Assembly: GCA_030627235.1 (NCBI GenBank)
Contig: DAOUSL010000017.1
Coordinates: 1 to 36,096, forward strand
Source of the DNA: Thioploca sp.
GTDB lineage: Bacteria > Pseudomonadota > Gammaproteobacteria > Beggiatoales > Beggiatoaceae
Direction: 5' to 3'
Length of the DNA stretch: 36,096 bases
In this document: positions 1-36,096 of the stretch, piece after piece
Position numbering within the stretch: the first letter of the stretch is position 1
How the letters are laid out: each line of letters begins with the position of its first letter
The notes under the pieces: generated by a model
What the model saw: the letters and a program-made list of their open reading frames with translations, nothing else
What the model was told of the DNA's origin: nothing
The model's database searches: none
Program-made: the position numbers and the translations under genes

Positions 1-213
1 AATATCTGAATTAACATTATCTGCCAAAAGCGTCAATGTAAGTAATAGACCAATCAGTTAGTGCGTCAGCTCCCCAATCCATTTCGCCAGAACACCTTTG
101 GCCAAAAATTCTTGTTGAGCTTCTTTACTTGCTTTTGGATGTTTAAAGTTTTATAAGAAATATTTAACCTTTTTATTTGGGAACGATAAAAAAAAATTTC
201 GGAGGAATATATT
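1..213. other. Left edge, no gene assigned
   Basis: No convincing gene is seen here. Short open frames exist on the minus strand, one of which ends in codons reading ITYIDAFGR and then a stop near position 17. None has a start codon with a ribosome binding site, and all are interrupted upstream. The stretch could hold a decayed gene end or simply the promoter region of the operon that starts at 214. Confidence 0.4.
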
Positions 214-771
214 TTGGAAGATAATATTTGGAATGATTTAGAAATTGCCAAATTAGTAGTTTCTATGCTTACAGCTTTAGTTCTAATTTTTGTGCCATAT
301 TGGATTGAACGAGTTGTTAGGCGATTGGAAACTATTAATTGGACTAATCAAAAAGTAATTGAACGTAAGTTGCAGGTTTATGATGAAACTATGCCATTAT
401 TAAATGATTTGTTGTGTTTTTATACTAGGATTGGTAATTGGCAAGAACTGTCACCTGCTCAAATAAAGGATATTAAGCGGACTTTAGATAAAAAAATTCA
501 TATTACAAAACCTTTATTTTCTGATGTATTTTATGCCAAGTATGTTTTTTTCATTAATTTATGTTTTCTTACTTATCAAGGAAGTGGACAACATGCTAAG
601 TTAAGGGTTAATATGGATAAGTATCATGAGTCTGATAGTTGGAATCCAAAATTTTCCGAGTTATTTGTGATGGATAAAGAAAAATGGACAGCTAGTAATG
701 ATATTTGTATGGCTTATGAGGAATTGGGGCAAATTTTTGTTGAGGAATTAAATTTAAGGTATAAAAAATGA
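214..771 (+). CDS. Membrane-anchored protein of unknown function
   Basis: 185 residues, function not recognised. The start is TTG at 214, supported by a clear GGAGG at 201-205 eight bases upstream. One hydrophobic segment at about residues 11-30 is followed by a basic stretch (ERVVRR), so the N-terminus probably anchors the protein in the inner membrane with the rest in the cytoplasm. The remainder is helical, with a run typical of a family seen in other proteobacteria only as hypothetical (YDETMPLLNDLLCF, then FYTRIGNWQEL). It shares its last four bases (ATGA) with the next gene, so it is the first gene of a translationally coupled operon of three. What it does is unknown; an accessory or defence role is only a guess from the setting. 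Confidence 0.75.
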   Translation: MEDNIWNDLEIAKLVVSMLTALVLIFVPYWIERVVRRLETINWTNQKVIERKLQVYDETMPLLNDLLCFYTRIGNWQELSPAQIKDIKRTLDKKIHITKPLFSDVFYAKYVFFINLCFLTYQGSGQHAKLRVNMDKYHESDSWNPKFSELFVMDKEKWTASNDICMAYEELGQIFVEELNLRYKK

Positions 772-1520
772 TTAGTCCAAATGTAAAGACTGCAAAATCA
801 GAACAACTTGAATTAGAAAAACGTTATAAAACTGCTTGTAATGATGCTAATCAGCGTAAAGTTGAATCAAAATTACATGAGTTTGAGCAGGAAGTTCAGC
901 AAAGTTATGCTACGATTAATATGCCGTTTGAGGTTTTGTATAATATAGCAAATGGTGATGATTATAAAAATTATTATGATTTGGTTAAGTTAGGATTAAA
1001 AGAATATGATCCAGCTCGGGTAATTTGTGATACTAAATTATTTGGAGAAGATGCGGCTAAAATTAGGTATGCAGCTTTGAATTTGGACAGTGTGGGATTA
1101 ACCAAATATGGCGATTTTTGCATATGCTTAGATGAAAAATCAATACAAGATAAAACTAGTTTGTTAGAGGAAAATGCTTTTAATTTTTTTAATAACCATC
1201 CGATTAAACCTAAAGAAAATATGCCAAAGGGTTATCGGGCAGTTTGGGAAAATAGAGATAAATTGGCAGTAGCAAAATTAGGCAAAAAAATTGATAATAG
1301 TATGCACAATGGAGAGTTTTCTAAACTATTATTAGAAGATAAGCATAATAAAGATGAAGATGAATTTATTGAAGTCCATATTTATGGAAAAATTGATTTT
1401 AAGATGATGACGGAAGTATGGGCTGATGCAGAATTAGATTTAGATGAAGATGAACAATCTGATTTAATAGTTTTACAAGAGTTATTAGGTGACAAATGGC
1501 AATCATACAAGCAGAAATAA
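768..1520 (+). CDS. Unknown soluble protein, second gene of the accessory operon
   Basis: 250 residues, no signal peptide or membrane segment. It begins at an ATG overlapping the previous stop by four bases, the usual sign of coupled translation. The N-terminal 50 residues are charged and probably helical. The middle has a stretch reading KYGDFCICLDEKSI followed by a charged helix, which loosely recalls the core strand of ADP-ribosyltransferase-like toxin domains; I would not assign that function from this alone. The C-terminal part is very acidic (DEDEFIEVHIYGKIDF, later DLDEDEQSD) and looks like a substrate- or partner-binding tail. It overlaps the next gene by 25 bases. No known family is securely recognised. 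Confidence 0.7.
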   Translation: MISPNVKTAKSEQLELEKRYKTACNDANQRKVESKLHEFEQEVQQSYATINMPFEVLYNIANGDDYKNYYDLVKLGLKEYDPARVICDTKLFGEDAAKIRYAALNLDSVGLTKYGDFCICLDEKSIQDKTSLLEENAFNFFNNHPIKPKENMPKGYRAVWENRDKLAVAKLGKKIDNSMHNGEFSKLLLEDKHNKDEDEFIEVHIYGKIDFKMMTEVWADAELDLDEDEQSDLIVLQELLGDKWQSYKQK

Positions 1521-3292
1521 AAAAAGTTTACTTATTTGCTCAACTTGGCAAAGGTTTTTATGAGCAAGAAGGAATTTTTAAAGTTTTTTCATTGAAAACT
1601 GACGCTATAGTAGATATGCGTGCTGGTGACGTTGGTCTATTGTTTGATGCTGCTCAAGAATGTGAAGTGATTGAAGGTGAGAAATTAACAGAATTACGGG
1701 ATTTAGACAAATTAAAAAGTTTATTACAAATTCGTAAAAAATGGCATCATGCTTTAAGATTTATGTTAAATGGTTTTGATAATAGATTAAAAGAAACGAC
1801 TCGGATTTTGGTTTTGAAAAGAGCCAATGAACTATGCCAAGACAAGGAAATTTATAATTTTGTAGTGGGACGTTTAAGTAGACCTATGCCTAAGGAAGCT
1901 GATATTTTGACGGCTATAAGATTGGCAACGGGTAATGACTTGGTTATGGAAATTTATCAAGGAGTTGTGTTACAAAAATTGACTGAGGCTTGGTATAAAA
2001 ACTTGTCGTCGATTATTGCGGTAAAAGCTAAATGTGAGGAAATTAATGAAAAGCTGGTTGTTAAAGGTATATTTCCACAGTTATCTATTGCATTTGGGAA
2101 TTGGCTACAGTTTCATAAAGTTTTACAACATATAGAACTACCACCTAAACAAGCTAATAGGATATTAACTGGTTTTCAACAACGATTAACTAGTGTTTTA
2201 CAAGTAACTATTCCTGAATATATACTATCGCAAGATGAAGTTTTTTTACAGAAGTTACGGGATTTTGAAGCAACCCATAATAGTTATAAACCATTTAAAC
2301 GCTGGGATTTTGATAAAGTTCAGGATTTTATTAATGAAATTAAAGGCTATTTGCGAAAAAATAAATTAAAATTAGCTGCTGAAAGTACAGAAGCATTGAT
2401 TGAATATCATATTAGCCATAATAGTTCAATAGATAAAGCAAAAAATAATGTAGTTAAAAGTTTATCTAATTTAATTAATTATGCGACTAAATCCAAAAAT
2501 TTTAATTTGGCTACTCAATGGTTAAGTTATGCAGAACTAATTGATAAAAAAAATGTTTTTATTAGAACTAATCGGGCTGAACTATTTAAGAAACAAGGCA
2601 ATTACGCACAAGCTAAAGAAATTTATCAGCAAACTATCAAGGAATTTCCGTCTAATGTGGTTGCGAAAAATGGCTATGCGGAACTGTTAAAAATTGACGG
2701 CAATTACGCACAAGCTAAAGAAATTTATCAGCAAACTATCAAGGAATTTCCTAAAGATGTGGTTGCGAAAAATGGCTATGCAAATACCTTAGTAGCTAAT
2801 AAAGAATATGCAGAAGCTCGTACATATTTACCAAAGCAAGCCAATAAATTACGAACTAAAGACGATTGGATTGGCTTTCATATCTTTGCTATGTCATATT
2901 TACGTGTCGGAGAACTTGACCAAGCTGTACAATATTTAACAGAAGGTCAATACTACGCCCCTAAAGAGCAGAAATCTTATTTTAACAATGCTTTAACAGT
3001 TGCTTATTTACAACAGAAAAATGCCGATGCAGCTTTAGAAATTATTAAAACTACACCAGCAGTTACTAAAGTACAACAAGAACAGCATACTGTATTAAAA
3101 GCTCATATTTATATTGAAAAACAAGACTATGCTAAAGCTGAATTAATTTTACAACAGCCAGTAACTTTATTAACTGAAGTAAAAGATAAATTAATAGAGA
3201 TTATAGAATGTTGTAAAAAAGGTGTAACTGATGTGGCAAATAAATTTATGGAATTGTTAAACTTAGAAACTGAAATGGTCATGAATTATTAA
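1496..3292 (+). CDS. TPR-repeat protein, third gene of the accessory operon
   Basis: 598 residues, apparently cytoplasmic. The N-terminal ~280 residues have no family I recognise. From about residue 355 the protein turns into tetratricopeptide repeats, helix pairs that bind other proteins. Two repeats in a row are nearly identical (GNYAQAKEIYQQTIKEFP at about residues 368 and 402), and the DNA shows the same, with near-identical 86-base stretches exactly 102 bases (34 codons) apart. Further degenerate repeats run to about residue 560. The ATG at 1496 lies inside the previous gene, so expression depends on the upstream gene. A scaffold or sensor role for the two upstream products is plausible but inferred. 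An inverted-repeat element has inserted at its stop codon. Confidence 0.75.
   Translation: MAIIQAEIKKVYLFAQLGKGFYEQEGIFKVFSLKTDAIVDMRAGDVGLLFDAAQECEVIEGEKLTELRDLDKLKSLLQIRKKWHHALRFMLNGFDNRLKETTRILVLKRANELCQDKEIYNFVVGRLSRPMPKEADILTAIRLATGNDLVMEIYQGVVLQKLTEAWYKNLSSIIAVKAKCEEINEKLVVKGIFPQLSIAFGNWLQFHKVLQHIELPPKQANRILTGFQQRLTSVLQVTIPEYILSQDEVFLQKLRDFEATHNSYKPFKRWDFDKVQDFINEIKGYLRKNKLKLAAESTEALIEYHISHNSSIDKAKNNVVKSLSNLINYATKSKNFNLATQWLSYAELIDKKNVFIRTNRAELFKKQGNYAQAKEIYQQTIKEFPSNVVAKNGYAELLKIDGNYAQAKEIYQQTIKEFPKDVVAKNGYANTLVANKEYAEARTYLPKQANKLRTKDDWIGFHIFAMSYLRVGELDQAVQYLTEGQYYAPKEQKSYFNNALTVAYLQQKNADAALEIIKTTPAVTKVQQEQHTVLKAHIYIEKQDYAKAELILQQPVTLLTEVKDKLIEIIECCKKGVTDVANKFMELLNLETEMVMNY
2597..2784 (+). 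repeat. Two near-identical 102-base tandem units inside the TPR gene
   Basis: Positions 2597-2682 and 2699-2784 match except for a few bases, and the unit length of 102 bases equals one 34-residue TPR. The high DNA identity points to a recent duplication or gene conversion, since the other repeats in this protein have diverged. Confidence 0.9.
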
Positions 3293-3295
3293 CTG

Positions 3296-3452
3296 ATGTT
3301 ACGCAGAGAGATTTTATATTCCACCGATTTCATCGGTGGCTATTCACATTCAATCCTTTCAGGATTGAAACAACCCCAACGGGGTGGAACATGAATAACC
3401 ATAGGTGAAACCTATAGAATGCTAATTGATTAAAACGCTTTCTGCGTAACAT
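3296..3452. mobile_element. MITE-like element of 157 bases with internal triloop hairpins
   Basis: The ends are inverted repeats: ATGTTACGCAGAGAG at 3296-3310 and CTTTCTGCGTAACAT at 3438-3452 (14 of 15 match). The octamer ATTAACTG lies just left (3288-3295) and again two bases past the right end (3455-3462), like a target-site duplication, and the left copy contains the TPR gene stop codon. Inside are four consecutive hairpins with three-base loops: CCACCGAT/ATCGGTGG at 3321-3339 (loop TTC), TTCAATCCT/AGGATTGAA at 3349-3369 (TTC), ACCCC/GGGGT at 3373-3385 (AAC) and ATAGGT/ACCTAT at 3401-3415 (GAA). TATTCA at 3341 and TGAATA at 3392 can close a branch around the middle two. There is no room for a transposase, so it would be moved in trans. 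Confidence 0.7.
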
Positions 3453-3464
3453 GAATTAACTGTT

Positions 3465-3513
3465 AACTGTTGTTTCGGGAAATACGCTTCGCTCCATTCC
3501 CGAAACAACAGTT
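3465..3513. repeat. Perfect 17-bp inverted repeat, possible terminator
   Basis: AACTGTTGTTTCGGGAA at 3465-3481 pairs perfectly with 3497-3513 around a 15-base loop. It follows the MITE-like element and lies between the TPR gene and purN. There is no T-run after the stem (TATATATA instead), so it is either a rho-independent terminator of imperfect form or a palindromic repeat element. I favour a repeat that also blocks transcription. Confidence 0.65.
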
Positions 3514-3601
3514 ATATATATGCTTTTAATTTTTAATCATCAATACTATTATGTCATAACACTAGCTTTACTATACAATCTATTTCGATAAATTACCAAT
3601 A

Positions 3602-4228
3602 ATGAAAAAATTACCAATAGTTGTATTAATCTCTGGACGTGGTAGCAATCTTAAAGCTATCATTGATGCCAAAGACCCATTAGTAGAAATAAAAGCAGTT
3701 ATCAGCAATAAACCTCAAGCAGGTGGATTGCTTCTTGCTAGACAAGCTAATATAAAAACGGAGGTGCTAGATAAATTTACTACCAAACTAGAATTTGATC
3801 AAGCCTTACAAAACTGTATTGATAAATACCAACCTAAACTAATTGTATTAGCTGGTTTTATGCGTATTCTCAGCCCAGATTTTGTAAATCATTATCAAGG
3901 ATATATGATTAATATTCACCCATCTTTACTGCCAGCTTTTAAAGGTCTAAACACTCATAAACGAGCATTAGAAGCAAAAGTTAAACAGCATGGAGCTACT
4001 GTGCATTTTGTCACCGCAGAATTAGATGCTGGTCCAATAATAATTCAAGCTCAAGTTCCTGTATATCCTGATGATAATGAAGATATTTTAGCAACTCGTG
4101 TTTTGAATGAAGAACATCGTATTTACCCACAAGCTATCCATTGGTTTGCAGAAGAACGATTACAACTACATGGACAGCAAGTTTTATTAGATAATCAACC
4201 AATTGAGGTTTCCAATGAAAATTTTTAA
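3602..4228 (+). CDS. purN: Phosphoribosylglycinamide formyltransferase PurN
   Basis: 208 residues, close to the 212 of E. coli PurN. It transfers a formyl group from 10-formyltetrahydrofolate to glycinamide ribonucleotide, the third step of purine synthesis, in the cytoplasm. The phosphate-binding SGRGSN is at residues 11-16. The catalytic triad is in place as N104, H106 and D142 (E. coli N106, H108, D144), within the signatures NIHPSLLPAFKG and TAELDAGPIIIQ. The ATG at 3602 has only a weak ribosome binding site, but it sits at the expected N-terminus. In many gammaproteobacteria purM lies directly upstream; here the upstream neighbour is a repeat region, so purN stands apart and shares its 3' end with the next small gene. 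Confidence 0.97.
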   Translation: MKKLPIVVLISGRGSNLKAIIDAKDPLVEIKAVISNKPQAGGLLLARQANIKTEVLDKFTTKLEFDQALQNCIDKYQPKLIVLAGFMRILSPDFVNHYQGYMINIHPSLLPAFKGLNTHKRALEAKVKQHGATVHFVTAELDAGPIIIQAQVPVYPDDNEDILATRVLNEEHRIYPQAIHWFAEERLQLHGQQVLLDNQPIEVSNENF

Positions 4229-4682
4229 AGTATTACTATTAATCCCATTAATTTGGCTTCCAATGACAGCTGAAGCTAAAGACGCAATGCCTGATCCTGA
4301 CTGTGTAAAAAGTGAACAAGAATGTCAAAGAATTGCCAATCGCAGAGAAAATATTCGTCAACGTTGTATTTCTGATCCTGCATGGTGTAAAGAAAGACGA
4401 TACAAAAAACGCCTACAAATGGAAAAAAGAAGAGAATTAAAACGACAATGTAAAGCTAATCCAGATCAATGTGCTGACTTAACTCGTACATTCAAAAAAC
4501 AGCAACACCAGTTACGGAAAGAAGGTAAAAAGAGCTTAAAGCAACAACAAGAACAGTGGTGTATAGATAATCCAGATGCTTGTAAAAAATGGGAAGCAGA
4601 AATGAGAAAAGTACGAGAACAATGTCAAGGACTTAAGTATAAGCTAGTACGAAAATTCCCAAATAGACCGCATAAGATGTAA
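4215..4682 (+). CDS. Small secreted Cys-rich protein with C-x3-P-x2-C motifs
   Basis: 155 residues from the ATG at 4215, which has GAGG at 4205-4208; a longer reading from TTG at 4203 would put extra residues before the signal peptide and is less likely. Residues 1-21 form a signal peptide (MKIFKVLLLIPLIW, then AEA), so the protein is exported. The mature part is very basic and helical, with regularly spaced cysteine pairs: CISDPAWC, CKANPDQC and CIDNPDAC. The same C-x3-P-x2-C pattern recurs in the secreted protein at 6015-6959. It overlaps the end of purN by 14 bases, so the two are probably co-transcribed. Function unknown; the cysteines could form disulfides in the periplasm or bind metal. 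Confidence 0.8.
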   Translation: MKIFKVLLLIPLIWLPMTAEAKDAMPDPDCVKSEQECQRIANRRENIRQRCISDPAWCKERRYKKRLQMEKRRELKRQCKANPDQCADLTRTFKKQQHQLRKEGKKSLKQQQEQWCIDNPDACKKWEAEMRKVREQCQGLKYKLVRKFPNRPHKM

Positions 4683-4696
4683 ATTTATCTACTATA

Positions 4697-4828
4697 TGTT
4701 CGGGATTTTTTATAAATATTTAATTGTGAATTAGTGAATGAAGAATGGTTAATTACTAATAATTTTGACTTTCATTAAGAATTATTAATTCACAGTTAAC
4801 CATTCACAATTAAAAACCATCCCGAACA
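4697..4828. repeat. Inverted-repeat element between the Cys-rich gene and the sugar kinase
   Basis: TGTTCGGGAT at 4697-4706 pairs with ATCCCGAACA at 4819-4828, and further in TTTAATTGTGAAT at 4719-4731 pairs with ATTCACAATTAAA at 4802-4814. GAATGGTTAA at 4743 can also pair with TTAACCATTC at 4796. The whole 132-base stretch can fold back on itself and codes for nothing. The arms share the core TTCGGGA with the palindrome at 3465-3513, so the two may be related repeats. Confidence 0.7.
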
Positions 4829-4872
4829 CCTATGGAATTTCACTCGGTTTTACCTAGCTTTATTTAAATATT

Positions 4873-5817
4873 ATGATTATAGCAAAATGCCCTCTCCGAG
4901 TTTCCTTAGTTGGAGGCTCAACTGATTTACAAGCTTTTATCGACAAATACGAACATGGAAGTGTAATTAGTTTTCCATCTAACCTGTATACTTATATTAC
5001 TATTCATGAAAATCATGCTGATAAATATATAATTAATTATTCCAAAAAAGAAGAAGTTAATACCGCAGTAGAAATTAAAAATGATATAGCACGTGAAGTA
5101 TTGGTTTATTTTAACGTCAATCCAGTAACAGTAACTTTTAATACAGATATCCTATCAGAAGGTTCTGGCCTAGCATCATCATCATCGTATACCATAGCGA
5201 TGGTAAAAGCAGTTACTATGTATAAAAATATCAACTTATCAGATTTTGAGATATGTCGTATCGCATTGGATTTAGAACGTAAATTTAATCCATTAACTGG
5301 CTATCAAGATGAATATGGTTCAGGTATTGGAGGTTTTAAACGAATTGATTTTAATAAAAAACGTCGACCATTATTTCGGTATCTGGATGTAGCATTTTTA
5401 GAAAGATATGATATGTATTTGGTGAATACTGGTATCAGACGTAGTTCCACTCAAGTTTTGCAAAGTATTAATATAGATAAAATTGCTACCTTATTACCCT
5501 TGGTAGATCAGATGGAACAAGCCATAGAAGATAATGATTATCAAACTTTTGAAACTATTTTTAATAAAGGTTGGCAACAAAAGAAAATTACTTCAAACTT
5601 GATAGATAGCAATCCTAAAATTAAACAAATGGATGATTTATTTTCTAATAATCCAATAATACATGCAGTTAAACTAAGCGGTGCTGGAGGTGGCGGATAT
5701 TTTCTACTTCTATGTGATAAAAATATGGATGATAAAATACATCAAGAATTTGATAAACTTGGTAAAATAACTAAAATCCAAGTCAGCTCTGCTGGTGTCG
5801 AAGGGATTTATGTTTAA
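4873..5817 (+). CDS. GHMP-family sugar kinase (heptose/fucose kinase-like)
   Basis: 314 residues. GHMP kinases phosphorylate small metabolites with ATP, and this one most resembles the branch that acts on sugars, such as D-glycero-D-manno-heptose 7-phosphate kinase (HddA). Motif 1 is at the start (APLRVSLVGG-like: CPLRVSLVGGSTDL, residues 6-19). The ATP phosphate loop is LSEGSGLASSSSYT at about 94-107. Motif 3 is KLSGAGGGGYFLLL at about 267-280. It begins at an ATG four residues before motif 1, with no good ribosome binding site. No other heptose or nucleotide-sugar genes are near, so the exact substrate cannot be told; a role in surface polysaccharide precursors is the usual one for this branch. 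Confidence 0.85.
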   Translation: MIIAKCPLRVSLVGGSTDLQAFIDKYEHGSVISFPSNLYTYITIHENHADKYIINYSKKEEVNTAVEIKNDIAREVLVYFNVNPVTVTFNTDILSEGSGLASSSSYTIAMVKAVTMYKNINLSDFEICRIALDLERKFNPLTGYQDEYGSGIGGFKRIDFNKKRRPLFRYLDVAFLERYDMYLVNTGIRRSSTQVLQSINIDKIATLLPLVDQMEQAIEDNDYQTFETIFNKGWQQKKITSNLIDSNPKIKQMDDLFSNNPIIHAVKLSGAGGGGYFLLLCDKNMDDKIHQEFDKLGKITKIQVSSAGVEGIYV

Positions 5818-5877
5818 CTTCAGAATCCAAATATTTTTATGAATTTATCATTAGGCATCTTACTAAATAAGATTATA

Positions 5878-5966
5878 ATGTAGGATGCAATGAACGAAGG
5901 GAATTGCATCAATCGTATTAATGCGGCATCGAAAGATGTAATTCATAAACTCATTACATCCTACAT
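5878..5966. repeat. 89-base inverted-repeat element
   Basis: ATGTAGGATGCAATGA at 5878-5893 pairs with TCATTACATCCTACAT at 5951-5966 with one mismatch. The arms are followed inward by AACGAAGGGAATTGCATC, a form I know from short dispersed repeats in many gammaproteobacteria (GTAGGATG-AATGAACGAAG type). It lies in the gap between two convergent genes, where it may also serve as a transcription stop. Confidence 0.75.
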
Positions 5967-6014
5967 AAAATATATTTTATATACAATCTGTGTAACTTCA
6001 GTTATTTAATAAAT

Positions 6015-6959
6015 TTATTCTATAATTGGAAAAACATCTAGAACTGAAAATGATAATGGTTCTCTACCAGGAATCATCTTCATTTTGACTTCATAAGTAG
6101 TTACACTGCTATCAAATGCACTTGCTACATCAATGGCTGGGATTGATAAACTACCATCGCTTAATGAAAAAAATCCGTGGACTCGTAATGGACTACAGGA
6201 AGTATCAGAAACCAGAATTGGACATTCATTGCTATCTATACCACAAGAACTTGGCTTTTGTTTGCATTGCGAGATAGTTTCTTGAATAGCTTGATTAATA
6301 TTAGGATTAACAATAATTCCATAAGAACCTGGATCAGTTTGGCATTTTTGAATACCTAATTCTGTAGAGCCATCTGTATTATAATCTACTGTTATTCCAC
6401 AAGAACTTGGATCAGATTGACATTGTGCCATGCCATCAGCAATAGAACCATCAGTATTTTGATACACTGTTATTCCACAGTCATCTGGAGAATCTTGACA
6501 TTGTTGACGACCTTCTGCTGTAGAACCATCATTATTTGGTTCAAGTTCAATATCACAAGATTCTGGATCAGCTTGACATTGTTGCTTGCCTTCTTCAATA
6601 GAACCATCATCATTAGTAGCTATATCACAAGAACTTGGATCAGCTTGACATTGAGCAATTCCAACTTCAGTAGAGCCATCATCATTAGGGCCACGTTGAA
6701 TACCACAAGATTCAGGAAAGTCTCTACATTCTGCTTTTATTGCTTCTTCATTAATCTCAATAGTAGAATTAATTGAAATACCACAAGCCTCTGGGTTATT
6801 TTTACAATATTCCATGGTTTTGGTTAAGGCAGCATAAAAACCTTCTACATATAATGAATCAGTATTGGTTGGAGCTGGTACAGTGTTATCTTCTTCTTCA
6901 GCAGCATATGAGTTAAAAGTAAATAAGATAATGCAAATAAATATTATTCGGTTATTCAT
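6015..6959 (-). CDS. Secreted protein with eight C-x3-P-x2-C repeats
   Basis: 314 residues with a signal peptide (MNNRIIFICIILFTFNSYAA), so exported. Residues about 50-245 are made of eight units of 25-31 residues, each carrying Cys-x3-Pro-x2-Cys-Gly/Asp-Ile (for example CQADPSSCDI, CQSDPSSCGI) followed by a linker containing NDGST or TDGSI. In the seventh unit the second cysteine is Tyr (CQTDPGSYGI). A C-terminal part of about 70 residues has no repeats and contains another cysteine pair (CPILVSDTSC) and beta-like sequence. The acidic linkers and paired cysteines suggest a disulfide-braced or calcium-binding rod, but no function is known. It is convergent with the kinase and has no obvious operon partner. 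Confidence 0.85.
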   Translation of the reverse strand: MNNRIIFICIILFTFNSYAAEEEDNTVPAPTNTDSLYVEGFYAALTKTMEYCKNNPEACGISINSTIEINEEAIKAECRDFPESCGIQRGPNDDGSTEVGIAQCQADPSSCDIATNDDGSIEEGKQQCQADPESCDIELEPNNDGSTAEGRQQCQDSPDDCGITVYQNTDGSIADGMAQCQSDPSSCGITVDYNTDGSTELGIQKCQTDPGSYGIIVNPNINQAIQETISQCKQKPSSCGIDSNECPILVSDTSCSPLRVHGFFSLSDGSLSIPAIDVASAFDSSVTTYEVKMKMIPGREPLSFSVLDVFPIIE

Positions 6960-7189
6960 AATTATATATGGTATAAATAGTGAAATAGGCTTAATATTAG
7001 AAACAATTTTATATAAAATGTCAAATATAAGTAAGGGTTACAATAACATCAAGGCAATTATAAATAGTAAATATCTAATTTTATCCTTGACCATATCACG
7101 GTTAATTTGCTAAAGTATTTGATAGATTTTATCTATAATCCAAGAATTTTAAACAAATAATGTAATTTCAATTTACGCCAAAATACAAT

Positions 7190-8719
7190 ATGTCAAAACG
7201 TATTCTTTATCAAACAGATCATGAATTATTGGCTCTTGAAGTTAAAACTGTAATTCAACAAGTTCACATAAAAAATGAAATTGAGTTTAAGAATTATTTA
7301 AGTAATGATTTAAAAACTCCAATCTATTGGCTGGTTGATACAGTTAAAGAAGAATATCAAATGACCATATTGCCACATGTTTTAGGTAAAGATCGTAATG
7401 ATTTAATTCGACATAAAAAAAAGCGTTTATTTCAAAAAACTTCCTATAGTTATGCAGTTGTACAAAGTCGTGAACAACACGGACGAAAAGATGATAATGT
7501 ATTGTTTACTGCACTTAGTGATCCTGAATTTTTACAACCTTGGTTAAATTTAATTTTAGCTTATAAAGTACCTATAGTGGGTATTTATTCTGTTCCACTA
7601 CTAAGCCAACAATTATTCGATCAGTTGCCAAAAACAGCATATACTTTATTAATAACAGGTAATCTTCCAACTTATACTCGCCCTGGAAATATTAGACAGA
7701 GTTTTTTTCGCAATCAAAAGTTACAGTTTAGTCGTTTAATTCCATTACATGCTATAGTACCAGAAGAATATGCTAATTATGTATTGAAGCAAATAACGAC
7801 TACTCAACATTTTTTAGAAAATAATCGTTTATTACCTGAAAATGAAACATTATCCATAATAATTTTAACCACTATAGATAAATGTCAAGCTTGTGAAATT
7901 GTTAATTCTAATACGGTTAATTTAAATGTTAACTTGATAGATAGTACAATATTAGCTAATAAATTTAAGTTAAATAATAGTGATTTATCGCTGCAAAATT
8001 TTGTGGTTACCATATTTGAACGTAGTTGGCAAGTTAAAAATCACTATGCTAAATTGGCTGATAGAATTTACTTAATACATCGTCGTAGCCGAATAGTTAT
8101 GTATTTTATTGCAACATTAATATTAGCTGGAACAATTATAACTAGCGGCTTGATTGTCCAAGATGCTCTTAAAATAAAACAAAAAGGTCAAAATTTTTTA
8201 ACTAAAACTAGTAATTTACAGATAGAATTACAACAATTAAGATTCAAAGAATTACCAAATTTACCATTTAAAAGTGAGTTGATAGTTAGTATTGTAGATG
8301 TTGGTTTACGTTTACAAGCCAAACATATTTCACCAAAAGCTACATGGGAAAAACTGAGCAATGTGTTAAACTCGCATCAAAGATTAATTTTAAATAGGTT
8401 AGAATGGGAAATAGCCAATTCACCCAGTGAAGTTTTTAACTCTAATATTGAAAAATTTACCGAATCTGAATTTCAACCTAAAAAATACTTTATAGAAGGA
8501 ATTCGCATACATGGTGAAATAGCTAACTTTAACAGTTACAAAGATGTATCTCATATTTTTAAACAGTTTGTACAAGATTTGAAACAGTATTGGCAGGTTA
8601 AAATTCTACAACAACCTTATAATCCTAATAGTAAGTTACAAGGGCGTTCAGAAGAAACTAAAGCCCCTTTTATAATAGAAATCCTTATCCCTCATAACTA
8701 TCCTCATGAGTCAGATTGA
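7190..8719 (+). CDS. MshI/PilMN/GspL-like inner-membrane assembly protein
   Basis: 509 residues. The first ~300 residues lie in the cytoplasm and match a widespread uncharacterised family that has conserved runs such as LPHVLGKDRNDLI, GIYSVPLLSQQL and IRQSFFRNQKLQFSRL. One membrane helix follows at about 304-323, after a basic HRRSRIVMYF. The periplasmic C-terminus has a short coiled coil and then a small alpha/beta domain. This order (actin-like cytoplasmic half, one helix, ferredoxin-like periplasmic half) is that of GspL or of a PilM-PilN fusion such as MshI, which forms the platform that builds type IV pili or type II secretion pseudopili. The two downstream overlapping genes fit the same scheme. 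The family assignment is inference from layout and remembered similarity. Confidence 0.65.
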   Translation: MSKRILYQTDHELLALEVKTVIQQVHIKNEIEFKNYLSNDLKTPIYWLVDTVKEEYQMTILPHVLGKDRNDLIRHKKKRLFQKTSYSYAVVQSREQHGRKDDNVLFTALSDPEFLQPWLNLILAYKVPIVGIYSVPLLSQQLFDQLPKTAYTLLITGNLPTYTRPGNIRQSFFRNQKLQFSRLIPLHAIVPEEYANYVLKQITTTQHFLENNRLLPENETLSIIILTTIDKCQACEIVNSNTVNLNVNLIDSTILANKFKLNNSDLSLQNFVVTIFERSWQVKNHYAKLADRIYLIHRRSRIVMYFIATLILAGTIITSGLIVQDALKIKQKGQNFLTKTSNLQIELQQLRFKELPNLPFKSELIVSIVDVGLRLQAKHISPKATWEKLSNVLNSHQRLILNRLEWEIANSPSEVFNSNIEKFTESEFQPKKYFIEGIRIHGEIANFNSYKDVSHIFKQFVQDLKQYWQVKILQQPYNPNSKLQGRSEETKAPFIIEILIPHNYPHESD

Positions 8720-9347
8720 TTGGTCAGCTTTATTTGTCGGAATAATTGCCTTAACCTTAAGTATTGTACTTGGTATTAGTATGGTTATTGTGAGTCAACA
8801 ATATTATCAAGTTAATAAAAAATGGCATAAAGATCAACAAAAGAATTTTTTAGTATTAAATGAAGAACGATTTCGTTTGGAAGAATCTTTAAGCGTATTC
8901 GATAATTTATATTATGATAGATTACAGCAATTTATTCAGAGTGGTTTTTTTATCCAAGAACAAGATTTAATAACAGATAAACGTCTAGAAATGTATGAAG
9001 AAATTGCTAAATTATTTAATAATAAATTAGCTGATTTGTTGTTCAAAGATAAAAGTAGTTATGAAGTGCTAGAACAAAATTTGTATCCTATTCCTAAATA
9101 TCTAAATACAGCCCCACAGTTCCAAACTTATCAAACCCAAGTTAATTTTAAATTAGCTTTATTACATGAAGGTGATATGCTAAAACTATTGCAAAGAATA
9201 GAATTTCATAATCACAAATTCACTGGTTTATTAAATTTACAAAGTTGCAATCTTACCAGTTCCACTAAAAAAATTGATACAAATAATATATCGACTCCAT
9301 ACATTAATGCTGATTGTGTATGGGTTTGGTATTTGTCCACAATATGA
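8706..9347 (+). CDS. MshJ/PilO/GspM-like membrane protein
   Basis: 213 residues. A single membrane helix at about residues 10-30 is preceded by a short cytoplasmic tail. After it come a basic helix, a coiled coil (about 35-75) and a small periplasmic domain. That is the layout of PilO, MshJ and GspM, which pair with the PilN/GspL type protein through their coiled coils. There is no sequence motif that settles the family. The gene starts inside the previous one (14-base overlap) and its stop overlaps the next start in ATGA, so all three are one coupled operon. The C-terminus ends CVWVWYLSTI. Confidence 0.65.
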   Translation: MSQIDWSALFVGIIALTLSIVLGISMVIVSQQYYQVNKKWHKDQQKNFLVLNEERFRLEESLSVFDNLYYDRLQQFIQSGFFIQEQDLITDKRLEMYEEIAKLFNNKLADLLFKDKSSYEVLEQNLYPIPKYLNTAPQFQTYQTQVNFKLALLHEGDMLKLLQRIEFHNHKFTGLLNLQSCNLTSSTKKIDTNNISTPYINADCVWVWYLSTI

Positions 9348-9742
9348 ATATTTATTTACTTATCCTACTCTTAGTATTTTCACCATTAGTCACAGCTGAT
9401 GGATTACAACGTTTATTTACTAGCTCTCAAGAACGTTCAGAATTAGAAGTAAATCGTAATAAATCTAAAAATACCTCCTCAAAAGCACATAAATCTCCCA
9501 GTTATATAACTCTAAATGGTTTAATTATTCGCTCTAATCAAGCAACAACTGTATGGGTAAATAATAGTAATGAAATATATCAAGAAGGTTTTATGGTTAA
9601 GTTAAATGAAATAGATAAGTTAACCATTCCAATTTTTTTATCAGATTCAGAACGAGTAATTTCATTAAAACCTGGACAAACTGTCAATATTTTAGATGGA
9701 AAAGTTACAGATAGTTTTAAAAAAAATTCTCAACATAATTAA
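9344..9742 (+). CDS. MshK/PilP/GspC-like periplasmic protein
   Basis: 132 residues from the ATG at 9344, which overlaps the previous stop as ATGA; a start at 9314 would add ten residues in front of the signal sequence and is unlikely. Residues 1-18 form a signal peptide or anchor (MNIYLLILLLVFSPLV). After it comes DGLQRLFTSSQERSELE and then ITLNGLIIRSNQATTVWVNN, a pattern I recognise from small proteins of gamma- and betaproteobacteria that stand next to PilN/PilO-like genes. A VTVNG-V-R-S-DG-STVWVN core is typical of the beta domain shared by PilP and GspC, which links the inner-membrane platform to the outer-membrane secretin. No secretin or ATPase lies in this window. Confidence 0.7.
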   Translation: MNIYLLILLLVFSPLVTADGLQRLFTSSQERSELEVNRNKSKNTSSKAHKSPSYITLNGLIIRSNQATTVWVNNSNEIYQEGFMVKLNEIDKLTIPIFLSDSERVISLKPGQTVNILDGKVTDSFKKNSQHN

Positions 9743-9766
9743 TTATAGGTAGAAAAATTTATCTTA

Positions 9767-10660
9767 TTAAATATCATCTAACCATTTTGATAAATCACCA
9801 TGTAAAAAATCAACGATTGGCATATATTTAGAACCAGAAAAAGAAAAACTCAAACTGACCATAGCATTCATAATATTAATAGAAGCCGAACGTAAATAAA
9901 TTTTATCATTAACTAGTTGCAAAATATCAAATCGTTCTAATACTAGTTGTACTTCTTCGATAGAAGTTTTGGCTTGACTTGGAAAATCACATTTAGAATA
10001 AGTTAAATACATATCTGGATCAAGAATTTGTTCTATACTATAAAGTTCATATTGATATGGATTATCTATCTGCCATAACATAACCCTATTACTTAAATAA
10101 TGTATCATTAAATGGAACACTCCATATTTACTAATTAACTTTAATAATATATCTTTAATGTTAACTAAACGGCTTTTTACACAATCAGTTGGTTGACAAG
10201 ATTTATTACAAATCTGAATTTTATTTGTCGATACAGATAACGAAGGTAAATATCGAACATCAAAATCTGCTATAGTAAAACCCAAATGTTCATCACTAAT
10301 AATTGGATGAACGGCACTTATACAAGGTGAGCTAGTCATTTGACTTATATATGCTGGCGATAAGGTAAAATTTTGACACAAATTTATAGAATAGGGTCGA
10401 ATTGATAAATCTTGATTACGATAACTAGAATCAATACCATTTTTAGTTATATTAGAACTCTTTTGTTTACCCAATTTATCAACTATATACACTAAATGAC
10501 AATTAGGCAAAGAACTAAAATTTTGATGTAATACTTTATCTAATTTATCTGAATCCGACCAAACTGTAGAACATTTATTCGATAAATTTTGCATTGCTGG
10601 TTTAAATAATGCTGCCAGAGCCTTACGTCGTTCTTCAATTAAGGTTGATTGCATCCACAT
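9767..10660 (-). CDS. PDC/Cache sensor-domain protein, apparently cytoplasmic
   Basis: 297 residues, start ATG at 10660 with GGGAG on the minus strand at 10667-10671. Residues about 50-140 have the hallmarks of a PDC (PhoQ-DcuS-CitA) or Cache-like sensor: HLVYIVDKLGKQKSSNIT, then LSIRPY, LSPAYISQMTSSPCISAV and LGFTIADFDVRYLP. Such domains bind small ligands in receptor kinases and chemoreceptors, but here there is no membrane helix, no kinase and no cyclase domain. A Cys-rich patch follows (CNKSCQPTDC, about 153-162). The C-terminal 120 residues are unassigned. Similar stand-alone proteins occur in other gammaproteobacteria; what they signal to is not known. It is convergent with the MshIJK-like operon and divergent from parC. 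Confidence 0.75.
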   Translation of the reverse strand: MWMQSTLIEERRKALAALFKPAMQNLSNKCSTVWSDSDKLDKVLHQNFSSLPNCHLVYIVDKLGKQKSSNITKNGIDSSYRNQDLSIRPYSINLCQNFTLSPAYISQMTSSPCISAVHPIISDEHLGFTIADFDVRYLPSLSVSTNKIQICNKSCQPTDCVKSRLVNIKDILLKLISKYGVFHLMIHYLSNRVMLWQIDNPYQYELYSIEQILDPDMYLTYSKCDFPSQAKTSIEEVQLVLERFDILQLVNDKIYLRSASINIMNAMVSLSFSFSGSKYMPIVDFLHGDLSKWLDDI

Positions 10661-10762
10661 TTTTCACTCCCAATTTTTAACTCAACTATAAACTTAAATT
10701 ACAATTATTTACTTGTTAAACATAAAGTATTCTAAAATATCCTTAGGAATAAAGTCAATAAT

Positions 10763-13027
10763 ATGAACATAGAATTTGCTACCGAAGAAATAGAAAATCA
10801 ACCATTACATAAATTTACTGAACAAGCCTATTTAGATTATGCCATGTATGTAATTTTAGATCGAGCTTTACCACATATTGGAGATGGTCTAAAACCAGTA
10901 CAACGACGAATTATCTATTCAATGTCAGATTTAGGCTTAAACGCTGGTAGTAAATATAAAAAATCTGCTCGTACTGTTGGCAATACTTTAGGTTGTTTTC
11001 ATCCTCATGGAGATATGGCATGTTATGAAGCTATGGTATTGATGGCACAGCCTTTTTCTTACCGTTACCCACTAATAGATGGACAAGGTAATTGGGGATC
11101 AATAGATGATCCAAAGTCATTTGCCGCTATGCGATACACTGAATCTCGTCTCTCCTATTTTACCGAATTAATGCTAGATGAATTGGGACAAGGAACGATA
11201 GATTGGCAACCAAACTTTGATGGTTCTTTACAAGAGCCAGTTCTATTTCCGGCTAAATTACCAACTATTTTATTAAATGGAGCAAGTGGGATTGCAGTAG
11301 GAATGGCAACGGATATCCCACCTCATAACATAACTGAAGTTGCCCAAGCCTGCATTCATTTAGCTAAAAATCCTGATGCTACTATTGCTGATTTGCATAA
11401 TTTTATACTCGCTCCAGATTATCCTACAGAAGCCGAGATAATTACTCCTAAAGAAGACTTATTAAAAATTTATACTAATGGTACTGGTTCGATTAGAATG
11501 CGGGCTTGTTATACTAGTGAAAATAGCGATATCATTATCACTGCTTTGCCTCATCAAACTTCTGGTAGTAAAATTATTACACAGATAGCTGCTCAAATGA
11601 CAGCTAAAAAATTACCAATGATTGAGGATATACGAGACGAATCTGATCATGAAAATCCGGTACGACTAGTAATAATCCCTCGTTCTAATCGAGCAGATAT
11701 TGATAGTATTATGACTCATTTATTTGCCACTACTGACTTGGAACGTAGCTATCGGGTAAATTTAAATATGATTGGTCTTGATGGTCGGCCACAGGTTAAA
11801 AATCTTAAGCTTATTTTATCCGAATGGCTAAATTATCGACTGACTACAGTGCAACGACGAATACAATATCGATTTGATAAGATTACTAAACGTTTACATA
11901 TTTTAGAATGCTTATTAATTGTTTATTTAAACATAGATGTAATTATTACCATAATCCGTGATAACGATAAACCTAAACCAATTTTAATGCAAAAATTTGG
12001 GTTTACTGAAGAACAAGCAGATACAATTTTAGAATTAAAACTACGACAATTAGCTAAATTAGAACAGGTTAAAATTCAACATGAACAAAAAAAATTAACT
12101 AAAGAACATGCTAGTTTAGATAAAATTTTACAATCTGATACAAAATTAAATAATTTAGTTGTCAAAGAAATACAAACTGATAGTGAACAATATAAAGATA
12201 AAAGACGTTCGCCAGTTATCAAACGTGAACAATCCCAAGCTTTTGATACAACTACTTTAATATCTTCTGAATTAACTACAGTGATTTTATCAACTAATGG
12301 TTGGGTGCGAGCTGCTAAAGGCCATGATATTAATCCAAATAGTTTAAACTATCGAGCTGATGATAAATTTGCTAGTTCTGCCTATGGACGTAATAATCAA
12401 CAAGCAGTGTTTTTAGATTCTACTGGTAGAAGTTATTCATCTTTAGTACATACTTTACCATCTGCCCGTAGTTCAGGAGAACCATTAACCGGCCGTTTCA
12501 CACCAGCCAATGGAGTTAGTTTTACTAATGTATTATTGGGAGAACCAAGTGATTCTTATTTATTAACTTCAACTGCTGGATATGGTTTTATCGTAAAATT
12601 AGCAGATTTGTATACTAAAAATAAAGCTGGAAAAGCAATCTTAACTTTACCAACAAATTCTAAAATTTTGCCACCATTATTAATTACTAATTTAGATAAC
12701 CAATACTATATTGTAATAACTAGTGCTGGCTATTTATCTATTGTCTCAGTAGCAGAACTGCCCCAATTATCCAAAGGTAAAGGAGTAAAATTACTTAATA
12801 TTCCAGCTAAAAATAAAGATGAAATAGTGATTGTTTTAAATATATTAGAATTAACAACCACCAATGAACTTATTTTATATTCTGGGAAACGGCATTTAAC
12901 TCTTAAAAACCGTGATATTGAGTCTTTCAAATGTGAAAGAAATCGACGTGGTAAGAAATTGCCAAGAGGCTTTCAAAAAATTGATAGAATAGAAATAATA
13001 CCTAAAAATCTTGAGATTTTAATTTAA
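10763..13027 (+). CDS. parC: DNA topoisomerase IV subunit A
   Basis: 754 residues, matching E. coli ParC (752). With ParE it decatenates daughter chromosomes. The N-terminal breakage-reunion domain shows [17 protein letters not shown] (about 34-50), and the DNA-linking tyrosine is Y125 in [10 protein letters not shown]. The GyrA-like beta-pinwheel fills the C-terminus (about 500-740) and, as expected for ParC, I see no GyrA box. The quinolone-contact loop reads [12 protein letters not shown]: the residue at the E. coli Ser80 position is Met85 (codon ATG at 11015-11017), while the Glu84 equivalent is kept as E89. Start ATG at 10763; TAGGAAT lies upstream as a weak ribosome binding site. parE is not in the window. 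Confidence 0.97.
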
Positions 13028-13243
13028 TAACATTAGGATTATACATTGATAAAATAATCGCAATATGCAAGAAAAAACTTGCCACTGATTGTCATGAAAT
13101 AAATCAAAGTATTTCATTGTATCAATTGATCCATATTGTCTAAGATAATAGGCTTGACTAGTAAAGTGCTTTGTAAGTATAATAATATACTAAAGTAAGT
13201 GCATAACTTTCATATTAAAATATACACCAATTGGAAATTATTT

Positions 13244-13618
13244 ATGAATATCAATCGACAACGTGGTTCTGGATCATCATTTTTATTATTAGCTATAATA
13301 GTAATTTTTTCATTATGGTTTTTCTTCAAGTTATTTCCAATATACATGGAAAATTGGAGTGTATCTAGTGCGTTAGAAAAAGTTGCAGAAGAACAAAATG
13401 TAACTCAGAAAGTGGATAGAGAAATATATCAACTATTCCTTAGTGCATTGAGTAAAAAAGATATTAAGTTATTTAATAGTGAGAATGTTAAACAATTTGT
13501 TAATATTGAAAGAATAGGACAAAGTCTTGAAATAACTGTTGAATATGAAGAAACTAAATCATTGATGGGTAATGTTTCATTTTTAGTTCAATTTAAAGAT
13601 ACTGTAGAAATACCTTGA
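13244..13618 (+). CDS. DUF4845 membrane protein
   Basis: 124 residues from the ATG at 13244 (GGAAA nine bases upstream); a GTG at 13199 would extend it by 15 residues without support. Residues 1-10 are the basic N-terminus (MNINRQRGSG), then a membrane helix at about 11-32 and a small periplasmic or extracellular domain. The opening RQRG-S is typical of DUF4845, whose members sit between lepB and rnc in many gammaproteobacteria. The place in front of rnc confirms it, but lepA-lepB is missing and parC is there instead. Its stop overlaps the rnc start (TTGA). Molecular function is not known. Confidence 0.9.
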   Translation: MNINRQRGSGSSFLLLAIIVIFSLWFFFKLFPIYMENWSVSSALEKVAEEQNVTQKVDREIYQLFLSALSKKDIKLFNSENVKQFVNIERIGQSLEITVEYEETKSLMGNVSFLVQFKDTVEIP

Positions 13619-14280
13619 GTTATTCCCATCTATACCAAGTTTGGGCTTATAATTTTAAAGATGAACAAATCTTGGTAACTGCTTTAACTCATCGTAGTGT
13701 TGGAGGTTCAAACAATGAACGCTTAGAATTTCTAGGCGATGCTTTGCTAAACTGTATTATGGCAAAAATATTGTTTGAACAGTTTCCCGATGCAAATGAA
13801 GGCGAACTCACTCGTTTACGAGCAAATTTAGTTAAACGAGATGCTTTGGTTAAAATTGCTCATCAAGTTGATTTAGGAAAATATTTGTTGCTTGGTAGTG
13901 GTGAGTTAAAAACTGGTGGTGAACAACGTGCTTCAATTTTATCAGATGCGGTTGAAGCAGTAATAGGAGCTATTTATTTAGATAGTGATATTAATACTTG
14001 TCAAGCAATAGTAACAAAAGTATGGGACAAATTATTAAAAAACCTACCTCAACAAATTAAAGACCCTAAAACTCGCTTACAAGAATATTTACAATCTCAA
14101 CAAAAGTCTTTGCCTAATTATAAAGTGTTAACTATAAAAGGTACTCCTCATGCTCAATTATTTGAGGTTAAATGTATGATACCAGGGTTAAAAAAACCTA
14201 CTTATGGTAATGGTGAAACTCGGCGTAGAGCCGAACAATCTGCGGCTGCAAAAGCCTTGAGTGTATTAAATGTTAAATGA
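13615..14280 (+). CDS. rnc: Ribonuclease III
   Basis: 221 residues (E. coli 226). It cleaves double-stranded RNA, processes rRNA precursors and takes part in antisense control. The signature ERLEFLGDALL holds catalytic E35, E38 and D42, and LSDAVEAVIGAIYLD holds D111 and E114 (E. coli E38, E41, D45, D114, E117). The usual Ser after GD is Ala. The double-stranded RNA-binding domain spans about 148-219 (DPKTRLQEYLQ ... RRRAEQSAAAKAL). The start is TTG at 13615, overlapping the stop of the DUF4845 gene by four bases; no later ATG would keep the first helix. The 3' end overlaps era by 11 bases. Confidence 0.97.
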   Translation: MSYSHLYQVWAYNFKDEQILVTALTHRSVGGSNNERLEFLGDALLNCIMAKILFEQFPDANEGELTRLRANLVKRDALVKIAHQVDLGKYLLLGSGELKTGGEQRASILSDAVEAVIGAIYLDSDINTCQAIVTKVWDKLLKNLPQQIKDPKTRLQEYLQSQQKSLPNYKVLTIKGTPHAQLFEVKCMIPGLKKPTYGNGETRRRAEQSAAAKALSVLNVK

Positions 14281-15166
14281 AGGACGTTGTGGTTATGTAG
14301 CTATTATTGGACGACCTAATGTTGGCAAGTCTACTCTGCTTAATTATTTATTAGGTCAAAAAATTAGTATAACTTCTCGTAAACCACAAACTACTCGTCA
14401 TAGTTTGCTTGGTATTAAGACTAAAAATAATAACCAGATTATATATATAGATACTCCTGGATTACATCAACGCATGCATAATGCGATGAACCGTTATTTA
14501 AATAGGTCAGCTATAAATAGCATAGAAGGAGTTGACGCTATCGTCTGGTTAGTTGAAGCATTACAATGGACTAACGAAGATAGTTATGTATTAAATGCTT
14601 TAGCCAAAACTTCAGTTCCGGTTATTTTGGCTGTTAATAAAATTGATAAAGTTTCTAACCGAAATACTTTATTACCATACATAGAAAAAGTTACTATTAA
14701 ACATAATTTTACCGAAATTTTTCCTATTTCTGCTCTTAAAGATCAAAATCTAGAACAGCTTGAAACTAAGATAATTGATTTATTACCAAATGGTATCAAA
14801 CTCTTTCCAGAAGAACAAATTACTGATCGTTCAGAGAAATTTATATTTTCTGAAATAGTACGTGAAAAATTGGTACGTCGTTTAGGAGATGAATTACCTT
14901 ATCGTCTCACAGTCCAAATAGAACAGTTTAAAAATTTAAAAAAAATAACTAATATTAGCGCGTTAATTTGGGTAGAAACGGAAGGTCAAAAGGGAATCGT
15001 AATTGGAAAAAAGGGCCAAATTTTAAAATCAGTGGGTAAAGAAGCCCGTGAAGATATGGAAGTATGGCTTAATAATAAGGTTTTTTTACAACTATGGGTT
15101 AAGGTAAAACAAGGTTGGTGTGATAGCGAAAGAGCTCTACAACAACTGGGTTATTCCGATAATTAA
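14270..15166 (+). CDS. era: GTPase Era
   Basis: 298 residues (E. coli 301). Era binds the 3' end of 16S rRNA and helps 30S assembly. The G motifs are complete: GRPNVGKS (14-21), QTTRH switch (about 40-44), DTPG (61-64), NKID (123-126) and SAL (about 158). The C-terminal KH domain carries GIVIGKKGQILKSVGKEAR. It starts inside rnc, the usual coupled arrangement. In most gammaproteobacteria recO and pdxJ follow; here a 600-base gap with repeat elements and a restriction-modification pair follows instead, so the cluster is cut after era. Confidence 0.97.
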   Translation: MLNEGRCGYVAIIGRPNVGKSTLLNYLLGQKISITSRKPQTTRHSLLGIKTKNNNQIIYIDTPGLHQRMHNAMNRYLNRSAINSIEGVDAIVWLVEALQWTNEDSYVLNALAKTSVPVILAVNKIDKVSNRNTLLPYIEKVTIKHNFTEIFPISALKDQNLEQLETKIIDLLPNGIKLFPEEQITDRSEKFIFSEIVREKLVRRLGDELPYRLTVQIEQFKNLKKITNISALIWVETEGQKGIVIGKKGQILKSVGKEAREDMEVWLNNKVFLQLWVKVKQGWCDSERALQQLGYSDN

Positions 15167-15517
15167 CTAAATTTAAGTCAATCTGTCCAATATACTGATT
15201 TTTATTGTCCCAACTACTAGTTAAAATTATGCACTTTTATTACTTTTTTAATCAATATTTAAGTGTCACATAGTACTCCTAATTTTTTTCTTTTCAGGAC
15301 TTTCAGTCCGAATTACATACTGTGGATTTTTTTGTCCATAATGGTTGATTGTTTAATAATTGCCTAAAAACAACACTACCAATATTTATTAGTATAAAAA
15401 ATATAATTTATATTTTGAAAATTTGCCATGTCCTTAGATTAGCCAGTCTAACATTTTTCATTTGAGCTTATAATTTATCAATATTAAAATACTATTGAGA
15501 TAATTATATGTCATAAG

Positions 15518-15653
15518 TATAATGTGAATTTTTAGCTAAAATTATGTATCTTTAAAAAAATTAGTTAAAAATTGCCTATTAAAAACACCTAAAATTGCAA
15601 TATTTAATTACATGATTTATAAAATAATTTTTTAGCTCTTAATTCACATTATA
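15518..15653. mobile_element. MITE-like element with 13-bp perfect terminal repeats
   Basis: TATAATGTGAATT at 15518-15530 is repeated in inverse as AATTCACATTATA at 15641-15653. Just inside, TTTAGCTAAAATTAT and AATAATTTTTTAGCT continue the pairing in part. Length is 136 bases with no coding potential, in front of the restriction-modification genes. Confidence 0.65.
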
Positions 15654-15668
15654 ATTCCATAAAAAAGA

Positions 15669-15759
15669 GGTAGTCCTAAACAAAGTAGTGGTATATCTAT
15701 CAGTTCTTTGAGACCTAACAGGTTTTTTGGAATATATCACTACATTATTTAGGACTACC
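15669..15759. mobile_element. 91-base inverted-repeat element abutting the methyltransferase gene
   Basis: GGTAGTCCTAAACAAAGTAG at 15669-15688 faces CTACATTATTTAGGACTACC at 15740-15759, with only two mismatches, and pairing goes on inward (TGGTATAT/ATATATCA). The loop holds AGACCTAACAGGTTT, a sequence style common in short dispersed repeats. It ends nine bases before the methyltransferase ATG, so the ribosome binding site region of that gene overlaps the element's end. Confidence 0.75.
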
Positions 15760-15768
15760 AGAAAATAA

Positions 15769-16581
15769 ATGAACAAATCGAAAAATTTACATTATCCTGA
15801 TGATTTTATAAATAAATTTATATGTGGAAATACTGTTGATGTGATGAAACAGATTCCTAATGAAAGTGTGGATTTGGTTGTAACTTCTCCACCATACAAT
15901 CTTAAAAATTCAACTGGCAATGGAATGAAAGATGGTAGGGGAGGGAAGTGGCCAAATGCAGCATTAGTTAATGGTTATTCACATCACAATGATAATATGC
16001 CGCATGAAAAATACACTGCATGGCAAATAGAATGTTTAGTTGAAATGTTGCGTATTATTTCAGATGATGGAGCGATTTTTTATAATCATAAATGGCGTGT
16101 TCAAGCAGGTTTATTGCAGGACAGACATGATATTGTTTCAGGTTTTCCTGTTAGACAAATAATTATTTGGAAACGAAAAGGAGGAATAAATTTTAATCCT
16201 GGATATTTTTTACCAACTTATGAGGTTATTTATCTTATTGTTAAATCAAAATTTAAATTAGAAAAAAAAGCAAACGCATATGGTGATGTTTGGGAATTTG
16301 AGCAAGAAAGTAAAAATAAACATCCTGCCCCTTTTCCAGAAGAACTAATTGAACGAATCATATCATCTACAACTTCAAATATTATTCTTGATCCTTTCAT
16401 GGGTTCTGGTACTACTGCTGTTGTGGCAAAAAAACTTAATAGAAAATTTATAGGTATTGATATATCACCTGAATATTGTCAAATGGCAGAAAAACGTCTA
16501 ATAAATCCGTTATCTATCGAAAAAAGAAAAAAGAAAAAAACAGAAATGAATCAAGTTTCTCTTTTTGATGAAATTGGATAA
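15769..16581 (+). CDS. Type II DNA methyltransferase, beta class
   Basis: 270 residues. Motif IV TSPPYN (39-44) precedes the S-adenosylmethionine motif DPFMGSGTT (208-216) and FIGIDISPEYC, so motif order is IV then I, the beta class. The SPPY form is usual for N4-cytosine enzymes, though some beta-class adenine enzymes share it. The target-recognition region lies between (about 50-190). A three-base gap separates it from an MvaI/BcnI-like endonuclease, whose known partners are N4-cytosine methyltransferases of CCWGG or CCSGG sites; the site here cannot be read from sequence. It protects host DNA from the paired enzyme. The pair is inserted between era and ccmA and flanked by repeat elements, a sign of acquisition. 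Confidence 0.92.
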   Translation: MNKSKNLHYPDDFINKFICGNTVDVMKQIPNESVDLVVTSPPYNLKNSTGNGMKDGRGGKWPNAALVNGYSHHNDNMPHEKYTAWQIECLVEMLRIISDDGAIFYNHKWRVQAGLLQDRHDIVSGFPVRQIIIWKRKGGINFNPGYFLPTYEVIYLIVKSKFKLEKKANAYGDVWEFEQESKNKHPAPFPEELIERIISSTTSNIILDPFMGSGTTAVVAKKLNRKFIGIDISPEYCQMAEKRLINPLSIEKRKKKKTEMNQVSLFDEIG

Positions 16582-16584
16582 TAA

Positions 16585-17358
16585 ATGAAAACATATACAA
16601 AAAATAGCTTGATTAAAGCACTTATAGATATTCGTTCTCAAGGATGGATTCTAACAGGAAGAAAAAATAATGATGGATGTATTGGCAACACATTAGAAGA
16701 CTTGTTAGGAATAGAAGAAAATAATTTACCTATACCAAATGCTGCTGAATGGGAATTAAAAGCACAGAAAAAAGATACTACATCATTGATTACTTTATTT
16801 CACATGGAACCGTCTCCACGTGCATATAAATTTGTACCATCTATTTTGTTACCAGAATTTGGTTGGAAACATAAAGAAGCAGGAAATAAATATCCAGATA
16901 ATGAAAAAAGTTTTAGACAGACGATAAATGCATCTAAGTATAGTAATAGAGGTTTTACTGTAAAAGTGGATAGAAATGACAGGAAGGTTTTAATCGATTT
17001 TGATTCTAATCACATTGTAGATAAAGATCATCCTGAATGGATAAATTCTGTTTTATATAAAAATCTTGATCCAAGACCATATTGGGGATTTGATGACTTA
17101 TATCATAAAGCAGGAACAAAACTACATAATTGTTTTTTTGTCCGAGCTGAATCAAAAAAAATAAATGGGATACTTCATTTTCATTACCAAGATATATACA
17201 TGTTAAAACAATTTAACTTAAATAAGTTTATTTATGCTATAGAAAGTGGAAATGTCTATGTAGATTTTGATGCTAGAACAGGGCATAATCATGGAACAAA
17301 ATTTAGGCTAAAAAGAGAAGCTTTCATCAATTTATATTCAGAAGTTAAAAAATATTGA
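16585..17358 (+). CDS. MvaI/BcnI-family restriction endonuclease
   Basis: 257 residues, close to MvaI (about 246). It would cut unmethylated DNA at the site protected by the upstream methyltransferase. The family core is clear: GNTLEDLLGIEENNLPIPNA at about 34-53, then EWELKAQ with the active-site E57-x-K59, then SLITLFHMEPSPRA (67-80) and KFVPSILLPEFGW. MvaI and BcnI act as monomers and nick each strand in turn. The reading frame is intact with no stop or frameshift, so the system may be active. The ATG lies three bases after the methyltransferase stop. Transcription of both from one promoter is likely; no controller gene is seen. Confidence 0.9.
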   Translation: MKTYTKNSLIKALIDIRSQGWILTGRKNNDGCIGNTLEDLLGIEENNLPIPNAAEWELKAQKKDTTSLITLFHMEPSPRAYKFVPSILLPEFGWKHKEAGNKYPDNEKSFRQTINASKYSNRGFTVKVDRNDRKVLIDFDSNHIVDKDHPEWINSVLYKNLDPRPYWGFDDLYHKAGTKLHNCFFVRAESKKINGILHFHYQDIYMLKQFNLNKFIYAIESGNVYVDFDARTGHNHGTKFRLKREAFINLYSEVKKY

Positions 17359-17366
17359 AATATATC

Positions 17367-17513
17367 TTTGTACAGGACAAAAAAATTATAAACAGGGTAG
17401 AATGTAATGAAACCTAGCATTTTTTATAAATGTTATTAAAATCTGGCTGTGGTTTACCCTAACTAAATTTAAACATTATAAAATAAATAGGTTGTATTTT
17501 TATCCTGTACAAA
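17367..17513. mobile_element. MITE-like element after the restriction endonuclease
   Basis: TTTGTACAGGACAAAAA at 17367-17383 matches TTTTTATCCTGTACAAA at 17497-17513 in inverse with one mismatch. AAATATAT stands on both sides (17358-17365 and 17515-17522) as a possible 8-base target duplication, although such AT-rich octamers are common here. Its 147 bases code for nothing. It starts nine bases past the endonuclease stop. Confidence 0.7.
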
Positions 17514-17615
17514 AAAATATATAACAATATTTTGCAGCAGGTGAACTTTATTGTTATCCATAAATTAATGTTTATTCAGTTCCATATAAGTAATTCCAAC
17601 CTAAATCTATTCTAA

Positions 17616-18251
17616 ATGTCAAATATTTCAAAATCTTATAATCTTGAAGTTAAAAAATTACAATGTATTCGAGATGATCGAGTATTATTCGATAATTTAA
17701 ATTTTGGTTTGTCTACTGGTCAACTATTGCAAATAGAAGGTCATAATGGTAGTGGTAAAACCAGTTTATTACGCATACTATGTGGTTTAACTCTGCCTAC
17801 AGAAGGAAATATATATTGGAATAATGAAGATATTCAAACTGTTCAAGAAGATTATTGGGCAACATTATCTTATATCGGTCATTATCCTGGAGTTAAAGGA
17901 GAATTAACCCCTTTAGAAAACTTAACAGTGGCACAGTCTTTAAGTCGTGAACCAATTGAAATTGAACTTGCTGATGCTTTAGATCAAGTTGGTTTATATG
18001 GATTTGAAGATGTTCCAACTTGCACTCTTTCTGCTGGTCAACAACGTCGAGTAGCTTTAGCTCGTTTATTAATTAGTAAAACTACATTATGGATATTGGA
18101 CGAACCATTTACAGCACTTGATAAAGCAGCTATTAAAATGATTGAAACTTGGCTGGATAAACATGCTGAACAAGGTGGTATGGCAATTTTAACCTCACAT
18201 CACACAGTTAATTGTAATTATGCAACATCGCTACGAATCGGTAATTGGTAA
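17616..18251 (+). CDS. ccmA: Heme exporter / cytochrome c maturation ATPase CcmA
   Basis: 211 residues, usual for CcmA. As part of CcmABCD it uses ATP to release heme-loaded CcmE during cytochrome c maturation at the inner membrane. Walker A is GHNGSGKTS, the signature is LSAGQQRR, Walker B is LWILDEPF and the H-loop is TSHH. The CcmA-type stretch GHYPGVKGELTPLENL supports this against other small ABC ATPases. It is followed at once by trkH (TAATG junction) rather than ccmB, so the rest of the ccm operon must lie elsewhere or be absent. A possible alternative is another ABC ATPase subfamily, less likely given the overall match. Confidence 0.88.
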   Translation: MSNISKSYNLEVKKLQCIRDDRVLFDNLNFGLSTGQLLQIEGHNGSGKTSLLRILCGLTLPTEGNIYWNNEDIQTVQEDYWATLSYIGHYPGVKGELTPLENLTVAQSLSREPIEIELADALDQVGLYGFEDVPTCTLSAGQQRRVALARLLISKTTLWILDEPFTALDKAAIKMIETWLDKHAEQGGMAILTSHHTVNCNYATSLRIGNW

Positions 18252-19723
18252 TGCGTCTTTCTGTTATTCAACGTATTCTAGGTTTATTAATTATATTATT
18301 TAGTATTACTTTATTACCACCTATTTTTGTGTCTTTATGGTATCAAGATGATGGTTTCATAGCTTTTGTTATTGCATTTATGGTTATGTTTAGCATTGGA
18401 GTTATGCTTTGGTTTCCTGCTAAGAATGCTAAAAAAGAATTGCATTTACATGATGGTTTTTTAATCACTGCAATATTTTGGACTGTTCTGAGTGTGGTGG
18501 GAGCATTACCATTTTTATTGTTATCAAATTTAGAATTTGGGCAAAATCTAAATATTGCTCAAGCGGTATTTGAATCAGTTTCTGGATTTACCACTACTGG
18601 TGCTACAGTTATTAAACATATAGATAATTTACCAGAATCTATATTATATTATCGTCAACAATTGCAATGGCTGGGTGGACTTGGGATTATCGTATTAGCA
18701 GTTGCTGTGTTGCCAATGTTAGGTATTGGTGGAATGCAATTATATCGAGCTGAAACTCCAGGCCCTATGCGAGATGAAAAATTTACTCCACGCTTAGAAA
18801 ATACTGCTAAGACTTTATTATACATTTATATTATTTTGACCATTGCATGTGCTTTATCCTATTGGGCAGCTGGCATGCCTTTATTTGATGCTATCGGCCA
18901 TAGTTATTCAACTGTTGCTACTGGAGGATTTTCTACTCATAATGAAAGTTTAGGTTATTTTGACAGTCCAACGATAGAAGCTATAGCTATGCTATTCATT
19001 ATTTTAGGTAGTTTAAATTTTACAGTGCATTTTTTGGTTTGGCATAAATTAGATTTGCGTTATTATTGGCGAGATACACAAGGCCGAGTTTTTATTTATA
19101 TAATATTAATTTTAATTACAATAACTGTAGTTATGTTGATGTTGCATAGTGAAGATGCTAAACATCAAAACTTTTTTTCAGCTTTGCGTTATGGTAGTTT
19201 TGAGGTTATTTCTATCATTAGTAGTACCGGTTATGCTATAGATGACTTTAGTACTTGGCCATTATTCTTACCTATATTAATTTTAGGCAGTGGTTTTATT
19301 GGAGGTTGTGTTGGTTCTACAGCTGGTGGTTTCAGAGTGATTAGATTTGTTTTACTATACAAACAAGCCGCTCGAGAAATTATGCGTTTGATTCATCCTA
19401 ACGCTGTTATTGTAATAAAAATTGGCAATAAAAAAGTACCTGATAACGTATCTCAAGCAATGTGGGGATTTACCTTTTTATATATATCTAGCTATGTATT
19501 TTTATCTCTGTTATTTATGGCAACTGGAGTAAGTTACTTGACTGCATTTTCTGGGATTGCAGCAACTTTAAATATGACAGGTCCTGGTTTAGGCGATGTT
19601 ACTACACACTATGGTAATATTGGTGATGCTGGTTTATGGATTTTAAGTTTTACTATGTTATTAGCCCGATTAGAAATTTTTACATTGTTAGTATTACTAA
19701 CCCCAGCATTTTGGAGAAGATGA
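18251..19723 (+). CDS. trkH: Trk potassium uptake channel subunit TrkH
   Basis: 490 residues from the ATG at 18251, which shares one base with the ccmA stop (TAATG); a TTG at 18245 would add two residues only. TrkH forms the K+ pore in the inner membrane with TrkA as its regulator. The four selectivity-filter loops are visible: SGFTTTGATV, STVATGGFST, ISSTGYAIDD and NMTGPGLGD. The conserved GGMQLYRAETPGP loop identifies TrkH/TrkG. About ten hydrophobic segments fill the rest. trkA is not in the window; in other gammaproteobacteria trkA and trkH are often near each other. Confidence 0.96.
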   Translation: MRLSVIQRILGLLIILFSITLLPPIFVSLWYQDDGFIAFVIAFMVMFSIGVMLWFPAKNAKKELHLHDGFLITAIFWTVLSVVGALPFLLLSNLEFGQNLNIAQAVFESVSGFTTTGATVIKHIDNLPESILYYRQQLQWLGGLGIIVLAVAVLPMLGIGGMQLYRAETPGPMRDEKFTPRLENTAKTLLYIYIILTIACALSYWAAGMPLFDAIGHSYSTVATGGFSTHNESLGYFDSPTIEAIAMLFIILGSLNFTVHFLVWHKLDLRYYWRDTQGRVFIYIILILITITVVMLMLHSEDAKHQNFFSALRYGSFEVISIISSTGYAIDDFSTWPLFLPILILGSGFIGGCVGSTAGGFRVIRFVLLYKQAAREIMRLIHPNAVIVIKIGNKKVPDNVSQAMWGFTFLYISSYVFLSLLFMATGVSYLTAFSGIAATLNMTGPGLGDVTTHYGNIGDAGLWILSFTMLLARLEIFTLLVLLTPAFWRR

Positions 19724-19885
19724 TTATTTTACAATCCTAGACGGGTAGTGAAATAGGCAAATTTTAATAGAATTGTCTTGAGTTTATACTAGACATTTGG
19801 TCTAAAATAGTTTTTAATATATTTATGAGAAGTAACTATTACTCAAACCAAACCATTAACAAAAATATAATGTATACAAAAAACC

Positions 19886-20662
19886 ATGTTAAAAAAAATT
19901 ATTACAATTAGTTTAACCACTCTAATATTAGTAAGTTGTGTTACTTCACCATTAGGTAGAAACCAACTAAATTTTATGCCAGCTGATCAAATGAGTACTA
20001 TGGGAATTGAAGCATTTAGTCAAATGAAACTGGAGACTCCAATAGAAACAGATCCCAAAATAAATAGCTATGTTACTTGTATTGCTAATGCACTTATTAA
20101 AGTCAGTGATAATGAAACTGAATGGGAAGTAGTAGTATTTCGGGATGATACTGCTAACGCTTTTGCATTACCTGGAGGTAAAATAGGAGTTCATACTGGA
20201 TTACTAAAAATTGCTGAAAATCAACATCAATTAGCAGCTGTTATTGGACATGAAATTGGGCATGTATTGGCTAATCATAGTAATGAGAGAGTTTCACAAG
20301 AATTTATGCTATCACAGGGATTAGCATTAGTTCAATCACTAAGTAACGTTCAATCTCCAATGGGACAGCAATTGGTTGGTTTGTTAGGCATAGGAGCTAA
20401 ATATGGAATTATGTTACCTTACAGTCGTACTCATGAAAGTGAGGCGGATGAAATGGGATTATATTTTATGGCAAAAGCTGGATTTAAACCTCAAGAGAGT
20501 GTTAAATTATGGCAGAATATGAGTGCTGGTAATGACTCTCAACCACCAGAATTTTCCTCTACTCATCCATCACATGACACTCGTATTGCCAAATTAAATC
20601 AAGCTATGGCTTCAGCCCAACAATTATATGAACAAGCGGCCAATAAACCAAATTGTCGTTGA
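19886..20662 (+). CDS. M48-family metalloprotease lipoprotein (LoiP/YggG-like)
   Basis: 258 residues. A lipoprotein signal ends in LVSC (Cys18), so it is probably anchored to a membrane facing the periplasm. The zinc site is HEIGH within VIGHEIGHVLANHSN, with the third ligand E in HESEADEMG. LoiP of E. coli is of the same size and layout and degrades misfolded outer-membrane proteins together with BepA. GIKYG-like loop MLPYSRTHESEADEMGLYFM is conserved in this group. It ends 59 bases before mlaD, on the same strand, so a shared transcript and a joint role in outer-membrane upkeep are possible but unproven. Confidence 0.92.
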   Translation: MLKKIITISLTTLILVSCVTSPLGRNQLNFMPADQMSTMGIEAFSQMKLETPIETDPKINSYVTCIANALIKVSDNETEWEVVVFRDDTANAFALPGGKIGVHTGLLKIAENQHQLAAVIGHEIGHVLANHSNERVSQEFMLSQGLALVQSLSNVQSPMGQQLVGLLGIGAKYGIMLPYSRTHESEADEMGLYFMAKAGFKPQESVKLWQNMSAGNDSQPPEFSSTHPSHDTRIAKLNQAMASAQQLYEQAANKPNCR

Positions 20663-20721
20663 TAGGCACGTACTTTTATGCTATAATTTATAGATTGTTG
20701 TCTAATACATTGAGGGCTATT

Positions 20722-21201
20722 ATGCAATCAACAAGAAATGTAGAAATATGGGTTGGTATTTTTGTGGCATTGGGTATAGCTGCTTTACTCATGTTGTCCA
20801 TGAAAGTTAGTAATTTAGGTAATTTATTTGCTAAACAAGGTTATACTATAACTGCTCAGTTCGGAAATATTGGTGGTTTAAAAGTTAAATCTCCAGTGAA
20901 AATATCTGGCGTATTGGTTGGTAGAGTAACTAATATTAGTTTTGATAATGAGTATTATCAAGCTATTATTACTATGAATATTGAATCTGAATATAATAAA
21001 ATTCCAATAGATGTATCTGCTAGTATCTTGACAGCTGGTCTCTTAGGAGAACAATATATTGGTTTAGATACAAATGGTGGTGATGAATTTCTTGTCGATG
21101 GCGATGAAATAGACCCAGGACTTACACAATCTGCGGTTATTGTAGAAAAGTTGATTAGTAAATTTTTATATAACATGGCTTCTAAAGCTAAAAATAATTA
21201 G
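20722..21201 (+). CDS. mlaD: Phospholipid transport MCE protein MlaD
   Basis: 159 residues from the ATG at 20722 (TGAGGG at 20710-20715); the open frame extends upstream to 20653 but that part has no ribosome binding site and would put residues before the membrane helix. The helix is at about 6-25, then the MCE domain with GGLKVKSPVKISGVLVGRV and the LTAGLLGEQYIGL turn. MlaD is a hexameric periplasmic ring on the MlaFEDB transporter that moves phospholipids between membranes. mlaF and mlaE, which normally stand upstream, are replaced here by the M48 protease gene. Confidence 0.95.
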   Translation: MQSTRNVEIWVGIFVALGIAALLMLSMKVSNLGNLFAKQGYTITAQFGNIGGLKVKSPVKISGVLVGRVTNISFDNEYYQAIITMNIESEYNKIPIDVSASILTAGLLGEQYIGLDTNGGDEFLVDGDEIDPGLTQSAVIVEKLISKFLYNMASKAKNN

Positions 21202-21215
21202 AAAGGAGATTTATA

Positions 21216-21806
21216 ATGAAACATTTATTTTTTAAAACAGTTTTTTTTGGCATGATAATGGGTTTAATGGCTAATGTATTGGCTAGTGATATTGCTGATG
21301 CAGAGGCTTTGATTAAGAAATCCACAGTTGAAGTTCTGAGTGCATTACAAGCAGATTCTAGCAAAATACATGCTTTAGTGGATAAAGTAGTATTGCCTAA
21401 TTTTGATTTTGATAAAATGTCAGCATTAGTATTAGGAAGACATTGGAAATCTGCTACTCCAGCACAAAAATCTGCATTTGCTACAGAATTTAGACATTTA
21501 TTAGTTCGTACTTATTCAACAGCTTTAATAGAAGTTGCTAAAAAAGTTAATAAGAAAGATATTAAGTATTCTTCCAAACCAACTCGGAAAAATAGATGTC
21601 AAGTATCTACAAATGTTAAAAATGCTTCAACTTCGATTAAAGTCGACTATGCTATGTATAACAAAAAAGGTGCTTGGAAAGTTTATAATGTAATAGTTGA
21701 AGGAGTTAGTTTAGTTACCAATTATCGAGATGAGTTTGGTAATGAAGTTAAAAATAAAGGCATGGATGGTCTAATTGCAAAAATTAGAAGTAAAAACAAA
21801 GGATAA
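21216..21806 (+). CDS. mlaC: Periplasmic phospholipid shuttle MlaC
   Basis: 196 residues with a strong ribosome binding site (AAAGGAG at 21202-21208). Residues 1-23 form a signal peptide (FFGMIMGLMANVLAS). The MlaC (Ttg2) domain follows: VDKVVLPNFDFDKMSALVLGRHW, TPAQKSAFATEFRHLLVRTY and VYNVIVEGVSLVTNYRDEF are classic. It carries phospholipid between the outer-membrane MlaA complex and the MlaD ring. It follows mlaD by 14 bases and runs into mlaB. Confidence 0.96.
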   Translation: MKHLFFKTVFFGMIMGLMANVLASDIADAEALIKKSTVEVLSALQADSSKIHALVDKVVLPNFDFDKMSALVLGRHWKSATPAQKSAFATEFRHLLVRTYSTALIEVAKKVNKKDIKYSSKPTRKNRCQVSTNVKNASTSIKVDYAMYNKKGAWKVYNVIVEGVSLVTNYRDEFGNEVKNKGMDGLIAKIRSKNKG

Positions 21807-21812
21807 TTTCTT

Positions 21813-22106
21813 GTGAGTCAGGTTATTATAGAAAGTAATAATTATTGGCGATTAGCGGGAGAATTAAGTTTTATTACAGCAGGAGATTTATTGGTTGAAC
21901 TAACTAATAAAATTTCAACTCTTGATTCAAATGAGCTAACAATAGACCTTAGTGAAATTAAGAATACTGATAGTGCTGGTTTAGCATTATTAATAGAATT
22001 ACTTAGAATAGATATTTCAATAACTTTCTGTAATATCCCTGAACGTATACTTAGTCTTTCTGCTGTTGGTGGAGTAAGGGATTTATTGATAAATAAAGGT
22101 GTGTAA
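21813..22106 (+). CDS. mlaB: STAS-domain protein MlaB
   Basis: 97 residues, start GTG at 21813, six bases after mlaC. The STAS fold is marked by LTIDLSEIKNTDSAGLALLIELL (about 42-64 in two parts), including the DSAG turn. MlaB binds the ATPase MlaF and supports transporter assembly. Since mlaF is not next to it, its partner must be encoded elsewhere. Its stop overlaps the next ATG by one base (TAATG). Confidence 0.9.
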   Translation: MSQVIIESNNYWRLAGELSFITAGDLLVELTNKISTLDSNELTIDLSEIKNTDSAGLALLIELLRIDISITFCNIPERILSLSAVGGVRDLLINKGV

Positions 22107-23020
22107 TGCCATCCGCAGTAAGTATTTCACGCTTATACAAGCGTTATGACGATTTAACTGTACTAAATGATATTGATTTTGAAATACCAAAAGGTTGTTT
22201 TTTTGGTTTATTAGGACCTAATGGTGCTGGAAAATCTACTTTAATCAATATTATGGCTGGTTTAGTTAATTCTACAGAAGGATCAGTCAGTATCTTAGGT
22301 CATGATGTAAAGCGACAATGGCGACAAGCTCGACAGTCTTTGGGAGTTGTTCCACAAGAACTGGTTATTGATCCATTTTTTTCTGTTATTGAAACTTTAA
22401 AGTTGCAATCTGGATATTTTGGTTGTAGAAATAACCGAGAATGGATAGATGAACTATTAGATATTTTGCAACTTACTGATAAAGTTAATACTAATTTGCA
22501 TAAATTATCTGGTGGCATGAAACGACGTTTGTTAATTGCCCAAGCATTAGTTCATAAGCCGTCAGTAGTAATATTAGATGAACCAACTGCAGGAGTTGAT
22601 GTTGAATTACGAGAAGTTTTATGGAAATTTACTAATCGTTTGCATCAAAATGGACATACAATAGTATTAACTACCCATTATCTCAGAGAAGCAGAAAATC
22701 TGTGTGAACAAATTGCTATTCTAAATAATGGCAAATTAGCAGCTCTTGATAGTAAAACTGCCTTATTAGCACGTTATCCATATCGTTTGTTACGTTTAAC
22801 TTTGACTAATCCTGTTATTAAAATCCCAGATTTTTTACAAGATAAAGTTCAAACCATATCAGAGAATGAATTAGTTTTACGATTACATCGTGACCATGAC
22901 CAGATTGGTGCTGTTTTAGAAAGTTTACGCGTTGCTAATATTAGTTTTTTTGATTTACACACTCAAGAACCTGGTTTAGAAGAAGTTTTTATGAGTTTAA
23001 CTAACAGTAGTAACAAGTAA
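22106..23020 (+). CDS. yadG: ABC-2 transporter ATPase, YadG-like
   Basis: 304 residues (E. coli YadG 308). Walker A GPNGAGKST, signature LSGGMKRRL, Walker B VVILDEPTAGVD and the H-loop TTHY are intact, and QELVIDPFFSVIET plus QSGYFGC match the YadG pattern LVPQEFNFNPFETV. The gene follows mlaB with a one-base overlap, as in many gammaproteobacteria where mla genes are followed by yadG-yadH. The membrane partner YadH is not found downstream; tRNA genes follow instead. The substrate of YadGH is not known. Confidence 0.88.
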   Translation: MPSAVSISRLYKRYDDLTVLNDIDFEIPKGCFFGLLGPNGAGKSTLINIMAGLVNSTEGSVSILGHDVKRQWRQARQSLGVVPQELVIDPFFSVIETLKLQSGYFGCRNNREWIDELLDILQLTDKVNTNLHKLSGGMKRRLLIAQALVHKPSVVILDEPTAGVDVELREVLWKFTNRLHQNGHTIVLTTHYLREAENLCEQIAILNNGKLAALDSKTALLARYPYRLLRLTLTNPVIKIPDFLQDKVQTISENELVLRLHRDHDQIGAVLESLRVANISFFDLHTQEPGLEEVFMSLTNSSNK

Positions 23021-23178
23021 TATTCATATTTTGAATGGACTTGAATTTTTATAACTTACCCTGATATTAGAAACTAATGGATAGATATTATCCATAATGA
23101 TAGAAAAAAGTTTGTTTTAAGCTAGACATATATATTTTTTAGTGTATAATGGACTTATTGAATATTTTTGAGTCGAGT

Positions 23179-23248
23179 GGGGTTGTAGCTCAGTTGGAAG
23201 AGCATGGCAATGCCAAGGTCAGGAGTTCGATCCTCCTTGACTCCACCA
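23179..23248 (+). tRNA. tRNA-Ala(GGC)-like gene, six bases short in the anticodon arm
   Basis: The acceptor GGGGTTG/TGACTCC has the G3-U70 pair that marks alanine tRNAs. D arm GCTC/GAGC, variable AGGTC, T arm AGGAG/CTCCT with loop TTCGATC, discriminator A and encoded CCA are all normal. But the total is 70 bases, not 76. Between the D arm and the variable loop there is only ATGGCAATGCCA, in place of a 5+7+5 anticodon arm. Adding one TGGCAA unit would restore a perfect arm TGGCA-ATGGCAA-TGCCA with anticodon GGC, so loss of one repeat unit by slippage is the simplest reading. Alternatively it reads as tRNA-Gly(GCC) with no variable loop, which is structurally worse. Likely a non-functional gene, unless the sequence is wrong here. 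Confidence 0.75.
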
Positions 23249-23252
23249 CACT

Positions 23253-23327
23253 GCCCTGATAGCTCAGTCGGATAAGAGCGTCCCCCTCCTAAGGGGAAGG
23301 CCAGAGGTTCAATTCCTCTTCAGGGCG
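23253..23327 (+). tRNA. tRNA-Arg(CCT)
   Basis: 75 bases. Acceptor GCCCTGA/TCAGGGC, D arm GCTC/GAGC with loop AGTCGGATAA, anticodon arm TCCCC/GGGGA with loop CTCCTAA (anticodon CCT), variable AGGCC, T arm AGAGG/CCTCT with loop TTCAATT; all stems pair. The discriminator is G and the next bases are ATG, so CCA is not encoded, unlike the tRNA four bases upstream. It would read the AGG codon. Confidence 0.93.
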
Positions 23328-23353
23328 ATGATTTCTCCTTGTGTTGTGTCGTT

Positions 23354-23406
23354 GACTGAAGTTCGGTATGTAGCAGTATTGTACTGATTCTTCAGTCGTT
23401 TTTTTT
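23354..23406 (+). terminator. Rho-independent terminator after the tRNA genes
   Basis: GACTGAAG at 23354-23361 pairs with CTTCAGTC at 23390-23397, with an inner CAGT/ACTG pair (23374-23377 and 23383-23386), and a run of eight T follows at 23399-23406. Confidence 0.85.
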
Positions 23407-23736
23407 GTCCTCATTTCAAAAATTCCTGTTTTAAAATCCTAGTCTATAATTTTCTATTCTTTCAAATTTAAGTTTGAGCTATTTTATCACTTTCTTTTAA
23501 GTTTCAAAATCCTACATATTAATCTTAAATAATATTTAATTAGACAACTTTCTAAATAAAAACAGAGGATTATAAACGGTTTTACATGCTTCGTATTGAA
23601 CATTAGTTAGGCATTAAATTTGTCTAGAACAGTGTCTGAAATTGAAGCTTTGATGGAAAACTAAGTTTAGTAAGGGAGAACACACAAATTAGCTCCGACT
23701 AGTCATTGATATACAAATTTTTTAGGAGCATATATT
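23407..23736. other. Gap of 330 bases, nothing recognised
   Basis: AT-rich sequence between the tRNA terminator and the 3' end of the DUF697-like gene. I see no gene, RNA or clear repeat. Confidence 0.5.
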
Positions 23737-24201
23737 TTATATATCTTGCTTAATCTCTTTAGCCTTTTGTTCTCCTTCCTTAAATTTAATTTTCAACATG
23801 GCTTGTGCTTTTTTTAGTTCAAAATTTATTAAAGTGCCACCTGATTCAAAGTGTTGAATAAAAACTTGACCTATTGCGTAAGTTGATGCTCCATTAAATA
23901 CTGAAATACTGAAACCACCAATTGCTGTTCCAATACCAGGAATAAATTTAATCATATTGCCCAAAACGCCTTTTATCATATTAGAAGATAGCAAGCTTTT
24001 TAACAGCGTATTAACAATAGATTGACCTATCTTTTTAGAAAACGGTAACTGATACAATTCCGTTAACTCATATAACATTTTACGTTGAATGCCCATTAGA
24101 AAAAGTTGATCCGCAAATGGAATAGGAATAAAACCTGTTCCCATTGAAGCAGCAGTGTAATTATTAACAATATGATTGGCTGATTTCAATTTATTTATCA
24201 T
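23737..24201 (-). CDS. DUF697-like small membrane-associated protein
   Basis: 154 residues, ATG at 24201 with AGAGGT on the minus strand at 24209-24214. The N-terminus reads AASMGTGFIPIPFADQLFLMGIQRKMLYEL, close to the pattern of DUF697 (YcjF-type) domains, where a small-residue stretch leads to PIPFAD and IQ-ML. A hydrophobic glycine-rich segment follows at about 80-110 (NMIKFIPGIGTAIGGFSI) and the C-terminus is a charged helix. DUF697 domains often accompany GTPases, but none is adjacent. Function unknown. Confidence 0.72.
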   Translation of the reverse strand: MINKLKSANHIVNNYTAASMGTGFIPIPFADQLFLMGIQRKMLYELTELYQLPFSKKIGQSIVNTLLKSLLSSNMIKGVLGNMIKFIPGIGTAIGGFSISVFNGASTYAIGQVFIQHFESGGTLINFELKKAQAMLKIKFKEGEQKAKEIKQDI

Positions 24202-24933
24202 TATTTTTACCTCTTAACATGTTCTTTATCAAGCTATCTATAAAAACATCTTAAAATTTTTAAGCTCATCCCCATTAGTTTGTTCATTATTTTAAATATT
24301 ACATAGAAAGTCAACACTTTTTTAAATAAATTAAGATGTAGTGTTACTAATCTTTTATTACGTTATATCCAACTTTTAAGAATTTAGCAAATATTTTTAA
24401 TATAAGTTATATCTTATTGCTATATATTATAAAATTGCGATAATTTTAGCAAAAGTTAAAACTCTTCTTAACCGTAAAAATTTATTGGAAAATCCATCTG
24501 AAACATTAATTATAGATGTGACAGAACAACCTATAAGAATGCCATGTAAAAGTTCAAAAATCATATATACCTGATTAAAAAAGGAATTATTCGTACCTAT
24601 GAAACTAAAAATCATAATAAGACTTTTTCAAAAAAATGGATTTTAATTGAAAATATTAATCTATTATGTAAATTTTTTCATTGTGTTAAAGAAGTCTACT
24701 GAGGTAAACATAAAAATTACGGTTTAACATGGAGATTAGTTGCTGCTCTTGTCAACTTGAGAAATCGCTCTATTTAGGAAAGATATCTATTGATTATTAA
24801 AATCTTTTAATTATATTAAAAATCGCTTTTCAAAAAAATATCCAGATAAGAAAAAATCCAACCTATTAGCATATCTTTAGTAAATACCGCATACTGTGTT
24901 AAAATACAATCCCATTTAAACACAGAGAACTTC
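24202..24933. other. Gap of 732 bases holding a transposase remnant
   Basis: The middle part (24431-24777) is a decayed transposase, listed separately. On both sides the sequence is AT-rich without recognised features. The last part should contain the gltB promoter; TTAAAAT at 24900-24906 could be a -10 box, but no matching -35 is obvious. Confidence 0.5.
24431..24777 (+). pseudogene. Remnant of an IS transposase (IS5-like DDE type)
   Basis: One frame from 24431 reads KVKTLLNRKNLLENPSE, then TLIIDVTEQPIRMPCKSSK and a stop at 24572. This resembles the DxTExPIxRP-KK core (with the first catalytic Asp) of IS5-type transposases. A second frame from 24574 continues with a C-terminal piece that has an internal stop (TGA) and ends GKHKNYGLTWRLVAALVNLR before a stop at 24775, which looks like a transposase C-terminus (ENI...CVKEVY-GKHKNYGLTW). 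The N-terminal part and the middle of the catalytic domain are missing. So this is a dead fragment with frameshift, deletion and stops. No terminal repeats remain visible. Confidence 0.72.
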
Positions 24934-27900
24934 ATGTTGAATCACAGTGCATTGCCACAAAAACAAGGACTATACGATCCACAAAATGAACATGATGCTT
25001 GTGGTATTGGCTTCATTGTTCATATCAAAGGCCAAAAAAACCATGCAATTGTTGAACAAGGGCTAGAAATTTTAAAAAACTTGACCCACAGAGGTGCAGT
25101 AGGAGCTGATCCTTTAGCTGGTGACGGTGCTGGAATCCTTATCCAAATTCCAGACAGTTTTGTTCGCGCAGAATGTGAATTTACTTTGCCAGCAGTTAAT
25201 GAATATGGTATCGGCATGGTATTTTTACCACAAAAAACAGAAGATCGGATTGCTTGTGAAAATATAATTGCCAAGATAATCGCAGAAGAAGGTCAAAATG
25301 TAATTGGTTGGCGAAATGTACCTACCAATAACGAAGGATTGGGTGAAGATGTCAAAGCTCTTGAACCAATAATTCGTCAGATATTTATAAAAAATAACTG
25401 TGTTGATCAAAATAGTTTTGAACGTAAGTTATTTATAATTCGTAAAATTATAGAACATTCAGTTGAACAAGAATTAAAATTAGATAAAGCTCATTTTTAT
25501 ATTCCATCTTTGTCATCTCGTACTTTATTGTATAAAGGTATGTTATTGGCTGCTCAAGTAGGTGATTATTATCTAGATTTACAAGATAAACGTATGGTGA
25601 CAGCATTAGCTTTAGTGCATCAACGTTTTTCCACTAACACCTTCCCAACTTGGGATTTAGCCCAACCCTTCCGCATGATTTGCCATAATGGTGAAATCAA
25701 TACCTTGCGTGGTAATGTGAACTGGATGGCAGCTCGTCGGCATTCAATGTCTTCTGAAATATTAGGTGAAGATTTAAATAAAATTTGGCCACTGATTGAT
25801 GAAGGACAATCTGATTCGGCCTGTTTTGATAATGCACTAGAACTATTAGTTGCTGGTGGTTATTCATTAGCAGAAGCTATGATGTTATTGGTTCCAGAAG
25901 CTTGGACTAAAAATCCTTTGATGGATTCTAAACGTCGAGCTTTTTATGAATATAATGCAGCGATTATGGAACCTTGGGATGGGCCAGCAGCAGTAGCATT
26001 TACAGATGGTATACAAATTGGTGCTACTTTAGATCGTAATGGTTTGAGACCTGCACGTTATTTAATCACCAACGATGACATGGTAGTTATGGGATCAGAA
26101 ATGGGTGTATTAACCATTCCCCAAGAAAAAATCATTAAAAAATGGCGGTTACAACCTGGTAAGATGTTCTTGATTGATACTGAGCAAGGTCGGATCATTG
26201 AAGACGAAGAAATAAAAAATGCTCTTATTAACCGAGTTCCTTATCAACATTGGCTGAATGAGACTAAAATTGTATTAGAAAAACTGCCAAATGAAGTAAC
26301 CGCTATGGCGCCAGATGAAGCTACATTATTAAAACGGCAACAAGCTTTTGGTTATACCAAAGAAGACCTTACAATATTTTTAAGACCGATGGTTACTACT
26401 GGCCAAGACCCGATTGGTTCAATGGGAATTGATACTTCATTAGCAGTATTGTCCGACCGTCCTCGGATGTTATACGATTATTTTAAACAGAATTTTGCTC
26501 AAGTTACCAATCCTCCAATTGACCCAATTCGGGAAGAGTTGGTCATGTCATTGGTATCATTCATTGGACCACGACCAAACCTACTAGGATTTAAAGAAGA
26601 TTTACACAAACGACTAGAAGTTCAGCAACCAATTTTAACTAATATTGATTTAGAAAAAATTCGGAAGATTGAAACTCGTTCTGATGGTGCATTTAAGACT
26701 AAAACTTTAAGCATGTGTTATGTGGTAGATTCCGATCCAATTGCTAGTATGGAAACCGCATTAAGCAAATTAGGTAATAAAGCCGAACAAGCAGTATTAG
26801 CTGGTAATAATATCTTGATTTTATCTGACCGAGATATTGACGCTGATCATATTGCAATCCCTGCATTATTAGCTACTTCAGCAGTTCATCATCATTTAAT
26901 TAAAAAAGGTTTACGCACTGAATCTGGTTTAGTCGTAGAAACTGGTGAAGCTAGAGAGGTACAGCATTTTTGTCTATTAGCCGGTTATGGGGCAGAAGCT
27001 ATCAATCCATATTTAGCTCTCAATACCATATCTATTAGTTTAAGTAACTTACCAGCAGAACTTAGTATTGAGAAAGCTCATCAAAACTATATTCAAGCGG
27101 TTGGTAAAGGTATTTTAAAAGTCATGTCTAAAATGGGTATTTCCACTTATCATTCCTATTGTGGAGCTCAAATTTTTGATGGGGTTGGGTTGGCTGACGA
27201 CTTTATTGCGGCTTATTTTACTGGTACTCAATGTAAGATTTCTGGGATTGGTTTAAATCAAGTTGCTGAAGAAACTGTTCGTAGACATCGAGTTGCTTTT
27301 GGTGGTAAACATTTATATCGTACTGCATTAGATGTTGGTGGAGAATATTCTTATCGGGAAAAGGGAGAACATCATGCTTGGACTCCTGAAACTATTACTA
27401 AACTGCAACATGCAACTAGACAAAATGACCGTGCTTTGTATGATCAATTTGCTAAACAAATCAACGAACAAAATACAAAAATATTAAATTTACGTGGTTT
27501 ATTTACCTTCAAATTTGCTGATCAAGCAATTCCATTAGAAGAAGTTGAACCAGCTTCTGAAATTGTGAAACGTTTTGCAACTGGAGCGATGTCATATGGC
27601 TCTATTTCTTATGAAGCCCATACTACTTTAGCGATTGCAATGAACCGTTTAGGTGGCAAATCTAATACTGGTGAAGGTGGTGAAGAAATTGAACGTTTTA
27701 CTCCAATGGCAAACGGTGATTCTAAACGTTCTGCTATCAAACAGGTAGCTTCCGGCCGCTTTGGAGTAACAACTGAATATTTGGTTAATGCCGATGATAT
27801 TCAAATCAAAATGGCTCAAGGTGCTAAACCTGGTGAAGGTGGACAATTACCAGCTCATAAGGTTAATAAAACTATCGCTAAAGTTCGTTATTCTACACCT

Positions 27901-29496
27901 GGAGTTGGTTTAATTTCACCGCCACCACATCATGATATTTATTCAATTGAAGATTTGGCTCAATTAATTCATGATCTTAAAAATGTTAATCCTAAAGCTC
28001 GGATCAGTGTTAAATTAGTATCAGAAATTGGAGTTGGAACTGTAGCAGCTGGGGTTTCTAAAGCTCATGCTGATCATGTGACAATTTCTGGTTATGATGG
28101 TGGAACTGGTGCTAGTCCAGTAACTTCAATTAAACATGCAGGCTCACCATGGGAAATTGGCCTTGCTGATACCCATCAAACTTTGGTATTAAACAAGTTA
28201 CGTGGTCGAATAGCTGTCCAAGCTGATGGTGGAATTCGGACTGGACGTGATGTGGTAATAGCTAGTTTATTAGGAGCGGATGAGTTTGGTTTTGCAACTA
28301 TTGCTCTGATTGTGGAAGGTTGTATTATGATGCGGAAATGTCATCTTAATACTTGTCCAGTTGGAGTCGCTACTCAAGACCCTGAATTAAGAAAAATGTT
28401 TACTGGTCAGCCGGAACATATAGTAAATTATTTTATGTTTGTCGCTGAGGAAGTTCGAGAATTAATGGCAAAATTAGGTTTCCGTACCATCAATGAGATG
28501 ATTGGTAAAGCTTCCGAAAAATTAGACATGCGGAAAGCTATTACCCATTGGAAAGCTAAAGGACTTGATTTCAGTAATATTTTATATAAACCAGAAATGG
28601 GAGCAGATGTTGCTATTTATAACTGTGAAACTCAAGATCATGGTTTAGAAAAAGCTTTAGATCAGGAATTAATTAAGCAATCTCAACCAGCATTGACAAA
28701 TAAAACACCAGTCCAGATTAATTCGCCAATCTATAACTATAATCGTACTTGTGGAGCAATGCTATCTGGTGAAGTTGCCAAAAGTTATGGTCATGCTGGT
28801 CTACCAGAAGATACTATTAAAATTAATTTAAATGGTTGTGCTGGCCAAAGTTTTGGAGCTTTTGTGGCTCGTGGTGTAACCATTGAATTAGTTGGAGAAG
28901 CTAATGACTATGTAGGTAAGGGTTTAAGTGGAGGTCGATTAATTATTTATCCACCACAAGAATGCCCAATAGTTCCTGAGGATAATATTATTGTTGGTAA
29001 TACTGTGTTATATGGTGCAGTTACTGGTGAGTGTTATTTCCGAGGTATTGGTGGTGAGCGGTTTGCTGTGCGTAATTCTGGAGCGATAGCTATAGTTGAG
29101 GGAGTTGGCGATCATTGTTGTGAATATATGACTGGTGGAGTTGTGGTAGTTATTGGTTCAACTGGACGTAACTTTGCAGCTGGTATGAGTGGTGGTATTA
29201 GCTACGTGCTGGATGAGATTGGTGATTTCAGTAAACGTTGTAATATGACTATGGTAGAATTAGAAACTATCTCTAAAACTAATGCTGAAATAAGTACTTT
29301 GGATGCAGTTATGCAGAATATGTTAGCTGATGATGAACTGCGGTTAAAAACCATAATTTCCAAACATTTACAATATACTAATAGTTCCAAGGCTAAACAA
29401 ATTCTGGATAAGTGGGATGAATACTTGCCTAAGTTTGTGAAAGTTATGCCAGTTGATTATCGTCGAGCTTTGACGCAAATGCAAGAAGAAGGCTAA
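24934..29496 (+). CDS. gltB: Glutamate synthase large subunit
   Basis: 1520 residues, full length for NADPH-dependent GOGAT alpha subunit. It makes two glutamates from 2-oxoglutarate and glutamine. The N-terminal glutaminase nucleophile is C23 after a short propeptide (NEHDACGIGF), freed by processing. The FMN synthase domain contains SYGSISYEAH and GEGGQLPAHKV. The 3Fe-4S ligands are C1130, C1136 and C1141 (CIMMRKCHLNTC). The GXGXG-type beta-helix closes the C-terminus (GLSGGRLIIYPP, GMSGGISYVLDE). The small subunit gltD, usually the next gene, is absent; a convergent gene follows. Confidence 0.98.
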   Translation: MLNHSALPQKQGLYDPQNEHDACGIGFIVHIKGQKNHAIVEQGLEILKNLTHRGAVGADPLAGDGAGILIQIPDSFVRAECEFTLPAVNEYGIGMVFLPQKTEDRIACENIIAKIIAEEGQNVIGWRNVPTNNEGLGEDVKALEPIIRQIFIKNNCVDQNSFERKLFIIRKIIEHSVEQELKLDKAHFYIPSLSSRTLLYKGMLLAAQVGDYYLDLQDKRMVTALALVHQRFSTNTFPTWDLAQPFRMICHNGEINTLRGNVNWMAARRHSMSSEILGEDLNKIWPLIDEGQSDSACFDNALELLVAGGYSLAEAMMLLVPEAWTKNPLMDSKRRAFYEYNAAIMEPWDGPAAVAFTDGIQIGATLDRNGLRPARYLITNDDMVVMGSEMGVLTIPQEKIIKKWRLQPGKMFLIDTEQGRIIEDEEIKNALINRVPYQHWLNETKIVLEKLPNEVTAMAPDEATLLKRQQAFGYTKEDLTIFLRPMVTTGQDPIGSMGIDTSLAVLSDRPRMLYDYFKQNFAQVTNPPIDPIREELVMSLVSFIGPRPNLLGFKEDLHKRLEVQQPILTNIDLEKIRKIETRSDGAFKTKTLSMCYVVDSDPIASMETALSKLGNKAEQAVLAGNNILILSDRDIDADHIAIPALLATSAVHHHLIKKGLRTESGLVVETGEAREVQHFCLLAGYGAEAINPYLALNTISISLSNLPAELSIEKAHQNYIQAVGKGILKVMSKMGISTYHSYCGAQIFDGVGLADDFIAAYFTGTQCKISGIGLNQVAEETVRRHRVAFGGKHLYRTALDVGGEYSYREKGEHHAWTPETITKLQHATRQNDRALYDQFAKQINEQNTKILNLRGLFTFKFADQAIPLEEVEPASEIVKRFATGAMSYGSISYEAHTTLAIAMNRLGGKSNTGEGGEEIERFTPMANGDSKRSAIKQVASGRFGVTTEYLVNADDIQIKMAQGAKPGEGGQLPAHKVNKTIAKVRYSTPGVGLISPPPHHDIYSIEDLAQLIHDLKNVNPKARISVKLVSEIGVGTVAAGVSKAHADHVTISGYDGGTGASPVTSIKHAGSPWEIGLADTHQTLVLNKLRGRIAVQADGGIRTGRDVVIASLLGADEFGFATIALIVEGCIMMRKCHLNTCPVGVATQDPELRKMFTGQPEHIVNYFMFVAEEVRELMAKLGFRTINEMIGKASEKLDMRKAITHWKAKGLDFSNILYKPEMGADVAIYNCETQDHGLEKALDQELIKQSQPALTNKTPVQINSPIYNYNRTCGAMLSGEVAKSYGHAGLPEDTIKINLNGCAGQSFGAFVARGVTIELVGEANDYVGKGLSGGRLIIYPPQECPIVPEDNIIVGNTVLYGAVTGECYFRGIGGERFAVRNSGAIAIVEGVGDHCCEYMTGGVVVVIGSTGRNFAAGMSGGISYVLDEIGDFSKRCNMTMVELETISKTNAEISTLDAVMQNMLADDELRLKTIISKHLQYTNSSKAKQILDKWDEYLPKFVKVMPVDYRRALTQMQEEG

Positions 29497-29511
29497 AACT
29501 TAGCATAAGGT

Positions 29512-29551
29512 AAAATATGGATATCAGCAATTTGATAACATCCATATTTTT
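29512..29551. terminator. Bidirectional terminator between gltB and the giant exported protein
   Basis: AAAATATGGAT at 29512-29522 pairs perfectly with ATCCATATTTT at 29540-29550, with a further ATCA/TGAT pair in the loop. The T-run ends the plus-strand gltB transcript, and the A-run on the other side serves the convergent gene. Confidence 0.75.
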
Positions 29552-29571
29552 ACTACAGTAAAGAATTATCC

Positions 29572-32500
29572 TTAATTAGAAAATAACTTTTGTCGTTCTC
29601 CGTTTTGATAAATTAATAGCATATTGCCATTTTCTTCAATTACTTGTAACTCACTAACTTCTGGTACATCACCTTGAGTTACTTCGTAATCTAGGCGACC
29701 ACTATAAGTTGTACCATCAAGAATAAAACGTATTCCTTGAGCTGTTAAGCTGGTTGCACTATCAATAGCCAATAAAGCATCCATATCAGCCGGAGCCGCA
29801 TAGAATGATTGTCTACGTTTTTTACCATTTAGTTCAAACACAAAATTTGCTACTTCTGCTACAGATAATCCAGTTGCCATATCAGTTCCTACTTCAACTG
29901 AGAAAAGGTCTGGTCTAACACTATACCAAATAGTATCAGATTCAATTACTTTAATATTACCATTAGTTTGTACTTCTACAGTTGGTAATTCAATTGCTGC
30001 TAAAGCGGATCGTAAAGCTTCAATATCCTGTATAGCTGGTTGAGAAGTAATATCCAAATTAGTAGCAGTTATAAAATGCACAGTTTGAGTTGGAGTTAAT
30101 TGCAAACTAGCTGTTTGTTTAGCTTGATTGGATGCTGTAACCTGCACTGCATATAAGATACCGTTATCTTCTGCTCGCAACTGATCAGCATTTTGAGTAA
30201 TAACTAAACCTTGATCTTCTACTAATTCATTAATAGCTGTCAACAAACTATTAAAACGTACGCCAGCACCAAAAGTTATATTATTACCTAAAATTACTTC
30301 AGAACCAATTATTACACCTTCCAAGTAAGTATCATCCTCAATCGTTAGGTTTTTCAACATAGCTGGAGCATTAATATCACCAATAACATTACCTTGCACA
30401 TTAACTCTTTCAAGAATAGCGTCAGCAGCAAAACTAAAATCTCGGAATATACCTTGTATAGAATTTGAACCAATTATAGTTCCACCTAAGATACCATTTT
30501 CTAAACTAGTACCAACAAACTCAAAATCATTGATTTGACCATTATTGATGATACTACCAGTAAATTTACCACCAGTTATTACTGCACCTTCATTGATCGT
30601 AACTCTGGAAACCATACCAGTAACAGTAATATTACCAGCAAGTTCGCCACCAGAAATACTACCATTAATAATAGCATCAGTAATTATTTTACCATTATTA
30701 CTACACACACCATTTATAGTACCAGTAACTGGACAACCACCACTGCTTGGATTAATAAATGGAGCATCATTAATACTAGTAGTTGAAGTATCATTAATTA
30801 AATCTTCAGCTGCAACAACTGCTAATTGAACCTCTGCTTCTGCTATTATATCCATCTCTGACTGAGATATTGCTACAATACTTATAACATCAGTTGCATT
30901 GATTTCAGAATTTAACACAACATTGAAAGATATTTCAACACTCTGTAAAGCTGCTACTGTTACTAAACCGTCAGAATCAACTCCAACCATATCTTCAATG
31001 TTCCAGCCAGCGGAATCGGTTAAAGTTATAGCAAATATATCTGCTTCTGCACTACCGTTAGAAATAGTTACAGTTATTGGTAATACATCTCCTGGTTCAC
31101 CTGATAATCTACCTGGTGCTGACAGATTTACGTCTCGTAAAATTTTAGCAGGGCCTGAGATTATATTACCACCAGCTTCTACGATATCTTCTAAACTTTG
31201 ACCATCGTCTAATTTAACATTATCAGCAAAAATATTAACATTACCACCAGCTTGTAATGCAGTGCCAGAAGCTCCAGTTAAATCAATTGTGCCACCTTTT
31301 CCAACTGCAATAGTAATATCACCACTGGCTTTAATAGTATCTTCCATATTGGATAGGTTTAATTGCCAACCTTCCCCACCATAGATTTTAATATCACCGC
31401 CTTCGATAGTAACATTAGCTCCATTTAGATTTAGAATTGATGGATCAGTATTAAATCCTCCGTCAATACCATTTTTACCCAGTGATTCACAGTTTTTACC
31501 ACCTTTACCAGTAGAAAAAGAACCATCTAGTAAGTTAACAACACTGCCAGCATTCATTCGCATGTTGCCACCATTACCACCAGTTTGGGCTTCAGTAGAA
31601 TTTGGATTACAATTACCACCATTACCAGCGTGAACCCCACGACCATCACTAGTTAAAGAATCACGACCCCAAATGGAAATACTACCTCCACTACCAGCTT
31701 GGCCAGTTAAAGTACCTGTTATATCACCACCTTTACCAGCATCGATAGTTCCTATATCATCAGTATTGGTAATAATTGTGCCATAAATACTAACCCATCC
31801 ACCGTTAGCTCCATGATTTTTACCATCACCACCATTACCACTATAAATACTACCTTCATTACTAATGATAGCAGCATTTAAATAAACACCAGCGCCTGAT
31901 TGAGCGCAACCAGTTTTACCAATATTCTGCCACCAGTTAGAATTATTACATGTAGTAGTACCATTTTCATCTGCACCATTAAGACCTTGAATAATACCTT
32001 TATTTTCTATGTAATCAGTTGCATTTATATTTAAATAAGGATAGTTGCCTTGACTAGCAGAGCTTTCCAAAGTAGCATTTTTATCAATACATAAAGCTCT
32101 AATATTAGTGTATGGAACACCAGATATAGTATGACCAGCTTTAATTCTAACCACATCACCAGATCTTGGTAAATTAGGAGTTGCTTCTTCATCGGTATTC
32201 AAATTTTTCAAGCGTTTCCAAGTATTAGTAGGAGTATTGTAAACATTCCAATACCAATATTCTTGATTTTCTGAGTCTATATCAGTTCTATCTGCCCAAT
32301 TATCACTAGCTATGCTTTCAATAGTAATATTTTCTTCAGAACAATTTGCTGGTTCAGTACCAATACCAGATAGACCTACATTAGTTTGAGCAGCGTTAGA
32401 TTTGATAATAACGGTTGCTTGTCTATCACCTAATTCTTTTGGGATAAAATAGGAAGAAAAATTACACTGTTCATTAGGCCCTAGACTATTCATATAGGTA

Positions 32501-34170
32501 CACCAAGACCAATTGTAACCAGTGAAATCATCAGTATCACCTACTGCTGAAATAGAATCAAAGTTGACATTAACATCACCAGTATTTTCCAGTACAAACA
32601 TTTGGTAATTGCTATAGTTATAAACTCCTACTGTTGACTCACCAAAATCATAACTAACTGGATCAATTGTTAATGCTGGATTACCAGTTACAACTGCTTT
32701 AGCATTTATATCAGCAGTTTCCATACTTCCATCATTAAAGGATATTTGTAATTGAGTATCTTTCTCTCCAGCAACAGTTGGAGCAAATGCAGTTTTAAAC
32801 CAACAGGAGGAATAAGATATCTCTCTCCAACTACCGTGATAGCACTGTTTATCTTGAATAGAAAACTCACTAGCATCATTTCCAATAATTGCTATATTTT
32901 CTACCTTAAGTCCGTCACAACCATTAGCCCAAGTGTAAACTGAAGTCTGCATAGTGTGATTAGCTCCAATCATATCAGTACCAAAGTTTAACGGTTGTGG
33001 CCAAACTTGCAAACCTCTTTGGAAATCATTGCCTTCACACCAACCAAGAGCTTTACCAGTTACAGATATTTCTACTGAAGGACTGTCAGGATCATTGGAA
33101 GGAATTGATAAAGTTGCAGATTTATCACCAGAACTAATTGGTTTTAATTGTAGAAGGATAGTACAATACTTATCTGAACCTAGATTAGAATTAGAACAGA
33201 AATCGTATTCAACTATAATATCTTCAGCACCAGTGAAATTAATTTGACCAATCTCCAATGGTGAATTACCGTTATTTCTAATTCGAGCAGGCATATATGC
33301 TGAACTACTCTTAACTTGAGCTTCTCCAAGATCAACTACATCTTGTTCCAGTTGAATGTTTGGAATTGCTGCTATCCCATTACCAGTTAAGGATAAAGTC
33401 TTAGTTATTACTGGAGCATTAGCAAAACTAGATTTATATAAAGGAATCGATACTGTGGTTTCTAATATTCCTGCAAATTTAGGTGTGAAAATAACTTTTA
33501 GATAGCAATAACGTTTATATTTAACTTGTTTCTTATTGCAACTAGTAGATTTAATTATAAAATTATTAGAATCGGTAAGTTCAACATTTTTAATGTACAT
33601 GTCAAGCTTTTCGATATTATAAACTTTTATTTTTTCATATCTAGAAGAACTATTTACAGTTATATTTCCAAAATCCACAGATTCCGGTGATATTCTCGCA
33701 TCAATTGCTAAAACTGAAATACCTTCACCAGTTAATGGTAAGCTTATAGAAGTTGGATTACCTAATTCATCAGTATAAGGTATAGAAAGATTTAACTCTT
33801 TAATACCAGCAGATTCAGGTTTAAAAGTAATGCCGAGTTCACAACTATTACCAATACCAACTGAGGTATTATCACAATTATTGGTAGTAGTAAATTCACT
33901 AGAATAAGAAGTAGTTATATTACCAAGCTCATCAGTGGTAGTAGTTACATTACCAAGTTCATCAATATCACTTAATGAAATTGTTGTATCAGAATTAATT
34001 TTAAAAGATGTTTGAGTTGAAGTAGAATTAACGTTGATAGAACCAAAATCATGTGAGGCTGGATTTACTGTCAGTGCCATAACATGATTATTAATCAACA
34101 TAGTAGCTATTAGTAATAACCAAGTTGGGATACCTATTGGTATTTTAAACTTAATATACTTGTTGGACAT
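29572..34170 (-). CDS. Giant exported protein with choice-of-anchor D repeats and a polymer-like beta region
   Basis: 1532 residues, ATG at 34170 with GGAG ahead. A signal peptide (IPTWLLLIATMLINNHVMA) ends at about 32. Then come five choice-of-anchor D (ASPM/SPD-2/Hydin-like) Ig-fold repeats, about 33-130, 155-265, 275-375, 385-490 and 497-600, each with a VDFG or HDFG opening and a C...C...F-P pattern. About 690-970 is Gly/Asn-rich and fits a beta-helix. About 1010-1110 looks like an Ig-type NEW3 domain (APGRLSGEPGDVLPITVTI). About 1140-1290 has regular I-x-G repeats (GSISGGELAGNITVTG, GAVITGGKF), as in polymer-forming bactofilin-like strands. The end is unassigned. No LPXTG or PEP-type sorting tail is seen. 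Likely surface-exposed; the function is unknown. Confidence 0.88.
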   Translation of the reverse strand: MSNKYIKFKIPIGIPTWLLLIATMLINNHVMALTVNPASHDFGSINVNSTSTQTSFKINSDTTISLSDIDELGNVTTTTDELGNITTSYSSEFTTTNNCDNTSVGIGNSCELGITFKPESAGIKELNLSIPYTDELGNPTSISLPLTGEGISVLAIDARISPESVDFGNITVNSSSRYEKIKVYNIEKLDMYIKNVELTDSNNFIIKSTSCNKKQVKYKRYCYLKVIFTPKFAGILETTVSIPLYKSSFANAPVITKTLSLTGNGIAAIPNIQLEQDVVDLGEAQVKSSSAYMPARIRNNGNSPLEIGQINFTGAEDIIVEYDFCSNSNLGSDKYCTILLQLKPISSGDKSATLSIPSNDPDSPSVEISVTGKALGWCEGNDFQRGLQVWPQPLNFGTDMIGANHTMQTSVYTWANGCDGLKVENIAIIGNDASEFSIQDKQCYHGSWREISYSSCWFKTAFAPTVAGEKDTQLQISFNDGSMETADINAKAVVTGNPALTIDPVSYDFGESTVGVYNYSNYQMFVLENTGDVNVNFDSISAVGDTDDFTGYNWSWCTYMNSLGPNEQCNFSSYFIPKELGDRQATVIIKSNAAQTNVGLSGIGTEPANCSEENITIESIASDNWADRTDIDSENQEYWYWNVYNTPTNTWKRLKNLNTDEEATPNLPRSGDVVRIKAGHTISGVPYTNIRALCIDKNATLESSASQGNYPYLNINATDYIENKGIIQGLNGADENGTTTCNNSNWWQNIGKTGCAQSGAGVYLNAAIISNEGSIYSGNGGDGKNHGANGGWVSIYGTIITNTDDIGTIDAGKGGDITGTLTGQAGSGGSISIWGRDSLTSDGRGVHAGNGGNCNPNSTEAQTGGNGGNMRMNAGSVVNLLDGSFSTGKGGKNCESLGKNGIDGGFNTDPSILNLNGANVTIEGGDIKIYGGEGWQLNLSNMEDTIKASGDITIAVGKGGTIDLTGASGTALQAGGNVNIFADNVKLDDGQSLEDIVEAGGNIISGPAKILRDVNLSAPGRLSGEPGDVLPITVTISNGSAEADIFAITLTDSAGWNIEDMVGVDSDGLVTVAALQSVEISFNVVLNSEINATDVISIVAISQSEMDIIAEAEVQLAVVAAEDLINDTSTTSINDAPFINPSSGGCPVTGTINGVCSNNGKIITDAIINGSISGGELAGNITVTGMVSRVTINEGAVITGGKFTGSIINNGQINDFEFVGTSLENGILGGTIIGSNSIQGIFRDFSFAADAILERVNVQGNVIGDINAPAMLKNLTIEDDTYLEGVIIGSEVILGNNITFGAGVRFNSLLTAINELVEDQGLVITQNADQLRAEDNGILYAVQVTASNQAKQTASLQLTPTQTVHFITATNLDITSQPAIQDIEALRSALAAIELPTVEVQTNGNIKVIESDTIWYSVRPDLFSVEVGTDMATGLSVAEVANFVFELNGKKRRQSFYAAPADMDALLAIDSATSLTAQGIRFILDGTTYSGRLDYEVTQGDVPEVSELQVIEENGNMLLIYQNGERQKLFSN

Positions 34171-34683
34171 AATTAATCTCCATATGATTTTAAATCATAA
34201 TAATTTTTGATATTTCATATATTTAGTAATATACTTGAAACTAGTCATTTCATACATAAACCAACTGCAAATATATAAATATCAGTTTCCTAATATAATT
34301 AATAATCCTAAACTATCAATATTTAGGTCTTAATTTAGTATACTAGAAAACCAATATTATTGATTATAATTGATCAAATTTTATTTGTCTAGTATTTTTT
34401 GATTCTAATACATAACTTGTTAACATATTAATTATAATTATTTTTTATAATAAAGATATGATAAAAAGAGTAAGTTTTTAAATCAAATTTAATCATTAAT
34501 AACTTTAGTAGTATTTAGTTATATCTGTTTATATAACTTTAATTCTTGCAGGATTTTAGTTTAAATGAGATAATTCAAAAAAGGAGTAGCTAGAAACATT
34601 GATGATTTTGAATATATGTTTCTGATTATTATTGCTTAAAATATATCTTTTCCAACCACTATTTTAAAGAGGAATTATTATTC
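34171..34683. other. Divergent intergenic region of 513 bases
   Basis: Very AT-rich DNA between the start of the giant protein gene (leftward) and the lipoprotein gene (rightward). It should hold both promoters. I see no gene, RNA or strong inverted repeat. GAGGAATTATTATTC before the lipoprotein ATG contains its ribosome binding site. Confidence 0.5.
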
Positions 34684-35046
34684 ATGAAAATGTTGTTAAA
34701 AATTGGCATATTTTTTAGTGTTATTACATTAATTATCAGTTGTGGAACTGGAAAACAACCACCTACTGAAAAAATGGCTAATGCAGAATTAGCTATTAGT
34801 CGAGCTCAAGATAATAATGCGAAAGAATTTGCTGCTATAGAATTACGTCAGGCAGAAGATAATCTGGAGCAAGCTAAACAAGCAGTTCAAAATGAAGAAT
34901 ATGATAAAGCTGCTCGTTTAGCAGAACAAGCTTTTATGGATGCATCATTAGCTGAGACCAAAGCTGAATCAGAGAAAGCCAGTAAAGCTGCTGATGATAT
35001 GCGTGAAAGTGTGGAAACCTTACAACAAGAAGTAGAACGTAACTAG
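34684..35046 (+). CDS. Small DUF4398-like lipoprotein
   Basis: 120 residues. The lipoprotein signal ends LIISC (Cys20), so the mature protein is lipid-anchored. The rest is one long Ala/Glu-rich helix, with LRQAEDNLEQAKQAVQNEEYDKAARLAEQAFMDA as in DUF4398 proteins. Such proteins commonly stand before OmpA-domain lipoproteins, exactly as here, with ten bases between stop and next start. They are thought to act at the envelope, but their role is not known. Confidence 0.85.
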   Translation: MKMLLKIGIFFSVITLIISCGTGKQPPTEKMANAELAISRAQDNNAKEFAAIELRQAEDNLEQAKQAVQNEEYDKAARLAEQAFMDASLAETKAESEKASKAADDMRESVETLQQEVERN

Positions 35047-35056
35047 GAGATTTATA

Positions 35057-35887
35057 ATGAACCGTCTTATTAGTGTATTGTTTGTTTCGCTGATTGTTGT
35101 TAGCTGTAGTAGTATTCCAAAAGATGAAATCCTAAAAAATGCTCGGGCAGCTTATTCTAAGGCTGAATTAAATCCTAATACGGCTAATTTAGAAGCAATG
35201 TATGATGCTAAAAAAGCCCTAAATAAAGCTGAAAATTCTGAAGATGAAGATGAAATGAAGCATTTAGCTTCTATGTCAATAAAACGTTCCGAAATGGCTC
35301 TTGCTGTAGGAAAACGTAAAAATGCTGAATCTAAACGAAGTGATTTAATCAAGCAGAAAGATAGGGTTATTTTACAAGCTAGAGAGCAAGAAATTACTGC
35401 TAAGTCAAGAGATTTAAAGGCTAAAGAAAGGGAATTGGCAACTAAACAGCAATTATTGACAACTAAACAAGCTAAAATCCAAAAGTTACAAGATGAACTT
35501 GCTGATTTAAAAGGTAAACAAACTGATCGTGGTTTGGTAGTTACTTTGGGTGATGTACTATTTATGAGTGGTAAAGCTACTTTATTATCAGCTGCTCAAA
35601 AGAATATTGGTAAAGTTGCTAATTTTCTTAATCAAAATCCAGAACGTAATGTATTAATTGGTGGACATACAGATAATCGTGGTAGTGATAAATATAATTT
35701 AGGATTATCTCAAAGACGTGCTGATGCGGTTCGATTTGCTTTGATACAACGAAGTGTTGCTTCTAATCGGATTCAGTCGCAAGGTTTTGGAGAAAGTCAA
35801 CCAGTTGCTAGCAATAGTTTTGATGGTGGTCGGCAACAAAATCGTCGAGTTGAAATCACTATTTTAAACAAAGGAATTGCATTGTAA
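35057..35887 (+). CDS. OmpA-family lipoprotein with DUF4398-like N-terminus
   Basis: 276 residues with AGGAG eleven bases before the ATG. The lipobox VVSC gives an acylated Cys17. Residues about 20-90 repeat the helical DUF4398-like pattern of its upstream neighbour, then a coiled coil (about 95-155, KERELATKQQLLTTKQAK) leads to a C-terminal OmpA domain (about 160-276). The peptidoglycan-binding residues are in GHTDNRGSDKYNLGLSQRRADAV (in two parts: D and R are kept), and QNRRVEITI closes it. It links the outer membrane to the cell wall, as Pal-type and YiaD-type proteins do. Confidence 0.93.
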   Translation: MNRLISVLFVSLIVVSCSSIPKDEILKNARAAYSKAELNPNTANLEAMYDAKKALNKAENSEDEDEMKHLASMSIKRSEMALAVGKRKNAESKRSDLIKQKDRVILQAREQEITAKSRDLKAKERELATKQQLLTTKQAKIQKLQDELADLKGKQTDRGLVVTLGDVLFMSGKATLLSAAQKNIGKVANFLNQNPERNVLIGGHTDNRGSDKYNLGLSQRRADAVRFALIQRSVASNRIQSQGFGESQPVASNSFDGGRQQNRRVEITILNKGIAL

Positions 35888-35896
35888 TAATGAATT

Positions 35897-35934
35897 TGGA
35901 GTTCAAACTGTAATTTATAACAATTTGGACTCCA
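35897..35934 (+). terminator. Hairpin after the OmpA lipoprotein gene
   Basis: TGGAGTTCAAACTG at 35897-35910 pairs with CAATTTGGACTCCA at 35921-35934 with one G-U and one mismatch around a ten-base loop. No T-run follows, so it is a weak or factor-dependent terminator, or a 3'-end stabilising stem. Confidence 0.5.
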
Positions 35935-35945
35935 TTGACTAAATT

Positions 35946-35980
35946 ATTTCACCAGATTAGTTTGGTAGGGTTGGTGAAAT
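35946..35980. repeat. Perfect 9-bp inverted repeat at the right edge
   Basis: ATTTCACCA at 35946-35954 pairs with TGGTGAAAT at 35972-35980. The loop and the sequence after it (GGTAGGGTTGGTGAAATGAA) recall dispersed repeats of gammaproteobacteria. Further right, TTGGATT near 36020 and AATCCAA near 36070 form another inverse pair, perhaps part of an element that runs out of the window. Confidence 0.5.
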
Positions 35981-36096
35981 GAAACCGCATAGGCATCAAC
36001 TTAAGTAATAATTTGGTATATTGGATTGAAATAGATAATATTTAGAAATAGAAATTAATAAATAGAAAAATCCAATGCCAATATATCATGAAGTTG

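Follow-up and report, generated by a model that had tools for sequence, protein, structure and literature searches.

The window examined here, a 36,096-nucleotide stretch of Thioploca sp. DNA, carries on its forward strand a 70-base tRNA-like element in which the arm that should hold the anticodon is too short to do so. The locus raises the question of which tRNA this once was and whether it is now a dead gene or an RNA with a role outside translation.

An alanine tRNA-like element with a truncated anticodon arm

The acceptor, D and T arms of the element are of the tRNA-Ala type, and it retains both an encoded CCA and the G3-U70 acceptor pair, which has a role in recognition by AlaRS; these features, which an earlier note had described, are seen directly in the sequence. 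After A26, just 11 bases, TGGCAATGCCA, stand where 17 are expected, and this remnant can be drawn as TGGC-AAT-GCCA, with 4 pairs and a 3-base loop. The element contains no unknown bases (N). Its Rfam tRNA match of 48.3 bits (E = 1.6e-7) exceeds the gathering score of 29 and is therefore no chance match. Of the features expected of a functional tRNA it thus reaches the Rfam cut-off, and it lacks a 7-base anticodon loop with U33 and an anticodon. ARAGORN, a tRNA finder of the kind that the earlier note had proposed to run, leaves the element uncalled, its sole call in the window being the tRNA-Arg(CCT) that follows. The positions of these features are collected in Table 1.

Table 1. Features of the tRNA locus, in positions of the window
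Feature	Position	Strand	Evidence
Very probable tRNA-Ala(CGC) pseudogene, 70 bases with encoded CCA	23179..23248	+	Rfam tRNA, 48.3 bits; alignment to 17 intact tRNA-Ala(CGC), six columns missing; no ARAGORN call
Anticodon-arm remnant TGGC-AAT-GCCA; deletion junction near 23208/23209, ambiguous by two bases (GC)	23205..23215	+	Sequence; GTTCGC at columns 31-36 in 17/17 homologues
tRNA-Arg(CCT), intact; next gene, 3-4 bases past the pseudogene CCA	23252..23328	+	ARAGORN; Rfam, 68.9 bits
Promoter-like site TAGACA-16-TATAAT, upstream of pseudogene and tRNA-Arg(CCT)	23123..23150	+	Consensus scan, 11/12 matches

Elsewhere in the window, two adjoining open reading frames (15769-17358, + strand) encode, judged from their translations, a DNA methyltransferase-like protein, with a DPFMGSGTT motif that we take to be a mark of such enzymes, and a partner that is possibly its restriction enzyme. 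The translation of another frame (6015-6959, - strand) is built of repeat units of the CQADPESCDI / CQSDPSSCGI type.

The lost bases held a CGC anticodon

To identify what had been lost, the window tRNA pair was used as a query against 57 genomes, 47 of which gave matches, and the loci of 30, the window's own among them, were taken for comparison. ARAGORN finds a tRNA-Ala(CGC) in 17 of the 30, lying at most 100 bases from tRNA-Arg(CCT) in 14 of these 17. When aligned with the 17 intact genes, the element lacks exactly columns 31-36, which read G, T, T, C, G, C in every homologue and include U33 and the whole CGC anticodon. The earlier note was thus right that a tRNA-Ala gene has lost six bases of its anticodon arm and that the product could not decode. 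Because the homologues beside tRNA-Arg(CCT) read CGC and because it is columns 31-36 that are missing, the element is, on alignment and synteny, a former tRNA-Ala(CGC) and not a tRNA-Ala(GGC). It resembles the bacterial tRNA-Ala(CGC) isoacceptor in its place beside tRNA-Arg(CCT), its acceptor, D and T arms and its encoded CCA, and differs from it in lacking the six columns that would let it decode. It also departs from the homologues at three further columns: A at column 20 (G in 16 of the 17, T in one), A at column 26 (G in all 17) and T at column 66 (C in all 17). By our reading of the fold and the alignment, none of these substitutions breaks a cloverleaf pair, so some residual constraint on the element may exist.

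The earlier note had instead taken the lost anticodon to be GGC and the loss to be slippage between two TGGCAA units. One extra TGGCAA does restore a formally perfect arm, as simple arithmetic checked by eye confirms. However, GTTCGC fills columns 31-36 in all 17 homologues, so the lost bases were GTTCGC rather than TGGCAA; a second TGGCAA unit is absent from the homologues; the gene that relatives have at this place reads CGC; and the genome's own tRNA-Ala(GGC), found in the search that the note had called for, is a separate and intact gene adjoining tRNA-Glu (G000:C222:12146-12218). Together, the homologues and the separate GGC gene rule this origin out, and we give it next to no probability. 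The two bases just before the gap, GC, are the same as the last two lost bases, and this repeat at the gap edges makes a short-repeat or hairpin-tip deletion a plausible source of the former tRNA-Ala(CGC)'s lesion. The six bases missing from the tip of the hairpin comprise the final base of the stem and loop bases one to five; as these include U33 and the whole anticodon, the RNA cannot decode.

Three different lesions at one locus in the genus

Four congeneric genomes have a readable site, and in these the gene is intact once and broken three times, each time differently. Apart from the window genome (G000), these are G002, whose tRNA-Ala(CGC) is intact, G003, whose copy carries numerous substitutions and a deletion in the T arm, and G004, where just an acceptor-stem remnant, consisting of the two stem ends with CCA, is left upstream of tRNA-Arg(CCT). 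The tRNA-Arg(CCT) gene itself is intact in G002, G003 and G004. The window gene carries an inactivating lesion, and its damaged form is not conserved. At the position of the window element's gap, the G003 copy has retained six bases, in changed form, and the inactivations in the window genome and in G003 therefore look independent. Three different lesions among four sites point to relaxed selection at this locus and not to a conserved new role. Between the window and G002, identity is 65/70 over the element, 108/144 and 116/145 over its flanks and 73/77 over tRNA-Arg; the high identity of the element relative to the flanks suggests that the break in the window gene is probably recent. In the fifth congener, G001 (63% complete), neither a match to the tRNA pair nor a tRNA-Ala(CGC) was found. 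An Rfam search (E up to 10) of 11 tRNA-Arg(CCT) loci from genomes without tRNA-Ala(CGC) saw only tRNA-Arg, although the decayed G003 copy and the G004 stub also go undetected by such a search. We consider it very probable that the window element is a young pseudogene of tRNA-Ala(CGC).

As to its expression, sites of the TAGACA-16-TATAAT type number 2 in the region, against a shuffle mean of 2.0, so there is no enrichment; similar promoter-like sites stand at the equivalent place in three other congeneric sequences, as judged by eye. Since the element lies between such a site and the surviving tRNA-Arg(CCT), it is probably still transcribed, presumably at the 5' end of a shared transcript with tRNA-Arg(CCT), after which the faulty RNA would be degraded. 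In isolated folding, the cloverleaf of the element with its 4-pair mini-arm lies 4.0 kcal/mol above the minimum-energy fold. The cloverleaf of the intact G002 tRNA likewise lies 3.2 kcal/mol above its minimum, and the fold test therefore distinguishes the two only by their acceptor-pair probabilities (0.00-0.02 for the element, 0.49-0.54 for the G002 tRNA). The predicted folding away from the cloverleaf makes quick turnover of the RNA likely.

Another possibility is that the gene is an intact tRNA-Ala(CGC) from which an assembly or consensus error has removed six bases. Errors do arise in this arm, which forms a hairpin: a pattern scan for loss of the anticodon arm returned 18 stretches in genome_contigs, nine of which have N within the arm, so that scaffolding gaps seem to fall within anticodon arms. 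The window element, however, is free of N, its three further substitutions are unmatched in any of the 17 homologues, and the same gene was independently lost in two congeners; we regard such an error as very unlikely. Alternatively, the element could work as an RNA in some role other than translation: a tRNA-like molecule without an anticodon, charged with alanine, that donates the amino acid, acts as an AlaRS decoy or has a regulatory part. Its acceptor stem with G3-U70, its T and D arms and its CCA are kept with their cloverleaf pairs unbroken, there is a promoter-like site upstream, and one study (PMC3399842) documents a pseudo-tRNA of a bacterium that acts outside translation. Yet kept arms are equally expected of a young pseudogene, the isolated RNA is predicted to abandon the cloverleaf, and its fold is ordinary, with 22 of 200 shuffles folding at least as well (z = -1.44). 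The form is also not conserved, one congener having a normal tRNA and two a decayed copy or remnant. Such a function is, in our estimate, extremely improbable. Of the options left by the earlier note, that of a dead gene is the one retained, and a decoy or another role finds little favour with the element decayed or nearly gone in two of the three other congeners that have a readable site. We put just as little trust in a combined reading, in which the lineage reads GCG without tRNA-Ala(CGC) or cmo5U34 and every tRNA-Arg(CCT) transcript yields a 70-nt RNA that undergoes maturation, receives alanine and works as an alanyl-RNA without decoding, for instance as an amino-acid donor or AlaRS buffer.

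Among known systems, the pseudogene reading places the element near the bacterial tRNA pseudogenes which one study (PMC9858662) defines as tRNAscan-SE loci without an assigned anticodon. It shares with them a tRNA-like locus with no anticodon, although it was identified by Rfam and homologues rather than by tRNAscan-SE, and those described there are as a rule longer, whereas the window element is shorter than a normal tRNA gene. The tRNA-Other of Bacillus cereus, a pseudo-tRNA described in PMC3399842, is likewise tRNA-like and outside translation, but it has a Trp anticodon, is expressed and shows a deletion phenotype; it demonstrates that roles of this sort exist, yet the evidence on the window element gives no pointer to one. 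Text searches by subject, not organism, found no paper on this tRNA locus. Among phage records, a blastn search with 23160-23260 as query found 3 partial matches of 60-80% identity, annotated as tRNA-Ala and none of them in the short form seen here.

The same pattern scan returned 23 short-armed stretches in viral_contigs, and none of its hits in either set is the window locus, although the window genome's own records possibly lay outside the scan. All 23 viral stretches and the other nine from genome_contigs were inspected; the nine N-bearing loci (L196, L197, L199, L201, L203, L206, L207, L211 and L212) have two unknown bases there. In 4 of the 23 viral stretches (L216:4753-4793, L227:11368-11408, L231:1088-1128 and L235:889-929), only GCTAG replaces base 26 and the anticodon arm of a tRNA-like element. 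ARAGORN calls none of these four, although L235 has 20 other tRNAs. The GCTAG elements would follow from a palindromic stem with two CTAGA units that underwent a deletion between them.

The isoacceptor, its wobble-modification background and the remaining tRNA set

By pattern search, 29 of the 57 genomes, 19 of them among the 36 of the family, have an intact tRNA-Ala(CGC); for the remaining 17 of the family, DNA searches (13 genomes in one set and four in another) followed by ARAGORN recovered no CGC gene. The isoacceptor thus appears dispensable, and in this AT-rich lineage it would be so with GCG rare and presumably read by tRNA-Ala(UGC), while the decoding of GCC and GCU would fall to tRNA-Ala(GGC). 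CmoB, the cmo5U synthase, scored as TIGR00452 above its curated cut-off, is found in 12 of the 57 genomes (10/36 in one batch and 2/21 in another; 8/36 within the family), G023 and G034 among them. CmoB and an intact tRNA-Ala(CGC) never co-occur (0/12 with CmoB, 29/45 without), with Fisher p values of 4e-5 for the 57 genomes and 8e-4 for the 36 of the family when genomes, some of them incomplete, are treated as independent of kinship. This exclusion fits the finding of an E. coli study (PMC9981150) that losing modifying enzymes together with non-target tRNAs is costlier than losing either alone. Neither CmoB nor tRNA-Ala(CGC) was found in nine family genomes (G000, G001, G003, G004, G005, G007, G012, G017 and G031). 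Since the window genome is one of these, the presumed reader of GCG there is tRNA-Ala(UGC), a tRNA that the assembly also lacks. TrhO (PF17773), considered as a source of a different U34 modification, turned up in 0 of 12 genomes; its control gave a positive result in 6 of 14.

Codon usage was considered as a cause of the loss. Within the genus, GCG makes up 5.3% of 1578 sampled alanine codons in the window genome, 3.4% of 379 in G001, 4.3% of 537 in G003 and 7.1% of 893 in G004, and 9.0% of 813 in G002, where the gene is intact. This trend fits such a cause, but the comparison across 32 sampled genomes gives it no support: mean GCG shares are 0.190 with the gene and 0.192 without (p = 0.72), and the share tracks GC3 (rho = 0.79). 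G017, with neither tRNA-Ala(CGC) nor CmoB found, has a GCG share of 35.6%.

With 150 of 362 first-look candidates scored, the window genome gave 39 Rfam tRNA matches, one of which is the element itself. ARAGORN typed the other 38, among which the only alanine tRNA is GGC and neither Val(CAC) nor Pro(CGG) occurs. In G014, the 16S gene has tRNA-Ala(TGC) and tRNA-Ile(GAT) next to it; when these two tRNAs served as DNA queries, neither was found in G000-G004, the best matches in G000 being tRNA-Ala(GGC) and a CAT tRNA. The 16S rRNA search, which found the gene in G014, recovered it in none of the five genomes G000-G004, although it also missed 5 of 14 control genomes and the absence is therefore not firm. 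As tRNA-Ala(UGC) lies beside 16S in relatives and is needed by the cell, we infer that the cell has the rRNA operon with this tRNA and that the assembly has failed to capture it. Elsewhere in the tRNA set, a group I intron (Rfam RF00028, 65.8 bits; L053:1678-1928, approximately G000:C149:27917-28167) lies inside tRNA-Leu(UAA) after the anticodon bases TTAA; this gene adjoins tRNA-Gly and tRNA-Cys, and the equivalent gene of G001 is intronless.

Taken as a gene by itself, the element is an ordinary pseudogene. Its meaning lies in the genus, where one intact copy and three lesions catch the loss of a redundant tRNA isoacceptor in progress, and in the tie between the loss of tRNA-Ala(CGC) and the wobble-modification background. 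Because the genus is among those in which neither CmoB nor tRNA-Ala(CGC) was found, natural genomes exist for a direct test of GCG reading by U34 without cmo5U.
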